Source: Cryomorphaceae bacterium (GTDB taxonomy: Bacteria; Bacteroidota; Bacteroidia; Flavobacteriales; ECT2AJA-044). Taken from it: a stretch of DNA of 64,000 bases. The notes beneath the pieces were generated by a model, which saw nothing but the letters and a program-made list of their open reading frames with translations, made no database searches and had not been told where the DNA came from. The position numbers and the translations under genes are program-made. The stretch spans positions 1,922,001 through 1,986,000 of the forward strand of contig CP059070.1 of assembly GCA_017798125.1 (NCBI GenBank). Direction: 5' to 3'. Below, one piece after another: positions 1 to 64,000 of the stretch. Each line of letters opens with the position of its first letter. The first letter of the stretch is position 1.

Positions 1-914
1 GCTCCCGCTCCTTCAAGTTCCCTTGCTTTAGTAAACGAGAGGGCCAATCCTATTGTTGTGGCCAATACGACCAACCAAAAGAACCCAGAGTTCAAAACTG
101 ACTTTGCCAAAGCCGGAACACTCGTTGTGATAAAGCCCGTAATCAAGCTGCTTCCCCAGTGTGACATGGCTGTAGCCATAAAGCCGACGCCCAATATGAT
201 CATGAAATCCTTAAGGGTTGGCATCTTGGCAATGCTGTTCGAATAAGCCTCTACCTTGTTCTTCAATTCCTCAATGGCTGAGCTATCTGCTTTGAGCCAC
301 TTGTCGATTTGCACTTGTTTGCCCACGCCGTAGAGCAGGAAAGCCATCCATATGTTGGCCACAATGATGTCTACAAGCACCATAGCGCCGTATTTTTCTG
401 GATTGTATTGGTAAATCTCGAGCATAGCTGCTTGATTGGCTCCGCCACCAATCCAGCTTCCAGCAAGGGTTGAAAGCCCTCTCCAGACCGCATCTGGCCC
501 AGCACCTCCAACGACTTCAGGAGAAATCATGCTCACGATCCAAACGGCAAAAGGCCCACCTAATACAATACCGACCGTAGCAGTGAAGAACATGATAAGA
601 CTCTTTGGACCGAGGTTGACAATGCCCTTGAAATCGATGCTCAGGGTCATGAGGATCAGGGCCGTAGGAAGCAAATAATTCTTGGCCATGGTGTACAGTC
701 CGCTGATTTCTGTGCTAATGATGTTGAAGGAATTCAACAAGGCCGGGATCATGTAACACATCAAAAGAGGAGGGAAGAAGGTGTAGAATTTCTTCCAGCC
801 TTTTCCCTTGAGCTCCGCTGTATAAAAGACAAGGCCGAGCGCGGCCATCAAGAGACCAAAGACAATGGCGTCGTTACTAAATAGGGGTGGGTTTACGGCT
901 ACTTCGGCTTCCAT
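1..914 (-). CDS. DUF819 family membrane protein (partial, C-terminus outside window)
   Basis: The minus strand reads open from an ATG at 914 through the window edge, giving about 304 residues without a stop. It is a multi-pass inner-membrane protein of the DUF819 (YjcL-like) family. The start reads MEAEVAVNPPLFSNDAIVFG, and a motif AGPDAVWRGLSTLAGSWIGG with a following GGANQAAM is visible in the middle, as are several hydrophobic helices. The visible end (TKARELEGAG) is a conserved part of the family near its C-terminus. Members are putative transporters of unknown substrate, so the role is inference. It lies 42 bases after the SulP gene on the same strand and could be co-transcribed with it. 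Confidence 0.8.
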   Translation of the reverse strand, partial: MEAEVAVNPPLFSNDAIVFGLLMAALGLVFYTAELKGKGWKKFYTFFPPLLMCYMIPALLNSFNIISTEISGLYTMAKNYLLPTALILMTLSIDFKGIVNLGPKSLIMFFTATVGIVLGGPFAVWIVSMISPEVVGGAGPDAVWRGLSTLAGSWIGGGANQAAMLEIYQYNPEKYGAMVLVDIIVANIWMAFLLYGVGKQVQIDKWLKADSSAIEELKNKVEAYSNSIAKMPTLKDFMIILGVGFMATAMSHWGSSLITGFITTSVPALAKSVLNSGFFWLVVLATTIGLALSFTKARELEGAG

Positions 915-956
915 TTGGTTCAAATTTCCGCCTAAAATAGGGAAAAGTATGGGCGC

Positions 957-2573
957 TTAGACTTCGGCGTCCATGAGGTCCGTTACCACGTGGTATCGAG
1001 GGTCGTCAATGGCTGTTTCAATCACGGAGCCATCAAAAAGAGGACTGGCTTTTCGCAGCAATACTTGACACTCAGGGCTCAAGTGCGTCAAATGCACGTT
1101 CTTTCCTTGGGCTCGATATTTATTGACCAAGTTCCAAATGGCTTCAATTCCGGAATGATCGCTGACGCGTGATTCCATGAAATCAATCTCTACCTGTTCC
1201 GGATCCTCAGATACCGTGAACTTGCTGTTGAAGGATTGAATGGATCCGAAGAATAGTGGCCCCCATATCTCGTAGACCTTGGTTCCGTCGGCTTTCGTGC
1301 GCTTGCGAGCTCGAATCATCGTCGCGTTTTGCCAAGCAAAAACCAAAGCGCTCATGACTACACCGGTCAGTACAGCAATCGCTAAGTCTTGCCACACGGT
1401 GATGGCCGAAACGGCTATAAGAATCAGGGCGTCAGCCAATGGGATTTTATTGAGAATGCGGAAGCTACTCCACGCAAAGGTACCAATGACCACCATAAAC
1501 ATAACGCCCACCAATGCGGCAATGGGAATCTGCTCAATCAGTCCTGAGCCGAACAGAATGAACGACAGTAAGCCAATCGCGGCGACTACACCGGAGAGTC
1601 GTCCCCGACCCCCAGAATTCACATTGATCAAAGATTGACCGATCATGGCACATCCTCCCATTCCTCCAAAGAGTCCGTTGAGCAGGTTGGCTGAACCTTG
1701 AGCGACGCATTCACGGTTTCCAGAACCTCTCGTTTCGGTGAGGTCATCGATGAGGTTAAGGGTCATCAAAGACTCAATAAGGCCCACGGCGGCCAAAATA
1801 AACGCTGTAGATAGAATCAATCCCCAATGTCCCTTCATGGTGTCGAAGAGACTAAAGATTTGAATTTGGAAGGTAGGTAGTCCTCCTTTAAGCCCTTCAC
1901 CACCGCCTTCGCGAATAAAGGAACCCACAGTCGGGACATCCATACCAGAAGCAATCGCAATACCAGCTACCACAATAATCCCGACCAGCGCAGAGGGAAC
2001 GGCCTTGGTCACTTTGGGTAAAAGCCACATAATGAGCATGGTAATGCCAACCAGGGCCATCATGGTGTAGAGCGGAGTCCCTTCAAGCCAGCGCGACTCA
2101 CCATCGGTGGTGGTCTTGAATAAGTTGAGCTGAGAAAGGAAGATTACGATGGCCAAACCATTCACGAATCCCATCATCACAGGATGTGGAATGAGGCGGA
2201 CAAACTTCCCAAGTCGAAATAAGCCTGCGGACATCTGAATGAGACCTACTATCAAAAGAGTAATGAATAGCCATTGTAGACCTAGGTTTTCAATAGGTTG
2301 AGCCAATTCCATCCCCACGGCATTCCCCTTCTGAATCATATGGACCATAACCACGGCCATGGCGCCAGTAGCCCCTGAAATCATACCTGGACGGCCTCCG
2401 AACAATGCGGTGACCAAGCCCATCATAAAGGCGCCGTATAATCCCACGAGTGGATCTACGCCAGCGACGAAGGCGAAGGCAACCGCCTCTGGAACGAGCG
2501 CTAGGGCAACGGTAAGTCCAGAGAGGATATCAGATTTCGGATCGAAAGTAAAGCTGTGGAAGAATTTCGACAT
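957..2573 (-). CDS. SulP family inorganic anion transporter with STAS domain
   Basis: A 538-residue SLC26/SulP transporter of the inner membrane. Translation starts MSKFFHSFTFDPKSDILSGL; the N-terminal signature LTVALALVPEAVAFAFVAGVDPLVGLYG is the typical first-helix region, followed by about ten more hydrophobic segments. A C-terminal STAS domain follows from about residue 420. The family moves sulfate, bicarbonate or other anions, and this sequence alone does not settle the substrate. A longer frame upstream (to 2711) was rejected because it runs through the terminator and into the neighbouring gene. A TACCTTTG box at 2600-2607 lies 26 bases before the ATG. Confidence 0.88.
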   Translation of the reverse strand: MSKFFHSFTFDPKSDILSGLTVALALVPEAVAFAFVAGVDPLVGLYGAFMMGLVTALFGGRPGMISGATGAMAVVMVHMIQKGNAVGMELAQPIENLGLQWLFITLLIVGLIQMSAGLFRLGKFVRLIPHPVMMGFVNGLAIVIFLSQLNLFKTTTDGESRWLEGTPLYTMMALVGITMLIMWLLPKVTKAVPSALVGIIVVAGIAIASGMDVPTVGSFIREGGGEGLKGGLPTFQIQIFSLFDTMKGHWGLILSTAFILAAVGLIESLMTLNLIDDLTETRGSGNRECVAQGSANLLNGLFGGMGGCAMIGQSLINVNSGGRGRLSGVVAAIGLLSFILFGSGLIEQIPIAALVGVMFMVVIGTFAWSSFRILNKIPLADALILIAVSAITVWQDLAIAVLTGVVMSALVFAWQNATMIRARKRTKADGTKVYEIWGPLFFGSIQSFNSKFTVSEDPEQVEIDFMESRVSDHSGIEAIWNLVNKYRAQGKNVHLTHLSPECQVLLRKASPLFDGSVIETAIDDPRYHVVTDLMDAEV

Positions 2574-2599
2574 GATCTTGGGTTTGGCTTTGAAGCCGG

Positions 2600-2607
2600 C
2601 AAAGGTA
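2600..2607 (-). promoter_or_regulatory. Bacteroidota -7 promoter box for the SulP gene
   Basis: The minus strand reads TACCTTTG, an exact TAnnTTTG box, 26 bases before the SulP ATG. It lies directly after the terminator of the upstream gene, which fits a separate transcription start. No clear -33 TTG was seen. Confidence 0.5.
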
Positions 2608-2609
2608 CC

Positions 2610-2644
2610 AAAAAAAGAAGCCCCGAGTAGTCTCGAGGCTTCTT
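2610..2644 (-). terminator. intrinsic terminator of the small secreted protein gene
   Basis: On the minus strand a 13-bp stem (arms at 2632-2644 and 2615-2627, one G-U pair) closes a 4-base loop and runs into a stretch of seven T. It lies 20 bases after the stop codon at 2665 and separates that gene from the SulP gene. Confidence 0.85.
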
Positions 2645-2664
2645 GAAATAAGTTGATTTCGAGC

Positions 2665-3129
2665 TTATTCCGTCTCCAAAAGCGGGATCTCCAAGGCCAA
2701 TTGGGCGTCAACTAAAGTCTCAATCTTGCTTTCTGCTTGAAAGAAGGTGACCACTTTGCCAGCAGGTAATTCTTTCTTGAACTTCGCGTACCAAGACTTC
2801 TTGAGCTTGTGCAGATCTTCGCGGTAACGCATAGAACTGTTCCATAGCTCGTCGGCTTTCTCGTCCGTCATAGTCTCGTAATTATCGGCGAAGTCACGAA
2901 TAATAGCGATGCGCTCATTGTGGACTTTGTAGAGGGCGTTCTGATAGTCATTGTACATTTCCCAAAAGACAGCGGATTCCTCTTCTGTAAGCACCATGAT
3001 TTCAGCGATGGCCGCTTTCTTTTCGACGCTTAGTACTTCGCGCGTCATTTCGAGGTAGTCGTTTGAGTTTTGCGCCCATCCAGCCGCAGAAACCGTGAGC
3101 ACCATCAAAAGGGTAAATAGATTTTTCAT
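2665..3129 (-). CDS. small secreted protein of unknown function
   Basis: A 154-residue protein. The start MKNLFTLLMVLTVSAAGWAQ is a clear Sec signal peptide with a likely cut after AQ, so the mature protein is periplasmic or outer-membrane associated. The rest is charged and probably all helical, with many Trp, Tyr, Glu and Lys and a tail ending FFQAESKIETLVDAQLALEI. Similar short helical secreted proteins are common in Bacteroidota, but no assigned function is recognised. A longer N-terminal extension was rejected because it lacks a signal peptide at its start. It has its own terminator and is divergent from the S46 peptidase gene. Confidence 0.7.
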   Translation of the reverse strand: MKNLFTLLMVLTVSAAGWAQNSNDYLEMTREVLSVEKKAAIAEIMVLTEEESAVFWEMYNDYQNALYKVHNERIAIIRDFADNYETMTDEKADELWNSSMRYREDLHKLKKSWYAKFKKELPAGKVVTFFQAESKIETLVDAQLALEIPLLETE

Positions 3130-3158
3130 TTGAATTGAATTATTTCGCGATTGAGCCT

Positions 3159-3166
3159 CGAATTTA
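3159..3166 (-). promoter_or_regulatory. possible -7 promoter box for the small secreted protein
   Basis: The minus strand reads TAAATTCG, one base from TAnnTTTG, 29 bases before the ATG at 3129. It faces the TATCTTGA box of the divergent peptidase gene. Confidence 0.35.
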
Positions 3167-3216
3167 AGCACTTTTATTGAAGCAGTTTCGACAGGCCAGA
3201 ATACTTTTCCGTTATG

Positions 3217-3224
3217 TATCTTGA
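3217..3224 (+). promoter_or_regulatory. possible -7 promoter box for the S46 peptidase
   Basis: TATCTTGA, a variant of the Bacteroidota -7 box, lies 19 bases before the ATG at 3244. Similar TATCTTnG boxes precede several other genes in this window. Confidence 0.35.
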
Positions 3225-3243
3225 GCCTCCAAATGAACACATT

Positions 3244-5430
3244 ATGAAAAGACTCCTATTGATTTTAATGATCGCCCTCACGGGCGGATGGTCGAGTTCC
3301 TTCGCAAAAGAAGGTATGTGGATACCGCTTCTTCTCGAGCAGCTGAACGAAAAGGAAATGAAAGACCTCGGCATGACCATATCGGCAGAGGATATCTACA
3401 GCGTTAATCAAGGAAGTCTTAAAGATGCGGTGGTCCACTTTGGTGGATTCTGTACAGGAGAAGTCATCAGTGATCAGGGATTAGTATTGACCAATCACCA
3501 CTGCGGGTATGGCGCTATACAAAGCCACACAACGCTGGAAAACAACTACTTGCGAGATGGATTTTGGGCGATGAGTCGCTCGGAGGAATTGCCGAACGAC
3601 GGGTTGTTCGTCCGATTCATCAAGCGTATTGACGACGTCAGCGAACTCGTTCTGTACGAGGTAGATGAGGAGATGTCTCAAGCTGATCGAGCCGCGAAGA
3701 TCAAAGAAAATGTGGAGGCATTGGTCGCGAAAATGGAGGAAGAAACCGGCTTCGATGCTATGATTCGCCCCTTTTACGCGGGCAATCAATACTTCCTTTT
3801 TCTGACGCAGACCTACAATGATGTTCGACTGGTCGGAGCACCACCTTCAAGCATCGGGAAGTACGGTCGAGACACCGACAACTGGATGTGGCCTCGGCAC
3901 ACTGGCGATTTTTCCATGTTCCGAATCTATGCGGACGCCGACAATCAACCTGCTGAGTACGCTGAAACGAATGTTCCATACGCACCGAAGCATCACTTGC
4001 CCGTATCGCTTTCCGGTGTGCAGCCCAATGATTTTACAATGGTTTTTGGTTTTCCGGGATCAACGGATGAGTACATGCCAGCAGCCGAACTGGAAATGAT
4101 GGTCGGCAAATGGGATCCAGCGAAAATTGAATTACGTGAAAAAGCCATCAACATCATGGTTGAAGCCATGAAGGCCGACGAGCAAGTCAATGTGCAATAC
4201 GCAAGTACTCAAGCTGGATTGGCAAATAGCTGGAAGAAGTGGATTGGTATTGGGCAAGGAATCGAATTCACCAAAGCTGTGGAGGCAAAAAGAGAGCGTG
4301 AAGAGCGCTTCCAAGAGTTGGTCAGCAATAATCGTCGATTCGACGCTCGGTATAAGACATTACTTCCGAACTACGAAAAGCTCTTTGGAGAATGGAGCCC
4401 TTATGTGGAAGCTCGCGACCTCTATTTAGAGACGTGTTTTAGAGCAGTAGGAAGCATGTATTTCACGTATCAAATGCGAGGGCTCCCCGAAAAGCTAGAA
4501 GGAGCAGCGGCAGATACGGCTCTAATGGAGGCCTCCGCCCAGGGTTCCGGGCATTTCAAGGATTACAACGAAAGCTTGGAGCGCCGACTATTTGTCGAAA
4601 TGATGCAGCACTACGTAGATCATGTTTCCCCTGAATTGAGAAGCCCATTACTCGACGAATGGTCTATGGATCGTGCCGGGGAACTCTTTGATGCGTCAAA
4701 CTTCACTAGTGCCGAACGCTTTAATTCTTTTACGGCCCTGAGTCCCAAGAAGGCCAAAAAAGCCATCGCAAAAGACGAACTGTTTGGCTTATCAGGCGCT
4801 CTTCTAGACTTTTATCGTGCCAACCTGGCTGGCCCTTACGGATCTATTAGAGCTCAAATAGACAGCATGGATCGTATTTATATGAAGGCACAAATGGAGG
4901 TGTTCCCAAGAGAGCGGTTTTATCCGGACGCCAACAGTACCTTGAGGTTGAGCTATGGAAAGGTGGAGGGCTTTGCTCCTCGAGATGCCGTCACCTACAA
5001 TCACATTACAACCTTAGAGGGTGTAGTCGCTAAATACGTGCCCGGAGATTATGAGTTTGACTTGCCTGCACGTTTACTTGAGTTGGAAGCCTCAAAAGAG
5101 TATGGCGATTACGCGAATGAAGAAGGGGAGTTGCCCGTGTGTTTTATCGCGAGCAATCATACCAGTGGAGGAAACTCGGGATCTCCGGCCATAAATGGAC
5201 GAGGCGAACTTATCGGGCTTAACTTCGATCGCGTATGGGAAGGAACCATGAGCGACTTCAACTTCGATGAGCGGATTTGCCGCAACATCATGGTCGATAT
5301 TCGCTACGTCCTTTTCATTGTAGACAAGTTCGCGGGCGCCAGTCACCTTGTTGATGAAATGGACTTGGTATATGCCCCAGAAGAGGAGGCACCAGATCAA
5401 GACGTTCAATCTGAGGTCATTCTGGATTGA
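3244..5430 (+). CDS. S46 family dipeptidyl-peptidase, probably Asp/Glu-specific DPP11
   Basis: A 728-residue periplasmic serine exopeptidase that removes dipeptides from peptide N-termini, used by asaccharolytic and proteolytic Bacteroidota to feed on protein. A signal peptide occupies about residues 1-21. The catalytic His lies in TNHHCGYG (about 83-90), a conserved NWMWPRHTGDFSMFR stretch follows, and the nucleophile lies in GGNSGSPAIN (Ser645). The residue 18 positions after that Ser is Arg (LNFDR, residue 663). In the characterised Porphyromonas enzymes an Arg there marks DPP11 (acidic P1), while DPP7 carries Gly; the specificity call is therefore inference from that known rule. The start was placed at 3244 because the signal peptide begins there. 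Confidence 0.88.
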   Translation: MKRLLLILMIALTGGWSSSFAKEGMWIPLLLEQLNEKEMKDLGMTISAEDIYSVNQGSLKDAVVHFGGFCTGEVISDQGLVLTNHHCGYGAIQSHTTLENNYLRDGFWAMSRSEELPNDGLFVRFIKRIDDVSELVLYEVDEEMSQADRAAKIKENVEALVAKMEEETGFDAMIRPFYAGNQYFLFLTQTYNDVRLVGAPPSSIGKYGRDTDNWMWPRHTGDFSMFRIYADADNQPAEYAETNVPYAPKHHLPVSLSGVQPNDFTMVFGFPGSTDEYMPAAELEMMVGKWDPAKIELREKAINIMVEAMKADEQVNVQYASTQAGLANSWKKWIGIGQGIEFTKAVEAKREREERFQELVSNNRRFDARYKTLLPNYEKLFGEWSPYVEARDLYLETCFRAVGSMYFTYQMRGLPEKLEGAAADTALMEASAQGSGHFKDYNESLERRLFVEMMQHYVDHVSPELRSPLLDEWSMDRAGELFDASNFTSAERFNSFTALSPKKAKKAIAKDELFGLSGALLDFYRANLAGPYGSIRAQIDSMDRIYMKAQMEVFPRERFYPDANSTLRLSYGKVEGFAPRDAVTYNHITTLEGVVAKYVPGDYEFDLPARLLELEASKEYGDYANEEGELPVCFIASNHTSGGNSGSPAINGRGELIGLNFDRVWEGTMSDFNFDERICRNIMVDIRYVLFIVDKFAGASHLVDEMDLVYAPEEEAPDQDVQSEVILD
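3273..3290 (+). repeat. intragenic hairpin repeat, copy 1 (in S46 peptidase)
   Basis: CGCCC-TCAC-GGGCG-GATG: perfect 5-bp arms, 4-base loop, GATG flank. It lies in the signal peptide coding region and is read as ALTGG, a frame different from most copies. Confidence 0.6.
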
Positions 5431-5456
5431 ATGAATTGTTAAAATCTCATCGATTT

Positions 5457-5486
5457 TTTGAGGAAAACGATAAAGTACTATATTTG
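5457..5486 (+). promoter_or_regulatory. promoter of the histidine operon
   Basis: A TTTG (5457-5460) and a TATATTTG (5479-5486) are separated by 18 bases, matching the Bacteroidota -33/-7 consensus exactly. The leader peptide ATG starts only 6 bases after the -7 box, so the transcript is predicted to begin at or within a few bases of that ATG. Confidence 0.75.
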
Positions 5487-5492
5487 GCCCCT

Positions 5493-5555
5493 ATGAATAT
5501 CTGTGCACATCAGCATCATCATCACATCCATCGCGAGAGCGACCGGAAGTGCTGA
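5493..5555 (+). CDS. hisL: histidine operon leader peptide (attenuator)
   Basis: A 20-codon frame reads MNICAHQHHHHIHRESDRKC and stops with TGA. Six of the residues are His, with four in a row. A ribosome short of charged tRNA-His would stall between 5508 and 5531. The frame lies directly between the his promoter and a strong terminator at 5597-5631, upstream of hisG, which is the arrangement of a translation-coupled his attenuator. A 7-bp pairing between TGCACAT (5504-5510) and ATGTGCA (5559-5565) could form the first hairpin over the His codons. No certain antiterminator helix was identified by eye. Too short for ordinary gene callers. Confidence 0.87.
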   Translation: MNICAHQHHHHIHRESDRKC

Positions 5556-5596
5556 GGTATGTGCAGGGATTACATTAACCTACTCATCATATTCAT

Positions 5597-5631
5597 CACC
5601 CGTCTGGTCGCCAGATGGGTGTTGTTTTTTT
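5597..5631 (+). terminator. his attenuator terminator
   Basis: An 11-bp stem (5597-5607 with 5611-5621, one G-U pair) closes a TCG loop and is followed by TTGTTTTTTT. It lies 41 bases after the leader peptide stop and 45 bases before the hisG ATG, so it would stop transcription before the structural genes when histidine is plentiful. Confidence 0.88.
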
Positions 5632-5658
5632 AAGGCTACTTGAACACTCTTCTGGCGA
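5608..5658 (+). promoter_or_regulatory. alternative helix overlapping the his terminator
   Basis: Bases 5608-5621 (loop plus 3' arm of the terminator) can also pair with 5645-5658 just before hisG: 12 Watson-Crick pairs, one G-U and one mismatch. The downstream partner resembles the terminator 5' arm (CACTCTTCTGG against CACCCGTCTGG). In a read-through transcript this could replace the terminator helix; a role is inference. Confidence 0.4.
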
Positions 5659-5676
5659 TTGGCATTATAAGCGACA

Positions 5677-6534
5677 ATGTCAACACTAAGAATCGCCATT
5701 CAAAAATCAGGACGTCTTTACGAAGAGTCCGTTGACCTGCTTAAGGCGGCAGGTCTTAAGATCGATAACGGTCGTCAACAACTCAAAGCAGAAGTGCGAG
5801 GATTCTCAGCGGAGGTCTTCTTCTTGCGAAATTCTGACATCCCTCAGTACTTGGAGGATGGGGTTGCCGATATCGGAATTGTCGGAAGCAATCTCCTCGA
5901 GGAATACCAGAACCCGCTGGATTCGATTGAATCCTTGGGATTTTCTAAATGCAGGGTCTCATTAGCCGTGCCCAGAGAATCATCTTACCAATCGGTTCAA
6001 GACCTTGCAGGAAAGAGGATCGCTACCAGTTACCCCAATACGCTTCGCCGATTCCTCGAGGATCAGGGCGTAACGGCTGACATTCACAACATTAGCGGGA
6101 GCGTCGAGATTGCGCCAAACATCGGTGTGGCGGACGCTATTTGCGATATCGTAAGCAGTGGGAACACCCTTTTTGTCAACGGCTTACGCGAGACGGAAGT
6201 CATCCTGCGAAGCGAAGCGGTTTTGGTCGCTCGTCCTAACCTTTCTACAGAAATTCAAGATTTACTTGACCAATTCCTGTTTCGGATTCGGTCCGTTCTC
6301 CGCTCGAGACAATACAAGTACATCTTGCTCAATGCACCCAATGGTCAACTGGAACGAATCACGAACATCCTACCGGGTATGAAGAGTCCGACCATCATTC
6401 CCCTCGCGGAAGCGGGATGGAGCTCCGTACACAGTGTCATTGAGGAAGGCCGGTTCTGGCCCATCATCGATGAGCTTCGACAAGCCGGCGCTGAGGGCAT
6501 TCTCATCACTCCAATCGAAAAAATGGCATTATAA
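5677..6534 (+). CDS. hisG: ATP phosphoribosyltransferase, long form
   Basis: First enzyme of histidine synthesis: joins PRPP and ATP to give N1-(5-phosphoribosyl)-ATP. It has 285 residues, the long form, with a C-terminal ACT-like regulatory domain after about residue 215 (RITNILPGMKSPTIIPLAEAGW is typical). It should therefore be inhibited directly by histidine and need no HisZ partner. The N-terminal LRIAIQKSGRLYEESVDLL and the DIGIVGSNLLEEY motif are characteristic. It is the first structural gene after the attenuator; the next gene, hisD, begins one base after its stop codon. Confidence 0.95.
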   Translation: MSTLRIAIQKSGRLYEESVDLLKAAGLKIDNGRQQLKAEVRGFSAEVFFLRNSDIPQYLEDGVADIGIVGSNLLEEYQNPLDSIESLGFSKCRVSLAVPRESSYQSVQDLAGKRIATSYPNTLRRFLEDQGVTADIHNISGSVEIAPNIGVADAICDIVSSGNTLFVNGLRETEVILRSEAVLVARPNLSTEIQDLLDQFLFRIRSVLRSRQYKYILLNAPNGQLERITNILPGMKSPTIIPLAEAGWSSVHSVIEEGRFWPIIDELRQAGAEGILITPIEKMAL

Positions 6535-6535
6535 A

Positions 6536-7819
6536 ATGAAGTGGATAAAAAATACAAGGCCCTCACGGGCCGATGAATTGCTCGCGCGTCCCAGTCTGCA
6601 GCGCGACGAGCTCGATCAGCTCGTCAAGCAAGTCTTTTGGGAAGTAGAGCGCGAGGGAGATGCTGCGGTAGCCCGATATAGTGAGCTCTTTGACGGCTTT
6701 AAAGAGTCCAATTGGAAATTGGATCGAAGCGCCTTAGAAGAACTGGCTGAACGCGTAGCGCCAGAAGTCAAAACGGCTATTGATCGGGCCCGAACCAATA
6801 TTCAAGCCTTTCACGAAGCCCAAGGTTATGACGAATTGGAAGTCGAGACGATGCCGGGAGTGGTTTGCCGGCGTCGCCGTCTGCCGATTTCATCCGTTGG
6901 TCTGTACATTCCGGGAGGAAGTGCTCCATTGTTTAGCACGGTTCTGATGCTTGCGGTTCCCGCGGATATTGCAGGCGTTAAACAGAAAGTACTGGTAACT
7001 CCGCCCAATCGAGCAGGTTCGGTTGCTCCTGAGATTGCGTACTGCGCTTTGAGTAGCGGAATCACGGAAATCTACCTCGTTGGAGGAATTCAGGCGATTG
7101 CCGCTCTTTCCATTGGCACAGATTCTATCCCTAAGGTGGATAAAATCTTTGGCCCGGGTAACGCATACGTTACAGCAGCCAAGCAGTTTGCCCAGAATTA
7201 CGGGGTCGCTATGGACTTGCCCGCCGGGCCATCAGAGGTCATGGTGGTCGGTGATGGAGGCATTGATCCGGCCTACGCCGCTTCTGATTTACTGGCGCAA
7301 GCCGAACACGGGCCTGATAGTCAAGTAGTCTTGCTCAGCACCGATGAGGATTGGATGGAGGCCGTGAACGAAGCAGTCATCCGGCAGAAAGAAACACTAC
7401 CTCGAATCGACATCATAAATCAAAGCTGGGACAAATCCCTTTTCGTGCTCGCACAAAACGAAGAGGAGCTCGTAGAATGGATTAACACGTATGCTCCCGA
7501 ACACTTGATTCTAGCAGGGGCTGCCGAACAGCTAGCTGAACAGCCCATTCGTGCGGGATCTATCTTCCTTGGAGCTTTCACGCCCGAAACGACCGGAGAT
7601 TATGCCTCTGGAACAAACCACACCTTACCGACTGGCCTATGGGCGCGCAACTACAGCGGGGTATCCGTGGATAGCTTTTGTGTGTTTCAGACGCTGCAAC
7701 GAGCTACAAAGGAAGGATTGGCATCTCTTCAGAGCACATTGGTGCAAATGGCTCGCGCAGAGCGCCTGGAAGCGCATGCCCGAGCAGTAGAAGTCCGATT
7801 TAATGCAAAGCAGCCATGA
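6536..7819 (+). CDS. hisD: histidinol dehydrogenase
   Basis: Catalyses the last two steps, histidinol to histidinal to histidine, with NAD and zinc. It has 427 residues, as usual for the family. Visible zinc and catalytic residues include LLAQAEHGPDSQ (Gln, His), NTYAPEHL (Glu, His) and TTGDYASGTNHTLPT (Asp, His). The nucleotide-binding FGPGNAYVTAAKQ is present. The start was placed at 6536, immediately after the hisG stop, because residues before it in the longer frame overlap hisG and are not family-like. The hisC start overlaps its stop as ATGA. Confidence 0.95.
   Translation: MKWIKNTRPSRADELLARPSLQRDELDQLVKQVFWEVEREGDAAVARYSELFDGFKESNWKLDRSALEELAERVAPEVKTAIDRARTNIQAFHEAQGYDELEVETMPGVVCRRRRLPISSVGLYIPGGSAPLFSTVLMLAVPADIAGVKQKVLVTPPNRAGSVAPEIAYCALSSGITEIYLVGGIQAIAALSIGTDSIPKVDKIFGPGNAYVTAAKQFAQNYGVAMDLPAGPSEVMVVGDGGIDPAYAASDLLAQAEHGPDSQVVLLSTDEDWMEAVNEAVIRQKETLPRIDIINQSWDKSLFVLAQNEEELVEWINTYAPEHLILAGAAEQLAEQPIRAGSIFLGAFTPETTGDYASGTNHTLPTGLWARNYSGVSVDSFCVFQTLQRATKEGLASLQSTLVQMARAERLEAHARAVEVRFNAKQP
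6558..6575 (+). repeat. intragenic hairpin repeat, copy 2 (in hisD)
   Basis: GGCCC-TCAC-GGGCC-GATG with perfect arms, near the start of hisD, read as PSRADE. Confidence 0.65.
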
Positions 7820-8850
7820 CTGAAGTGAAACCACTTATAGACGAGTTGATACGTCCTGAACTAAGAGGATTCCGAGGTTATTCTTCGAGTCGAGACGAGG
7901 TTGAGGAGGCCCCGGAGATTCGGCTCGATGCCAATGAGAATCCTTTTCCAAGCGGATACAACCGGTATCCGGACCCACAACCAAGTTCAATAGTTGAAAA
8001 GCTATCTGGTTATTACGGAGTAGAGTCAGATCAACTCCTTGTGACACGCGGGAGCGATGAAGCCATCGACACCATCTTGAGACTGGTGGGTCAACCAGGA
8101 AAAGATGCTGTTCGGATCTTTCCTCCCACCTATGGGATGTACTCTGTTAGCGCTCAAATTCAGGGTCTTGAGGTCATTGAATCGCCATTGGAAATGGACT
8201 TCCGCTGGCCAAATATACGGGGAGAGAAGCCTGCCAAGGTTACGTTCCTTTGTTCTCCTAACAATCCGACGGGAGGGTCTATCCCGCTTGATCGACTGCG
8301 TGAACTATTAGATCAGTCTGAAGGAATCGTTGTTGTGGATGAAGCCTATGCGGAGTTCTCGGACGAGGCTTCGGCCGTTGAATTGATTGCTGAATATCCA
8401 CAGCTGCTGGTTTTGCGCACACTTTCGAAGGCATTCGGATTGGCTGGACTCCGCATTGGGGTTATCCTCGGACAAAAGTTCTGGATAGAAGCGCTGCAGT
8501 CCATTTTAGCCCCATATCCCATACCAACTCCTGTCTTGGAGGCTTTTTTAAGACAATTTGACCCGGATCGAATGAAGGTAGAAGTGATGGAGATCGTCGG
8601 GTTGCGGCAAAGGCTTAAAGAGGAGCTTAGGTCGTTGGACACGGTAGAGGAGGTGCTCCCTTCGGAGGGGAACTTTTTATTGGTTCGATTGCGATGCGAA
8701 GCGGAGCCATTGCGGGGCTTTTTATTGGAGCGTGGAATCTCCATTCGAGACCGTTCTTCCGCCTTCGGATTCCCCGCGGTTCGGATCAGTATTGGAACAC
8801 CCTTAGAGACTCTAAAACTGGTTAATGAATGGAAAAATTACACACCATGA
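7816..8850 (+). CDS. hisC: histidinol-phosphate aminotransferase
   Basis: PLP enzyme converting imidazole-acetol phosphate and glutamate to histidinol phosphate. It has 344 residues, fold type I. The substrate loop LDANENPFPSG, CSPNNPTGG and VVVDEAYAEF (PLP Asp and Tyr) are present, and the Schiff-base Lys is Lys205 in RTLSKAFGLAGLRIG. It overlaps hisD by 4 bases (ATGA) and hisB by 4 bases. Confidence 0.94.
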   Translation: MTEVKPLIDELIRPELRGFRGYSSSRDEVEEAPEIRLDANENPFPSGYNRYPDPQPSSIVEKLSGYYGVESDQLLVTRGSDEAIDTILRLVGQPGKDAVRIFPPTYGMYSVSAQIQGLEVIESPLEMDFRWPNIRGEKPAKVTFLCSPNNPTGGSIPLDRLRELLDQSEGIVVVDEAYAEFSDEASAVELIAEYPQLLVLRTLSKAFGLAGLRIGVILGQKFWIEALQSILAPYPIPTPVLEAFLRQFDPDRMKVEVMEIVGLRQRLKEELRSLDTVEEVLPSEGNFLLVRLRCEAEPLRGFLLERGISIRDRSSAFGFPAVRISIGTPLETLKLVNEWKNYTP

Positions 8851-9950
8851 AGAAGGTGATTTTCTTAGACCGTGACGGTACCTTGATTGACGAACCCATC
8901 GGTACAGAGCAAGTAGATTCGTTCGATGTTTTGAAATTTGAACCAATTGTTTTTGAGTCAATTAGAAGTCTTTTATTGAAGCAAAGCTTTGAGTTAGTCA
9001 TGGTGACCAATCAAGATGGATTGGGGACAGAGACCTTTCCTGAAAAGGACTTCTGGCCTGTGCAGAACTTTGTCGTAAACACCTGTGCAGCTCAGGGTGT
9101 TCCTTTTGCGGATATTCACATTGATCGAACCCGTCCAGAAGATGGGGCTCCTACCCGAAAACCCGGCACGGCATTGCTTCACAGATACATGCAAGGAGAT
9201 TATGATCTAGCCGGGAGTTGGGTGATCGGTGATCGGCTTTCGGACGTTGAGCTTGCAGCTAATTTAGGAGCTCGATCCGCCTTGTACGACCCTCGTAGAA
9301 GGTTTGATTCGAGTAAGGCCGATGTCTATGCAAGGACTTGGCCGGAGTTGGTCAAGAAAATCTTGACTGTGCCGTACCGGATTCCTTTGAAACGCAATAC
9401 ACGAGAGGTTCAACTTCAAGGTAATATTGTCTTTCAGGGAGCGGGTAAGTCGGAAATTAACACGGGATTACCTTTTTACGATCACATGCTCGAGCAAATC
9501 TCCCGCCACGGCGGAATTGATCTGAACCTCACGGTACAAGGGGATTTGGAAGTAGATGAGCACCATACTGTAGAAGACGTGGCCATTGAGCTCGGCAAAG
9601 CACTTGCCGAGGAGTGGAAGTCTTCCGCCGGTCGCCAACGCTATGGCTTTGCATTGCCCATGGACGATGCCGCGGCTGAGGTTCGTTTGGACCTAGGTGG
9701 TCGCTTTTGGTTGGATTGGGAAGTTGCCCTCAAAGGACCTCAGGTAGGTGGTATTGAGGCGGATTTATGGGCGCATTTCTTCCGCTCCTTCGCAGAGAAT
9801 GCGCGCATGAACCTCTATGTGCGCGCTTCGGGCGAAAACGATCACCACATCATTGAATCCGTATTCAAGGCCTTTGCGCGCGCTTTAAAGGCCGCCTTAC
9901 GGCGCGACGAATCACTTGAGTTACCCACCACTAAAGGACAATTCGGATGA
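8847..9950 (+). CDS. hisB: bifunctional histidinol-phosphatase / imidazoleglycerol-phosphate dehydratase
   Basis: A 367-residue fusion. Residues 1 to about 165 form a HAD-type histidinol-phosphate phosphatase (FLDRDGTL with the two Asp, TNQDGLGT, TRKPG). Residues from about 175 form the dehydratase (HMLEQISRHGGIDL, DEHHTVEDVAIELGKAL, SGENDHHIIESVFKAFARAL), whose His-rich motifs bind manganese. The same fusion is known from enteric bacteria and many Bacteroidota. The ATG at 8847 overlaps the hisC stop as ATGA and was chosen over an ATG six codons upstream for that reason. Confidence 0.93.
   Translation: MKKVIFLDRDGTLIDEPIGTEQVDSFDVLKFEPIVFESIRSLLLKQSFELVMVTNQDGLGTETFPEKDFWPVQNFVVNTCAAQGVPFADIHIDRTRPEDGAPTRKPGTALLHRYMQGDYDLAGSWVIGDRLSDVELAANLGARSALYDPRRRFDSSKADVYARTWPELVKKILTVPYRIPLKRNTREVQLQGNIVFQGAGKSEINTGLPFYDHMLEQISRHGGIDLNLTVQGDLEVDEHHTVEDVAIELGKALAEEWKSSAGRQRYGFALPMDDAAAEVRLDLGGRFWLDWEVALKGPQVGGIEADLWAHFFRSFAENARMNLYVRASGENDHHIIESVFKAFARALKAALRRDESLELPTTKGQFG
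9892..9909 (+). repeat. intragenic hairpin repeat, degenerate copy 3 (in hisB)
   Basis: CCGCC-TTAC-GGCGC-GACG: four of five arm pairs and a GACG flank. It is read as ALRRDE near the HisB C-terminus. Confidence 0.4.
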
Positions 9951-10534
9951 AGCGTATAGTACTGTTGGAATACGGGGCGGGCAACACCAGGAGCGTGGGC
10001 TTTGCCTTAGAGCGCTTGGGAGTTGCGTATTCTGTGGAGTCGATCCCAGTGGATGATGCCGCGGGCTATATTTTACCCGGGGTTGGGGCTGCGCCATCGG
10101 CCCGCAGGGCCTTAGAAGAGAATGGTTGGTGGTCTTGGTTGGAGGAAGCCCGCGCCCCTGTTTTGGGCATTTGTCTGGGCTTGCAGCTTATGAGTCGTTC
10201 CAGCGAGGAAGGGAAAGTGGGCGGCTTAGGTCATTTTGAAACGGTTACACGAGCCTTTCAGAAAGCGCCTATAGTACCGCACATGGGGTGGAATTCGGTC
10301 AAATCGAAAGGGTCGCGCCTGCTTGAAGGGGTGCCTGATGAGACGGACTTCTATTTTGTGCACGGTTATCGGCTCGATGATTTCCCAGAATCCACGGGCG
10401 TTACAAGCTATTTCGATGATTTTGCCGTGGTCGCGGAGAAAGACCTTTTTTACGGTGTTCAATTCCACCCAGAGAAAAGCGGCGAGGCCGGTGCTCGGGT
10501 GATTCAAAACTATGTGGATCTATGTTTCGGATAA
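9947..10534 (+). CDS. hisH: imidazole glycerol phosphate synthase, glutaminase subunit
   Basis: Class I glutamine amidotransferase that supplies ammonia to HisF. It has 195 residues. The nucleophile Cys is in PVLGICLGLQLM, and the His-Glu pair is in YGVQFHPEKSG. The oxyanion region LPGVGAAPSA is present. It overlaps hisB by 4 bases and hisA by 13 bases. Confidence 0.94.
   Translation: MKRIVLLEYGAGNTRSVGFALERLGVAYSVESIPVDDAAGYILPGVGAAPSARRALEENGWWSWLEEARAPVLGICLGLQLMSRSSEEGKVGGLGHFETVTRAFQKAPIVPHMGWNSVKSKGSRLLEGVPDETDFYFVHGYRLDDFPESTGVTSYFDDFAVVAEKDLFYGVQFHPEKSGEAGARVIQNYVDLCFG
10095..10111 (-). repeat. intragenic hairpin repeat, copy 4 (in hisH, reverse)
   Basis: The minus strand reads GGCCC-TGC-GGGCC-GATG with perfect arms. 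The gene is on the plus strand and reads it as SARRAL. Confidence 0.6.
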
Positions 10535-11247
10535 TTCCGGCGATTGATTTGATCGAGGGTAGGGGAGTACGCCTTGAGCAGGGTGACTTTTCCAAGGAGA
10601 CGGTGTACGCTTCTAACCCTGTAGAGCAAGCCTTGAAATTCGAACGCATGGGGCTCCGCGATCTTCACTTAGTGGACCTGGATGGAACGCGTTCCAAAAG
10701 GCTCGAACATCAGGGTGTTTTACACTCTGTTTCGCAAGCGACCTCCTTGCATTTGGACTATGGTGGAGGAGTGCGAAATGAGGAGGATATCGAGCTTTTG
10801 CTTTCCCTTGGCGCGTCAAAAGTGGTGCTTGGAAGTGCCGCTGCCCTGCGGCCAGACTGGTTTGTAAAAACACTTCAATTGATAGGATCTAAAAATCTGG
10901 TTTTCAGTTGTGATATACGAAACAAAAAACTCCAGCTGTCAGGTTGGCAGTCGTCTTTTTCGGGTGATTTTTGGTCTCTTTTAGATCAATTCTCAAAGGC
11001 CGGGCTCCAAGAGGTTCAGTGCACCGCCATCGACCGAGATGGTATGTTGAAAGGACCGGATTTTGAGCTTTATGAGGAAGCGATTCGACGTTTTCCACAA
11101 CTGAATTGGATCGCCTCAGGAGGAGTTTCGCGCCGTCAGGATTTGATCGATTTGGAGGCGCTGGGATGTTCCGGAGCCATCGTTGGGAAGGCATTCTATG
11201 AAGGACGAATTACCGAAGCAGATTTAAAGCTCTGGACCCATGCTTAA
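10522..11247 (+). CDS. hisA: phosphoribosylformimino-5-aminoimidazole carboxamide ribotide isomerase
   Basis: A 241-residue (beta/alpha)8 barrel that isomerises ProFAR to PRFAR. The N-terminal [18 protein letters not shown] holds the catalytic Asp, [10 protein letters not shown] and [12 protein letters not shown] hold phosphate-binding glycines, and the second catalytic Asp is in [15 protein letters not shown]. The start ATG lies inside the last codons of hisH (13-base overlap), and hisF overlaps its stop by 8 bases, so translation is probably coupled. Confidence 0.94.
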
Positions 11248-11992
11248 AAAACGAATCATTCCTTGCTTGGACATCAAAAACGGGCGAACAGTCAAAGGGG
11301 TAAATTTCAAAGGGCTTCGAGATGCGGGCGACCCTGTTCAACTCGCGGCGAAGTACAACGAAGCTGGAGCGGATGAATTGATCTTTCTGGATATCTCCGC
11401 CAGTGAGGAACGCCGGGAAACCCAGCAGCAGTGGGTCGAACAGGTCGCTCGTGAGGTGGCCATACCCTTTGCCGTCGGCGGCGGAATCAGTAGTGTTGAT
11501 GAAGCCTACGCGCTTTTGCGCTGTGGGGCAGACAAGATTTGCGTTAACTCGGCCGCACTTGCTCGACCACAACTCATCGCCGAGCTGGCTGATGCTTTTG
11601 GTCAGCAATGCGTTGTCTTGGCGATTGATGCTACCGTAGAAGAAGGAACCTGGCGCGTCTTCAGCCACGGAGGTCAGCGCAGAACAGACCGCGAACTCAT
11701 AGAATGGGCCGTTGAAGCTGAAACTATGGGAGCTGGCGAGATTCTGTTCACCAGTATGGACCACGACGGCACCAAGGACGGTTTTGCCCTTGATGGGCTC
11801 CGTGCCCTTCGTGCGGCCACTTCAATCCCCATCATTGCTTCAGGTGGCGCGGGGGAAATAGTCCACTTTACTGAGGTTTTCAAAGAAACCGATGTAGAGG
11901 CCGCTTTGGCCGCCAGCGTATTTCACTTTGGCGAGATCGAGATTATTGAATTAAAACAGGCCCTACGGGCCGATGAAATCCCCGTGCGATAA
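11240..11992 (+). CDS. hisF: imidazole glycerol phosphate synthase, cyclase subunit
   Basis: A 250-residue barrel partner of HisH that makes imidazole glycerol phosphate and [25 protein letters not shown] with catalytic Asp, [23 protein letters not shown], and the second catalytic Asp in [13 protein letters not shown] are all family-specific. The C-terminus [14 protein letters not shown] contains a hairpin repeat copy where family members usually vary. The stop and the hisIE start share one base (TAATG). Confidence 0.95.
11959..11975 (+). repeat. intragenic hairpin repeat, copy 5 (in hisF)
   Basis: GGCCC-TAC-GGGCC-GATG, the exact sequence also found at 19741 and 59308. Read as ALRADE at the HisF C-terminus. 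Confidence 0.7.
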
Positions 11993-12588
11993 TGGATCAA
12001 AAGAAGATAGATTGGCAAAAGATGGACGGGTTGATCCCGGCTGTTGTCCAGGATCAAAAGACAAAATCAGTTCTGATGTTGGGGTATATGAGCCCCGAAT
12101 CGTGGTCTCAAACGCTTGAAGACGGTTTTGTGACTTTTTGGAGTAGATCCAAGCAACGTCTTTGGAAAAAGGGAGAAACGAGCGGAAACACGCTAAAACT
12201 GTCCGACTGGAAGCTGGATTGCGATGGGGATACACTCCTACTGTCTGTAGATCCTGCAGGTCCGGTGTGCCATACGGGCGACACCACCTGTTTTGGCAAC
12301 GATCATGGACGATTCCTAGATGCATTGGAATCGCTTGTGCACCAGCGCGTTGCGGATCGTCCCAAAGGCAGTTATACGACGAATTTATTGGAGGCTGGAC
12401 TCCAGAAAATTGGGCAAAAGGTTGGAGAAGAAGGTTTGGAAACCGCTCTGGAGGCAGCCTCTGGATCAGATGAGCGCTTGATTAGCGAATCCGCGGACCT
12501 CGTATATCACCTAATCGTTTTACTCCAAGCTCGTGGATTAAGTATGAGCGAGGTAGAGCAAGAGTTGGAGCGCCGTCACCGTTCGTGA
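11992..12588 (+). CDS. hisIE: bifunctional phosphoribosyl-AMP cyclohydrolase / phosphoribosyl-ATP pyrophosphatase
   Basis: A 198-residue fusion for steps two and three of the pathway. The HisI part (about 1-105) shows [30 protein letters not shown] and metal ligands in DCDGDTLLL and [11 protein letters not shown]. The HisE part (about 110-198) shows [24 protein letters not shown] and [13 protein letters not shown]. It is the last gene of the operon and ends directly against the convergent oxyR gene, without a visible terminator. Confidence 0.94.
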
Positions 12589-13521
12589 CTACTTCCAGTT
12601 TACGCGAATGTAGGAACGTTTCTTTTGGACCACATCGGGAACACTTTCCAAGAAATCATCGCGCATGGCCGCGAGAAGGTGCTCTTTAGTGAACCCTTGA
12701 TGGGTTACAAAACTCACCTCCCGAACGGGCTGCGGGTCGTTGAACGGAATGACATGAGCGTTTTCTGATCCGCCACGAGCCGATAACTCCGGAATAAGAG
12801 TGAATCCTCCGTTCTGATCGACAAGCTGCTTTAGCGTTTCGATAGAACCGCTTTCGTACATAAAGCCCTGATGGTCAATTTGCTCGTTCTTTGGTCGGCA
12901 AATATTCAAGACCTGAGAGCGAAAACAATGACCCTGATTCAAAATCCACAGGTCTTCATCCGGTAGCTTCTCGGGGTCAATGCTCTTTTGTCCGTAGAGT
13001 GGATGCACGTCCGAGGCATAGATCATGAAGGATTCATTGAAGAGAGGGATCTCTCGAATTTCCGATTCCTCCAAGGGGGTTACCAATAAGCCAATATCCA
13101 ATTGATCTCCCTTCAAACGCTCAATGATTTCGAGCGTTTGCAGTTCCTCTACAACTAAACGGACCTCAGGGTGTCGCTCGGTGAAGAGCTTGAGGAAGCG
13201 CGGCATCACATAGGGGGCTAGGGTAGGGATTACCCCAATCCGAAATTCCCCATCCATGGTTTCCTTGTCCGACTTAATAATTTCTTCAAGTTGGTGGAAC
13301 TCGCGAAGTACCTGTCTGGCTTTCTTGACTACGGATGTCCCAAAGGGCGTCGGCTCAATGGGCTTCTTGGTGCGATCAAAGAGCAACATGCTCCATTCGT
13401 CTTCCAATTTCTTGACCTGCATGGTCAGAGTAGGCTGGGTCACGTGGCAAGATTCCGCTGCACGAACAAAGCTTCGGTGCGTATCCAAGGCCACGATGTA
13501 CTCGAGTTGCTGAATGGTCAT
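12589..13521 (-). CDS. oxyR: hydrogen peroxide sensor and transcription regulator, LysR family
   Basis: A 310-residue LysR regulator. The N-terminal helix-turn-helix covers about residues 1-60 (FVRAAESCHVTQPTLTMQVKKLE). The regulatory domain carries Cys199 and Cys208 in NQGHCFRSQVLNIC, the same numbering and spacing as the redox-active pair of Escherichia coli OxyR, and the T/GHCFR context is typical. It should sense peroxide by disulfide formation and activate catalase and peroxidase genes. The gene starts one base after the stop of an outer-membrane barrel gene, so the two are probably co-transcribed. Confidence 0.9.
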   Translation of the reverse strand: MTIQQLEYIVALDTHRSFVRAAESCHVTQPTLTMQVKKLEDEWSMLLFDRTKKPIEPTPFGTSVVKKARQVLREFHQLEEIIKSDKETMDGEFRIGVIPTLAPYVMPRFLKLFTERHPEVRLVVEELQTLEIIERLKGDQLDIGLLVTPLEESEIREIPLFNESFMIYASDVHPLYGQKSIDPEKLPDEDLWILNQGHCFRSQVLNICRPKNEQIDHQGFMYESGSIETLKQLVDQNGGFTLIPELSARGGSENAHVIPFNDPQPVREVSFVTHQGFTKEHLLAAMRDDFLESVPDVVQKKRSYIRVNWK

Positions 13522-13522
13522 C

Positions 13523-14215
13523 TCAATAGAATTCGAAGCGGTACTCCAGACCGATGTTCAACATCCACGTGCGATTGAAGGCCTCGACTTCATCGTCCAA
13601 GAACAGGTCGCTCTGTCCAACAAAGTAGCGCGCATCCAAGCGCAAAGCTACGTGGCGGCCAAAGAAGAAGTTGATTCCCCCTCCGAAGATGAGGGCGTTA
13701 TCCCTTGTATTCCAGTTGCGGTCGTTGAAGTTCAAGTTCTCGGTGTTGCGAATGTCGCCAATCCCATTTACGGGCGGATCCAGACTGAAGCGCTCCAGAA
13801 CTTCACCACCGGTAGCATAGCTAAAGTTGTACCCGGCTAAGAATCGAATGCGCAGCGGTCCATCGCCAAAATTGACCTGGGCCATTACGGGAATGTCGAA
13901 GTAATTGATGTCGTATTCTTCTCTGTAAAACCCTTCATATTCGATCCCATCAATAGTGGCGGATCCTTCTTGATGGATGGTGGCACCTCGTCCACTCCAA
14001 CCCGGTTCAATGCGCAGAGAAAGTCGTTCAATGGGTTGATATTCAAGAACAAAGGCGAAGTTTCCGCCGTACTTGCTGATGATGTCGATTTGACTCGTAT
14101 CGCTGCTGGCGTTCCAATCGCTAAGCGCGGATCCACCTTTCAAACCCACGGTCAGCTGGGCCTGTGCAGTCCCGGCTAATGCTATAAACAAGCCGAGAAT
14201 AAATGTTTTCTTCAT
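13523..14215 (-). CDS. outer membrane beta-barrel protein
   Basis: A 230-residue protein with a signal peptide (MKKTFILGLFIALAGTAQAQ). The rest shows alternating hydrophobic strands and ends ...LNIGLEYRFEFY, with a final aromatic residue as usual in outer-membrane barrels. It resembles the PorT-like OMP_b-brl_2 group of Bacteroidota, whose members have no single function. The gene sits just upstream of oxyR and a TATCTTGG box lies 17 bases before its ATG. Confidence 0.78.
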   Translation of the reverse strand: MKKTFILGLFIALAGTAQAQLTVGLKGGSALSDWNASSDTSQIDIISKYGGNFAFVLEYQPIERLSLRIEPGWSGRGATIHQEGSATIDGIEYEGFYREEYDINYFDIPVMAQVNFGDGPLRIRFLAGYNFSYATGGEVLERFSLDPPVNGIGDIRNTENLNFNDRNWNTRDNALIFGGGINFFFGRHVALRLDARYFVGQSDLFLDDEVEAFNRTWMLNIGLEYRFEFY

Positions 14216-14232
14216 AGTCTCTGTTTATGGAG

Positions 14233-14240
14233 CCAAGATA
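14233..14240 (-). promoter_or_regulatory. possible -7 promoter box for the barrel protein and oxyR
   Basis: The minus strand reads TATCTTGG, 17 bases before the ATG at 14215. It differs from TAnnTTTG at one position. Confidence 0.3.
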
Positions 14241-14250
14241 CGAAACCGGC

Positions 14251-15180
14251 TTATTTCGCGAATTGATATCGAACGATTTGTTCGATCTTGGTTTCGTTGA
14301 TTTCTGTTGTGGCACTGAAGACTACTTCAGTCCACCATCCGGACCATCGTTCAAAGCTATACAGGCTTTTTTCTTCAAAGCTAAAGGAGCCGTTCCCCAA
14401 GGGAGCCATGGCGTCTTCACCCATGGCCTCACGGAGCTTTAGGTATTCGTTGATCGCAACTCGAGCTTTTTCTGGATCAACGGTGGTCTTGGTTTGAATG
14501 GTGGCCGTGCTGTCGCCTAATTCAATAATGCGGGTTTCCAATACTCCTGGAACAGGTCGATTGGCAAAATCAATGGGCACGTCGCGTTCTTGTCGCTTAA
14601 CAGAGTCCCGGTGAATGGCAACGTTGTACGCGTTGAATAGCGTTTCATAGGGTTGGAGAGCGGTATTCTCGACCTGTTGGCGTTCATCGAGGCGCCGTTT
14701 CATTTCCAGAACCAATTGATCTACTTCCTCATCGGACATCTCGATACCCGACTTCTTGAAGGTAGTTCCCACGTATTCAAAAATGGCGTCATACACCTTT
14801 TGTACCCGATCCCAATTGCGCAGCCCGGTGGTATAACCTGCCGGATGGACCTTGACCTCGAGCTCTAGGCTGTCGGTTTGTGCGAGTACTTGATCGACGG
14901 CATACTGTAACTCGGGGACGTCCGTAAACACATCAACCTTGAATCGCTCGGCCATCCAGTCTAGGGTATAGCCCTGGGAAGAAGCGGTGAGGACCTCTAT
15001 GTAATCTGTCGTGGAATCCTGTCGTTCGCGAAGGACTGTGTCTTTACGAGTAATGCGTTCCTCGTAGCTAATCGTCAAGGTTCTTTGATCTCCGATCTCC
15101 CATTTTGGAAGCAACAGTAGCCACTCGTTTTGAGCCTGGGCTGACGTGCAAAAAAGGAGAAAGAGAATAGCGTACCTCAT
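14251..15180 (-). CDS. secreted protein of unknown function
   Basis: A 309-residue protein with a signal peptide (MRYAILFLLFCTSAQAQ). The mature part is acidic and mixed, with the stretches WEIGDQRTLTISYEERITRKDT and a Glu/Lys-rich middle. The C-terminal half, about FEEKSLYSFERWSGWWTEVVFSATTEI, suggests a beta-rich domain. No known domain is recognised. It lies upstream of the barrel protein on the same strand and divergent from the TonB-C gene. The start was set at the signal peptide Met. Confidence 0.6.
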   Translation of the reverse strand: MRYAILFLLFCTSAQAQNEWLLLLPKWEIGDQRTLTISYEERITRKDTVLRERQDSTTDYIEVLTASSQGYTLDWMAERFKVDVFTDVPELQYAVDQVLAQTDSLELEVKVHPAGYTTGLRNWDRVQKVYDAIFEYVGTTFKKSGIEMSDEEVDQLVLEMKRRLDERQQVENTALQPYETLFNAYNVAIHRDSVKRQERDVPIDFANRPVPGVLETRIIELGDSTATIQTKTTVDPEKARVAINEYLKLREAMGEDAMAPLGNGSFSFEEKSLYSFERWSGWWTEVVFSATTEINETKIEQIVRYQFAK

Positions 15181-15188
15181 GGAATTAG

Positions 15189-15196
15189 CGAAGATA
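15189..15196 (-). promoter_or_regulatory. -7 promoter box for the secreted protein at 15180
   Basis: The minus strand reads TATCTTCG, with a TTG 16 bases upstream (15213-15215). The ATG follows only 8 bases later, which suggests a very short or absent 5' leader. Confidence 0.4.
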
Positions 15197-15216
15197 GGCT
15201 TCTGAGCAGGAACAAT

Positions 15217-15224
15217 TACCTTTG
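15217..15224 (+). promoter_or_regulatory. -7 promoter box for the TonB-C protein
   Basis: TACCTTTG, an exact TAnnTTTG box, ends 4 bases before the GTG at 15229. No -33 TTG is evident. It is back-to-back with the box at 15189-15196. Confidence 0.45.
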
Positions 15225-15228
15225 AGGT

Positions 15229-15621
15229 GTGAAGCAAGGAAAACACCAGTCGATTCGCCAACCTGAGTATGCGGGCGGCCCAAAAGCACTAGATGCCTTT
15301 GTTAAGGAGAACGTACGTTATCCTGAGTCGCGTATACCCGATCAGATCAAGGGAGTCGTCCGAGTCAAGGCCGACATCAACAAGAAAGGGAATGTAGTTC
15401 GAGCAAAGGTAATTGCCGGCTTGGGTAAGGAATTCGACGATGAGGCGCTTCGCGTTGTCAAGCTGCTAAAATTCTTGGTGCCTGAAAATCGAGACATTAA
15501 GATTACTTTCCACAAACAGTTTAATATCACCTTTAATCCTCCCAAGCCTCAACCCAAGCCCAAGGCCAAACAGGTGAATATTCAAATCTCTTACCATTAC
15601 ACCCCAAAGTCAGGGGATTAA
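15229..15621 (+). CDS. soluble TonB C-terminal domain protein
   Basis: A 130-residue protein starting at GTG. Residues about 12-105 match the TonB C-terminal fold (PEYAGGPKALDAFVKENVRY, IKGVVRVKADINKKGNVVRAKV, DDEALRVVKLLKF). Unlike a classical TonB it has no membrane anchor, no signal peptide and no Pro-rich linker before the domain; a short Pro/Lys-rich segment (PPKPQPKPKAK) follows it instead. Its place of action is therefore unclear. It ends overlapping the convergent cytochrome gene by 4 bases. Confidence 0.7.
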   Translation: MKQGKHQSIRQPEYAGGPKALDAFVKENVRYPESRIPDQIKGVVRVKADINKKGNVVRAKVIAGLGKEFDDEALRVVKLLKFLVPENRDIKITFHKQFNITFNPPKPQPKPKAKQVNIQISYHYTPKSGD

Positions 15622-17015
15622 AGGGTTTTGAGATATTCGATAAGGGCGCTTCGGTCCGAGTCACTTAGACCGTCCCCAAAAGAGTGTCCTTGATTGCTGT
15701 ATCCCGGCAAAGAAGTATCGTAGGTCTGCTTGTCAGTGGGTCCGGTTTCCTCTGTGAAATTCCATCCCACCTGATTCAGATTGTAATCCATGTCGTCGAG
15801 GGTTCTCCTCCAATACGTCGGGCGATCGCTACTTTTCAACAGGGACCACAAATCCGGGACACTCCCGTTGTGGAGGTAAGGAGCCGTAGCCCACACTCCG
15901 TCTAAGGGAGGGGCGAGGTATCCACCTTCTGTTTCAAATCGTGCCGTAGGCACTGTGGTTCCATACCAACTTCCATTATACCACTGTTCAAAATCCGCCA
16001 AGGCGAAATGGGCATCCGCGAGCAAGGGGTCGGTTCCGACATCGGATAACGGGACTAGGTAATTGGGATAAGTCTCGTTGTCACCGTAGGTTCCATGGCA
16101 GCGTGCGCAATTGTTGTCAAAGACGATTTTCCCGGCATCGACAAGGACTGGATCCGTCGCTTCAGGAAAGACGGGAGGATCGAGGCTCTTGATATAGGCC
16201 ATTACATCGGCCGCATGGGCATCGATGGCCCGGGCTTCATTACTGTCCGTCAACGTTAAGAGTGCCGCGGCTGTTGAAATCTTCGCGTGATCTCCGCGTC
16301 CGCTCCCGGTGTAGAATTCCGCATTTTTCTTTTTCATGAGCCACCAGGCGGGTACGTCGGTAGGCACTACTTCATTGTCGTAGGTGAATTGAGGATTTTC
16401 TAACCAGGTTAAATCGTCGCTTTTTCGATGCGCCACAAGGACTTGAGTGAGTTTGTCGGCTGGGTTGACGCCCACCACCTCGGTGACAATAGTAGGCCCT
16501 GTAACGAGGGTTCCACGTCGGAAATTTGCAAAGGCTGCAGCTTCATCGCTATCGGCCCCGTAAAACGTGGCGATGGCAATATCCAGGGCGGGAATCACTG
16601 TTGCGCCATTAGAGGTGAAGTCTCCGAATGAATTACCCAGTCCTTCGATGTACTGACCGCGAAGTTTTTGACCGTGGCATTGAAAACAGTTGGGAGAAAC
16701 CACCCGCGTTCCGTTCGCGTGATCAATAGCGGTGAATTCTGGACCAATGACCGCGTTATCCCCTGTGCGGTTGAGGACGTTCTCGTTGTTGGTTCCGATC
16801 ACCTGGGTGTACAGGTCATAAGGGATACCCGATCCGATGTAGTTTCCGGTAACTAGAAAGTCACGACCAGCTGATGGATCACCGCTTCTTTGAGGTTCCG
16901 AATCAATACTGGAATAACTCGTGTCACCAGGACCGTCGTCGTTGTTGTCTTTTTTGCATTGAGCTAGCGTCAGGACAAAGAATGCGCTAGAGCAGAGGAG
17001 TAGAGTACGCTTCAT
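15618..17015 (-). CDS. diheme c-type cytochrome lipoprotein
   Basis: A 465-residue lipoprotein. The lipobox LAQC places the lipidated Cys at residue 20. Two heme c sites are visible, CFQCH at 110-114 and CARCH at 303-307. Sequence around the second site (DAGKIVFDNNCARCHGTYGDN) is typical of cytochrome c peroxidase-like or electron-transfer domains, and later stretches APPLDGVWATAPYLHNGSVPDLWSLL are shared with diheme cytochromes of that group. It acts in the periplasm or on the outer membrane. The start is the lipoprotein Met at 17015. Confidence 0.82.
   Translation of the reverse strand: MKRTLLLCSSAFFVLTLAQCKKDNNDDGPGDTSYSSIDSEPQRSGDPSAGRDFLVTGNYIGSGIPYDLYTQVIGTNNENVLNRTGDNAVIGPEFTAIDHANGTRVVSPNCFQCHGQKLRGQYIEGLGNSFGDFTSNGATVIPALDIAIATFYGADSDEAAAFANFRRGTLVTGPTIVTEVVGVNPADKLTQVLVAHRKSDDLTWLENPQFTYDNEVVPTDVPAWWLMKKKNAEFYTGSGRGDHAKISTAAALLTLTDSNEARAIDAHAADVMAYIKSLDPPVFPEATDPVLVDAGKIVFDNNCARCHGTYGDNETYPNYLVPLSDVGTDPLLADAHFALADFEQWYNGSWYGTTVPTARFETEGGYLAPPLDGVWATAPYLHNGSVPDLWSLLKSSDRPTYWRRTLDDMDYNLNQVGWNFTEETGPTDKQTYDTSLPGYSNQGHSFGDGLSDSDRSALIEYLKTL
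15937..15953 (-). repeat. intragenic hairpin repeat, copy 6 (in cytochrome gene)
   Basis: The minus strand reads GTGCC-TAC-GGCAC-GATT with perfect arms. Read as PTARF, a third reading frame of the element. Confidence 0.5.
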
Positions 17016-17156
17016 GGTCTTAAGAATTGAAAAAAGCCGGCCCCGAAAGAACGAGACCGGCCGTGCCACCTATGGCTATTGAAGGCAACCTAAAAACCAG
17101 CAATAGCCTGAGCGCCAAGGCGCCCTAATGTTTCACGACCGCTTTAAAGATAAGAA
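17016..17156 (-). other. structured intergenic region, possible small RNA or leader
   Basis: Read on the minus strand, this 141-base gap holds three hairpins in a row: GCGCC/GGCGC (17112-17123), a perfect 8-bp pair GGCTATTG/CAATAGCC (17101-17108 with 17074-17081), and the terminator at 17030-17061. A TATCTTTA box near 17141-17148 could start a transcript of about 105 bases ending at the terminator. It is equally possible that this is only the 3' end of the amidohydrolase message. No known RNA family was recognised. Confidence 0.35.
17030..17061 (-). terminator. intrinsic terminator after the amidohydrolase gene
   Basis: On the minus strand a 10-bp stem (17052-17061 with 17036-17045, two G-U pairs) closes a 6-base loop and is followed by six T. 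The two G-U pairs become C-A mismatches in the plus-strand RNA, so the signal works in the minus direction. Confidence 0.75.
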
Positions 17157-18794
17157 TTAATGAACGCGAACGCCCTTGAGGTAGGTTAAGTCGATGTTAC
17201 TCTCCGCTAAAGCATTCGGGTCGGCCACCATCCAATCGGTGCTGGGTACAATGAAATCCGCACGTTTACCGACTTCCAGACTTCCGCGGGAATCTTCCCA
17301 AAAACCTGATTTTGCCGCCCAAAGGGTCATGCCCATGAGCGCCTCACGGCGCGATAGTCCATTTTCGAGCTGGAATCCACCTTCGGGAAAGCCTTGAATA
17401 TCTTGCCGAAACACCGCTGCGAAGAAGGTCCACTTGGGGTTAATGTCCTCAACGGGAAAGTCTGTTCCCAGGGGCATCCAGCCGTGGATATCGAGCAAGT
17501 CGCTGTAGGCGTAGGCATGGGCGATCCGTTCAGCACCTAAACGATCCTCCGCCCAGTACATGTCTGAGGTGGCGTGGGTTGGTTGAACGCTGGGGATCAC
17601 TTCAAATGCGGCAAAGGATTCGTAATCAGAAGGCGTTACGACCTGTGCGTGCTCAATACGCCAACGTCGATCGTTGTCTTTTTCCAAAACCTGTCCGTAT
17701 ACGCTCAAGACTAGTGCATTTCCACTATCGCCGATGGCGTGTGTATTCACCTGAAAATCACTTTCAATCACACGGCGTACGATCTCCGCCAAACGAGTGC
17801 TGTCCGTAATCAAAAGACCGCGCCAATCGTGACGGTCATGGTAAGGTTCTTTTAAATAGGCTCCGCGAGAGCCAAGCGCACCATCGCAATAAACCTTGAA
17901 TCCGCGTACGGTCAAGTGTTCACTTTCGTAGACCCCGTTCTCTAGGTAGTAGTCCAATTCTTTGTCTTCGGCCTGAGCCCAAATACTCAGCGGAAACTTC
18001 AAGGTTCCAGCCTTTTGAATACTGTCAATAAAGGAGATGGTCTCCAGCGGTAAGCCGGCGTCCATAACCCCGGTGAGCCCTACATCGAATAGATCTTGTT
18101 CGGCTTCCACCATGGCTCCAGCCAGGGCGGTCCAAGACTCTTCAGGAAGGCTTTCGCGAAGCTCACCCGCACCTGCATCAATGCACACTCCCGTGAGCCG
18201 CCCTTCTTTTTGAATCAGTTCTCCTCCGGAAATTTCCGTTTCCGTGGTGAAACCGGCCATTTCCATAGCGTGATCGTTGGCAATTAGCGCGTGTCCATCG
18301 ATTCGAGTGAGCGCTACAGCGCGGTCAGGGAAAAGCTCATTTAATCGATCATTGTCTGGATACTCTTGAACGGCCCAATCATTTTGATCCCATCCACGGC
18401 CCAGAATGGGACCATCGGTGACCTCTTGGGAAAATGCTGTAACGCGCTCCAAACACTCTTCCCAAGACTCGGTCCCGGTGAGGTCCACGCGTAATTTTTG
18501 ACGTGCGTAGTTGCGGAAATGGGCGTGCGCGTCGATTAGCCCTGGGTAACAAGCTCTCCCTTGCAGGTCGAGTTCCTCGCTGACGGTATATGCCTTCGAG
18601 AGCTCTGCATAAGTGCCTACGGCTAGAACGGCCCCGTCCGCTACGACAAACGCTGAAAGGGTGTCAAAATTCTCCGAGCAGGAGTAAATGGTGCCGTTGT
18701 GGACGAGGAGGTCTGCTGGGGTGGGAGGGGTGGACATCGTGCCACAGGCACTGAGGATTGTTCCAAGACCTAGGGCGAGTATAATTCTTGTCAT
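17157..18794 (-). CDS. amidohydrolase family lipoprotein (YtcJ-like)
   Basis: A 545-residue metal-dependent hydrolase of the amidohydrolase_3 group. A lipoprotein signal (ILSAC, Cys17) is followed by the small N-terminal beta domain (LLVHNGTIYSC...). Metal-binding residues are visible in YPGLIDAHAHFRNYARQ, and further His residues occur in HAIGDSGNAL, IEHAQVV and LGTDFPVEDINP. Family members cleave amides or related bonds of unknown natural substrates. It starts 10 bases after the histidine kinase stop, so the pair is probably one transcript, ending at the terminator at 17030-17061. Confidence 0.85.
   Translation of the reverse strand: MTRIILALGLGTILSACGTMSTPPTPADLLVHNGTIYSCSENFDTLSAFVVADGAVLAVGTYAELSKAYTVSEELDLQGRACYPGLIDAHAHFRNYARQKLRVDLTGTESWEECLERVTAFSQEVTDGPILGRGWDQNDWAVQEYPDNDRLNELFPDRAVALTRIDGHALIANDHAMEMAGFTTETEISGGELIQKEGRLTGVCIDAGAGELRESLPEESWTALAGAMVEAEQDLFDVGLTGVMDAGLPLETISFIDSIQKAGTLKFPLSIWAQAEDKELDYYLENGVYESEHLTVRGFKVYCDGALGSRGAYLKEPYHDRHDWRGLLITDSTRLAEIVRRVIESDFQVNTHAIGDSGNALVLSVYGQVLEKDNDRRWRIEHAQVVTPSDYESFAAFEVIPSVQPTHATSDMYWAEDRLGAERIAHAYAYSDLLDIHGWMPLGTDFPVEDINPKWTFFAAVFRQDIQGFPEGGFQLENGLSRREALMGMTLWAAKSGFWEDSRGSLEVGKRADFIVPSTDWMVADPNALAESNIDLTYLKGVRVH
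17339..17356 (+). repeat. intragenic hairpin repeat, copy 7 (in amidohydrolase, reverse)
   Basis: GCGCC-TCAC-GGCGC-GATA with perfect arms on the plus strand. The gene is on the minus strand and reads it as LSRREAL. Confidence 0.55.
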
Positions 18795-18804
18795 AAGGTG
18801 TTTT

Positions 18805-20778
18805 TTAGTGCGTAAAACTCAGGGTCGTTTGCGTTCCTCTGTTCTTTTCCGATCGAATATCGAGTTCGCCACCCAGGGTTTCCGTGAATTCCCGTATGAG
18901 GCTCATACCAAGCCCTGTGCCCAACTCACCGCGTGTACCGGTTTTGCTGAATACCTGGCCCTTGAGGATGCGATTGACCTCGGCCTCCGACATGCCGACA
19001 CCTTCGTCTTCCACGGTGATGGTCACACAGCCCTGGTTTATCCCGCGAACACGAATGGTCCCGCCCTGGGTAAATTTGATACTGTTTTGGAGGAGGTTTC
19101 GCAGGATGAAACTCAAGATGTTCTCATCGGCCCGAACAATGAGCCCCTTTGGAACCTCGTTCTTCAGTCGATTGTCCTTGGTCTCCGCAAGGTTTGCCAA
19201 GGGCAAGAAGACGCGTTCAACAGTTGCATGGACATCGACGTCTTTAACCTCTACCGCCCGGCTTTTCAGTTGATGAATCCCCCATTGAAGGAGGTCTTCA
19301 AGTAGGTTTCTCGCCTGAGCCAAATTTTCTACAGCAGCGGGAGCAATTTCCCTGATGTCCGCCGCGGAAAGCTCTCCTTTGCTCAACATATCCAATAAGG
19401 TCTCCAGGCCGCCCAGAGGTCCGCGAAGATCGTGGCCGATAATACTGAGCAATTGATCCTTGCTGTGGTTGAGTTCGCGGAGCTCTTGTTCGGACTTCTT
19501 TCTTCGCTGATAGGATTGATACCCTATGATCAGCATGGCTATAGCCAGTAGAATGAGTACAACGGAACCCGCAATGAGCCAGCGCTGCAGCACGATTCGC
19601 GCCTGAGCGCTCTCATTCATCTTCTGCTGCATGGCATTGATGTCTAACAGGCTCGCGTTTTCTTGCTGAAGCTCTTTCAACTCCATGTAGCGCATTTGCG
19701 TCAGCGCTTCTCGAGACCTTAACGTATCGTCAATAGTCATGGCCCTACGGGCCGATGTGTACGCCAGATCACTCATCCCAAGAGCGTGCGCAGCTTTACT
19801 TTGCTCGTCCAAAGTCATCAAAAGACTCGAGGGGCTTGATTGTACTACATCCCTCTTCAACAAGTCTTCAGTCAAGTTCAGCGCCAACTGGGGCCGCCCC
19901 ATTTTCGTATAGGTTTCCGCAATACAAATGTCCGTAATGGCCATATCAGAAAGGCTTACGGTCTCCTCATATATTCTCCTTGAAGCTTCGTAGGCGGCCA
20001 AGGCTTCATCCCACTGTTCTTCTTTGAGGTACAGGTCCCCTTCCAAACCCAGACCAAACGCTTCATCTGTTTTTCCGTATGGGTAAGCTCTGGATGTGGT
20101 AATCACTTCATCGATGGTCACACGCGCTTTCTCCAGCTCTCCAGTTTCGATATAAGTGGCAGCAAGATTGGATTGTGTCAGGATTAAGAGCGCAGTGTCT
20201 TGATGCTTGTTAGCCAGTGCAAGAGAGGTCTTGAGGTGTTCAAGGGCTTTGGCGTAGTCTTCGACATCCATAAAAATGGTGGCGACATTGTTGTATATGT
20301 AGGTGGCATACTCTTCAGACCATTCAGACGATTCATAGAGCCGAAGCCCCTGATAGTAGTAGGTTAGGGCCTTTTCAACTTGACCCATATCGCCCAAGAT
20401 ATTGGCTAAGTTGTTGTACGCATCTGAAATATCGTATTCATCACCAGACGCACTGTAAAGGGCAAGTGCCCTTTCCCCGTGCAACATGGACGAATCCATC
20501 ACTCCTTTGTAGTAAAATGCAGTACTCAAGGTAATCTCCGCCCAACCTTCGAGATAATCATCTTTGTACATTGTCAGCTCATCTAGAGCCAGACGGGCAT
20601 AATAAATGGAAGAGTCGGTGTTTTCATACCACAAATCTTCACTTTGAACAATGAGGTCTTCAATTCGCCCTTCAATAACGTTTGCACTGACATCGGGAGC
20701 CTCTTGAGCCGAGGCTAAGGTGTTCAGCAAGAAGCACAAGGAAATGCTCAAGCTTGAGAAAAGGACGTTTCGTGACAT
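18805..20778 (-). CDS. TPR-containing sensor histidine kinase
   Basis: A 657-residue membrane sensor. A signal peptide (about 1-24) is followed by some eight tetratricopeptide repeats in the periplasm (about 50-345), a short coiled coil, one membrane helix (about 400-421), then a kinase core. The phospho-acceptor is His449 in DQLLSIIGHDLRGPL. The ATPase domain has an N box (FILRNLLQNSIKFT), a G1 box DEGVGM and a G2 box GTGLGMSLIREF, so it looks active. No response regulator lies next to it. The arrangement is common in Bacteroidota. Confidence 0.87.
   Translation of the reverse strand: MSRNVLFSSLSISLCFLLNTLASAQEAPDVSANVIEGRIEDLIVQSEDLWYENTDSSIYYARLALDELTMYKDDYLEGWAEITLSTAFYYKGVMDSSMLHGERALALYSASGDEYDISDAYNNLANILGDMGQVEKALTYYYQGLRLYESSEWSEEYATYIYNNVATIFMDVEDYAKALEHLKTSLALANKHQDTALLILTQSNLAATYIETGELEKARVTIDEVITTSRAYPYGKTDEAFGLGLEGDLYLKEEQWDEALAAYEASRRIYEETVSLSDMAITDICIAETYTKMGRPQLALNLTEDLLKRDVVQSSPSSLLMTLDEQSKAAHALGMSDLAYTSARRAMTIDDTLRSREALTQMRYMELKELQQENASLLDINAMQQKMNESAQARIVLQRWLIAGSVVLILLAIAMLIIGYQSYQRRKKSEQELRELNHSKDQLLSIIGHDLRGPLGGLETLLDMLSKGELSAADIREIAPAAVENLAQARNLLEDLLQWGIHQLKSRAVEVKDVDVHATVERVFLPLANLAETKDNRLKNEVPKGLIVRADENILSFILRNLLQNSIKFTQGGTIRVRGINQGCVTITVEDEGVGMSEAEVNRILKGQVFSKTGTRGELGTGLGMSLIREFTETLGGELDIRSEKNRGTQTTLSFTH
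19741..19757 (+). repeat. intragenic hairpin repeat, copy 8 (in histidine kinase, reverse)
   Basis: GGCCC-TAC-GGGCC-GATG on the plus strand, identical to the copies at 11959 and 59308. The gene, on the minus strand, reads it as SARRAM. Confidence 0.7.
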
Positions 20779-20815
20779 AGCATCACAAAAATCCTAAAAA
20801 AAAGTGAGTTGAAGA

Positions 20816-21994
20816 TTAATCGACTTTAACGCTGCGGTCGAGGGGAAGGGAAAGAGCAATGACCGAGGTACGTTCATTGGTCGTAATATCAATGTCACCA
20901 TTCATGTCCTGCATGAAATCGTCAATAAGTTCAGTCTCAGCTCTATGGCTTTTCCAATGCTCTCGGGTACATCCAACGTTAGAGATGTGCAGTGTGCTGT
21001 GGTCGCTATGGTGAATCAGATGAACTTTGATTTCGCGATTCGAGGTATGCTCTAAAATTCGCTTGATGAGGTTTCGAAGGATAAATCGCATGCGCTCAAG
21101 ATCGGCGCGGAAGGCCTCGTGCTCCCGCAAGTCCAGATCCCAGCTTACTTTCTGCTCGCGGGTCACGTGATTAAATCGATCCAGTTGCTCTTGAAAGATT
21201 CCTCGAATGGGCACTTCTTCAAGATGGACACTCATATCCGACCGAACCTTTCCCCAGTGTATTAAGTGGTCTATTAGATGTTGGGTCTGATCCAAACGGT
21301 TGAGCACATCCGGACCCACATCTTCCATTTCCTCCGTACTCCAGTCTCCGCGGAACATCAGTTGCAAAATGGACTTTAACCCTGAAAGTGGTTCCCGAAC
21401 ATCTCGGCTGAGCATATTCAGTATACGCTCTTGAGTTCCCTTGGATTGAAGGAGTTCATCGCGCTGTTCTTCAATAATTTGACCTTTCGTCACCTCGTCT
21501 TTCAGGGCGCGGCGAAGACGAATGGTCCGAAGGACTTGATTGGCCAGAGTCTGGAGTCCAAAAACTTGATCTTGACTCAATTCGCGCGGTTTATTGTCCA
21601 AAACACACAAGGTTCCTAAAGCATAACCTTCTGGTGTCACTAGTGGAAACCCGGCATAGAATCTGACGCTCGGATCGTTGACGACTAAGGGGTTCTCGGC
21701 AAAGCGCTCATCCTCAAGCATATTGCCGACAATCATGGGCTCTTCCTGAAGAATGGCATGAGAACAAAAAGCAATTTCTCGATCTGTTTCTGATCCTTCC
21801 GTGCCTACTTTGGATTTAAACCACTGCTTATCCGCATCAATCAAGGTGATTAATGAAATAGGAGCTTCCGCAATCTGAGAAGCTAAAACAGCGACCTCGT
21901 CATAGGCCTCTTCGGGCTCAGAATAAAGCAGATCTAAGGCATAAAGTGCCTCAAGTCTTTCAGTCTCATTATGTGGAATTCCGGGCTTAATCAC
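20816..21994 (-). CDS. GAF domain protein with a degenerate histidine kinase core
   Basis: A 392-residue soluble protein. The N-terminal GAF domain (about 1-165) has the usual pattern of GAF histidine kinases (IPHNETERLEAL, FCSHAI, FYAGFPLVTPEGYALGTLCV). A coiled coil and a helical hairpin follow, but the expected H-box reads NMLSRDVREPL, with Arg where the phosphorylated His should be. The ATPase region lacks recognisable DxG and GLGL boxes. It is probably a scaffold or regulator, not a kinase. The GTG at 21994 gives the standard family start (IKPGIPHNE); the next upstream start (22036) adds a non-conserved stretch. Confidence 0.75.
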   Translation of the reverse strand: MIKPGIPHNETERLEALYALDLLYSEPEEAYDEVAVLASQIAEAPISLITLIDADKQWFKSKVGTEGSETDREIAFCSHAILQEEPMIVGNMLEDERFAENPLVVNDPSVRFYAGFPLVTPEGYALGTLCVLDNKPRELSQDQVFGLQTLANQVLRTIRLRRALKDEVTKGQIIEEQRDELLQSKGTQERILNMLSRDVREPLSGLKSILQLMFRGDWSTEEMEDVGPDVLNRLDQTQHLIDHLIHWGKVRSDMSVHLEEVPIRGIFQEQLDRFNHVTREQKVSWDLDLREHEAFRADLERMRFILRNLIKRILEHTSNREIKVHLIHHSDHSTLHISNVGCTREHWKSHRAETELIDDFMQDMNGDIDITTNERTSVIALSLPLDRSVKVD

Positions 21995-22040
21995 GCATGG
22001 AAAGGTACAAAATAGGCTTGCGCCAATTCCTAACAATCTG

Positions 22041-22664
22041 TTAAGTGAACAGCAAATGAGCCGAAATGGTCACGAACACGACAATTTGCCCCCACTTCAT
22101 GATGTTTTGGTAGCCTTCGCGCTCCCAGAAACGAGCAGCCCATTGCCCACTGATGTACGAAACCGTTGAAAAGATCAGGAGCGCTTGGATGAGGAAGACT
22201 CCTCCCAAAATATAAGCCCACTGGACGGGAGACCAACCATGCTCGGTTGTTGCAGGTATAAATTGAGGAAGAAAGGCCAGGAAGAAAAGAGTGACCTTCG
22301 GGTTGAGCAGGTTCATGGTTATGCCCTTTACATAGAGGTTTCGAAGGTCAGAACGATCAACGCTCCCCAATGAAATTTCCTCTTCAGACCGCCAAACTTG
22401 CCAGGCTAGGAAGAGTAAATAAAGTGCTCCAGCGACTTTTAAGGTCTGAAAGGCAATTGGATTGGTCTTTAAAAAGACTGCCGCTCCGAAGGCAACTACG
22501 GTCATGTGCACCAGAAGTCCACTACACAGACCTAATGCGGTGGCAACGCCGGCTTTCCAATGTCGACTAACACTTTGCGTAATTACGAAAATGAGATCCG
22601 GACCCGGGGCCAAGGTCAGAAGAATACTCGCTGTCAAAAAAACTCCGAAATCCGCGAGACTCAT
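22041..22664 (-). CDS. LysE/RhtB family amino acid exporter
   Basis: A 207-residue inner-membrane protein with about six membrane helices. ILLTLAPGPDLIFVITQSVSRHWKAGVATALG is the family's N-terminal signature, and NLLNPKVTLFFLAFLPQFI is the second conserved block. Members export amino acids or related compounds; the substrate is not predictable. The ATG shares one base with the uvrB stop (TGATG), so it is translationally coupled to uvrB. Confidence 0.87.
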   Translation of the reverse strand: MSLADFGVFLTASILLTLAPGPDLIFVITQSVSRHWKAGVATALGLCSGLLVHMTVVAFGAAVFLKTNPIAFQTLKVAGALYLLFLAWQVWRSEEEISLGSVDRSDLRNLYVKGITMNLLNPKVTLFFLAFLPQFIPATTEHGWSPVQWAYILGGVFLIQALLIFSTVSYISGQWAARFWEREGYQNIMKWGQIVVFVTISAHLLFT

Positions 22665-24679
22665 CAGGCGTTTTTCTCACTGAGCATTCGCTCCAATTCT
22701 TGAAGCTCGTCTCGGTATTTGGCTGCGGCAATGAAGTCCAACTCTTTTGCCGCCTTTTCCATTTCCTTGCGGCTGTGCTGTATCGCCTTCTTGAGCTGTT
22801 CGGCATTCATGAATTGAAGAACGGGGTCCGCAACGACAGCGGTCTTCTCTGCTTCGACCACCTTGTTGCTGTAGGCAGAAACAGTTGTTTGCCCGAGGAT
22901 TTGTTCCTTGGACTTCTTGAGAGGAGTAGGCGTAATACCGTGCTCCTTGTTGTACGCCATTTGCTTTTCTCGACGACGATTGGTCTCGTCAATCGTTCGC
23001 TGCATGCTCTTGGTAATCTTATCCGCATACATGATGACGAGGCCGTTGACATTTCGTGCGGCACGTCCTGCCGTTTGGGTCAACGACCTTTCCGATCTCA
23101 AATAACCCTCCTTGTCAGCATCGAGAATAGCCACCAGTGAGACCTCAGGTAAATCCAAGCCTTCCCGCAATAAGTTGACCCCAACCAGTACATCGAATAC
23201 GCCCAGGCGAAGGTCACGCATGATTTCAACGCGTTCAAGGGTGTCGACATCGCTGTGAATGTATCGAGTACGTACGTCGAAGCGGATGAGGTACTTGGTC
23301 AATTCCTCGGCCATGCGTTTGGTCAAGGTGGTCACCAAAACGCGTTCCTCTTTCTCGACGCGCTGTTGAATTTCCTCGAGCAAATCGTCGACTTGATTTG
23401 CACTTGGCCGCACATCGATTTTCGGATCCAAGAGACCTGTAGGGCGAATCACTTGTTCCACGACTATCCCGCCGGACTGTTCCAGTTCAAAATCCGCTGG
23501 AGTTGCGGAGACATAGAGCGTTTGATCCGTCAATTCCTGGAACTCTTCGAACTTGAGCGGGCGATTGTCTAGGGCTGCAGGCAGTCGAAAGCCATATTCC
23601 ACAAGGTTTTCCTTTCGGGATCGATCACCACCGTACATCGCGGAGATTTGAGGAACGGTCACGTGACTTTCGTCAATGACCATCAGGAAATCATCCGGGA
23701 AGTAATCCAAAAGACAGAATGGGCGTGTTCCAGGCTGTCGCCCGTCCAAGTAGCGCGAGTAATTCTCAATTCCGCTACAGTATCCCAGCTCTCGAATCAT
23801 TTCGAGATCGAAGTTGGTACGCTCTTCCAGGCGCTTGGCCTCCAAAGGACGCGCAACATCCTTGAAAAACTGTACGCGATCGGTCAAATCGTCTTGAATC
23901 TCGTGAATGGCGCGCTGTAGGTTTCCTTTAGAAGTAACGAAGATATTAGCCGGGTATATCGTGACCCGATCAAATTGCTCTAAACGCTCGTTGCTGTAGG
24001 GATCAAAGGACTCGATTTCCTCGATTTCGTCTCCCCAGAAATGAATGCGAAAAGCCGTATCGGCATAGGCGGGAAATACATCTACAGTATCTCCTTTTAC
24101 TCGGAAATTTCCACGGTGAAAATCGGCCTCCGTACGCGCATACAAGCTCCCGACCAACTGATGTAGGAATTTGTTGCGCGGAATGACCTGCCCTTGAGCA
24201 AGCTCAATGACATTGTTGTTGAATTCTTCGGGGTTACCGATACCGTATATACAGCTTACCGAGGCCACGACGATGATGTCCCGGCGGCCCGATAGGAGAG
24301 AAGAAGTAGCACTCAGTCTGAGCTTCTCGATTTCATCGTTGATGCTCAGATCTTTTTCAATGTAGGTTCCAGAGACGGGTATAAACGCCTCTGGTTGGTA
24401 GTAATCGTAATAGCTCACAAAATACTCCACGGCATTATTGGGGAAGAACTGTTTGAATTCCCCGTAGAGCTGAGCTGCAAGCGTTTTGTTGTGGCTTAAA
24501 ATGAGGGTCGGTCGCTGAACTTCCTGTATGACATTCGCGACCGTAAAGGTCTTTCCCGAACCGGTAACCCCAAGTAGGACCTGTGAGGTGTCTCCATTCC
24601 GAAGACCATCACTGAGCTCTTGAATGGCCTGAGGTTGATCTCCTGTGGGTTTAAAATCCGATTCAAGTTTAAACTTCAT
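22664..24679 (-). CDS. uvrB: excinuclease ABC subunit B
   Basis: A 671-residue helicase-like subunit of nucleotide excision repair that loads on damage with UvrA and recruits UvrC. Walker A GVTGSGKT lies near the N-terminus, the damage-probing beta-hairpin region is in [21 protein letters not shown], helicase motifs include MVIDESHVT and [11 protein letters not shown], and a C-terminal UVR motif ([23 protein letters not shown]) binds UvrC. It starts 3 bases after the DUF349 gene. Confidence 0.96.
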
Positions 24680-24682
24680 CCC

Positions 24683-26710
24683 TTATTCACCCGCTTCATT
24701 TTTCTCTACTTCGCGAACGAGCTTCATTTTATCTCGCAATTGCTCAATTTTCACGCGCTGCTCGGCAATGCTCTTTTCAACTTGAGCAACGAGCGGGTTG
24801 CTTTTATTGCCAGTAGGAGAGAGGAGTTGGATGTTCGCTTCAAGGGTGCGCAGTTCATCCTGAGCGCCGTTCAGTTCTCTTTTAATCTGATCCTTTTCCC
24901 GATTCAGGTCACGGCCTCCTTTCGCGGCTAGGATTTCGATTTTATTCTTGAATCGAGCGGCGCCTTTTTCCTTTCCACTGAGTTTCAACTGATCGAATTT
25001 CAAATCCACCAATTGACGCCAGTTCTTGTCGATGCCCATTTTCCCTCTCGGAACAAAACCAATCTCGCGCCAACGAGCCATAAAGTCCTTCAGTGTGGCT
25101 ACGGCCTTACCTGAATCTGCTTCGGGTGCGTAGGCCTCCAATTCGGCCATCAGTTTTTCCTTTGCGGTGTAGTTCGCTTCATAAGCCGCGTCTTGCTCTG
25201 CAAAGTGCGCCTTACGGCGCGAGAAGAAGTGATCACATGCGTCGTGGAATTTCTTCCACGTTTTCTGGTTGTCCGAATGAGCAACAGCCCCCACTTTTTT
25301 CCATTCGCGCTGAAGTTTCTTCAAGGCCTCGGCGGTTTCCTTCCAGTTCTCGTTGTCTTTCAGTGCTTCCGCCTTCTCGATCAAGGCCTGACGCTGCTCC
25401 AAGTGTTGTTTGTATTCGTCTTTGAGGCCTTTGTAGAATTCGTTTTTGGCGTGGTTGAATTGGCGGAGTGCCTCGCGAAAGCGATTCCAAACCTCAGTGC
25501 TCTTGGCCTTAGGTACGCGCCCCGCTGCTCTGAATTCGTCGGCCAAGGAACGGACCTCCTTGATCTTGTTTTGCCATTTCCCGTGCGAATCAATCTGCTC
25601 TTTGGCAATCGCTTCAATCTTTTCGCAAATGGCATGACGCGTCTTCAGGTGCTCTTCCCATTCCCCTTTGAGCTTGTCATAGTGGGCATGGCGCTTATCG
25701 TGGATTTCTTTGGTAATCGCAGAGAAGGTTTCCCAAATGGTCTCGCGGTGCTCTTTGGCTACCGGTCCACCTTCTTCTTTCCACTCTTTGTGCAACTCTT
25801 GAAGGCCCTTGAAGGCTTCGTGTACATTCTCCAAGGCGGCAAGCTCCTTAGCTTTCGCAATCAATTGCTCCTTGTGCTCTAAGTTCTTCTTGAAGTCTAG
25901 GTCGCGAAGCTCGTCGTTCAGACGTAGGTAGTCATAGAAGTTTTCAACGTGGTGATGATAGGTACGCCACACTTCACTGCTCGATGCCCGTGGTACAGGC
26001 CCAACCTCGCGCCATTGACCTTGAAGCTCACGAAAATGCTGGAACGTTTCGGAAAACTTCTCCTCGCTCTGAAGCAAGCCCTTGATGGACTCGATAATCT
26101 CTTCGCGTTTTTTCAAGTTGTTATTCAAACGCTTCTCCAAGTCTTTCATGTAGGCTTGGCGCTCCTTGCGATAGGTGTCAATCAGCTGCTTGAATTGATC
26201 CCTAATGGGCTGTTCAAACTCAAAGTCAATCTCATTTCCTCCCTCGGCGACAAAGGCCTCTAGATGAACCAGTCGTTCAGCCTTTGCTTTGGTAAAGAAG
26301 TGGTGTTTGATTTGATCGACGTGCTCCTTAATGCTCTGCACGGGGTGCTCCTGAACCAAATTCTGCGTAAGCGTATAAAGCGCTTCCAGGCTCATCGGTT
26401 CAAGATCTGGGAGTTTGATAACGGCCTCTTCTTCAACTTCTTCTGCCTCGTCTTCTTCCGAAGTTTCATCATCTACTTCTTCCAGCGTCGAATCTTCTTC
26501 TGATCCTGCTTCGATATCATCTTCAGCTGATTTTTCTTCGGCAGGGAGGACCTCTTCAACCTTCTCGGTCTCCGCCGTCACCTCTGCAACTTCGGTTTCA
26601 GCGGCCCCCTCAGTGGGCTCTTCTTGAATATCTTCTTTTACCTCCGGTGTAAGGTCCTGAGCTGCTGTTTCTTCAGCCGAATTTTCCGGGGATTTATTTT
26701 CTTCTGTCAT
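24683..26710 (-). CDS. DUF349 repeat protein
   Basis: A 675-residue soluble protein. Residues 1 to about 100 are extremely acidic (Glu/Asp/Ala rich) and probably disordered. The rest is helical and holds about five DUF349 repeats, seen as repeated LQGQWREVGPVPRASSSEVW, LHKEWKEEGGPV, RVPKAKSTEVWNRF and LQREWKKVGAVA segments. The C-terminus is coiled coil. Proteins with DUF349 repeats are widespread in Bacteroidota with no settled function. The start was set at MTEENKSP; a TAAATTTG box lies 44 bases before it. Confidence 0.82.
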   Translation of the reverse strand: MTEENKSPENSAEETAAQDLTPEVKEDIQEEPTEGAAETEVAEVTAETEKVEEVLPAEEKSAEDDIEAGSEEDSTLEEVDDETSEEDEAEEVEEEAVIKLPDLEPMSLEALYTLTQNLVQEHPVQSIKEHVDQIKHHFFTKAKAERLVHLEAFVAEGGNEIDFEFEQPIRDQFKQLIDTYRKERQAYMKDLEKRLNNNLKKREEIIESIKGLLQSEEKFSETFQHFRELQGQWREVGPVPRASSSEVWRTYHHHVENFYDYLRLNDELRDLDFKKNLEHKEQLIAKAKELAALENVHEAFKGLQELHKEWKEEGGPVAKEHRETIWETFSAITKEIHDKRHAHYDKLKGEWEEHLKTRHAICEKIEAIAKEQIDSHGKWQNKIKEVRSLADEFRAAGRVPKAKSTEVWNRFREALRQFNHAKNEFYKGLKDEYKQHLEQRQALIEKAEALKDNENWKETAEALKKLQREWKKVGAVAHSDNQKTWKKFHDACDHFFSRRKAHFAEQDAAYEANYTAKEKLMAELEAYAPEADSGKAVATLKDFMARWREIGFVPRGKMGIDKNWRQLVDLKFDQLKLSGKEKGAARFKNKIEILAAKGGRDLNREKDQIKRELNGAQDELRTLEANIQLLSPTGNKSNPLVAQVEKSIAEQRVKIEQLRDKMKLVREVEKNEAGE
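25207..25224 (+). repeat. intragenic hairpin repeat, copy 9 (in DUF349 gene, reverse)
   Basis: GCGCC-TTAC-GGCGC with perfect arms but a GAGA flank instead of GATG. The gene reads it as SRRKA. Confidence 0.45.
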
Positions 26711-26754
26711 CTTGAATTTCTTCTGAAATGCCCTGATTTTCGGGCAAAGGAGTG

Positions 26755-26762
26755 CAAATTTA
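26755..26762 (-). promoter_or_regulatory. -7 promoter box for the DUF349-uvrB-lysE genes
   Basis: The minus strand reads TAAATTTG, an exact TAnnTTTG box, in the 58-base gap after aroE and 44 bases before the DUF349 ATG. No clear -33 TTG. Confidence 0.45.
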
Positions 26763-26768
26763 ACGAAT

Positions 26769-27524
26769 CTATCCGTAGAATTCGCGCCAAAAAGACCAGG
26801 CAATTTCGGCCTGCGAAACAAGCATCCCATATCCGTTCTGAACGTAGGCTCCACGCAGGTCACACATCTTCATCGCCGCCGTCTTTTCGGGCCGATAAAC
26901 CAGATCAAAATAGTAGTGCTGTTCACTCACCTCCTCATAGGGAAGGGGTGGGTAGGTTTCCTCCTTGGGATAGGTGCCCAGTGGTGTGGTGTTGACAATG
27001 AGTCCAAACTGTTCCATTTGCCCAACTAAATCTTCGTAGAGGATGTTCTCTGGGCCTGCGGCCCGATGGGCAATGGCATAATCGATACCTAGGTGGGCCA
27101 GTGCATATTGAATGCCCTTGGAAGCACCACCGTTCCCCAAAATGAGCGCAGGTCGTCCAGAGCTTAAGACTTGATCTTGGTCTAAGGCTTCTAGAAACCC
27201 GCGCCAGTCGGTATTCTCGGCCCGTAGGGCCTGGTCATTAGAATCCATCACCAAGGTGTTGGCGGCTCCAATGGCCCGCACGTGCTCTGTTTGACGTTCC
27301 GGGGGCACAAAATTCAGGACGCGCTCTTTGTATGGAATGGTGACGTTGATACCGACAAGTCCCGTTTGCTGTGACCACCAGGCGTATAGATCGTCAGGTA
27401 AGTTAGGCAGGTCATAGAGCTCATAGGCCCAATCCTGAAGGCCTTCTCGAAAGAACTTTTCGCTGAAGTAGCGCTCGCTAAAGCTGTGAGTCAAAGGATG
27501 TCCAATCAGGCCAAGACGCTTCAT
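26769..27524 (-). CDS. aroE: shikimate dehydrogenase
   Basis: Reduces 3-dehydroshikimate to shikimate with NADPH in aromatic amino acid synthesis. It has 251 residues. The N-terminal GLIGHPLTHSFSERYF binds shikimate, the catalytic Lys is in NVTIPYKERV and the Asp in ENTDWRGFLEAL. The dinucleotide motif reads LILGNGGASKGIQYALAHLG, slightly different from the usual GAGGA. It overlaps the upstream DUF368 gene by 4 bases (ATGA). Confidence 0.93.
   Translation of the reverse strand: MKRLGLIGHPLTHSFSERYFSEKFFREGLQDWAYELYDLPNLPDDLYAWWSQQTGLVGINVTIPYKERVLNFVPPERQTEHVRAIGAANTLVMDSNDQALRAENTDWRGFLEALDQDQVLSSGRPALILGNGGASKGIQYALAHLGIDYAIAHRAAGPENILYEDLVGQMEQFGLIVNTTPLGTYPKEETYPPLPYEEVSEQHYYFDLVYRPEKTAAMKMCDLRGAYVQNGYGMLVSQAEIAWSFWREFYG
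27052..27068 (+). repeat. intragenic hairpin repeat, copy 10 (in aroE, reverse)
   Basis: GGGCC-TGC-GGCCC-GATG with perfect arms. The arm order is inverted relative to copy 5. The minus-strand gene reads it as HRAAGP. Confidence 0.6.
27215..27231 (-). repeat. intragenic hairpin repeat, copy 11 (in aroE)
   Basis: The minus strand reads GGCCC-TAC-GGGCC with a GAGA flank. Read as ALRAEN, only about 150 bases from copy 10 in the same gene. Confidence 0.55.
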
Positions 27525-28438
27525 GATTCAGAGCGATTTGCGGAGTATTCCAGCCCGAAAATGAGTCCAAGGCCCAATAGCATGATGCCGATGGCCGCCC
27601 AGGTGTGTCCTAGACCGAAGTCTGGCCAATAGCGCGCATAAAGTAGAACGATCTCTTGTCCATCGGCGTCAATGGCCGTTTTCAATGGGCGTTGCCAAGG
27701 CCAAATAATCAATAGTGAGCCCAAGACAAATCCTGTGAGTAAGGCCATCGTTCGGTCATGATGCTTGCGAAGCAACCAGGACAATACATTGGACAAGCCA
27801 ATAAGACCCCCGATGCTCCCAGCGATAAAGAGACTGAGAAGCGGCACGTTGAAGTTCGTAACGCTATCGATTAAAAGGAGCTCATAGTTCCCCATTAGAA
27901 TGAGCAAGAATGAGCCCGAGATCCCAGGAAGCGTCATGCCAGAAATACTCACGGCTCCACAAATCAGTACATACCACCAGGCCGGATTTTCCTGCGCTTG
28001 AGGGAGAAAGGCTAAGGAAATGCTAATAACGAAGCCAATCCCAGACCATAGCTTGGCTCCGGGTGTCCAACGCTCAATGTTTCGGCCAATAAAGTAAACC
28101 GAGCCTAGAATTAGGCCAAAGAAAAGTGACCAGATGAAAACGGGATAGTGCTCAAACAAGTATTCGAAGACTTGAGCGATCAGGGATACGCTGAGAACTA
28201 TTCCAATGATGACGGCAAGGAGAAAACGGCCGTTGATATAGAGGTTGAATTCCGAGAATCGTCCTTGAACCAATAGGGTCAGGGCCTTGAGGTCGAGGCG
28301 TCGCAAGGAGTTGATGAAATCTTCGTAGATCCCGACGACGAGGGCTATAGTGCCACCCGAGACTCCGGGAATAATGTTTCCGGCGCCCATGAGGGTGGCT
28401 TTGAGCACTAAAATTAAGAAGGATCGGAAGTCGTTCAT
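27521..28438 (-). CDS. DUF368 membrane protein (PopT-type), second copy
   Basis: A 305-residue polytopic inner-membrane protein of the DUF368 family, whose characterised members (PopT) recycle undecaprenyl phosphate across the membrane. The signature KATLMGAGNIIPGVSGGTIALVVGIYEDFI and the second half-repeat GMTLPGISGSFLLILMGNY are both present. It overlaps the first DUF368 gene by 4 bases and aroE by 4 bases. The two copies share the signatures but differ widely elsewhere, so the duplication is not recent. Confidence 0.87.
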   Translation of the reverse strand: MNDFRSFLILVLKATLMGAGNIIPGVSGGTIALVVGIYEDFINSLRRLDLKALTLLVQGRFSEFNLYINGRFLLAVIIGIVLSVSLIAQVFEYLFEHYPVFIWSLFFGLILGSVYFIGRNIERWTPGAKLWSGIGFVISISLAFLPQAQENPAWWYVLICGAVSISGMTLPGISGSFLLILMGNYELLLIDSVTNFNVPLLSLFIAGSIGGLIGLSNVLSWLLRKHHDRTMALLTGFVLGSLLIIWPWQRPLKTAIDADGQEIVLLYARYWPDFGLGHTWAAIGIMLLGLGLIFGLEYSANRSES

Positions 28439-29361
28439 TCAGCCGCCGGTTTCCGTGTGGAAAGGCGTTCAAGGTAGTAAATCAAGGCGAATCCAAAGAC
28501 GGCGAGCCCAACGGCGGCAAGGACTTGAGGGTCTCCGTCAAAAGCTTGGGGGAGTACACTTTTTTCGAGGAACGGAACTTCTTCACCGTGGCTATCGACA
28601 CGAGTGGAAAGCACCTGTTTCCATGGCCAAACTTTGTTCAACGATCCAATCATAAACCCAGTGAGCAAGGCCACGGTCAGATCGTGGTAGCGATCGAACA
28701 TCCAGCTCAATAGGCGCGAAAAGCTCAACAAACCCACGGCACATCCGGCAAGGAAGACGGCGAGGACATCGGCCCGTAGGGCACTAATACTATCGAGGAT
28801 ATGGCGGTACTGACCCAAGAGTAAGAGGATGAAGCTACCGCTGATACCCGGAAGAATCATGGCGCAGATGGCCAAGGCTCCGCTTAAGAAGACAAACCAC
28901 AAAGCGGTAGGTGTTGTCGCCGGCGCTGCCACGGTGATGTAGAAGGCGATAATGGCCCCCAACACTAAAGAAATGATGTTGGCGCCTTTCCAGGAACCAA
29001 TTTTTCGACCGACAAGCAGGGCGGAGGCGAGAATGAGTCCAAAGAAGAAGGACCAAATCAACACGGGGTGATTCTCCAATAGGTAGCCCAGTACCCGGGC
29101 CAAGCTCAAGACGCTGATGGCAATGCCGCCGAAGACGGAAGCCAAGAAGTTTCCGTTGATCGCTTTCCAGAACTCGCCTATTTTCCCGCTCAGCAGAAGT
29201 CGCAAGGCTGCGAGGTCTATGGATTTGAGCGTGTTGATGAGTTCCTCGTAGATGCCAGAAATGAAGGCGATGGTACCACCCGAAACTCCGGGTACTACAT
29301 CGGCCGCACCCATCCCCATACCTTTGAGAATGAGTAATCCGTAATCTTTGGTGTTGCGCAT
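28435..29361 (-). CDS. DUF368 membrane protein (PopT-type), first copy
   Basis: A 308-residue paralogue of its downstream neighbour. It shows KGMGMGAADVVPGVSGGTIAFISGIYEELI and the half-repeat AMILPGISGSFILLLLGQYR. By family knowledge it would move undecaprenyl phosphate back to the cytoplasmic face for cell wall and polysaccharide synthesis. It shares one base with the rhodanese gene stop (TGATG). Confidence 0.87.
   Translation of the reverse strand: MRNTKDYGLLILKGMGMGAADVVPGVSGGTIAFISGIYEELINTLKSIDLAALRLLLSGKIGEFWKAINGNFLASVFGGIAISVLSLARVLGYLLENHPVLIWSFFFGLILASALLVGRKIGSWKGANIISLVLGAIIAFYITVAAPATTPTALWFVFLSGALAICAMILPGISGSFILLLLGQYRHILDSISALRADVLAVFLAGCAVGLLSFSRLLSWMFDRYHDLTVALLTGFMIGSLNKVWPWKQVLSTRVDSHGEEVPFLEKSVLPQAFDGDPQVLAAVGLAVFGFALIYYLERLSTRKPAAE
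28767..28782 (-). repeat. intragenic hairpin repeat, copy 12 (in first DUF368 gene)
   Basis: The minus strand reads GCCC-TAC-GGGC-C-GATG: four perfect arm pairs, the fifth broken. Read as ALRADV in a periplasmic or cytoplasmic loop. Confidence 0.5.
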
Positions 29362-29663
29362 CAGTTGGCGAGTTCAGCAATGGCGGCGTAACCGCCCGTG
29401 AGGGAATAAATATTGTCCAAGCCGAGTTCTCGTTGCAGCATGTACACCATTGCACTGGAGCGTTTGCTGGACTGGCAATAGACAACTACGGGGCGATCTT
29501 TGGGTAGTTCATCGGCCCGCTCGAAAACGGTTTCCATGGGCATGTGCACACAGGGCAAATGACCGTCTTCATATTCGTAATCTTCTCGGATATCAATGAT
29601 GTACACGCTTTCATTTTGCTCGATCATTTCGAGCAATCGCGCCGGTGCCATTTCATTCAACAT
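29361..29663 (-). CDS. rhodanese-like domain protein
   Basis: A 100-residue single-domain rhodanese. The active-site loop is CQSSKRS in VVVYCQSSKRSSAMVYML, with Cys in the expected place, and the CH2-like IIDIREDYEYEDGHLPCVHMP is present. Single-domain members transfer sulfane sulfur or serve as signalling domains; the exact acceptor is unknown. It lies between a TPR gene (9 bases upstream) and the DUF368 pair. Confidence 0.87.
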   Translation of the reverse strand: MLNEMAPARLLEMIEQNESVYIIDIREDYEYEDGHLPCVHMPMETVFERADELPKDRPVVVYCQSSKRSSAMVYMLQRELGLDNIYSLTGGYAAIAELAN

Positions 29664-29672
29664 GGTGGGTCC

Positions 29673-31067
29673 TTAGCTTTGGTACTTGTTCAGCAAGGCG
29701 ACGACCTGTTCGTTTTCAATCAACAATGGGAAATGCTTGAGGAAATCAGGCCCAACCTCGCCGTTCAAATGTAGTGCATTTTCGAGGAATCCTGCCGCTT
29801 CGTCATCCGAGCCAATCAAGAAGAGATAGCCTGCATACGTGAAGTTTAAGGCTGCATCCTCCGGGTTGAGCTCAATACCTTTACTCAGCTTTTGCATGGC
29901 ACCTTCGTACTCTTCCAGTTCAATGAGCAAGTCTGCGAAGTTGATCCAAACGCGCGGTTCAATATGACCTAAATCCAGCACCTTCTGGAAGTTTACTCGA
30001 GCCTCACCAAGGAAGCCCAGTTTCCGGTTGCTGGTACCGCAAATAAATTGGTAGTCAGCGTTTTCGGGGCAGAGTTCGGTCGCTTTCCGAATAAAGTATA
30101 TCCCTTCAGACAGCTTTCCAATTTCATCGAGGAGCAATCCGCGCTCCATCCAAGCTTCGTCCAAAGAAGGATCTTCGTGTGTGGCTTTAATAGAGTAGAC
30201 CAGCGCCGCACGCGGATTTCCCATTCGCTTGTAGATATTGGAAATCTTGAGGTAGGAAATGCCCGTGGGCGAATCCAATTCAATGAGTTCTTTGTAGACT
30301 TCAATAGCGCCCTCATAGTTTTCCATGTCCTCCAGAATGGAGGCCTTTTCGTGGTAGGCCGCGGCAAATTGGTCGTCAATGACGATGGAATATTCAACAG
30401 CACGCAGGGCTTCTTCGAAATTGCTTTCGTTGTGCCACGCGACAGCCATTTGATACCATCCAATCTCGGAGTAAGGGTTCTCTTCCAGGAACTCTTGGAA
30501 AAACTTGAGTCCTTCAGCATTATCATCGACCAATTCAAAGCAATAGGCGATGTTGTACAAGGCCAGCTCATCCTCCCCGTCGTGGTGCAAGGCTAACTTG
30601 TAGTACTCAATAGCTTGTTCGTATTGCTTCAAGTTCTGATACTCATTTCCCAGAAGCATGTATACATCAGCAGGAGGGGTATCAGACATCTCAATGGCCT
30701 TCTCAAACATCCGAATAGCCTGATGCGACAATCCCTTCTTGGAAAAGATCATCCCACGGGAAATGAAGAGCTCTTCATTATAGGGATCCAATCCCTCAGC
30801 CCGTTGCAATTCAACGAGTGCTTCATCGGTCCGATTGTAAGCCGCCAAAAGCTGTGCGCGCTTCAGAGGCAGATTCACGGCATTAGGGTGCTGCTGAACA
30901 CCGTATTTGGTCGTCAACAGAGCCTTCTTCAGGCTTCCCGTCATCATATAGTGATCCGCTAGGGCTTCAAACTCGTGTACGTCGAAAAACACCACCGAAT
31001 CATCCTTCAACATTTGCTCGAAGCGCTCAATCAGCTCTTCGGTTGCTTCAAATTCTTCGTAATCCAT
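29673..31067 (-). CDS. tetratricopeptide repeat protein
   Basis: A 464-residue soluble protein made almost entirely of about eleven TPR units (examples: PADVYMLLGNEYQNLKQYEQ, AAYHEKASILEDMENYEGA, PRVWINFADLLIELEEYEGA). No signal peptide or enzyme domain is seen. TPR proteins are adaptors, so the partner is unknown. It is the first gene of the minus-strand run ending with aroE, and a TATTTTCG box lies 25 bases before its ATG. Confidence 0.82.
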   Translation of the reverse strand: MDYEEFEATEELIERFEQMLKDDSVVFFDVHEFEALADHYMMTGSLKKALLTTKYGVQQHPNAVNLPLKRAQLLAAYNRTDEALVELQRAEGLDPYNEELFISRGMIFSKKGLSHQAIRMFEKAIEMSDTPPADVYMLLGNEYQNLKQYEQAIEYYKLALHHDGEDELALYNIAYCFELVDDNAEGLKFFQEFLEENPYSEIGWYQMAVAWHNESNFEEALRAVEYSIVIDDQFAAAYHEKASILEDMENYEGAIEVYKELIELDSPTGISYLKISNIYKRMGNPRAALVYSIKATHEDPSLDEAWMERGLLLDEIGKLSEGIYFIRKATELCPENADYQFICGTSNRKLGFLGEARVNFQKVLDLGHIEPRVWINFADLLIELEEYEGAMQKLSKGIELNPEDAALNFTYAGYLFLIGSDDEAAGFLENALHLNGEVGPDFLKHFPLLIENEQVVALLNKYQS

Positions 31068-31092
31068 ATAGTCCGGAGGTTACTCGTTTCTC

Positions 31093-31100
31093 CGAAAATA
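31093..31100 (-). promoter_or_regulatory. possible -7 promoter box for the TPR-rhodanese-DUF368-aroE run
   Basis: The minus strand reads TATTTTCG, one base from TAnnTTTG, 25 bases before the TPR gene ATG at 31067. Confidence 0.35.
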
Positions 31101-31178
31101 CCCCTTATCCAGTTGAATTGAGAACAGACTTATTCAAAGTTCTTAACAACCAGGTATGGAAAAGCATATTCGAAAATC

Positions 31179-31186
31179 TATCTTTG
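31179..31186 (+). promoter_or_regulatory. -7 promoter box for glmM-iscS
   Basis: TATCTTTG, an exact TAnnTTTG box, lies 18 bases before the ATG at 31205. It supports that start over a longer frame beginning at 31043. No clear -33 TTG. Confidence 0.5.
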
Positions 31187-31204
31187 GACAGCAAAATCCA
31201 TTCC

Positions 31205-32590
31205 ATGCCGTTAATCAAGAGTATTTCGGGAATTCGGGGCACAATAGGTGGCAAAGTGTCCGATAATTTAACGCCGGTAGACGCGGTTAAGTTTGCCAGT
31301 GCCTACGGCACGATGATTAAGCGCCAAAGTGGCAGTTCCAAGCCCCGCGTAGTCGTTGGACGCGACGGTCGAATCAGCGGGCCTATCGTTCAGGATTTGG
31401 TCGTGGCCAGTTTGCGCTCGGTAGGAATAGACGTAGTCGACTTGGACCTGAGTACTACACCTACTGTCGAGGTAGCTGTTCCGCTCGAAAAAGCGGACGG
31501 AGGAATCATTCTCACGGCCAGCCACAATCCAATCGAATGGAATGCTCTAAAGCTGCTCAACAGTGAAGGGGAGTTTTTGGATGCAGAAAAGGGAGCGGAA
31601 GTTTTGGCTTTAGCAGAGGCGGAAGACTTTGACTACGTGCCCGTTTTAGAGCTCGGTACCGTAGAACGGAAAGAAGACTATATCCAACGACACATTGACC
31701 TTGTGCTTAGACTCGAAGGAGTTGATGTGGAGGCCATACGTTCCGCTGATTTCTCTATCGCTGTGGACGGAGTGAATTCCACCGGAGGAATTGCGATACC
31801 GATGCTTTTGGAAGCCTTAGGAGTGCGCAAAGTCACAGCGCTTTATTGCGAGCCTACGGGTCATTTTCCGCATAATCCTGAGCCTTTAGCTGAGCACTTG
31901 ACGGATTTGAGTACTGCCGTAGTGGAGAATGGCTGTGACCTGGGAGTTACGGTCGATCCTGATGTCGATCGCTTAGCTTTTATTTCTGAGGATGGATCCA
32001 TGTTTGGTGAAGAGTACACTCTGGTCGCCTGTGCAGATTACTACATGAGCGTTAAGCCCGGAAACACCGTGAGTAATATGTCGTCCTCTCGTGCTTTGCG
32101 GGATGTGACCGAAAACCACGGACAAAGCTACACGGCTTCCGCCGTTGGGGAGGTGAATGTTGTTAAGGCCATGAAAGAGACCAACGCCACCATTGGTGGA
32201 GAAGGGAACGGGGGAATTATTCTACCCGCCTTACACTACGGTCGAGATGCCTTAGTTGGCGTAGCGCTTTTCTTATCACACCTCGCCAAAGGTCAAAAGA
32301 AAATGACCGAGCTCAGAGCAAGCTACCCCAGCTACTTCATGAGCAAGCAGAAGATTCAACTGCAACCCGGTATGGACGTGGACGGACTATTGGATCAAAT
32401 GGCGTCGAAGTATGCCGATCTCGCTCCAACCACCATTGACGGAGTAAAGATTGATTTTCCGCAAGAGTGGGTACATTTGCGGAAGTCAAACACGGAACCC
32501 ATTATTCGCGTGTATTCGGAGAGTGGATCACCAGAAGGTGCGTCAGCGCTCGCAGATCGATTCCGCGACGAGGTCTTGGCCCTAACCTGA
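31205..32590 (+). CDS. glmM: phosphohexomutase, probably phosphoglucosamine mutase
   Basis: A 461-residue alpha-D-phosphohexomutase. The catalytic phosphoserine is Ser106 in GIILTASHNPIEWNALK, the magnesium loop is DPDVDRLAF, the sugar-binding loop is GGEGNGGIIL and the phosphate-binding loop is RKSNTEPIIRVYSES. Bacteroidota carry this form annotated as GlmM, which makes glucosamine-1-phosphate for peptidoglycan, but the subfamily cannot be separated with certainty from phosphoglucomutase by eye. The cysteine desulfurase gene follows after 4 bases. Confidence 0.85.
   Translation: MPLIKSISGIRGTIGGKVSDNLTPVDAVKFASAYGTMIKRQSGSSKPRVVVGRDGRISGPIVQDLVVASLRSVGIDVVDLDLSTTPTVEVAVPLEKADGGIILTASHNPIEWNALKLLNSEGEFLDAEKGAEVLALAEAEDFDYVPVLELGTVERKEDYIQRHIDLVLRLEGVDVEAIRSADFSIAVDGVNSTGGIAIPMLLEALGVRKVTALYCEPTGHFPHNPEPLAEHLTDLSTAVVENGCDLGVTVDPDVDRLAFISEDGSMFGEEYTLVACADYYMSVKPGNTVSNMSSSRALRDVTENHGQSYTASAVGEVNVVKAMKETNATIGGEGNGGIILPALHYGRDALVGVALFLSHLAKGQKKMTELRASYPSYFMSKQKIQLQPGMDVDGLLDQMASKYADLAPTTIDGVKIDFPQEWVHLRKSNTEPIIRVYSESGSPEGASALADRFRDEVLALT
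31299..31315 (+). repeat. intragenic hairpin repeat, copy 13 (in glmM)
   Basis: GTGCC-TAC-GGCAC-GATG with perfect arms, read as AYGTM. The arm sequence matches copy 6 but the reading frame differs. Confidence 0.5.
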
Positions 32591-32594
32591 AACT

Positions 32595-33731
32595 ATGAAA
32601 GTCTATTTAGATAACGCGGCAACAACGGCGATCGCCCCTGAGGTGATCGATGCTATGGTGCCGGTCATGCGCGATCATTTTGGAAACCCGAGTTCTACGC
32701 ACGCCAAGGGACGCGAGTCCCGGACAAAGGTAGAATTGGCGCGTAAGCAGATTGCCCGCTTCCTCAATTGCACTCCAGGAGAGCTGTTTTTCACCTCAGG
32801 TGGAACGGAAGCCGATAATATGGCGATTTACTGCGCGGTTCGTGATCACGGTGTTCGCCGAATTATTTCTTCTTCTGTTGAACACCATGCGGTACTGCAC
32901 ACGGTAGATCATTTAGGTGCGCACGGTGAAGTGGAGGTGGTGCATGTGCAACTGGACGATAAAGGCCACGTTGACCTGGAAGATTTGGAACGCCTTCTTT
33001 CCGATGAGTCCACCAAGACCCTGGTGTCTTTGATGCATGCCAATAACGAAATTGGCAATCTGCTTCCTTTGGAAGAAGTCGGTAGAATGTGCCGAGAGCA
33101 CGGAGCATTATTTCACTCCGATACGGTGCAGTCTATGGCGCATTATCGATTTGACCTAGCGAATACGGACGTCGATTTCATTACCTGTGCTGCGCACAAA
33201 TTTCACGGCCCAAAGGGAATCGGATTCTTGTATATCCGAAAAGGACTGGCTCAAGAACCTTTCATTCATGGAGGAGCTCAAGAACGCAACATGCGGGGCG
33301 GAACGGAAAACGTATACGGTATTGTAGGCTTGGCTAAGGCCATGGAGCTCTCCTATGAGGATTTGGAAGGGCATCGTGCTTTTGTCGAATCCTTGAAGCG
33401 AAGAGCCATTGATGGTTTGAAAGCTGGTATTAATGATGTTCGATTCAATGGCGATAGCGACAATCTTGACCGCAGTCTCTACACAGTGCTGAATATTTGC
33501 TTACCCGAGAATGAGGCCAGCAGCATGCTGCTCTTTAATTTGGACATCCTAGGGGTATGCGTATCTGGAGGAAGCGCCTGTTCATCCGGCAGCAACGTTG
33601 GCTCGCATGTGTTGACCGCAATAGGTAGTAATCCGGAGCGTCCGGCCGTACGCCTGAGCTTTAGTCGTTACAATACAGAAGAGGAAGTGGATTACGCCGT
33701 CGGGCAAATCATTAGACTGTACAACGAATAA
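32595..33731 (+). CDS. cysteine desulfurase
   Basis: A 378-residue PLP enzyme of the NifS/IscS class that takes sulfur from cysteine for Fe-S clusters and thio-cofactors. The N-terminal VYLDNAATTAIAPEV is typical, the PLP Lys is Lys202 in CAAHKFHGPKGIGFLY, and the persulfide Cys is Cys329 in CVSGGSACSSGS, in the long loop of the IscS-like group. No IscU, IscA or SufE gene adjoins it. It is probably transcribed with glmM. Confidence 0.93.
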   Translation: MKVYLDNAATTAIAPEVIDAMVPVMRDHFGNPSSTHAKGRESRTKVELARKQIARFLNCTPGELFFTSGGTEADNMAIYCAVRDHGVRRIISSSVEHHAVLHTVDHLGAHGEVEVVHVQLDDKGHVDLEDLERLLSDESTKTLVSLMHANNEIGNLLPLEEVGRMCREHGALFHSDTVQSMAHYRFDLANTDVDFITCAAHKFHGPKGIGFLYIRKGLAQEPFIHGGAQERNMRGGTENVYGIVGLAKAMELSYEDLEGHRAFVESLKRRAIDGLKAGINDVRFNGDSDNLDRSLYTVLNICLPENEASSMLLFNLDILGVCVSGGSACSSGSNVGSHVLTAIGSNPERPAVRLSFSRYNTEEEVDYAVGQIIRLYNE

Positions 33732-33734
33732 ATC

Positions 33735-35168
33735 TTATTCGCTCTCAACCTTTTCTTCAACAGGTTCGGTGTAGCCGAAGAGTCTTTTTTCCTTGATGAT
33801 GTTGTCCACATAGGGTGGAATCATCTTTTCCCAACCGGGTTCTCCATTTCGAATCATGCTCAGAACAGCAGGAGAGAAAATCTGTAGGATTTCAGGATCG
33901 AAATGCTCGATATCCTCAATTCTACGATTGTAAAGAAGATACTGATACAAGGGCTTGAGGCGTGGGTGCACCTTCAGATTCTTGCTGTTCAATAGATTTT
34001 CTTCTTTGTTCGGCTGGTATGGATAGAGGAATACCTTTAAATCTCGATTGAAGAGCTTTCCAAAGGCCTCCATGATACCACCGCTGAGATCGCGGTAGTA
34101 GCTTTCGTCGAAAATCTCCAAAAGGTTATTAACCCCCATGATCAAGCCCATGCGGGCCTTGGTGAATCTCGAGAAGTACTCCACCAGTTTGTAGTATTCC
34201 TTGTAGTTCGAGATCAGTACCGTCTGACCCAAGCTACACAGGATGTCTGCTCTATCAATGAAATCCTGTTCATCCAAAGAGCCGTCCATACTCAAGTTGT
34301 GCAAGGTGATCTCGAACAGCACTTGCAATTTGTCCTTTTGTACGCGCTTGGTTTTGACGAAGAGCTTGTAGCCATTCTTGATCATGTCAATGTTCACCTT
34401 GGTCACCGGACGGAATGACCCGCGCAGCGTCAAGATGTTTTTCTTGTACAAAAGATCTGAAGGCTGAATGTTTTTTCCGTCTGGGCCAAAGATAACGGCG
34501 TCTGTCATGCCGTTTTTCACCAGCTGAAGGCTCATCAAACGGTTATCGACCTTCCCAAAGACAGGACCGAGAAAATTGATCATATCAATTTCAATCTGCT
34601 CTCGGCTGAGGTTGTCGTAGAGGGAAAGAAGTAATTTCTTAGGATCTCGGTAGAAGTAGTAGGCACCGTAGATCAGGTTAACACCTAATGTACCAATACT
34701 CTCTTGCTGAGCGCGCGCATTGTTCTCGTGCATCCGAATATGCACTACGATTTCAGAGGGCTCTGTATCGGGTTCTATCTGAAAGCGAATCCCTAGCCAG
34801 CCATGGCCTTTAAACGTCTTTGCAAAGTTGATCGTCGCAATGGTGTCGGAGAAAGCAAAGAAGCGCTTGGTCGGGAACTTTTGGCGGTCCAATCGCTCGA
34901 CCATTAGTCCGTACTCTTGTTTGAGCATCTGGCGCAAACGCGGCTCGGTCACGTACCGATTGTCTGATCCCTTTCCGTAAATAGCGTCTGAAAAGTCCTT
35001 GTCGTATGCGCTCATCGCTTTCGCGATGGTCCCAGAAGCCCCACCAGCTCTAAAGAAATGGCGAACAACTTCCTGTCCCGCTCCAATCTCTGCAAAGGTC
35101 CCGTAGATGTCCGAGTCCAAGTTGATTTGAAGCGCTTTCTGCTTGGTCGGGAGAATGATTCGATCCAT
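33735..35168 (-). CDS. conserved Bacteroidota protein of unknown function
   Basis: A 477-residue soluble protein with no signal peptide. The N-terminus DRIILPTKQKALQINLDSDI and YGTFAEIGAGQEVVRHFFRA is strongly conserved in Flavobacteriia homologues as I recall them. Such homologues are often labelled nicotinate-nucleotide adenylyltransferase in databases, but no nucleotidyltransferase motif such as HxGH is visible, so that name is not supported here. The middle mixes sheet and helix, and the C-terminus is acidic. The gene is single, convergent with the desulfurase gene and divergent from the MBL hydrolase. Confidence 0.72.
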   Translation of the reverse strand: MDRIILPTKQKALQINLDSDIYGTFAEIGAGQEVVRHFFRAGGASGTIAKAMSAYDKDFSDAIYGKGSDNRYVTEPRLRQMLKQEYGLMVERLDRQKFPTKRFFAFSDTIATINFAKTFKGHGWLGIRFQIEPDTEPSEIVVHIRMHENNARAQQESIGTLGVNLIYGAYYFYRDPKKLLLSLYDNLSREQIEIDMINFLGPVFGKVDNRLMSLQLVKNGMTDAVIFGPDGKNIQPSDLLYKKNILTLRGSFRPVTKVNIDMIKNGYKLFVKTKRVQKDKLQVLFEITLHNLSMDGSLDEQDFIDRADILCSLGQTVLISNYKEYYKLVEYFSRFTKARMGLIMGVNNLLEIFDESYYRDLSGGIMEAFGKLFNRDLKVFLYPYQPNKEENLLNSKNLKVHPRLKPLYQYLLYNRRIEDIEHFDPEILQIFSPAVLSMIRNGEPGWEKMIPPYVDNIIKEKRLFGYTEPVEEKVESE

Positions 35169-35188
35169 ATTTGAAGCGTACGTTAAAA

Positions 35189-35196
35189 CAAAGGTA
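35189..35196 (-). promoter_or_regulatory. -7 promoter box for the conserved protein at 35168
   Basis: The minus strand reads TACCTTTG, an exact TAnnTTTG box, 20 bases before the ATG. No clear -33 TTG. Confidence 0.5.
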
Positions 35197-35229
35197 TAAG
35201 ACCCACCCTATAAATCATAAATTACCCCC

Positions 35230-35985
35230 ATGAAAATCACCTTTCTGGGAACTGGCACATCACAAGGAATACCTATGATTGGGTGCGATTGTTCCGTTTG
35301 CCAATCTTCGGACCCGCGCGATAAGAGACTCCGGAGCTCCATTTTGGTGGAGTGGGAGGATTGTACTCTGGTTGTGGATACGGGGCCTGATTTTAGGTTT
35401 CAAATGCTTCGAGCGGGTGTAAAAAAGTTGGATGCCGTGCTGTATACACATGAGCATACGGATCACGTGGCTGGTCTCGACGACGTTCGTGCCTTTAACT
35501 ATTTTCAGAGGACCCCGATGCCTTTATACGCTTCGGACCACACGGAAGCAGACATTCGCGAACGGTTCAGTTATGCCTTTGGAGACTATCCGGGCGTTCC
35601 GGCCATTGAATTCCGACGATTGACCGACTCCGCTTTCACGATCATGGGTCACGATATCCAGCCTATTTCGGTCATGCATCGCGACCTTCAGGTGTACGGG
35701 TTCCGCTTCGGTGGGTTTACTTATGTGACGGATGCCAATGACATCGCGCCGCAGGCGCAGAAGCTGATGGAAGGAAGTAAAGTGCTGGTGTTGAATGCAC
35801 TTAGACGGGAGCCACACTACAGCCATTTTTCATTGAGTGAGGCGCTCGAATGGGTGGAGCGATTGAAGCCTGAGCAGGCGTATTTTACCCATATCAGTCA
35901 TCAGTTGGGCCGGCACGAGGAAGTCTCTCCTGAGCTTCCGGATAACGTGAATTTGGCGTGGGATGGGCTGACGATCAGGCTTTAA
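35230..35985 (+). CDS. MBL-fold metal-dependent hydrolase (PhnP-like)
   Basis: A 251-residue metallo-beta-lactamase-fold phosphodiesterase-like enzyme. The zinc motif is THEHTDHVAGLDD, with further ligands likely in VMHRDL and TDANDI and a C-terminal FTHISHQLGRHEE. The N-terminal IGCDCSVCQS has the Cys pair that binds a structural zinc in PhnP-type proteins. Homologues in Bacteroidota are not linked to phosphonate genes, and none lie here, so the substrate is unknown. Confidence 0.83.
   Translation: MKITFLGTGTSQGIPMIGCDCSVCQSSDPRDKRLRSSILVEWEDCTLVVDTGPDFRFQMLRAGVKKLDAVLYTHEHTDHVAGLDDVRAFNYFQRTPMPLYASDHTEADIRERFSYAFGDYPGVPAIEFRRLTDSAFTIMGHDIQPISVMHRDLQVYGFRFGGFTYVTDANDIAPQAQKLMEGSKVLVLNALRREPHYSHFSLSEALEWVERLKPEQAYFTHISHQLGRHEEVSPELPDNVNLAWDGLTIRL
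35742..35758 (-). repeat. intragenic hairpin repeat, copy 14 (in MBL hydrolase, reverse)
   Basis: The minus strand reads GCGCC-TGC-GGCGC-GATG with perfect arms. The plus-strand gene reads it as DIAPQAQ, the same peptide as copy 15. Confidence 0.6.
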
Positions 35986-36033
35986 GATCCCTGCCAACGT
36001 TAGTGGAAAATCCGACGTATTGAACTATGAGTG

Positions 36034-36056
36034 CTCCGAATAAGTTAACTTCGGAG
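36034..36056 (+). repeat. inverted repeat upstream of the metalloprotease
   Basis: Perfect 7-bp arms CTCCGAA (36034-36040) and TTCGGAG (36050-36056) flank TAAGTTAAC. A TAACTTCG box (36046-36053) overlaps it, so it could be an operator or a 5' hairpin of the protease message, 24 bases before the ATG. Confidence 0.35.
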
Positions 36057-36080
36057 TTCGATAACCCAACATTACACCGA

Positions 36081-39005
36081 ATGAAAAGAAGATCTCTACT
36101 CAGTTGTCTTGCGGCAGCTCTTTTCTCATTGTCCGCTTTTGCGGGGGGTGAACACGACCAAGATGCCTATCGCATCGGATATCAGTACGACAATCAACTC
36201 CCGAGTTTAGCTGTTCAGCAAGCTTTGACCAACGGTCCGGTTTGGCAGAACTTCATTTCCGATCAACCGAACTGGATGGCTCGATTTGACGAGCGCACAG
36301 GGCTTCCTCACCGAGCTTTTGGTACTCCATTTTCTTTAGGAGTAGCTTCAGAGGCGACAGCTAAGTCTTTCTTGACCACCTCTTTTGGAGATTGGCAAAT
36401 TCCGATGAACGAATTGGAATTTTTGACCAAAACAGAAACGGCCGACTACGAGCACCTCATTTTGCAGCAGCGCCATCAAGGTTTGCTGATCAAGAATGCT
36501 CGTGCCGATTTCAAATTCACGAAAGATGGACGACTGGTTCTTTTTGGTCTTGACGTACACCCAAGCATTACTCTTCCTGGAGGAAGCGAACTTTCTCAGG
36601 GAGCTCTTGAGGGCTTTGCTACGGCTGGTCTTCCGAACGTGACGGATGTGGACTTTGAAGACTATTTCATTTATCCTTTCCCTGGTGATGGGGTTTACGA
36701 ATACCACAAGATTGCAGAATTTACGGTCTATTCCCAACAAGACATCCCGGCCATCTACACCACCTACGTGGACGTGAACGACGGAACAGTACTCTACCGC
36801 GAGAATAAGGTGCATACGATGACCAATGACACCACGCACGTGCATGGAGATGTTCGCACCGGACGTGTATGGGAGCCACAGACAAAGGAGCCCTTTGGTA
36901 ATGTTGAAGTGGATATAGATGGAACGACCATTCAAGCGGATGCATTTGGAGACTTTGTTGCAACGCTCAACAACCCATCTAACGTAATCATTAAGCTCCG
37001 TGGAGAGTGGGTATCCGTTCGTATAGATCCGACTATTCTACCTGTTGCAAGTGCAACCCTGAGTGTAACACCTACTTCGGACACCCTTGATATTTCAGAC
37101 CTCTTCACTGTTGAGGCACGTTCTGCTTATTACCACACGGAGTTGGTCCACAACCACATGAAAAGGTTCTTCCCGAATTTTACGGGTTTAGATTTACCCC
37201 TGCCGTGTAATATTGAAATCACACCGCATCAGTGTAATGCGTTCTACGATGGCTCTTCCATCAACTTCTACACGGCCGCAACGAGCTGCTATTCACTAGC
37301 ACAAGTGAAGGATGTAGTTTACCACGAATACGGGCACGGAATTAATGGCCGATTTTATTCGTCCAACGGTGTTTCCTTTTCTAATGGAGGAATGAATGAG
37401 GGGTATGCGGACATATGGGGAATTTCCATAACACAGGACAGCATCTTAGCTCAAGGGATTAATCCAAACGATACCAGTAGCTCTATTCGACGTTACGATC
37501 AGGGTTTGAAGGTTTATCCCGACGACTGGAGTGGTCAAGTGCACAATGATGGAGAGATCATTGCGGGTTCGTTCTGGGACAGCTTCCGATACACGGGCTT
37601 GGACATGGACTCCATCACGTATATCTGGTCTCAAGGATGGTTCGGTTTGCCCATGCAGCCACACACGTTGAGCGGAACAGGGCAGTTGTACTACGACGTT
37701 CTTCTGGAAACTCTAGCGGCTGATGACGTAGTTGCGAATGGAGGAGATAACGACATCACCAACGGAACGCCAAATGGATTGGGAATTACCCGCGGATTCA
37801 ACGATCACGGAATAACCTTAATGGGTATCATTGATCTCACACACGCTCCAGTAGCCAGTGCAGCCATCAATCAATCCATCACGCTTTCTGCTGCGGTGAA
37901 CGTGCAATTCAACCAGTATTTCGGTGGGGTTACCGCTCATTACCAAATCGATCGAAACGGTGCGTGGAATACGGTTCCAATGACCAATACCTCAGGGATT
38001 AACTACGAGGGGCAGATTCCTGCACAACCTTCGGGTACCATCATTGATTACTACGTGACCTTGGATGACGTCAACGGCCTTTCCGCCATTGAGACACCAT
38101 CAAAGGCGAGTAATTCAGACCCTGAACAACGTAACTTGTCCTATAATATCCTGGTGGGCTACAACCAAATGCACATAGAGGACTTTGACTTCAATCAAGG
38201 TAACTGGACGGAAGGTCTGGCTTCAGACGGTGCTACAACGGGTATGTGGACTATTGATGTGCCCGATCCAACCTATGCGGGAAATGATCCATCGGCCGGA
38301 GAAGTGCAGCCAGGATCTCAAAATACCCCTGGAGGCTTTATTTGTGCAGTGACTGGAAACAGCGGAGGTGGAATTTTCACCCAAGATGATGTTGATGGGG
38401 GAGAGACGACGTTGATTTCTCCCGAACTTGATTTGACGGGATATACAGATCCTCTGATTTCCTACTACCGTTGGTTCTCCAACAATACGGGAAGCAACCC
38501 GGGAACGGATCCTTGGATTGTGTACATGTCTAATGATGGAGGCGCCACTTGGACGGAAATTGAGAATACACGTGCTTGGGATCAAAGTTGGAGACGTGCG
38601 GTACACCGCGTTTCTGATTTCATGACGCCAACAGGCACCGTAAGTATTCGTTTCGTGGCTTCAGACTTTGATCCAGGAGCGGTAGTTGAAGCGGCTATCG
38701 ACGATTTAGAGGTATGGGAATCATCCAGCATTGGTTTGGAAGAATCAGAGGTGAGTGCCTTGAGCATTTACCCGAACCCAGTGGCCCAAGAATTGACCTT
38801 GGATTTTGACTTGCACAACAATCAAGAATTGACGGCTCAAGTTGTGGACATCACCGGCCGTGTACTTATTCAAGAAGAGCTCGGGGCCTATGATTCTGGG
38901 AATCACAAGGTTCGCTTGAACGTGCAGGGATTGGCTCGCGGTACGTACCAATTGGTACTCAGCGCCAGCGGCACGGTTCAAACCAAGACGTTTGTCAAGC
39001 AATAA
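36081..39005 (+). CDS. fungalysin-like (M36/M4-type) secreted metalloprotease with T9SS sorting domain
   Basis: A 974-residue extracellular protease. A signal peptide (about 1-21) is followed by a propeptide-like region (about 50-240) and the catalytic domain. Zinc ligands His415 and His419 with Glu416 lie in DVVYHEYGHGING, and the third ligand Glu440 lies in GGMNEGYADIWG, as in gluzincins of the fungalysin group. Beta-sandwich domains follow, and the last 80 residues (LSIYPNPVAQELTLDF ... GTYQLVLSASGTVQTKTFVKQ) are a type A T9SS C-terminal sorting domain. It should degrade environmental protein, complementing the periplasmic S46 peptidase. The start is the signal peptide Met at 36081. Confidence 0.88.
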   Translation: MKRRSLLSCLAAALFSLSAFAGGEHDQDAYRIGYQYDNQLPSLAVQQALTNGPVWQNFISDQPNWMARFDERTGLPHRAFGTPFSLGVASEATAKSFLTTSFGDWQIPMNELEFLTKTETADYEHLILQQRHQGLLIKNARADFKFTKDGRLVLFGLDVHPSITLPGGSELSQGALEGFATAGLPNVTDVDFEDYFIYPFPGDGVYEYHKIAEFTVYSQQDIPAIYTTYVDVNDGTVLYRENKVHTMTNDTTHVHGDVRTGRVWEPQTKEPFGNVEVDIDGTTIQADAFGDFVATLNNPSNVIIKLRGEWVSVRIDPTILPVASATLSVTPTSDTLDISDLFTVEARSAYYHTELVHNHMKRFFPNFTGLDLPLPCNIEITPHQCNAFYDGSSINFYTAATSCYSLAQVKDVVYHEYGHGINGRFYSSNGVSFSNGGMNEGYADIWGISITQDSILAQGINPNDTSSSIRRYDQGLKVYPDDWSGQVHNDGEIIAGSFWDSFRYTGLDMDSITYIWSQGWFGLPMQPHTLSGTGQLYYDVLLETLAADDVVANGGDNDITNGTPNGLGITRGFNDHGITLMGIIDLTHAPVASAAINQSITLSAAVNVQFNQYFGGVTAHYQIDRNGAWNTVPMTNTSGINYEGQIPAQPSGTIIDYYVTLDDVNGLSAIETPSKASNSDPEQRNLSYNILVGYNQMHIEDFDFNQGNWTEGLASDGATTGMWTIDVPDPTYAGNDPSAGEVQPGSQNTPGGFICAVTGNSGGGIFTQDDVDGGETTLISPELDLTGYTDPLISYYRWFSNNTGSNPGTDPWIVYMSNDGGATWTEIENTRAWDQSWRRAVHRVSDFMTPTGTVSIRFVASDFDPGAVVEAAIDDLEVWESSSIGLEESEVSALSIYPNPVAQELTLDFDLHNNQELTAQVVDITGRVLIQEELGAYDSGNHKVRLNVQGLARGTYQLVLSASGTVQTKTFVKQ

Positions 39006-40262
39006 TTAAAAGAATACGGAGTGCTTCCCGCGAAGCACGCCAATCGCTTTTCCAGAGAACTCCCTGCCCAACAGCGGGGAGTTTTTTGATTTAGAAGCCA
39101 CCTCACTTTCGGTGAAGTTCCATTTGGCCTTAGGGTCGAAGAGGGTGTAGTTCACCTCAGCATCGACGTCGATGGTCGGCGCATCCAGGCCAAGAACCTG
39201 TCTCGGTTGAATTCCTAGAAGGCGGACGCAGTCTTCGTCCGAGAATTCACGGCGAAGAAGTGAATAGGCGGTTTGTAAGCCAATCATTCCAAAGCTCGCG
39301 AGGTCAAATTCACATTTTTTAGTCTCAATGTCTTGAGGCTTGTGATTCGTGGTTACGGCATCTATGGTGCCGTCTTTCAATCCGGCAATCAAGGCTTTGC
39401 GATCGACCTCCTCCCGCAGTGGAGGTAGAATTTTCCAGCGCGTATCATAATCGCGCAGCTCACCATCTGTAAAGGCGATATGAGCGACGGATACGTCGGC
39501 GGTCACATTTAAGCCCTTGGCTTTTGCGCGTCGAATCAATTCAACGCTCTTGGCCGTTGAAATCGTGCGTATGTGAAGACGTCCTCCGGTGTATTCCGCA
39601 AGGTCGAGGTCTCTCTGAACTATAATCTCTTCCGCCATTTTGGGCATACCTTTCAAGCCCAGGTAGGTGCTTTCCGGCCCTTCATTCATGACCCCCTTTC
39701 CACAGATGTTTGGTTCGTGTGGAAAACTCATGACTAGCCCGTTAAAATCGCGGGTATAGAGCAGACCCAGTTTGATGAGGTTCGGATTCGTCACGGCGCG
39801 ATAATCGTCGCTGAACGCAACCGCTCCGCTTTGGTGCATGTCGAAGAGTTCGGCCATTTGCTCCCCAGCGGCGTGAACCGTCAAAGAACCCTTAGGTAAG
39901 AGTTCAACGACCGTATCCCCTGAACGGCGTGTGAAGTATTCGACTCCCGCTTTGTTGTCGACCACAGGCGAAGTCAAAGGACTCAAGCAAACTCCAGTAA
40001 ACCCGCCGCGTGCCGCCGCTTCAGCTCCGGTACTCAGGTCTTCTCGCCATTCTGTGCCCGGTTCGGCAAAGTCCGCTTGAAGATCCAGCCATCCAGGGGA
40101 AAGGCATTTCCCAGCACCGTCAATTTCTTTGAATCCGCTTGAAAGAGAAAGCTTGCCTCCAATGGCGCTAACGCGACCATTTTTTAATTCCACGTCCACG
40201 GTTTTTCCGTTCCAGGGCGATTGCGGGTCGATGACCTGCACAGAGCGTAGCAGTAATTTCAT
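39006..40262 (-). CDS. dihydroorotase homologue, predicted catalytically inactive
   Basis: A 418-residue amidohydrolase fold protein of the dihydroorotase (PyrC/PyrX) family. The metal motif, normally DxHxHxREPG, reads DLQADFAEPG here: both His ligands are replaced (Gln62, Asp64) and the substrate Arg is Ala66. The usual TDHAPH motif reads TNHKPQ, so the catalytic Asp is also lost. Inactive homologues are known to support aspartate transcarbamylase in other bacteria; a similar role is inference, and no pyrB adjoins. The ATG at 40262 shares one base with the BatA-like stop (TGATG). Confidence 0.85.
   Translation of the reverse strand: MKLLLRSVQVIDPQSPWNGKTVDVELKNGRVSAIGGKLSLSSGFKEIDGAGKCLSPGWLDLQADFAEPGTEWREDLSTGAEAAARGGFTGVCLSPLTSPVVDNKAGVEYFTRRSGDTVVELLPKGSLTVHAAGEQMAELFDMHQSGAVAFSDDYRAVTNPNLIKLGLLYTRDFNGLVMSFPHEPNICGKGVMNEGPESTYLGLKGMPKMAEEIIVQRDLDLAEYTGGRLHIRTISTAKSVELIRRAKAKGLNVTADVSVAHIAFTDGELRDYDTRWKILPPLREEVDRKALIAGLKDGTIDAVTTNHKPQDIETKKCEFDLASFGMIGLQTAYSLLRREFSDEDCVRLLGIQPRQVLGLDAPTIDVDAEVNYTLFDPKAKWNFTESEVASKSKNSPLLGREFSGKAIGVLRGKHSVFF
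39058..39087 (+). terminator. intrinsic terminator of the metalloprotease gene, inside the convergent gene
   Basis: A 10-bp stem (39058-39067 with 39074-39083, one G-U pair) with a 6-base loop runs into a T stretch (39082-39087), 53 bases after the protease stop. It lies wholly inside the 3' part of the dihydroorotase-like coding sequence on the other strand. Confidence 0.7.
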
Positions 40263-42283
40263 CACTTCCAGAATTTAAGGAGCAGTACTTCTATCAGTAC
40301 GAACAACAAAGTTAAGAGAATACACAGTTTCCAAAACGACCTTCCCAGGCTATCTTTTTGCAGCATACCCGCTAGTTGAGAACGTTCACCGACATACTGT
40401 TGGCGGGCATTTTCGGGCCAGTCTAGCGTTGCATTTTCCAATTCTTCGCTGGTCCAAACCGCTGGATCACTCTCGCGACGGTCATAGTTGAAGGCCAAGT
40501 AGGCATAGGTGCTGTCTTTTCTTTTGAGCTGGTACCATCCTGCGTCCTCCACGGATTCAGCCGTTTCCAGCAAAAGTGCTCCACGCTGGATCCGTTGTGC
40601 CGGAATTGCGCTCAGTGCCTCACCTTCAAGCCGGAAAGGATCATCCCCACTCTCGGAGGCATCCGCTACACCTTTGAGCTCAACCAATTCTTCTCGCCCC
40701 AGCGAATAGTAAGGCGCCGGTTCTGGAACACTCAAATAGGCCAAATTGTACAGCGTTGGCGGGAAGAGCGCGTGTCTCGGGAAATTCCCAGAGGCGTTCT
40801 GCAAGTCCGTTACAAAGACGAACAACTGTCCATTCTCTTTCGGCAAACGGTACAAATAGGGAAGCCCGTTCTCCATTTCCATCAGGATTTGCGCCTGCGG
40901 CGCGATAACCGCTGGGCGGTACTCAAAAACCTGAGGGAAATCCATACGCTCGGGCTGAGCCTCAAATACATCCGCAAAGAGTGGATGACGATATTCGATC
41001 TTATTGAGTTTGACGGAATCCTTCATTGCGCCCCCTAATCCTAATTCACCCAACAACTCCAATCCCGAGCTATTCGGTCCTGCGAACAAAGCAACCGTAC
41101 CTCCCGCTTCCATAAAGCGGTTGAGTTCTCCGGCGAGACCTGTTGAAAGATTCTTAGGGTTGTTCAGGACCACGAGATCGTACCGTCCCAAGCGCGCGTA
41201 GTCCACGGCCTGCACCGATACTCGGTCATATTGAAACTCCGATCGCTGAAAGAGCAGGGTCAGTGGGCTGGCTGAATAAACATCTTCATGCAATTCCAAG
41301 ACGGACACCTGCTCCCGAACTTCGTATTGAAAGAAGAACCGATCGTCGAAGGTGATCGGGTAATCTTCTAATTGAACCTCTCCTCGATAAAAACCAGGAC
41401 CTCCATTGAGGTAGCTCAGTACAACTTCTTTGCGCTCTCCAGGCTCAATACTAAAGGTGCTGAGCGCCTTTTGCTGTCCATTGAGCAAGAGGCGTAGAGG
41501 GATGTCCGTTCGAGCTTCTGCGCCTGAAAACCGTACCCAAACGCGCAATACTTCGTTTTGGTCGGGTTGACGCAAGGGCCGGTCGAATGAAACACTGTCG
41601 ATGTATAGATTTTGCTCTATCTCAGGTTCAAAGCGGACCCAGCGAACTGAAAATGCGGAATCGGGTTGCCAAGAGGAGAATTCGTTTCCGTTCCGTTGAA
41701 AATCGCTGAACCAAATAGGTTCAAATACCCCGTCGCGATCCATCTCAGATCGCAAATCAGCTTGACGGCGGTACACTTGCTCTAGAGGGCGAACCTGTGG
41801 ACTCAACTCAATTTGCTCCAACTCATTGACGGCTGCTTCCTGGGTAATCCAGCGCTGATGACGCCCTTCAAAATCATTGGTCAAGATTTGGAAGCGATCG
41901 GTGCTTCCATAGCTTTCCACGACTTCTACGGCCCGCTGTTTCGCCACGTCGAGTAATCGGCCTTCAGAGCTCTGTCCGTCCATGCTGAACGAATTGTCCA
42001 TGTATAGCGAGACAAAGCTTTGTGTTCCGCTGCTTTGGGCCTCATCGGCCCGATAGGGCCCGGCAAAAGCAAAGACTAAAAAGGCTACAGCTAAAAGACG
42101 ACTCAGTAAGACCAAGTAGTGTTTGAGCTGGGATTGTCGCTTGGTCTGTTCTTGAAGTTCACGTAGAAAGCGAACGTTCGTGAAGTACACGGTCTTGAAC
42201 CGACGAAAATTGAAGAGGTGGATGAGCACAGGGATGGCCAGTGCGAAGAGGGCATAGAGAAATTCGGGATGTGCAAATTTCAT
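40262..42283 (-). CDS. BatA-like domain membrane protein
   Basis: A 673-residue inner-membrane protein. The N-terminus FAHPEFLYALFALAIPVLIHLFNFRRFKTVYFTNVRFLRELQEQTKRQ is the aerotolerance (BatA) N-terminal domain with two membrane helices in the first 80 residues. A vWA-like region follows (SLYMDNSFSMDG, with a DxSxS motif), then a large extracytoplasmic part and a final membrane helix (LCILLTLLFVLIEVLLLKFW). Similar proteins in Bacteroidota are envelope proteins of unknown role. The ATG at 42283 was preferred over a TTG three codons upstream. Confidence 0.82.
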   Translation of the reverse strand: MKFAHPEFLYALFALAIPVLIHLFNFRRFKTVYFTNVRFLRELQEQTKRQSQLKHYLVLLSRLLAVAFLVFAFAGPYRADEAQSSGTQSFVSLYMDNSFSMDGQSSEGRLLDVAKQRAVEVVESYGSTDRFQILTNDFEGRHQRWITQEAAVNELEQIELSPQVRPLEQVYRRQADLRSEMDRDGVFEPIWFSDFQRNGNEFSSWQPDSAFSVRWVRFEPEIEQNLYIDSVSFDRPLRQPDQNEVLRVWVRFSGAEARTDIPLRLLLNGQQKALSTFSIEPGERKEVVLSYLNGGPGFYRGEVQLEDYPITFDDRFFFQYEVREQVSVLELHEDVYSASPLTLLFQRSEFQYDRVSVQAVDYARLGRYDLVVLNNPKNLSTGLAGELNRFMEAGGTVALFAGPNSSGLELLGELGLGGAMKDSVKLNKIEYRHPLFADVFEAQPERMDFPQVFEYRPAVIAPQAQILMEMENGLPYLYRLPKENGQLFVFVTDLQNASGNFPRHALFPPTLYNLAYLSVPEPAPYYSLGREELVELKGVADASESGDDPFRLEGEALSAIPAQRIQRGALLLETAESVEDAGWYQLKRKDSTYAYLAFNYDRRESDPAVWTSEELENATLDWPENARQQYVGERSQLAGMLQKDSLGRSFWKLCILLTLLFVLIEVLLLKFWK
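40891..40907 (+). repeat. intragenic hairpin repeat, copy 15 (in BatA-like gene, reverse)
   Basis: GCGCC-TGC-GGCGC-GATA with perfect arms on the plus strand. The minus-strand gene reads it as IAPQAQ. Confidence 0.55.
42043..42060 (-). repeat. intragenic hairpin repeat, copy 16 (in BatA-like gene)
   Basis: The minus strand reads GGCCC-TATC-GGGCC-GATG with perfect arms. Read as PYRADE. Confidence 0.6.
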
Positions 42284-42313
42284 TGGGGGCAAATGTATGA
42301 AAAGCGATTCGCT

Positions 42314-43075
42314 TTAGAAGCCTTCAAATACGCCTAAGCCAAAGAGGGCAAAGTCATATTTCACAGGATCCACAGGATCGAGGCGACGAAGCGATTGGTC
42401 CAGTTCTTGAACGGCCTTCCAGTCGTTTTGTTTTCTGCGAAGTAGACCAAGTTTTCGCGCCACGTTTCCGCTGTGCACGTCCAGAGGACAAGAGAGCTGG
42501 GACGGAGAAATACTGGTCCACAGCCCAAAGTCCACACCCTTAGCACCATCGCGAACCATCCACCTCAAAAACATATTGAGTCTTTTTGCGGCGGATCCTT
42601 TGAAGGGATCACTGACGTGTTTTCGAGTTCGAGGGGGAGGTTGATGCGCAAAAAACGACTCGTGAAAGGAATGAATGCCTCCGGACAAGTCAGAACTTTG
42701 CGGCCGAGCAAAATAGGGTTCTAGACTGCCTTTGGCCGAGTACAACTCCTTGAGTGCGCGAAGGAAATAGTGAAGGTCTTCCGGTTGAAAGGTTCGGTGG
42801 CACCAGTCGGAAAATCGATCGAGGTGCTCTTCCTTATGGTTCATGACAAAATCATAGGGGCTTGAACCCATCAAATCCATGAGTTTTCGAGCGTTGTTGA
42901 TGATGGTTACGCGCTGTCCCCAGGCAATCGTAGCGCTGAGGAACGCAGCAACTTCTACATCCTCCCGTAGGGAGAAGCTATGCGGTATTTGAATGGGGTC
43001 ATCACTCAGGAAGGAGGGATGTTCGTAAGCGGCGACTTTTTCGTCGAGAAAGGCCTTGAGTTCTGCTTTTTTCAT
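42314..43075 (-). CDS. DUF2400 / TIGR02757 family protein
   Basis: A 253-residue soluble protein of a family found in many bacteria and some archaea, without a known biochemical role. Family blocks seen are [30 protein letters not shown] and [22 protein letters not shown], with [17 protein letters not shown], a stretch reminiscent of helix-hairpin-helix DNA glycosylases. The overlap with the upstream LolD-type gene is 4 bases. Confidence 0.82.
42958..42974 (-). repeat. intragenic hairpin repeat, copy 17 (in DUF2400 gene)
   Basis: The minus strand reads CTCCC-TAC-GGGAG-GATG. Its arms differ from all other copies yet pair perfectly. Read as SLREDV. Confidence 0.6.
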
Positions 43076-43737
43076 CGGGGCACATCTCGATCGATGCGAC
43101 CATCTTTCATGTGCAAGGAACGATCAGCCATCAGGGCCAACTCGGTGTTGTGCGTAACGATCACAAAGGTTTGCCCCAATTCATCGCGCAATCGGAAGAA
43201 AAGCTCGTGCAGCTCTGTAGCGGTTTGGCTATCGAGGTTTCCCGAAGGCTCATCTGCGAAAACTATGCCCGGACGATTCATGAGCGCTCGAGCGACGGCG
43301 ACTCGTTGCTGTTCCCCACCACTTAGCTCACTGGGCTTGTGATCACGACGATCTGATAGACCTAGGAATCCAAGCAATTCAAGAGCTCTTTTTTCCGCTT
43401 CGGACTTGCTTTGTCGCTGAATAAAAGCAGGCATGCAGATGTTTTCCAAAGCCGTGAATTCCGGCAGCAGGTGGTGGAATTGGAAGATGAATCCAATATG
43501 CTGATTTCGGAAATCGCTCAGTTTCTTGGGATTCAACTGATCAATGCGCTGGTCGTTGATGAAAATTCGACCGCTGTCCGGTCTATCAAGGGTGCCTAGG
43601 ATCTGGAGCAAGGTAGTTTTACCCGCGCCACTGGCGCCCACAATACTCACAACTTCGCCCTGCTTTACTTCAAGGCTAACATCGTTAAGCACGCGTAGGT
43701 CCTCGTAGGACTTGTGGATGTTTTCCGCTCGGATCAT
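43072..43737 (-). CDS. ABC transporter ATPase, LolD/MacB type
   Basis: A 221-residue ATP-binding subunit. Walker A is [10 protein letters not shown], the signature is [15 protein letters not shown] and Walker B is [12 protein letters not shown], with the LolD/MacB-type spacing and a family-typical N-terminus ([24 protein letters not shown]). Such ATPases pair with FtsX-like permeases in lipoprotein release or export; no permease gene adjoins, so the partner is elsewhere. It overlaps its two neighbours by 4 bases each. Confidence 0.9.
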
Positions 43738-46154
43738 TTTTTACGACTCTGGACCAAGGTATTGTAATCCAGCCAATAGATGATGCGCAAGCTAATGTTA
43801 TTTTGTTGGGGGCGCTGAAACAGATTCTGAAGGTTGTCCCCAAAACTCAAATCGGGCTGGTCGTTGGACGCCAGGATGGCCTGACGATAGAGGAAGGTCA
43901 TTTGACTGCCCGGTGCAAACCACCAAGAAAAAGTCAAGTCGATGTTCCAGGCATTGAAGTTCACATCGTAATCACCGTCGTATACATCGAGCCAAACCAA
44001 TGAGCCATCGTCTTGAAGAACCCCGTAATCATTGTATTCCGCTGTGGACCAGTAGTGTCGGAAAATCAAGTTGATACTGGTGTTTTCGTCAAAAACGTAA
44101 TCCGCAGTCAACTGATTAATCATGGTTGTTCGGTCGCGCTTACCCATAATAATGTCTCCGTTATCCTCTTGATTGACCCAACCAACATCGTTGAAGTTCC
44201 AAAAGTGTTGAAAGCGATAAACGAAGCTCAAATGGTTGTTGACGCGAACACGAGGGGAGACCGTCATTCCGTAGTCATCCGCCCCAAATCCTTGGTACCA
44301 AGCTCTCTCAACCCGTAAATCTAAGGCAAAGGGTTTCCGATAATCACTGGAGTACCACAGTTGGCTATAGGTCTTAACGGGTCGAACCAAATAGCGACCA
44401 GAAACTCGTGGTTCGAAATAGTCGTGAACCTCGTACAAATCGGTATTCAAGTTTCCTCCAATGGTCAAGAAGTTTTTGAAGGTCAACCGCGCATTAGAGC
44501 CAACACCGACATATCTATACGATAGTGGATTTTGCAGCCAGCCATTGAAAGCAAATAGTTCTGCATATAGGTTGTTGTACCAGTCTGTAGGTTGAAACGT
44601 GAGGTATTCTACTCCACCAAAATGATTGAGTTCATTATTGTTGGTTAAGAAGCCCATATCATTGATGTCGTACTTATCCGTTAGCATCTCATGGCCAAAG
44701 AACCATCGCCAGTTTCCTTTTCCGCGCGCCAAAAAGAGATTGGTCGCATAGCCAATGGAAGCGGAATCTTCGTAGAATAACTGGCTCGATCGTACGTCAC
44801 CTTCAATAATTAAGGCGCTATTCTTCGTTTGGTGCCGAACCATTAGTCCCGTGACATTCGCATTGTGATACTCTTTCCCTTGGCGAAGCACGTTGGTGTT
44901 GATCAAAGTGACGTAGTTGTTGTCGCCATAGAGCTGATCCAGGACCAGCATGTTGTAGTTCGAGGTAGGATTGGTGAGGACGTCCCGCTGATTTCCCAAA
45001 CTGTCCTCAAGGGTCGCGTAGGTATTGATGGTCACTCCATTAAAAACTCCTATTCCGAGATTCTGGGCGTTCCGTCCCGAAACTTTCGTAGCGTTGATGA
45101 CCCGTTCCTGCGCTGGGTTACTAATGACCGTTTCTCCAGTTGAATCGGCGATTTCAAAGGGACTGCTGAAATCGTAGGGCACGCCGCCAACGCGTCGACT
45201 GTAGAATAAATCTCCCTTACTAAAGAGTTCGGTTCCTTCTGTAAAGAACTGCCTGTTTTCTTGGAAGCGCACTTCAAAAGGGCTCAAGTTCAAGACTTGG
45301 TTGTCAAAGCGAGCTTGACCAAAATCAGGCACCAAGGTCATGTCCAAAGTGAAGGAGTTGTTGATCCCGTACTTCAGGTCAAGCCCTGCATTAAAGTCTG
45401 TACTGGACTGTCCATCGTAGTTGTTCAGGTATCCAGAAACGTAGGGCATGAAGCTCAATCTTACTGGAGGTTTAATGCTCTTTATCCCCTCAATACGTCC
45501 ATTCTGCTGCTCGTAAGTACCAAAACTCTTGTCGATAAAGTTCCAGGTAAAAAGCTGTCGTGTACGTCGGACATAACGCCCCATGTTCAAACCCCACAAA
45601 ACATCTGCCTCTGGAATCCTCAAGGCGTAGTAGGGAATGCGCAATTCAGCGCTCCATCCGTAATCGGTGATTTGAACGGCACTTTCCCAAACCGCGTTCC
45701 AGGCCATGTCATCACCGTAAATAGTGGTTCTACTATCGGTCTGCACTCCAGCGGCGGAAAGAAAGAAGTTGATGTCGTTCTGACCGTCAGAATAGGGGTT
45801 CAGCCAAACGGCAACCCAATCCGTATTCTTTCCTTGGCTATCCCTTGGCCCGAGTTCACGGAGAACACTGTCCGGATCAACATCGTAGTTCTTAAATGAG
45901 AAGTACAATGCATTGTCGTCATATAGAATACGGACTTCAGTACGCATGTTCTCCGGAGCAGGTGCTCCATTATCCGGCTCTAGTTCTGTAAAGCCCGTAG
46001 CAATGGGTGCCTCGTACCAGATGAGATCTGAGATGTCGCCATCGATTTTTGGAGGAGCGTCGATACGAACGGCCTGTATCTTCTTCTGTTCACCGGTCTG
46101 CGCCCAGATCAGCCAAGGGAGAAATAGGGTAATGAGTAGTGTTAAGCGCTTCAT
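43734..46154 (-). CDS. DUF5916 outer membrane protein with carbohydrate-binding family 9-like domain
   Basis: An 806-residue protein with a signal peptide ([19 protein letters not shown]). Residues about 25-230 match the CBM9-like domain seen in such proteins ([42 protein letters not shown]). The rest is a beta-barrel-like DUF5916 domain, with repeated aromatic strands ([32 protein letters not shown]). It is probably in the outer membrane, with unknown ligand. A TACCTTTG box lies 44 bases before the ATG, and this is the first gene of a five-gene minus-strand run. Confidence 0.85.
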
Positions 46155-46198
46155 TCAGCAAGCTTTTGACGAGTCGTTGACAAAGGAGCTCGACGAGG

Positions 46199-46206
46199 CA
46201 AAGGTA
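46199..46206 (-). promoter_or_regulatory. -7 promoter box for the DUF5916-LolD-DUF2400-BatA-PyrC run
   Basis: The minus strand reads TACCTTTG, an exact TAnnTTTG box, with TTTG 15 bases upstream (46222-46225), 44 bases before the ATG. Confidence 0.5.
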
Positions 46207-46290
46207 AGGACAATGGACATACAAAAACGTTAACGGAAGCATAACACAATAAAGGGTAAAACGTTTTTTCGAAAATTGAACACAGTGCCG

Positions 46291-46298
46291 TACTTTTG
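46291..46298 (+). promoter_or_regulatory. -7 promoter box for sucC
   Basis: TACTTTTG, an exact TAnnTTTG box, lies 27 bases before the sucC ATG. The -33 region is T-rich without a perfect TTG at the best spacing. It supports the start at 46326. Confidence 0.5.
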
Positions 46299-46325
46299 CG
46301 CTGCACTACAAACAAAAAATCCCAG

Positions 46326-47516
46326 ATGAACTTACACGAATATCAAGGTAAAGAGATCCTCGCTTCTTACGGAGTTAACATCCAACGCGGTATCGTCGCA
46401 TCAAGTGCTGATGAAGCGGTAGAGGCAGCAAAACAGTTGAGCGAACAAACCGGAACCTCTTGGTGGGTAGTAAAAGCTCAAGTTCATGCTGGTGGACGAG
46501 GTAAAGGTGGTGGTGTAAAATTGGCCAAAAGCCTTGATGAAGTTCGCGAGCACGCGTCCAACATCATTGGCATGCACTTGGTCACACCACAGACTTCAGC
46601 AGAGGGAAAATTGGTCAATCAAGTATTGATTGCTGAGGATGTGTACTATCCGGGAGAGTCAGAGACTTCTGAGATTTACATGTCTATTTTGCTGAACCGT
46701 GAAACAGGACGCAACATGGTGGTCTATTCTTCTGAAGGAGGAATGGATATTGAGCAAGTTGCTGAAGAGACTCCGGATCGTATTTATAAAGAAGAAATTG
46801 ACCCTGCTCTAGGCCTTCTGCCTTTCCAAGCACGTCGTATTGCTTTCAACTTGGGTCTTGAAGGTGATGCGTTTAAAAACATGGTTCGATTTGCCATGTC
46901 TCTTTGGAAAGCTTACTCAGGTTCTGATTCAAGCTTGTTTGAAATCAACCCTGTGTTGAAGACTTCGGACAATAAAATTTTGGCCGTAGATGCCAAAGTA
47001 ACCTTAGATGGCAACTCACTTTTCCGCCACAAAGACTTGGCGGAATTGCGCGACAAGCGAGAAGAAGATCCTACTGAAGTTGAAGCTGGAGAGTTTGGAT
47101 TGAACTTCGTCAAATTGGATGGAAATGTCGGATGTATGGTAAACGGTGCTGGTTTGGCGATGGCGACTATGGACATCATCAAGCAGGCCGGAGGGAACCC
47201 AGCAAACTTCTTGGATGTTGGAGGTACAGCAGATGCTAAGCGTGTAGAAAACGCCTTCCGTATCATTCTTAAAGACGACAACGTAGAGGCAATTTTGGTG
47301 AACATCTTCGGTGGAATCGTTCGCTGTGACCGCGTAGCTCAAGGGATTGTGGATGCATATCGCAACATGGATGACATCAATGTTCCGATCATTGTCCGCT
47401 TGCAAGGAACCAATGCCGAAGAGGCCAAGGAGATCATTGATAACAGCGGATTGGAAGTAGAATCGGCTATTCTCTTGCAGGAAGCGGCCGATAAAGTGAA
47501 AGAAGTTTTGGCCTGA
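46326..47516 (+). CDS. sucC: succinyl-CoA ligase (ADP-forming), beta subunit
   Basis: A 396-residue ATP-grasp subunit of the TCA cycle enzyme that makes succinate and ATP or GTP from succinyl-CoA. The N-terminus MNLHEYQGKEILASYGV and GGRGKGGGVKLAK are typical, and the CoA-ligase half has GNVGCMVNGAGLAMATMDI, FLDVGGTADAKRVENAF and IFGGIVRCDRVAQGI. The alpha subunit gene is not adjacent, as usual in Bacteroidota. Transcription probably ends at the terminator at 47631-47659. Confidence 0.95.
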   Translation: MNLHEYQGKEILASYGVNIQRGIVASSADEAVEAAKQLSEQTGTSWWVVKAQVHAGGRGKGGGVKLAKSLDEVREHASNIIGMHLVTPQTSAEGKLVNQVLIAEDVYYPGESETSEIYMSILLNRETGRNMVVYSSEGGMDIEQVAEETPDRIYKEEIDPALGLLPFQARRIAFNLGLEGDAFKNMVRFAMSLWKAYSGSDSSLFEINPVLKTSDNKILAVDAKVTLDGNSLFRHKDLAELRDKREEDPTEVEAGEFGLNFVKLDGNVGCMVNGAGLAMATMDIIKQAGGNPANFLDVGGTADAKRVENAFRIILKDDNVEAILVNIFGGIVRCDRVAQGIVDAYRNMDDINVPIIVRLQGTNAEEAKEIIDNSGLEVESAILLQEAADKVKEVLA

Positions 47517-47565
47517 AACAATAGTGCAAAACCTTGCAACGAGATTTCAAGGTATACATCAAATA

Positions 47566-47619
47566 AGGTTGCATTTTTGAAGTGTCATCATGAGGATGAT
47601 GACGGACATAGCGCAACCT
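47566..47619 (+). other. nested hairpins in the sucC 3' region
   Basis: A 7-bp pair AGGTTGC/GCAACCT (47566-47572 with 47613-47619) encloses a perfect 8-bp hairpin GTCATCAT/ATGATGAC (47584-47591 with 47596-47603). Only a terminator follows, so the region may be a stable 3' end or a small RNA. No known family was recognised. Confidence 0.3.
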
Positions 47620-47630
47620 GAAAGGGTAAG

Positions 47631-47659
47631 AAAGGGCTTCAGCAATGGAGCCCTTTTTT
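47631..47659 (+). terminator. intrinsic terminator after sucC
   Basis: A 10-bp stem (47631-47640 with 47647-47656, one G-U pair) with a 6-base loop ends in TTTTTT, 115 bases after the sucC stop. Confidence 0.8.
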
Positions 47660-47660
47660 A

Positions 47661-47668
47661 TATCTTCG
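47661..47668 (+). promoter_or_regulatory. possible -7 promoter box for the small T9SS protein
   Basis: TATCTTCG lies directly after the sucC terminator. The predicted start of transcription then falls after the first ATG (47670), so the ATG at 47688 was chosen as the gene start. Confidence 0.35.
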
Positions 47669-47687
47669 GATGATGAAATTCAGCGCG

Positions 47688-48314
47688 ATGAAAAATCTCC
47701 TTGTCACCTTATTCTTTCTCTCGGCGCTTGGATCTGCTGCACAGACTGATCCTCAAGGCCCGAACTTAATTACCCTGCCCGTAACTAATATTACGTCTAC
47801 CACCGCCACTTCTGGTGGCGATATCCTCAGTGATGGCGGAAACTTCATCTTCACACGAGGAATCGTTTGGGATTTGCTGCCAGACCCGGATGTAGATACC
47901 AATATTGGTATGTTGCCGAGCGGTCAGGGAATTGGTCAATACGACATTACCATGACCGGACTCGATCCGAATACACAATACTATGTAAGGGCTTTTGCTC
48001 AAGACTTGGCTGCCGTTTGGTATGGCGGAAATGTCAGCTTTCAAACGGCCACCGCGTCAATTGGAGAGCACAACGACATTTGGATGGCCGTTGGACCGAA
48101 TCCGACAAGCGGTAATGTGACCTTGCGTTGGGAAGCTCAAGACCGGATGGAACGCGTCACACTATTTGATTTATATGGCCGAGTGGTTCGCGAAGCTGAT
48201 GTGCGTGGATTGACTGAGTTAAAATGGGACCTGACGTCCTTGGCCGCGGGAAATTATGTCATTTACTGGGGTAATGAGCAAGTTCAAGGAGTCTCTCGTT
48301 TGATAAAAGAGTAA
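47688..48314 (+). CDS. small secreted protein with T9SS sorting domain
   Basis: A 208-residue protein. A signal peptide (MKNLLVTLFFLSALGSAAQ) is followed by one fibronectin type III-like or similar beta-sandwich domain (about 30-125; VTNITSTTATSGGDILSDGG, MTGLDPNTQYYVRAFAQD). The last 75 residues (MAVGPNPTSGNVTLRWEA ... LAAGNYVIYWGNEQ ... SRLIKE) form a type A T9SS sorting domain. It should be exported to the cell surface, perhaps as an adhesin or structural protein. Another ATG lies 6 codons upstream. Confidence 0.75.
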   Translation: MKNLLVTLFFLSALGSAAQTDPQGPNLITLPVTNITSTTATSGGDILSDGGNFIFTRGIVWDLLPDPDVDTNIGMLPSGQGIGQYDITMTGLDPNTQYYVRAFAQDLAAVWYGGNVSFQTATASIGEHNDIWMAVGPNPTSGNVTLRWEAQDRMERVTLFDLYGRVVREADVRGLTELKWDLTSLAAGNYVIYWGNEQVQGVSRLIKE

Positions 48315-48317
48315 TCG

Positions 48318-49808
48318 ATGAAAAAAATCTTAGTTGCAAATAGGGGAGAAATCGCTTTGCGCGTTATGCGAACAGCGAAGGATATGGGAATATCTACAGT
48401 AGCTGTTTATAGTGAAGCGGACCGCAATGCACCTCATGTGCGCTACGCCGATGAAGCTGTTTGTGTCGGACCACCTCCTTCCAATCAGAGTTATCTGATG
48501 ATGGATCGCATTATTGAAGTTTGCAAGAACCTTAACGTTGACGGCATTCACCCGGGTTATGGATTCCTCTCTGAGAATGCAGGATTTGCTCGGGCTGTAA
48601 CAGACGCGGGAATTACCCTTATTGGACCGTCTCCAGAAGCCATGGAGGTCATGGGAGATAAGCTCTCGGCCAAAGCTGCGGTCAAGGATCACGATGTACC
48701 GATGGTTCCAGGAACGGACGAGGCTATCACCGATATTGAGGCCGCAAAGCACATTGCCGAGGGAATCGGGTTCCCGATTCTGATTAAAGCCTCTGCAGGT
48801 GGTGGTGGTAAAGGAATGCGCATCGTTGAGAAAAGCGAGGAATTTGTCGAGCAAATGGAGTTGGCCGTGTCTGAAGCGACCAGCGCTTTTGGTAATGGTG
48901 CGGTTTTTATAGAGAAATACGTTGCCGGACCTCGTCACATCGAGATTCAGATTATGGCAGATACCCACGGCAACGTCGTTTATTTCCATGAGCGTGAATG
49001 CTCCATTCAGCGTCGTCACCAGAAGGTAGTAGAAGAAGCGCCTTCTGCTATTTTGACTCCTGAGATGCGCCAACGAATGGGAGAAGCCGCTTGTGATGTC
49101 GCAAGAGCATGTAATTATGTAGGAGCTGGAACTGTTGAATTCCTGGTAGACGAGGATCGCAACTTCTACTTCCTCGAAATGAATACCCGTCTTCAGGTTG
49201 AGCATCCTGTGACGGAAATGATCACGGGCGTTGACCTGGTTCGCGAGCAGATCCGCGTGGCAAGGGGAGAGGAGCTGGGATACAGCCAAGCGGATGTTCC
49301 CTTGGTAGGTCATGCTATGGAAGTCCGGGTCTATGCGGAGAATCCGCAGAATAACTTCTTACCGGACATCGGGAAACTCAAGACCTATAAACGTCCGTCT
49401 GGCCCCGGAATCCGCGTAGATGATGGGTTCGAAGAAGGAATGGATGTACCCATCTACTACGACCCGATGATCTCCAAGCTGATTACCTATGGAAAGGATC
49501 GTCAGGAATCCATTGACCGCATGAAGCGGGCCATTGCTGATTATGAGATTTCCGGAGTGGAGACCACGTTGAAGTTTGGAGACTTTGTGATGAACCACGA
49601 AGCTTTTGTGAGTGGTGATTTCGATACTCATTTTGTCAAGAAGTACTTTGAGCCAGAGATGCTGGATCAAAAAGCAGAAGATGAGGAAGCCTTGGCTGCC
49701 ATCGTGGCTGCTGCCTTAGTTCGCCACCAGAGCCAAGCCGTTCAAACCACGAAAAGCGAATCGACCCCAGCTGGCGGCTCTGCTTGGAAGCGGAATAGAC
49801 TCAATTAA
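48318..49808 (+). CDS. accC: biotin carboxylase subunit of an acyl-CoA carboxylase
   Basis: A 496-residue ATP-grasp biotin carboxylase that carboxylates biotin using bicarbonate and ATP. The ATP loop is KASAGGGGKGMRIV, and the catalytic blocks HERECSIQRRHQKVVEEAPS and EMNTRLQVEHPVTE are intact. The C-terminus extends about 45 residues beyond the AccC core and is Ala- and Ser-rich, with no biotin-attachment (MKM) site. In many Bacteroidota the carrier and carboxyltransferase genes follow; here they do not, so partners are elsewhere. It begins 3 bases after the T9SS protein gene. Confidence 0.9.
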   Translation: MKKILVANRGEIALRVMRTAKDMGISTVAVYSEADRNAPHVRYADEAVCVGPPPSNQSYLMMDRIIEVCKNLNVDGIHPGYGFLSENAGFARAVTDAGITLIGPSPEAMEVMGDKLSAKAAVKDHDVPMVPGTDEAITDIEAAKHIAEGIGFPILIKASAGGGGKGMRIVEKSEEFVEQMELAVSEATSAFGNGAVFIEKYVAGPRHIEIQIMADTHGNVVYFHERECSIQRRHQKVVEEAPSAILTPEMRQRMGEAACDVARACNYVGAGTVEFLVDEDRNFYFLEMNTRLQVEHPVTEMITGVDLVREQIRVARGEELGYSQADVPLVGHAMEVRVYAENPQNNFLPDIGKLKTYKRPSGPGIRVDDGFEEGMDVPIYYDPMISKLITYGKDRQESIDRMKRAIADYEISGVETTLKFGDFVMNHEAFVSGDFDTHFVKKYFEPEMLDQKAEDEEALAAIVAAALVRHQSQAVQTTKSESTPAGGSAWKRNRLN

Positions 49809-49834
49809 CCGCTTGAGCGGGGCGTTATTAAGAA

Positions 49835-50455
49835 GTGAGAGCCCTATTCATCATATCATTGTCGCTGCTGGGCAGCGCGAGCGTCTTCGGGCAAACCGAC
49901 AGCAATAAAACGGCCCCGCCTGAAGGTTATGCGCGTATTGAGGAGATTTTATTGCCTGAGATAACGGTTACGGCATTACCTGATTTAAGCAAGTATGATG
50001 ACCGTCGGGATTACTATATTCTTCGACGTAAGGTGTTGAAAGTTTGGCCTTTTGCCAAAGAAGCAGCGGAGCAGTACCATTCCGTAACCACGGCTTTAGA
50101 GGGTGAGGAGCGCAAGCGGAAACGAAAGAAGTACGCGAAAGAAGTCCAGCGCTATATGTCCGAGAACTTTAAGGATACGCTCAAGACACTCACGCGGTCT
50201 GAAGGAGTTATCCTGGTCAAGCTCGTGAACCGGGAGACGGGACGAACCACTCATGAAATCATCAAGGAGTATAGAGGAGGGATGAGTGCGGCTGTATGGC
50301 AGGGCATGGCCAAGCTCTATGACAACAACCTCAAACAAGAATACGACCCCGTCAACACTCGAGATGATATTTGGATCGAGAATATCTTAAACAGGGCTTT
50401 TGAAGCTGGAATTATCGAAAGGCCCCAATACCCGGGAGTCGAAGATCCCCTCTAG
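49835..50455 (+). CDS. DUF4294 domain protein
   Basis: A 206-residue protein with an N-terminal signal-like stretch (RALFIISLSLLGSASVFGQ) and a DUF4294 domain (about 40-195; LPEITVTALPDLSKYDDRRDYYILRRKVLKVWPFAKEAAEQ). The family is limited to Bacteroidota and has no known function; it is probably periplasmic. The start is GTG. Its stop overlaps that of the convergent xerD by 4 bases, a gene order that recurs in the phylum. Confidence 0.78.
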   Translation: MRALFIISLSLLGSASVFGQTDSNKTAPPEGYARIEEILLPEITVTALPDLSKYDDRRDYYILRRKVLKVWPFAKEAAEQYHSVTTALEGEERKRKRKKYAKEVQRYMSENFKDTLKTLTRSEGVILVKLVNRETGRTTHEIIKEYRGGMSAAVWQGMAKLYDNNLKQEYDPVNTRDDIWIENILNRAFEAGIIERPQYPGVEDPL

Positions 50456-51336
50456 GAGCGCGGATGGTGCTTGAGCGCCGTTGAGAGGTAGAACTGATCT
50501 AGGTGCGTGTAAATTTCCGTTGTGGTAATACTCTCGTGTCCGAGCATTTCTTGAACGCTGCGCAAATCCGCTCCACCTTCGATCATGTGCGTCGCAAAGC
50601 TATGTCGAAAGGTATGAGGGGATACGTTTTTTCGAATTCCAGCAGCTTCCGTCATTTCCTTGACCAGCTTGAAGATCATTACTCGCGACAGTTTTGTTCC
50701 TCGGTTATTGAGGAAAATTATGTTTTCCTGTCCTTTTTTCGGCTTCTGGTGGACGCGAACCTCTTCGACATAGATTCGAATGTACTTATAAGTGATATCG
50801 GCCAGGGGAACCAGTCGCTGCTTGTTTCCCTTTCCAATGACCTTGAGATACCCTTGCTTCGGATACAAGTCATTCAAGCGTAAATTGATCAATTCCGTAA
50901 CCCGCAACCCACATCCGTAAAGGGTTTCCAGTATTGCTCTGTTTCTTTCTCCCTGACGGGACGATAAGTCCACAGCCTCAATAATAGCGTCAATTTCCTC
51001 GACGCTCAAGGTGTCGGGAAGTTTGGGAGCGACCTTCGGTGCCTCGAGCAGCTCTGCCGGGTTTATTTCGATGAGGTCTTCTACGATCAAGTAGCCATAA
51101 AATGATCGAATACTGGAGATCAATCGCGCCTGACTGCGCGGCGATCGCCCACTTTTCGAGTACTCAGCGATGAAGTCCCGGAGATCTTGGAGAGTGATTT
51201 TGAGCGGTGAACGATCTGGGTGAAAGTCGGCGAGTTGTCGGACATCGCGCCGATAGGCGCTCACCGAAAGCGGGCTTAGTCCTTTTTCCAGCTTTAGATA
51301 CGCCTCAAATTCCGTCAATGCACTTGTCCACTTCAT
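50452..51336 (-). CDS. xerD: tyrosine recombinase, XerD type
   Basis: A 294-residue site-specific recombinase that resolves chromosome dimers at dif with XerC. The N-terminal SAM-like core-binding domain covers about 1-90. The catalytic residues are seen as Arg in YGCGLRVTELINL, His and Arg in PHTFRHSFATHMIEGG, His in MLGHESITTTEIY and the nucleophile Tyr in TEIYTHLD. It is a single gene, divergent from aroQ. Confidence 0.92.
   Translation of the reverse strand: MKWTSALTEFEAYLKLEKGLSPLSVSAYRRDVRQLADFHPDRSPLKITLQDLRDFIAEYSKSGRSPRSQARLISSIRSFYGYLIVEDLIEINPAELLEAPKVAPKLPDTLSVEEIDAIIEAVDLSSRQGERNRAILETLYGCGLRVTELINLRLNDLYPKQGYLKVIGKGNKQRLVPLADITYKYIRIYVEEVRVHQKPKKGQENIIFLNNRGTKLSRVMIFKLVKEMTEAAGIRKNVSPHTFRHSFATHMIEGGADLRSVQEMLGHESITTTEIYTHLDQFYLSTALKHHPRS
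51243..51260 (-). repeat. intragenic hairpin repeat, copy 18 (in xerD)
   Basis: The minus strand reads GCGCC-TATC-GGCGC-GATG with perfect arms. Read as AYRRDV near the N-terminus. Confidence 0.6.
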
Positions 51337-51340
51337 GCCT

Positions 51341-51348
51341 TATCTTCG
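51341..51348 (+). promoter_or_regulatory. possible -7 promoter box for aroQ
   Basis: TATCTTCG with a TTG 14 bases upstream (51324-51326). The aroQ ATG at 51356 is only 7 bases away, so the 5' leader would be a few bases at most. Confidence 0.4.
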
Positions 51349-51355
51349 CAAGGCT

Positions 51356-51781
51356 ATGAAGATACGAATCATCAACGGACCCAATCTCAATCTACTCGGC
51401 ACAAGAGACCCGGAAATCTACGGCGGTCGAAGCTTTGAAGATTATTTGAGTGAATTGAACGAGCGCTATCCACACGTGAGCTTCAGCTCCTTTCAGTCCA
51501 ATCATGAAGGGGAACTGGTTGATGATATTCAAGCCTGTATGGGCGATCAAGATGCGATCATCATCAATGCAGGCGGCTATACGCATACCTCGGTGGCTAT
51601 TGGAGACGCGCTTAGCGCAGTGGACGTTGCAGCCGTTGAAGTTCATATTTCCCACGTGTATGACCGCGAGACCTTTCGACATGAGAGCCGCTTAAGTCAC
51701 GGAGTAATCGGTGTAATTACGGGATTTGGATTGGATAGCTACCGCCTTGCTGTAGAAGCACTATTGGAGCGTCAACGATAA
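51356..51781 (+). CDS. aroQ: type II 3-dehydroquinate dehydratase
   Basis: Third step of the shikimate pathway. It has 141 residues, as usual for the dodecameric type II enzyme. The active-site loop is NGPNLNLLGTRDPEIYG with catalytic Tyr nearby, NAGGYTHTSVAIGDAL binds substrate, and EVHISHVYDRETFRHESRLSH carries catalytic His and Arg. With aroE at 26769 the window holds two steps of the same pathway. The 3' end overlaps the convergent glycosyltransferase gene by 10 bases. Confidence 0.95.
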   Translation: MKIRIINGPNLNLLGTRDPEIYGGRSFEDYLSELNERYPHVSFSSFQSNHEGELVDDIQACMGDQDAIIINAGGYTHTSVAIGDALSAVDVAAVEVHISHVYDRETFRHESRLSHGVIGVITGFGLDSYRLAVEALLERQR

Positions 51782-52812
51782 AATCTGCTCTCCTTCAAAG
51801 AAGAGAATTTACGGTGTCCGCCGAGGAAGTAGGCGAAGGCAATACTCCCTCTGTATGCGTTGTAGTATTTAATGCGCTGATAGCGTACCTCGTTCCGAAG
51901 GCGGCGCTGCGTCAGTTTGCGCAGATTTCGATAGAAATCGATGTGGGCCCGAACAACAGCAGGGAAGTGCTGGGGCTGACCGCCGAGCAAGAACTTGAAT
52001 GCCCCGATTCCGTCGAGCACCATACGAATAAAGAGCACCCAGATTAAACGCTCTCTAGGCATGTTCTGAAACACCATGAACAGGTTGTTTCGAAAATTAA
52101 AGAAGGTTTTACGAGGGCTTCCGGATTGCAATGTGCCTCCGCCGAGGTGAAACACTTCGGCCTCAGGACAGTACATGATGCGATACCCCAGATTCTTCAT
52201 TCGCCAGCACATATCGATCTCCTCCATGTGAGCGAATAGGTTTTCGTCTAAACCACGAACCTCCCGGAAGGCATTGGCACGAACAAAAAGACAGGCGCCC
52301 GAAGCCCAAAAGATTTCGGTTACTTCATCGTATTGCCCTTCGTCTTTTTCCAAGGTGCTGAACAAGCGACCTCTGCAAAAAGGATATCCAAAGAGATCGA
52401 TAAATCCTCCTGCTGCTCCGGCGTACTCGAAGTATTCCTTTCTGTTTAAGTCTTTGATTTTGGGTTGACAAGCCGAAATCATATCATCGGATTCCATGAG
52501 CTCAATGACGGGCTCAATCCAGTTCGGCGTTACTTCTATGTCGCTGTTTAACAGCACATAGTACTCCGCCTCAATTTGGGCTAAACTTTGGTTGTACCCT
52601 TTTGAGTAACCACCGTTTTCGGCATTCTCTATGATTTTCACCTCGGGGTAGTGCTCGCGCAAGTAGTTGACCGAATCGTCCGAACTGGCATTGTCGGCTA
52701 CGTACACCTCAACACCCTCGGCATTAGAATGCTCTAGAACAGATGGTACAAAGCGCTCCAACAGGGCACGACCATTCCAATTTAAGATGACGACTGCTAC
52801 TTTACAGGACAA
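51772..52812 (-). CDS. glycosyltransferase family 2 protein
   Basis: A 346-residue GT2 enzyme. The nucleotide-sugar half has VAVVILNWNGRALLERFVPSV, VADNASSDDSVNYLREHYP and YVLLNSDIEVTPNWIEP (DxD-like Asp); a His/acidic block in the C-terminal half, ENLFAHMEEIDMCWRMKNLGYRI, resembles rhamnosyl- or cell-wall-type transferases. It probably adds sugars to a cell-surface polysaccharide. The frame opens with TTG at 52812; no in-frame ATG fits the family N-terminus. Confidence 0.85.
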   Translation of the reverse strand: MSCKVAVVILNWNGRALLERFVPSVLEHSNAEGVEVYVADNASSDDSVNYLREHYPEVKIIENAENGGYSKGYNQSLAQIEAEYYVLLNSDIEVTPNWIEPVIELMESDDMISACQPKIKDLNRKEYFEYAGAAGGFIDLFGYPFCRGRLFSTLEKDEGQYDEVTEIFWASGACLFVRANAFREVRGLDENLFAHMEEIDMCWRMKNLGYRIMYCPEAEVFHLGGGTLQSGSPRKTFFNFRNNLFMVFQNMPRERLIWVLFIRMVLDGIGAFKFLLGGQPQHFPAVVRAHIDFYRNLRKLTQRRLRNEVRYQRIKYYNAYRGSIAFAYFLGGHRKFSSLKESRFYR

Positions 52813-52857
52813 AGGAATACACGCGTTTAGGGCGCGAAGGTACGGATTAAGGCCGTC

Positions 52858-54339
52858 TTAGCGGTTCGGAATAATGATGTTGTTCTGAAGGCTAGAACCC
52901 CAGCGATCAGGTGCTTGAGTGGCATCCATATCACGGTTGGCGACATCCCGTTGTACAATTTCCATTTGCCAGTTCGGATTGTTGAGTTCACCGATGGCAT
53001 CAGAGTGGATCAGCTCAAAATCATTCGTCGACAAATCGCGATTCATAAAGACGAAAATGACGTTGCGCTGTTGGTTTTGCTCCAGGGTGTAGTACAGCCA
53101 AATCTCATACGGATAAGCACCTGGCTCAAACGGGCGGCCGTCGCGATCGTCTGGCGTACCGTATTGGAGGTGAACACGTCCTCGATCTGTGTTGTAGCCT
53201 TTTTGAATCCGGGTAGAGTAGGCCTTGTTGGTGAATTTGACCTGCTCGTGGTACATGTCCCAAAGACCTTCTGGGTTGTACTTGTCTTTGTTGGTCCAAA
53301 ATCCGTAGAAGAATCGCTGCATTTCTGCGACATCGTTTCGTCCAATAACTTCCTTAGCCAGACGTCTTTCCAGTAATCCAGAGATGGGATAGAGGTAATC
53401 GATGTACAAGGCCAATGAATCGGCGTTCGTCATTCGGCTCACAAAAGTGTTTTCGACCGCAAGTAACTCACTGTGCTCCAAATCCAATTCGAGTTCAGGG
53501 TTGTGGCGGTCAAAGGAGATCACGTTTTTGGCAATGATGTTGTTTTCGATGTCTTTGGCTTCGATGACCAAACGATATTTTCCCGTGGCCAGATTCGCAA
53601 TATTAAACGACCTCAAAACCGGAGTCGTTTCGGAAGCCTCTGCCTTTTGGTATCCGGCAAACCGAGGGACCATTTGGCCGGTGGCTTGAGACTCCAAGTA
53701 ATACTGAATCAAATAAGGCTGATCTGCGCCTAGTTTTTTGTCCATGTGGTAGAGCTCTGCATAGAAGTGCATTTCTGACACTTCCCCGGGGTAGTAGTAG
53801 CTGTAAAAGGGCAGAAGGGGGATCAGATCGTACCCGCTCTTGGTAATAACACTTGGGGCGGCGGATTTTTCATATCGTTCAACCAGTTGAATGTCACTGA
53901 AACGAGCCTGATCATTTTCATAGTCCACTTTCAGTGGGATCGTCGAGCTCAGAGAACTTTCGGGATTGTGTGCATCCGAGACTTCTACGTACATGTTGTA
54001 ATTCCCGTTGGTCATGGGAATTCGCTGCAGATCCAGAAAATTGTCGATGGTGCCGGTGGTGTCGGCAATGTTCGGACCGGATAGTTTGTAGCGATCCAGG
54101 TATACCACAGAGTCCCCTTGTGAGATGGAGATCAGCACATCTACGGCACTCTGGTACTGGCCGTTTTCTCCAATATTCCAATCGAGACTATTTCCGACAA
54201 AGGAGAAATAGATTTCAACATATGGAGCCGTTCCACCTGCTGTAAAGGTGGCATAATCCATAAAGACACCGATGTTCTTTCCTGATGTAAAGCTTGCTGA
54301 GAATAGCGCTAGCGTAGCAATGCAAAGCCATTTCTTCAT
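52858..54339 (-). CDS. GWxTD domain protein
   Basis: A 493-residue protein with a signal peptide (MKKWLCIATLALFSASFTSG). The C-terminal GWxTD-type domain reads AEMQRFFYGFWTNKDKYNPEG, then YSTRIQKGYNTDRGRVHLQYGTPDDRDGRPFEPG and YPYEIWLYYTLEQNQ. The N-terminal part is beta-rich. The domain occurs in Bacteroidota and Acidobacteriota secreted proteins, without known function. The start was set at the signal peptide Met, one in-frame Met after the first. Confidence 0.8.
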   Translation of the reverse strand: MKKWLCIATLALFSASFTSGKNIGVFMDYATFTAGGTAPYVEIYFSFVGNSLDWNIGENGQYQSAVDVLISISQGDSVVYLDRYKLSGPNIADTTGTIDNFLDLQRIPMTNGNYNMYVEVSDAHNPESSLSSTIPLKVDYENDQARFSDIQLVERYEKSAAPSVITKSGYDLIPLLPFYSYYYPGEVSEMHFYAELYHMDKKLGADQPYLIQYYLESQATGQMVPRFAGYQKAEASETTPVLRSFNIANLATGKYRLVIEAKDIENNIIAKNVISFDRHNPELELDLEHSELLAVENTFVSRMTNADSLALYIDYLYPISGLLERRLAKEVIGRNDVAEMQRFFYGFWTNKDKYNPEGLWDMYHEQVKFTNKAYSTRIQKGYNTDRGRVHLQYGTPDDRDGRPFEPGAYPYEIWLYYTLEQNQQRNVIFVFMNRDLSTNDFELIHSDAIGELNNPNWQMEIVQRDVANRDMDATQAPDRWGSSLQNNIIIPNR

Positions 54340-54368
54340 AATACGCACTGATTTAACCCGTGAACTAA

Positions 54369-54376
54369 CTAAGATA
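54369..54376 (-). promoter_or_regulatory. possible -7 promoter box for the GWxTD gene
   Basis: The minus strand reads TATCTTAG, 29 bases before the ATG at 54339. Confidence 0.25.
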
Positions 54377-54404
54377 CGAAATTAAGGAAGAATGTCATTT
54401 TAGC

Positions 54405-54436
54405 TTGTGCCAATTGAAAGAGATTATTTAATTTTG
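54405..54436 (+). promoter_or_regulatory. promoter of tRNA-Ser
   Basis: TTG (54405-54407) and TAATTTTG (54429-54436, exact TAnnTTTG) are 21 bases apart. The tRNA 5' end follows 11 bases later. Confidence 0.55.
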
Positions 54437-54447
54437 CCCCTCCGAAA

Positions 54448-54532
54448 GGAGAGGTGGCAGAGTGGTCGAATGCACCGGTCTTGAAAACCGGCGTACCGAG
54501 AGGTACCGGGGGTTCGAATCCCTCCCTCTCCG
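54448..54532 (+). tRNA. tRNA-Ser (anticodon UGA)
   Basis: An 85-base class II tRNA. The acceptor arms GGAGAGG and CCTCTCC pair, the anticodon stem CCGGT/ACCGG closes the loop CTTGAAA with anticodon TGA, a long variable arm CGTACCGAGAGGTACCG follows, and the T-loop reads GGTTCGAATCC. Discriminator G is present and CCA is not encoded. It reads UCA codons (and others by wobble). Confidence 0.95.
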
Positions 54533-54543
54533 CAAAAGGAGAG

Positions 54544-54573
54544 AAAGCCCGCACAGAAATGTGTGGGCTTTTT
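54544..54573 (+). terminator. terminator after tRNA-Ser
   Basis: A 12-bp stem (54544-54555 with 54560-54571, one G-U pair) with a GAAA loop ends in TTTTT. Confidence 0.85.
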
Positions 54574-54598
54574 CAATTTTAGCCTGTCCTGGGTTGTC

Positions 54599-54631
54599 TT
54601 GAATGAGCCAAGACAGTTATTCCTAAATTCG
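54599..54631 (+). promoter_or_regulatory. possible promoter of the MBOAT-SGNH pair
   Basis: TTG (54599-54601) and TAAATTCG (54624-54631) are 22 bases apart. The ATG at 54636 follows only 4 bases after the box, so a leaderless message is predicted. Confidence 0.4.
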
Positions 54632-54635
54632 CTCC

Positions 54636-56084
54636 ATGCTCTTCAATTCCATCGACTTTGCGATCTTTTTGCCGATCGTTTTTGCGGTCTACTGGCTTCT
54701 GTCCAAAAGAGACTTACGCATACAGAACGCATGGCTTTTGATTTCGAGCTATGTATTCTACGGATGGTGGGATTGGAGGTTTTTGTCGCTTATTGCTCTG
54801 AGCACGCTTGTGGATTATACCGCTGCCTTGCGCCTACGGCGCGATACTGCATCTCCCTCCAAATTCTGGTTGTGGGTCAGTCTTTTGGTCAACCTAGGAC
54901 TGTTGGGCGTTTTTAAGTACTACGGGTTCTTCTTGGACAATCTGCAAGAGGCGTTCACCTTTTTCGGTCGCGAAGTCACCTTCGAGGGAATCGAATGGGT
55001 CTTGCCTGTTGGAATCAGTTTCTACACGTTTCAAACGCTCAGCTATACCTTGGACGTGTACAGGGGTAAGATGGAGCCGAGCCGGGACTTAGTCGCCTTT
55101 GCAGCCTATGTCAGTTTTTTTCCTCAGCTCGTGGCTGGTCCCATCGAACGTGCATCTCACTTACTTCCACAGATCCAAAAGACTCGATCCTTTGTCTATA
55201 CTCAAGCATCGGATGGTGTCAACCAAATCCTATGGGGACTTTTCAAGAAGCTGGTCATCGCAGACCAATCAGCTGTTTACGTCAACTACATTTTTGAACA
55301 CGCGCATCGCATGAATCCCCTCCAGCTTTTTGCTGGGGCTGTTTTATTTGCTTTTCAGATCTACGGAGATTTTTCCGGGTATTCGGATATAGCCATTGGT
55401 ACAGCAAGGTTATTCGGCATCGATCTCCGACAAAATTTCGCCTTTCCTTATTTCTCGCGTGACATCGCTGAGTTCTGGAGACGCTGGCACATTTCGCTAT
55501 CGACTTGGTTTCGCGATTACCTCTATATCCCACTTGGGGGCTCAAGAACCTCCACGGTAAGGGTCATTCGAAACACCTTCATCATTTTTGTGGTAAGCGG
55601 CTTTTGGCATGGAGCCAATTGGACCTTTATTTTTTGGGGACTGGCTCATGCCTTACTCTTTATTCCGCTACTTCTTTTTGGACGCAACCGCCGTCACTTG
55701 CAGGTGGTTGCCCAAGATCGTCTACTCCCTCGATTATCCGATTTGACCCGTATTCTTTTGACCTTCATCTTGGTCACACTCGCATGGATCTTATTCCGGG
55801 CGGATAGCCTTGCCGAGGCGGGTGCCTATTACGGTGGGTTGCTGGATTGGACCAAGGCTAGGGGAGTAGTTGATCCTAAAGACGCTCTTTCGATTTTGGC
55901 CTTGAGCGGGATGATGATCTTGATGATCGTTGTGGAATGGCGTGGTCGTCGAGAACTTCACGCCCTTGCTAGTTGGGTTCAGAGGTCTCTTTGGAATCAA
56001 CAGGTGCTCCGTATTTGCTTAGTCTGGATCATTATTCTATTCATGAATACCGGACAGGAAGACTTCATCTATTTTCAATTCTAG
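54636..56084 (+). CDS. MBOAT family membrane O-acyltransferase
   Basis: A 482-residue polytopic protein of the AlgI/DltB-like MBOAT group that moves acyl groups across the membrane onto surface polysaccharide. Blocks seen are MLFNSIDFAIFLPIVFAVYW, LPVGISFYTFQTLSYTLDVYR, AEFWRRWHISLSTWFRDYLYIPLGG, and the invariant His in GFWHGANWTFIFWG. The next gene encodes an SGNH-like partner and starts 3 bases after its stop, the usual acetylation pairing. The promoter lies between the tRNA terminator and the ATG. Confidence 0.92.
   Translation: MLFNSIDFAIFLPIVFAVYWLLSKRDLRIQNAWLLISSYVFYGWWDWRFLSLIALSTLVDYTAALRLRRDTASPSKFWLWVSLLVNLGLLGVFKYYGFFLDNLQEAFTFFGREVTFEGIEWVLPVGISFYTFQTLSYTLDVYRGKMEPSRDLVAFAAYVSFFPQLVAGPIERASHLLPQIQKTRSFVYTQASDGVNQILWGLFKKLVIADQSAVYVNYIFEHAHRMNPLQLFAGAVLFAFQIYGDFSGYSDIAIGTARLFGIDLRQNFAFPYFSRDIAEFWRRWHISLSTWFRDYLYIPLGGSRTSTVRVIRNTFIIFVVSGFWHGANWTFIFWGLAHALLFIPLLLFGRNRRHLQVVAQDRLLPRLSDLTRILLTFILVTLAWILFRADSLAEAGAYYGGLLDWTKARGVVDPKDALSILALSGMMILMIVVEWRGRRELHALASWVQRSLWNQQVLRICLVWIIILFMNTGQEDFIYFQF
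54830..54846 (+). repeat. intragenic hairpin repeat, copy 19 (in MBOAT gene)
   Basis: GCGCC-TAC-GGCGC-GATA with perfect arms. Read as LRLRRDT in a cytoplasmic or periplasmic loop. Confidence 0.6.
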
Positions 56085-56087
56085 AGG

Positions 56088-57029
56088 ATGAAGAAGTTCT
56101 CACGTCAAATAATCGTTCTCTTTGGAATCTTATCCATGAGCTTTGTTGTGGTTAGTTGGTTTGTGCCGCCAACAGAAACAGAAGACAGAGCGAAGAACTG
56201 GGAGGAACCTTACAACATCATAACCCTAGGTACTTCGCATGGTGATGACTTCACCTTCGGAAGTATTGCCGGTTCAGGAGCTAACTTCAACTTATCGGCC
56301 AATACGCTGTACTACGACCTTCAGCAGTTCAATTACGTCCATGAACAAGGTGCTTTGGCGCCCAAAGCCTGGGTGTTAATCCCTGTTTCCTATTTCGTTT
56401 TTGGAACCGACGAGAATCGCACCTTGCTGATGCGTCCGGGCGTTTTTGTCAGTCAATTTTACGCCTACATGGATCCAGATCAGATTCTCGACTACTCTTT
56501 CCGACAAGATGTGAGTTTGGTCATCACACGGGTTCAGGACTTCGCTCGAGAGAGTGTCAATCAAATGCTGGGCTACATCGAGGAGGACGTGGATACACTG
56601 AATCCCGGGGAATTTGAAGGACTCGTTTATGCAGAGCACGTGGAGCGTGTCGAAGCTGATTTAAAAGCCCGAGTCAAAAGACACCGCAAATTGGGCTCGT
56701 ACCTTCCGCCACAAAAGAACAAGGCCTATTTGACAAAGCTAGTAGAGGAAGTTAGAAGGCTCGGATACCAGCCAGTTGTGCTCACCCTCCCATATTACTA
56801 TTCGTACAATGAAGGGATGGGAGAGAAGTGGCTGTCCAAACATTACTGGAAACCTCTGACAGAGGTTGTCGAATCTACCGAGGTTCCTTGGCTAGACTAC
56901 AGCACAGACACCTCCTACACCCTTCATCCCGAACTGTTCCTAGATCAGGATCACCTGAATGATGCCGGTAGGATTCAATTCACCCAAAAAGTCTACGAGG
57001 ATCTACTGCTTCGAAACGAAGAGCCGTGA
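56088..57029 (+). CDS. SGNH-like acyltransferase partner of the MBOAT protein
   Basis: A 313-residue protein with one N-terminal membrane helix (about 7-27) and a periplasmic SGNH-like domain. Block I reads ITLGTSHGDD (Ser50 likely catalytic), and the C-terminal block DQDHLNDAGR supplies Asp and His. With the MBOAT protein it would O-acetylate an extracellular polysaccharide, as AlgX/AlgJ-type partners do. The acceptor is unknown. Its stop abuts the convergent DUF1801 gene with no gap. Confidence 0.78.
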   Translation: MKKFSRQIIVLFGILSMSFVVVSWFVPPTETEDRAKNWEEPYNIITLGTSHGDDFTFGSIAGSGANFNLSANTLYYDLQQFNYVHEQGALAPKAWVLIPVSYFVFGTDENRTLLMRPGVFVSQFYAYMDPDQILDYSFRQDVSLVITRVQDFARESVNQMLGYIEEDVDTLNPGEFEGLVYAEHVERVEADLKARVKRHRKLGSYLPPQKNKAYLTKLVEEVRRLGYQPVVLTLPYYYSYNEGMGEKWLSKHYWKPLTEVVESTEVPWLDYSTDTSYTLHPELFLDQDHLNDAGRIQFTQKVYEDLLLRNEEP

Positions 57030-57452
57030 TCATTTGCTTGGATAGAGCTCTTCCATCCGGCCGTAGGCCGCAATCATTAACTCCTCCAGCACTTCTAAGT
57101 CTACATCTGCCAGTTTATTGATGTACAGACAGCCCCGACCCATTTTGTGCTTGCCCAGCTTTTCCAACAGTTCTGGGAAGGCATCAAGGTTTGGCATGAT
57201 GTACAGGGAGAGGCTCGATTTCCGCGGTGAAAAACCAATCCGAAGAGAATCACCCTCATGGCCGGAATCGTACTTGTAGTGATACTCGCCGTAGCCCACG
57301 ATGGTGGGGCCCCACATCCGGGGTTCCAGTCCAGTAACTTTCTTCATTGCTTCGTAGAGGTACAGGCCGTCGGCCTTGCGCGTTGGGTGTTCTACGGCAT
57401 TCAAGAAATCCTCTACGGATTGTGTGGTTGGTTTTGTCTTGTTCTCAGCCAT
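57030..57452 (-). CDS. DUF1801 domain protein
   Basis: A 140-residue soluble protein. The DUF1801 (YdhG-like) fold is seen in FLNAVEHPTRKADGLYLYEAM, MWGPTIVGYGEYHYKYDSGH, IGFSPRKSSLSLYIMP and GRGCLYINKLADVDLEVLEEL. The family has no defined reaction, although some members bind metal or iron. Its ATG shares one base with the Fe-S gene stop (TAATG), so the two form one unit divergent from the TetR gene. Confidence 0.82.
   Translation of the reverse strand: MAENKTKPTTQSVEDFLNAVEHPTRKADGLYLYEAMKKVTGLEPRMWGPTIVGYGEYHYKYDSGHEGDSLRIGFSPRKSSLSLYIMPNLDAFPELLEKLGKHKMGRGCLYINKLADVDLEVLEELMIAAYGRMEELYPSK
57054..57070 (-). repeat. intragenic hairpin repeat, copy 20 (in DUF1801 gene)
   Basis: The minus strand reads CGGCC-TAC-GGCCG-GATG with perfect arms unlike any other copy. 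Read as AYGRM near the C-terminus. Confidence 0.55.
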
Positions 57453-57871
57453 TATCCTACAAAGTCATGTTTCTTATGAGAGCCATCGCAATAGGGCTTG
57501 TTGGTCGAATGTCCACACCGGCATAGAGCAACTGTGCGCGTTTCTGTTTTGGTGTTCCCGGATGCATCGATCAAATCCACGGGCCCATTGACCAAATAAG
57601 GGCCGTTGGCCGCAATCGTAACTTGCGCAGATGGAGACGATGAATCGGCTGCCTGCCCGGTCACAGAGTACCCCAGGGCGCCGCTCGGGCACTTGTCAAT
57701 TTGTGCCATGATTCGGTCCTTTGAGGCGCCATCTACATTGATCCAGGGCTTCTTCTTGGGATTAAATACCTCGATTAATCCTCTCCAGCAGTTTTCGGAG
57801 TGGATGCACTTGCCCGGTTCCCAGCTAATGGTTAGGTCTTCTTTTTGATATTCTTTCTTGAGGTTGTTCAT
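57452..57871 (-). CDS. Fe-S protein: mono-cluster ferredoxin domain plus CDGSH domain
   Basis: A 139-residue two-domain protein. Residues 1 to about 70 match the divergent 4Fe-4S mono-cluster domain (Cys22, Cys28 and Cys61 in GKCIHSENCWRGL and DKCPSGALGY). Residues about 85-135 are a CDGSH domain, with Cys117, Cys119, Cys128 and His132 in CRCGHSTNKPYCDGSHKK, which binds a redox-active, often labile 2Fe-2S cluster. Such proteins are thought to take part in Fe-S or oxidative stress handling. It lies divergent from a TetR gene across a 19-bp palindrome. Confidence 0.88.
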   Translation of the reverse strand: MNNLKKEYQKEDLTISWEPGKCIHSENCWRGLIEVFNPKKKPWINVDGASKDRIMAQIDKCPSGALGYSVTGQAADSSSPSAQVTIAANGPYLVNGPVDLIDASGNTKTETRTVALCRCGHSTNKPYCDGSHKKHDFVG

Positions 57872-57909
57872 ATTCGCATTTTGAAGGAGATGGAATGTAC
57901 AAAGAAATC

Positions 57910-57928
57910 ATTAGTACACTGAACTAAT
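57910..57928. promoter_or_regulatory. 19-bp palindrome, likely TetR operator
   Basis: ATTAGTACACTGAACTAAT: arms ATTAGT and ACTAAT are perfect, and the centre CA-C-TG is symmetric, so 16 of the 18 non-central bases agree. It sits between the Fe-S gene (start 57871) and the TetR gene (start 58031), just upstream of a minus-strand TTTCTTTG at 57900-57907. Bound regulator would cover the promoter of the Fe-S gene. Confidence 0.55.
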
Positions 57929-57999
57929 TATCGCCGTATTTGTACTGGTAGTCAAGGCATTCCTAAGTAGCTGAAGCTCTGATTCTAGTAAAGTTTTCT

Positions 58000-58007
58000 T
58001 ACCTTGG
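58000..58007 (+). promoter_or_regulatory. possible -7 promoter box for the TetR gene
   Basis: TACCTTGG, one base from TAnnTTTG, lies 23 bases before the ATG at 58031 and about 70 bases from the palindrome. Confidence 0.3.
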
Positions 58008-58030
58008 AATGTCGCGCTATAATTAGGAAA

Positions 58031-58666
58031 ATGAAAACAAGAGAAAAGATCTTGCACAAGACCTTGGAGTTAATCAACGCCAATGGTCCAACTGCATTGA
58101 GAATCGAGGATCTCTCGAACGGTCTGAAACTAAGCCCAGGTAACATTACGTATTACTTCCCGCGAAAAGGAGATATCCTCAGTGGCGTTCACGAAGAGTA
58201 CGTTAAAGAAGCCGTGGCCTTAACCGAAGAATTGTCCTTTGAAGGAGCCAGTCTCCACGACCATTGGGCCTACCATGTTAAAGTCTGTCAGGTGCAATGG
58301 AAGTACCGTGGGTCGCTGCTGTTTCAAATGGCACAGATTCATTCAGATCCGGAAGGTCGGGCTCGTGATCGAGCTCAATTGGAGTACTACTACGGCCGTT
58401 TTAAGGACATGGTATCGGAGTATAGGAAGTCAGGGCTTCTAAATGGAGTCAAAGCAGCTGAGAGCCTCAGAGCTAGAGATGTGAATTTTTTGGTCATGAG
58501 TACCTGGATTATTCAGTACATCCCGTACGCTACGAAAGAGAATTTGGAAGACACGCTGAATTACTACAGTTATCTTGGACTCAAGTCATTGGAGCCTTTC
58601 TTGACTGAAAAAGGTGCCAAGCAGTATCAGAGTCTCCAAAGGAAATACGGCAAACGACCCTTTTAA
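58031..58666 (+). CDS. TetR/AcrR family transcription regulator
   Basis: A 211-residue regulator. The N-terminal helix-turn-helix (about 1-50; ILHKTLELINANGPTALRIEDLSNGLKLSPGNITYYFPRKGDIL) is typical and the rest is an all-helical ligand-binding domain, Trp-rich in the middle. It probably controls itself and the divergent Fe-S/DUF1801 genes through the palindrome at 57910-57928. The ATG at 58031 was chosen over a TTG at 58004. The repair operon begins 36 bases after its stop. Confidence 0.85.
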   Translation: MKTREKILHKTLELINANGPTALRIEDLSNGLKLSPGNITYYFPRKGDILSGVHEEYVKEAVALTEELSFEGASLHDHWAYHVKVCQVQWKYRGSLLFQMAQIHSDPEGRARDRAQLEYYYGRFKDMVSEYRKSGLLNGVKAAESLRARDVNFLVMSTWIIQYIPYATKENLEDTLNYYSYLGLKSLEPFLTEKGAKQYQSLQRKYGKRPF

Positions 58667-58702
58667 CTGCGAACATGACTTCGCGATTGGGGTTTTGATG
58701 AG

Positions 58703-59734
58703 GTGCCCCTCATAGAATTTAGATCCAAAGGCCTGTATTGTCCGCCCGGTGATTTTTACATTGATCCGTGGCGCAAGGTGGATTACGCCGTCGTCACTCA
58801 TGCACATGCGGATCACGCACGTTGGGGCATGAAGCACTACTTGGCGCATCATCTAAGCGGTTCTGTGCTCCGTTTGCGTCTGGGTCAAGATATTTCGCTT
58901 CAAACCGTTGAATACGGTGAGGTGATCGCCCGCAACGGGGTTAAAATTAGCCTTCACCCTGCAGGCCATATCATTGGGAGCGCACAGGTACGAGTGGAGT
59001 ATCGAGGAGAAGTTTGGGTCATTTCAGGAGACTATAAAACAGGGCCCGATGACACGACCACTCCGTTCGAGCCTATTTCATGCCACCACTTCATTACGGA
59101 AAGTACCTTCGGATTGCCCGTTTACCGCTGGGCCCCTCAAAATCAAATCTTCGAAGACATCAATCGTTGGTGGCAGCAAAACGCCGAAGAAGGTCGCGTG
59201 AGCCTCTTGTTGGGCTACTCGCTGGGAAAAGCACAACGCTTATTGACCGGGGTGAATGCAGATATCGGTCGGATTTTTACCCACGGCGCTGTGGAGAATA
59301 CCAATTTGGCCCTACGGGCCGATGGTTTTGGCAAGCTGCCCCAAACCGAACAGATTACTCGTGATAGCGACAAGTCCCAATTTCCCGGCTCCCTAGTAGT
59401 GGCTCCACCCTCTGCAGCTGGTTCATCTTGGGTGAAACAGTTCCGTCCTTTTGAAGTCGGCATTGCCAGTGGCTGGATGTCTTTGCGAGGTCCACGACGC
59501 CGACGAAACGTGGACCGTGGATTTGCGCTCAGTGACCATGCTGACTGGATCGGTTTGCTCGAGGCTATTGAAGGCACGGGGGCTGAGCATATCTACGTCA
59601 CTCACGGATATACGGATGTATTTGCGCAGTATTTAAATGAAAAGGGATACAATGCTTCCGTAGTGCGAACGGAATACGAAGGGGAATTGGCAGAAATTGG
59701 AGAAGGGACGGTTAAAGGGGAGGAGTCCGCATGA
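58703..59734 (+). CDS. ligase-associated MBL-fold DNA exonuclease
   Basis: A 343-residue metallo-beta-lactamase/beta-CASP-type nuclease (SNM1-like) of the ligase-associated repair cluster. The start region LIEFRSKGLYCPPGDFYIDP is the family signature, the metal site is VVTHAHADHARWG, and HPAGHIIGSAQVRVEYRGEVWVISGD and ALSDHADWIGLLEAIEGTG follow. Its counterpart in Pseudomonas putida is a nuclease of a cluster studied biochemically by Ejaz and Shuman. The start codon is GTG; the ATG nearby is out of frame. It overlaps the ligase gene by 4 bases. Confidence 0.9.
   Translation: MPLIEFRSKGLYCPPGDFYIDPWRKVDYAVVTHAHADHARWGMKHYLAHHLSGSVLRLRLGQDISLQTVEYGEVIARNGVKISLHPAGHIIGSAQVRVEYRGEVWVISGDYKTGPDDTTTPFEPISCHHFITESTFGLPVYRWAPQNQIFEDINRWWQQNAEEGRVSLLLGYSLGKAQRLLTGVNADIGRIFTHGAVENTNLALRADGFGKLPQTEQITRDSDKSQFPGSLVVAPPSAAGSSWVKQFRPFEVGIASGWMSLRGPRRRRNVDRGFALSDHADWIGLLEAIEGTGAEHIYVTHGYTDVFAQYLNEKGYNASVVRTEYEGELAEIGEGTVKGEESA
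59308..59324 (+). repeat. intragenic hairpin repeat, copy 21 (in exonuclease)
   Basis: GGCCC-TAC-GGGCC-GATG, identical to the copies at 11959 and 19741. Read as LALRADG. Confidence 0.7.
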
Positions 59735-61323
59735 GAGCTTTTTCCAACCTGATACTCCAGCTGGATGCCACCACGCGAATTAACCCCAAGGTTGAAGCCT
59801 TGGTGGATTTCTTTCGATCCACGGATGACGAGGATCGGCTTTGGGCCATAGGTTTACTCGCCGGCAAAAAACCGAAGCGCTCCATCAATACTAGACTCCT
59901 TCGCGAATGGACAGCGCAAGCGTCCGAGATTCCCCTATGGCTTTTCGAGGATTCCTACCACATTGTCGGGGACTTGGCTGAGACCTGTGCTTTATTGGCT
60001 CCAGAGCCCAGCCAACCCACAGACCGCTCCTTAAGCTACTGGATGAGCTACCTAGACCATCTTAGGGGGCTCGACGATGAAGGGAAAAAGGAATCTCTGA
60101 TGAAAGCCTGGGACCAATTGGAGCGGCCTGAAAAATTCGCCTTCCACAAACTGATTACGGGAGGCTTTCGAATCGGTGTTTCTCAAAAGTTGATGACCCG
60201 CGCTCTAGCCAAGTTCACAGGAAAGGAAGAAGCAGTCTTAGCACATCGCCTAATGGGTAATTGGACGCCTTCAACCACGACCTATCACGATTTGATCGAA
60301 GCAGATCGCTTGGGAGATGATCTGAGTTTGCCTTATCCTTTCTATCTCGCCTATCCTTTGGAAGAAGAACCAAATAGTTTAGGATCGGCTTCAGAGTGGA
60401 TTGCCGAGCGAAAATGGGACGGTATTCGCGGACAGCTGATCCGTCGCAAGGAAGAAGTCTTTGTTTGGAGCCGTGGAGAAGAATTAGTTACCGATCAGTA
60501 TCCAGAACTCCTTGCCTTAGGTCAAGCACTCCCTGAAGGCACCGTCCTGGATGGCGAAATCATGGCCCATGATGGCCAACAGGCCTTGCCTTTCAATCTC
60601 CTTCAAAAGAGAATTGGGAGAAAAAGAGTCGGTCCAAAATCACTGGCTGATGCTCCTGTCAAGCTCATTGCCTATGATCTTTTAGAATGGGAAGGGCACG
60701 ACTGGCGGCAGATACCATTTGAGGAGCGCAGAAAGCAGCTTGAAAATCTCGTCACCCAATTGGAGCATCCTGTCCTTCTCTTAAGCGAACGTGTTCCCTT
60801 TCAGGATTGGAACGTCTTGGCTGAGGAGCGAGAAGGAGCCAGAGCGCACAAAGCTGAAGGGTTGATGCTGAAGCGGGCGGATTCCATCTATCAGGTTGGA
60901 CGTAAAAGAGGGGACTGGTGGAAGTGGAAAATGGATCCCCTGACCATTGACGCGGTTTTGATCTACGCCATGCGCGGCCACGGCCGTCGAGCAAATCTAT
61001 ATACCGACTACACCTTTGCCGTTCGGGATGGAGACCGTTTAGTCCCGTTTACAAAGGCCTATTCTGGGCTAACAGATGCCGAGCTCAAAGAAGTGGATCG
61101 CTTTGTCAAGAAGAACACGCTAGAACGATTCGGGCCTGTTCGATCTGTAGAACCGGAACTGGTTATGGAGATTGCCTTTGAAGGGATTGCGCGGAGCTCG
61201 CGACATAAATCGGGCATTGCCCTGCGCTTCCCGCGAATACACCGTTGGCGGAAAGACAAGCCGTCGGAAGAGGTCAATACCCTTGCGGATCTTCAAGCAC
61301 TGCTCAAACTCTACGAGTCATGA
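59731..61323 (+). CDS. ATP-dependent DNA ligase of the ligase-associated cluster
   Basis: A 530-residue ligase. An N-terminal helical DNA-binding domain (about 1-215) precedes the nucleotidyltransferase domain, with adenylated Lys228 in AERKWDGIRGQ, and an OB domain with MEIAFEGIARSSRHKSGIALRFPRI and RKD motif near the end. It seals nicks with ATP and belongs to the bacterial group found with the MBL exonuclease, Lhr-Core helicase and PdeM. It shares 4 bases with each neighbouring gene. Confidence 0.92.
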   Translation: MRAFSNLILQLDATTRINPKVEALVDFFRSTDDEDRLWAIGLLAGKKPKRSINTRLLREWTAQASEIPLWLFEDSYHIVGDLAETCALLAPEPSQPTDRSLSYWMSYLDHLRGLDDEGKKESLMKAWDQLERPEKFAFHKLITGGFRIGVSQKLMTRALAKFTGKEEAVLAHRLMGNWTPSTTTYHDLIEADRLGDDLSLPYPFYLAYPLEEEPNSLGSASEWIAERKWDGIRGQLIRRKEEVFVWSRGEELVTDQYPELLALGQALPEGTVLDGEIMAHDGQQALPFNLLQKRIGRKRVGPKSLADAPVKLIAYDLLEWEGHDWRQIPFEERRKQLENLVTQLEHPVLLLSERVPFQDWNVLAEEREGARAHKAEGLMLKRADSIYQVGRKRGDWWKWKMDPLTIDAVLIYAMRGHGRRANLYTDYTFAVRDGDRLVPFTKAYSGLTDAELKEVDRFVKKNTLERFGPVRSVEPELVMEIAFEGIARSSRHKSGIALRFPRIHRWRKDKPSEEVNTLADLQALLKLYES

Positions 61324-63782
61324 GCGGAGTTGTGCACGATTTTAGCTTGGTTGAAAAAGGGTTCTTCGAAGCTCAAGGGTGGTCCTCCTTTCCCTTTCAA
61401 CAAGAGGTCTGGCAAAGCTATTTAGATGGTTATCACGGCTTGCTCAACGCGCCTACGGGCAGTGGCAAAACCTACGCCCTTTTTATGGCGGTCCTCCTTC
61501 AAGCTCTGCGGGATGACCCCGCAAATGCCAAGAAAGCTAAAAAAGGCCTGCAATTGATCTGGATTTCTCCCATCCGCGCCTTGTCTAAGGAGATTCAATC
61601 CGCGACTTCCAGGGCATTGGAGCAGCTGGGGTTTGAGTGGGAGGTAGGTGTTCGAACGGGCGACACTTCTCAAAAGGAACGCGCAAAGCAGAGTAGACGC
61701 CTACCTGAAGTGCTCATTACCACGCCGGAAAGCATGCACCTGCTCCTGGCCCAAAAAGACTACCCGCGACGATTGAAGCCTCTTAAAGCCGTGGTGGTCG
61801 ATGAATGGCATGAGCTCATTGGCAGCAAGCGCGGAGTACTGGTGGAGCTCGCTCTTTCACGGATTCGGGGCCTACGGCCCGATGTACGGACTTGGGCCAT
61901 TAGTGCAACCATCGGGAATCGTTCGGAATCCCTTGAGGTCTTTCTCGGTGAAACCCCACCCGGTAAAGAGCGGAAACGAACGGTAGTCGTGGCCCCCGTT
62001 GAGAAGAAGATAGAAGTGGAATCTGTACTGCCCGATGAGATTGAGGAATTCCCCTGGTCTGGACATTTAGGCATCCGACTGCTCGAAAAAGTGGTGCCGA
62101 TCATCGAGAAGAGCAAAAGCACGTTAATCTTTACCAATACCCGCGCTCAAGCCGAGATTTGGTATCAACGCCTCTTGGCCGTCAAGCCAGAGCTTGCCGG
62201 GCTCATGGCCATGCACCATGGCTCTATCGATAAACACTTGAGGCATTGGGTGGAGGATGCCATTCACGAAGAGCGGCTAAAGGCAGTCGTCTGCACGTCA
62301 AGTTTGGACTTAGGGGTTGATTTTAGACCCGTGGAGACTATTGTGCAGATCGGGTCACCCAAGGGAGTCGGACGTTTTCTGCAACGCGCAGGAAGGAGCG
62401 GGCACCGACCTGGAGCAACAAGCCATATTTATTTTGTCCCTACGAATTCGCTGGAGCTTATCGAAGCCAGTGCGTTGCGTTTTGCGATGCAACATCAGCT
62501 CATTGAGCAGCGAACGCCTTATATCCGGTGTTTTGATGTTTTGACCCAATACCTGATCACATTGGCGGTATCCGAGGGCTTTGATCCGCAGGAGATCTAC
62601 AGGGAAGTCAAGGCCACGCATTGCTACAACAGTATGGATCAGGAGGAATGGTCTTGGATACTTCGTTTTATCACGTCGGGTGGGGAGTCTCTGAATAGCT
62701 ACAGCGAATTCAAGAAGGTGGAAATTGAGGACGGACGTTACGTGGTACGAAGCCGCAGAACCGCCATGCGGCATCGAATGTCCATCGGCACCATTGTGAG
62801 CAGTGCAAATTTGACGGTTAAATTCAAGCGGGGCCCTCGCATAGGGTCCATAGAGGAGTGGTCTATCGGGAAGTTGAATCCAGGTGATGCCTTTCACTTC
62901 GGGGGGCGGACATTAGAGCTTATTCGTATTGATGGCATGACTGCTGAGGTCAAGCTGTCCAAGAAGAAAAAGGCCAAGGTGCTTTCCTATATGGGAGGGA
63001 GGATGCCCTTGAGCAGTCAGATGTCCGAGGTGCTCAGGAAGCAACTGACCAAGGCGATTTCAGGGGGTGAGTTGGATATTGAATTAGAGACGCTTCAGCC
63101 CCTCATTGCTTTTCAAGCCCATCGGTCCGCGGTCCCTAGAGAAGATCAATTACTCATTGAGCACTTTGAAACACGGGACGGCCACCATTTGAGTGTATAT
63201 CCTTTTGAAGGGCGTATGGTCCATGAAGCTATGGCTGCATTATTGGCCTATCGAATTGGATTGCTTGAGCCCATCAGTTTTTCCATGGCCTACAGCGATT
63301 ACGGCTTTGAATTGCTGAGTGATCGGCCTATTCCCATTCAAGATATTTTGGACAATGACCTCTTTACGAGTCGAGGCCTTAGTCAGGATCTTCAGGCCAG
63401 TTTGAATAGCTCTGAACTGGCCACGCGGCAGTTCCGTGACGTGGCTCAAATTGCGGGTTTGGTTTGGCAGGGTTATCCCGGTCAGCCCGTGAAGCTCAAA
63501 CATCTTCAGAGCAGTACCAAGTTGTTTTTCAAGGTCTTTGAGGACTACGAGCCGGACAACTTATTGTTGCGTCAAGCCTTTGATGAGGTGTTCCAGTTTC
63601 AGTTGGAAGAAGCCCGACTTCATGAGGCCTTGGAGCGCATTGCGGGCCAAGAGTGGCTGATTCGAAATCCCGAAAAGCCCAGCCCTTTTGCCTTTCATTT
63701 GATGGTTGATCGATTGAGGGAAAGCATATCTTCCGAGACGTTGGAAGATCGCATCAAAAAAATGCAGGTACAATTCGCATGA
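61320..63782 (+). CDS. ligase-associated Lhr-Core DEXH helicase
   Basis: An 820-residue superfamily 2 helicase lacking the large C-terminal domains of full Lhr. Walker A is APTGSGKT (Lys50), the DExH box is VVVDEWHEL, motif III is WAISATIGN, and motif VI lies in VGRFLQRAGRSGHRPGAT. A C-terminal winged-helix-type and Lhr-core region follows. Pseudomonas homologue is a 3'-to-5' helicase on RNA:DNA and DNA substrates. The start was set at 61320, overlapping the ligase stop as ATGA. Confidence 0.93.
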   Translation: MSGVVHDFSLVEKGFFEAQGWSSFPFQQEVWQSYLDGYHGLLNAPTGSGKTYALFMAVLLQALRDDPANAKKAKKGLQLIWISPIRALSKEIQSATSRALEQLGFEWEVGVRTGDTSQKERAKQSRRLPEVLITTPESMHLLLAQKDYPRRLKPLKAVVVDEWHELIGSKRGVLVELALSRIRGLRPDVRTWAISATIGNRSESLEVFLGETPPGKERKRTVVVAPVEKKIEVESVLPDEIEEFPWSGHLGIRLLEKVVPIIEKSKSTLIFTNTRAQAEIWYQRLLAVKPELAGLMAMHHGSIDKHLRHWVEDAIHEERLKAVVCTSSLDLGVDFRPVETIVQIGSPKGVGRFLQRAGRSGHRPGATSHIYFVPTNSLELIEASALRFAMQHQLIEQRTPYIRCFDVLTQYLITLAVSEGFDPQEIYREVKATHCYNSMDQEEWSWILRFITSGGESLNSYSEFKKVEIEDGRYVVRSRRTAMRHRMSIGTIVSSANLTVKFKRGPRIGSIEEWSIGKLNPGDAFHFGGRTLELIRIDGMTAEVKLSKKKKAKVLSYMGGRMPLSSQMSEVLRKQLTKAISGGELDIELETLQPLIAFQAHRSAVPREDQLLIEHFETRDGHHLSVYPFEGRMVHEAMAALLAYRIGLLEPISFSMAYSDYGFELLSDRPIPIQDILDNDLFTSRGLSQDLQASLNSSELATRQFRDVAQIAGLVWQGYPGQPVKLKHLQSSTKLFFKVFEDYEPDNLLLRQAFDEVFQFQLEEARLHEALERIAGQEWLIRNPEKPSPFAFHLMVDRLRESISSETLEDRIKKMQVQFA
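61868..61884 (+). repeat. intragenic hairpin repeat, copy 22 (in Lhr-Core gene)
   Basis: GGGCC-TAC-GGCCC-GATG with perfect arms, the arm order inverted relative to copy 5. Read as RGLRPDV. Confidence 0.65.
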
Positions 63783-64000
63783 GAACCGCTACCGTTGAAA
63801 TTCGAGGTGAGTTATTGGAATTACTTCCAGAAAAGGCTGTTTGGTGGGCGGGTCGTCACGCTCTCGTGCTCAGCGATACTCATTTTGGCAAGGTGACGCA
63901 TTTCCGAAGAAACGGGCTGTATGTGCCGTCCTCAGCTAAGCTAGAGACTATAAAACGTCTGGAATGGTTGATCGTCAAGTATCAACCTGAGACAGTCTTT
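63779..64000 (+). CDS. ligase-associated metallophosphoesterase PdeM (partial)
   Basis: The first 74 codons of a calcineurin-like phosphoesterase are visible before the window ends. The start MRTATVEIRGELLELLPEK is followed by ALVLSDTHFGKVTHFRRNGL, with the metal motif DTHFGK (D-x-H). It overlaps the helicase gene by 4 bases (ATGA) and completes the four-gene repair cluster. The remainder, including the rest of the metal site, lies beyond 64000. Confidence 0.9.
   Translation, partial: MRTATVEIRGELLELLPEKAVWWAGRHALVLSDTHFGKVTHFRRNGLYVPSSAKLETIKRLEWLIVKYQPETVF

Follow-up and report, generated by a model that had tools for sequence, protein, structure and literature searches.

The 64,000-nucleotide stretch of the Cryomorphaceae bacterium genome analysed here (the window) carries, ahead of the histidine biosynthesis genes, an element that is very probably a classical ribosome-mediated transcription attenuator of the his operon. 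Attenuation is supported by the position of the element, its His codons, its terminator and a competing antiterminator, and also by its wide conservation and its covariation. Ribosome-mediated attenuation is the textbook case of coupled transcription and translation control, with an experimental basis that comes mostly from enteric bacteria. In the present case the elements, their alternative folds, their conservation and their covariation are drawn from sequence.

The his Locus and the Elements of the Probable Attenuator

By sequence inspection, the attenuator elements follow one another in the correct order, all within at most 220 nt, ahead of a complete his operon. The features of the locus are the following:

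3214-5430, plus strand: Dpp7-like peptidase gene, the upstream neighbour (ORF list)
5457-5460, plus strand: TTTG, -33 element of the putative promoter, separated by 18 nt from the -7 box (consensus for Bacteroidota as in PMC7366714)
5479-5486, plus strand: TATATTTG, -7 element of the putative promoter (TAnnTTTG consensus; sequence)
5493-5555, plus strand: leader peptide ORF MNICAHQHHHHIHRESDRKC, 20 residues, six His (ATG at 5493, TGA at 5553-5555)
5499-5571, plus strand: leader hairpin over the His codons (minimum free energy fold), including 5504-5510 paired with 5559-5565
5539-5547, plus strand: antiterminator 5´ strand GCGACCGGA, in the last leader codons (helix, nascent-RNA fold, covariation)
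5597-5631, plus strand: intrinsic terminator, stem 5597-5607 with 5611-5621, T-run TTGTTTTTTT at 5622-5631
5603-5611, plus strand: antiterminator 3´ strand TCTGGTCGC / UCUGGUCGC, overlapping the 5´ arm and loop of the terminator and reaching the first 3´-arm base
5677-12588, plus strand: regulated operon hisG-hisD-hisC-hisB-hisH-hisA-hisF-hisIE (NCBIfam matches; ORFs overlapping or near-adjacent)
Gene starts, plus strand (NCBIfam): hisG 5677, hisD 6530, hisC 7816, hisB 8829 (bifunctional), hisH 9947, hisA 10522, hisF 11240; hisIE spans 11992-12588

The genes of the operon make histidine, the amino acid of the leader codon run. An OxyR-like LysR-family regulator gene (12589-13521, minus strand) lies tail to tail with the operon end. 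The original prediction, made from the letters of this stretch, had named a promoter of the form TTTG-N18-TATATTTG, a 20-residue leader with six His, an 11-bp terminator with T-run, the full hisGDCBHAF(IE) operon and a hairpin pairing 5504-5510 with 5559-5565. Each of them is found: the two promoter boxes, the ORF and the terminator at the coordinates above, the operon as eight genes named by NCBIfam, and the hairpin pairing as a perfect 7-bp match.

The His codons of the leader lie at 5508-5510, 5514-5525 and 5529-5531. On both strands of the 64-kb window, stretches of eight codons with at least five His codons occur only in the leader and in one other place, and the leader is the sole short ORF with HHHH. 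The operon is thus preceded, as attenuators of this class require, by a short ORF with clustered His codons, an arrangement that is rare by chance. The leader RNA folds better than 200 of 200 shuffles (z = -3.85), and in its fold the leader hairpin, as long as no ribosome translates the leader, ties up some of the antiterminator strand.

Between the leader ORF and the first structural gene lies the intrinsic terminator that such an attenuator needs. Its stem has 11 pairs, including one G-U, with the loop TCG (-18.8 kcal/mol), and it is the longest terminator-like stem on either strand within 5300-12800, a region in which terminator-like matches show no overall excess (8 against 8.6 in shuffles).

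Putative Promoter and Predicted Transcript Start

In Flavobacterium psychrophilum, the TAnnTTTG box is placed at -12 to -5 (PMC9723704). The same spacing applied to the window predicts, from promoter position alone, a transcription start at about 5491 and therefore a 5´ UTR of about 2 nt before the leader ATG. The gap between box and ATG is 6 nt in the window and 14-38 nt in most relatives of the order; gaps of 4-9 nt are found at 11 of 95 loci in the order and at 21 of 66 elsewhere in the class. Leaderless mRNAs are given as 5.5% in F. psychrophilum (PMC9723704), and about 3.7% of the 5´ UTRs of Bacteroides thetaiotaomicron are shorter than 10 nt. Leaderless mRNAs make up a few per cent in the phylum, and the predicted 2-nt 5´ UTR would be unusual there.

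The Antiterminator and the Alternative Folds

The element competing with the terminator is a 9-bp antiterminator helix between 5539-5547 and 5603-5611, which was absent from the original prediction. The attenuator had been called complete; all the elements then named are present, and the word is justified only once this helix is added to them. In the window by itself the antiterminator is moderately improbable, an equally good helix being formed by 35 of 2000 shuffled leaders (p about 0.02).

The effect of translation on these folds was simulated by removing the ribosome-covered RNA and folding the remainder, assuming the footprint generally given for the E. coli ribosome. When the A site is placed at His6, His8, His9, His10 or His11, the nascent RNA to 5612 forms nine of nine antiterminator pairs (-26.7 kcal/mol). 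When the ribosome is at the stop codon, all 11 terminator pairs form; a transcript free of ribosomes folds into the leader hairpin plus the terminator. The simulated positions reproduce, in this model, the three states of classical attenuation: computationally, the antiterminator excludes the terminator, is freed at the His codons and is masked at the stop codon. Once the 3´ arm of the terminator is present, the two competing folds differ very little in energy, so the outcome would depend on kinetics.

Proposed Mechanism

Transcription would start at about 5491, and a ribosome would initiate the His-rich leader nearly at the 5´ end of the transcript. When charged His-tRNA is plentiful, the ribosome would reach the stop codon (5553-5555) and cover 5539-5547, the terminator (5597-5621) would form and RNA polymerase would halt at the T-run. 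With charged His-tRNA in short supply, the ribosome would wait at His6-His11, leaving 5539-5547 free to pair with the emerging 5603-5611; the paired antiterminator would prevent the terminator, and hisGDCBHAF-IE would be transcribed. If the leader were not translated, the hairpin at 5499-5571 would keep the antiterminator strand partly occupied, leaving the terminator as the default fold. We infer from the sequence the start site, the translation of the leader and a histidine response in which read-through follows charged His-tRNA.

A more far-reaching proposal, possible but rather doubtful, has two parts. The leader would be translated from a near-leaderless transcript (5´ UTR of about 2 nt) in a phylum largely without Shine-Dalgarno sequences, so that histidine would be sensed via initiation at a 5´-terminal AUG. 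In addition, the element would belong to a class-wide, uncatalogued family of Bacteroidia his attenuators, some families of the class having a read-out other than an intrinsic terminator.

Conservation and Covariation in Relatives

The search for HisG took in 60 relatives, 296 genomes from the order and 295 from the class, and regions upstream of hisG were retrieved. A His-rich ORF with a terminator precedes hisG at 103 of the 111 loci of the order. A strict His-cluster ORF is found at 97 of 111 loci in the order and at 83 of 101 in other orders within the class; the reverse strands of these regions gave 2 and 1. The counts are approximate: leaders were picked automatically, and the choice was wrong for at least one relative (L095), whose true leader can be seen. 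Beyond the His run there is free variation among the leader peptides, as in MFINQLHHHHFHYCSQAMC, MKPNFLTVHHYHHHLC and MHHHHHFHVQAGR. In most relatives the antiterminator strand runs from 0-15 nt past the final His codon to the vicinity of the stop codon. Its sequence is family-specific: pairs such as CTCAAGCG with CGTTTGAG, AGACGG with CCGTCT, CACCACGGC with GCTGTGGTG and GCGGTAGGCT with GGCTTACCGC take the place of GCGACCGGA with TCTGGTCGC in the window. Among the relatives examined, L019, L021, L023 and L027 gave no convincing antiterminator helix.

The antiterminator shifts from family to family, and one alignment for all of them would place it wrongly. For this reason a swap test took the place of a covariance model. 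In 19 divergent representatives, leaders pair with their own terminator at a mean of -14.7 kcal/mol and with those of the others at -10.6 kcal/mol, a difference equalled in 0 of 20,000 permutations; for the window terminator, the window leader is the best of the 19. Within the CTCARRCG × CGTYTGAG type, a terminator C at the variable base goes with a leader G, never with A alone, while a terminator T goes with a leader A (31) or G (11), an association with a Fisher p of 4e-6 when relatedness is ignored. A search for compensating changes in related genomes had been suggested as a check, and both the swap test and this type reveal them in the antiterminator. This covariation, the antiterminator itself and the class-wide conservation are part of the in silico support for the his attenuator first read from the letters.

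The same data bear on the possibility that the hairpin and T-run are simply the terminator of the Dpp7-like peptidase gene, the his promoter lying further downstream and the His-rich ORF being incidental. That gene ends at 5430 on the same strand, 167 nt before the hairpin, with no other terminator-like site between them. However, the promoter match and the His-rich ORF sit in this very interval, ORF and terminator recur jointly before hisG in most of the class, and covariation of an antiterminator with the terminator would be needless for a plain terminator. This explanation is highly improbable.

Very little credence can likewise be given to a mainly translational leader, in which reinitiation would feed hisG or stalling would alter access to the hisG start, termination being secondary. 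Reinitiation has been proposed as a way in which leader genes increase translation of what lies downstream, 11-14 bp being the favoured distance in Bacteroidetes (PMC4833913), and some families of the class have a His leader for which a terminator was not found. In the window, however, the leader stop lies 121 nt before hisG, far from the proposed optimum, and a strong terminator stands between them. Transcription attenuation remains the preferred reading of the window element.

Variants of the arrangement were seen within the class. In the f16 genomes (about 600 kb; L029, L030, L031, L131 and L132), a hairpin with a T-rich tail lies just before hisG with no His-rich leader ORF, apparently a decayed attenuator. 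In another family of the class (f55; L216, L220, L222, L223 and L224), His-rich leaders such as MELYKQHHLHLHHHRPVMNR are present and an intrinsic terminator was not found; the stretch ATAATGTATGTTTCTACGCGAAATAACA after the stop codon is common to four of the five loci, and the read-out may differ there. At L160, L191, L203, L210 and L211 (f17 and f30), leaders end in His-His-Ser-Ser and a CCTCC...GGAGG-type palindrome spans the stop codon, without a clear terminator after it. Finally, the one other genome of the window genome's genus among those searched (G001, 97% complete) gave no hisG match, and histidine synthesis seems to vary within the genus.

A Second Likely Attenuator in the Same Genome

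Elsewhere in the window genome (L235, G000:C1 near 2,050,700, minus strand), a short Trp leader ORF, MNRTISNNWWWTSFNPEEKR, and a terminator hairpin with T-run, AAAGCCTGCTTCTCGCAGGCTTTTTTT, lie ahead of trpE. This is likely a second attenuator, so attenuation would not be confined to his. Searches for ilvD and prephenate dehydratase gave no match in this genome. No Thr-rich leader was found in the stretch around the homoserine dehydrogenase match, which may stop short of the gene start.

Implications

Covarying his attenuators across Bacteroidia would imply that transcription and translation are coupled tightly enough for attenuation in a phylum with unusual translation initiation. For the window genome, the finding marks a predicted functional gene of 20 codons that is likely skipped by gene finders. 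The window element probably turns the his genes on when histidine is short; it is of a well-known type of switch, common in this bacterial group yet hardly catalogued there. Databases could gain a candidate RNA family from the his attenuators of Bacteroidia, which would also offer a ready-made, predicted histidine-responsive switch.

Comparison with Known Systems

The Rfam His_leader family (RF00514), the hisL attenuator of Escherichia coli and Salmonella, gave no match to the element with its covariance model, neither at the gathering score nor up to E = 10. The T-box covariance model gave none in strict and lax searches of Rfam, nor did any other relevant Rfam family, which bears out the earlier remark that the leader is easily missed. 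The hisL attenuator shares with the window element a short ORF with a His run, mutually exclusive antiterminator and terminator, a T-run, and the position before hisG and the his operon. They differ in that the Rfam models detect no similarity, in promoter type, and in the layout of the window element: its predicted 5´ UTR is about 2 nt, and its leader is shorter and contains a single protector hairpin, antiterminator and terminator. Given that no Rfam family of any kind matches, and that the His run of the peptide is conserved while the remainder of the leader differs freely from one family to the next, a riboswitch-like or T-box-like RNA sensing histidine or uncharged tRNA directly, without leader translation, has a practically negligible chance of being correct, even though T-boxes control his genes in other phyla by the account in PMC9413887.

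Attenuation of amino-acid operons in Bacteroidota has some precedent. In published work on his genes throughout the Bacteroidota superphylum, the main text refers to attenuation only once, with regard to enterobacteria. Ribosome-mediated attenuators of bacterial amino-acid operons were reportedly predicted by comparative genomics by Lopatovskaya, Seliverstov and Lyubetsky (2010, in Mol Biol 44:128, cited in PMC4833913), predictions that in outline resemble the present one in both mechanism and approach. The closest case is F. psychrophilum, whose 2021 transcriptome gave strong clues of leader-peptide attenuation upstream of amino-acid biosynthesis operons, and whose hisG has a structured 5´ element that is described as conserved in other Flavobacteriaceae and not in Rfam (PMC9723704). 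Both elements precede the same gene in the same bacterial order, and attenuation of amino-acid operons was inferred there as well. For hisG, however, the main text of that report describes neither a peptide nor an antiterminator nor covariation, and the conservation it names is within Flavobacteriaceae (PMC9723704). The window comes from a different family of the order, and its element extends across the class. The mechanism is therefore a textbook one, and published work already points to its occurrence in the order; what the present analysis adds is the antiterminator, the covariation it shows and the spread of the element across the class.
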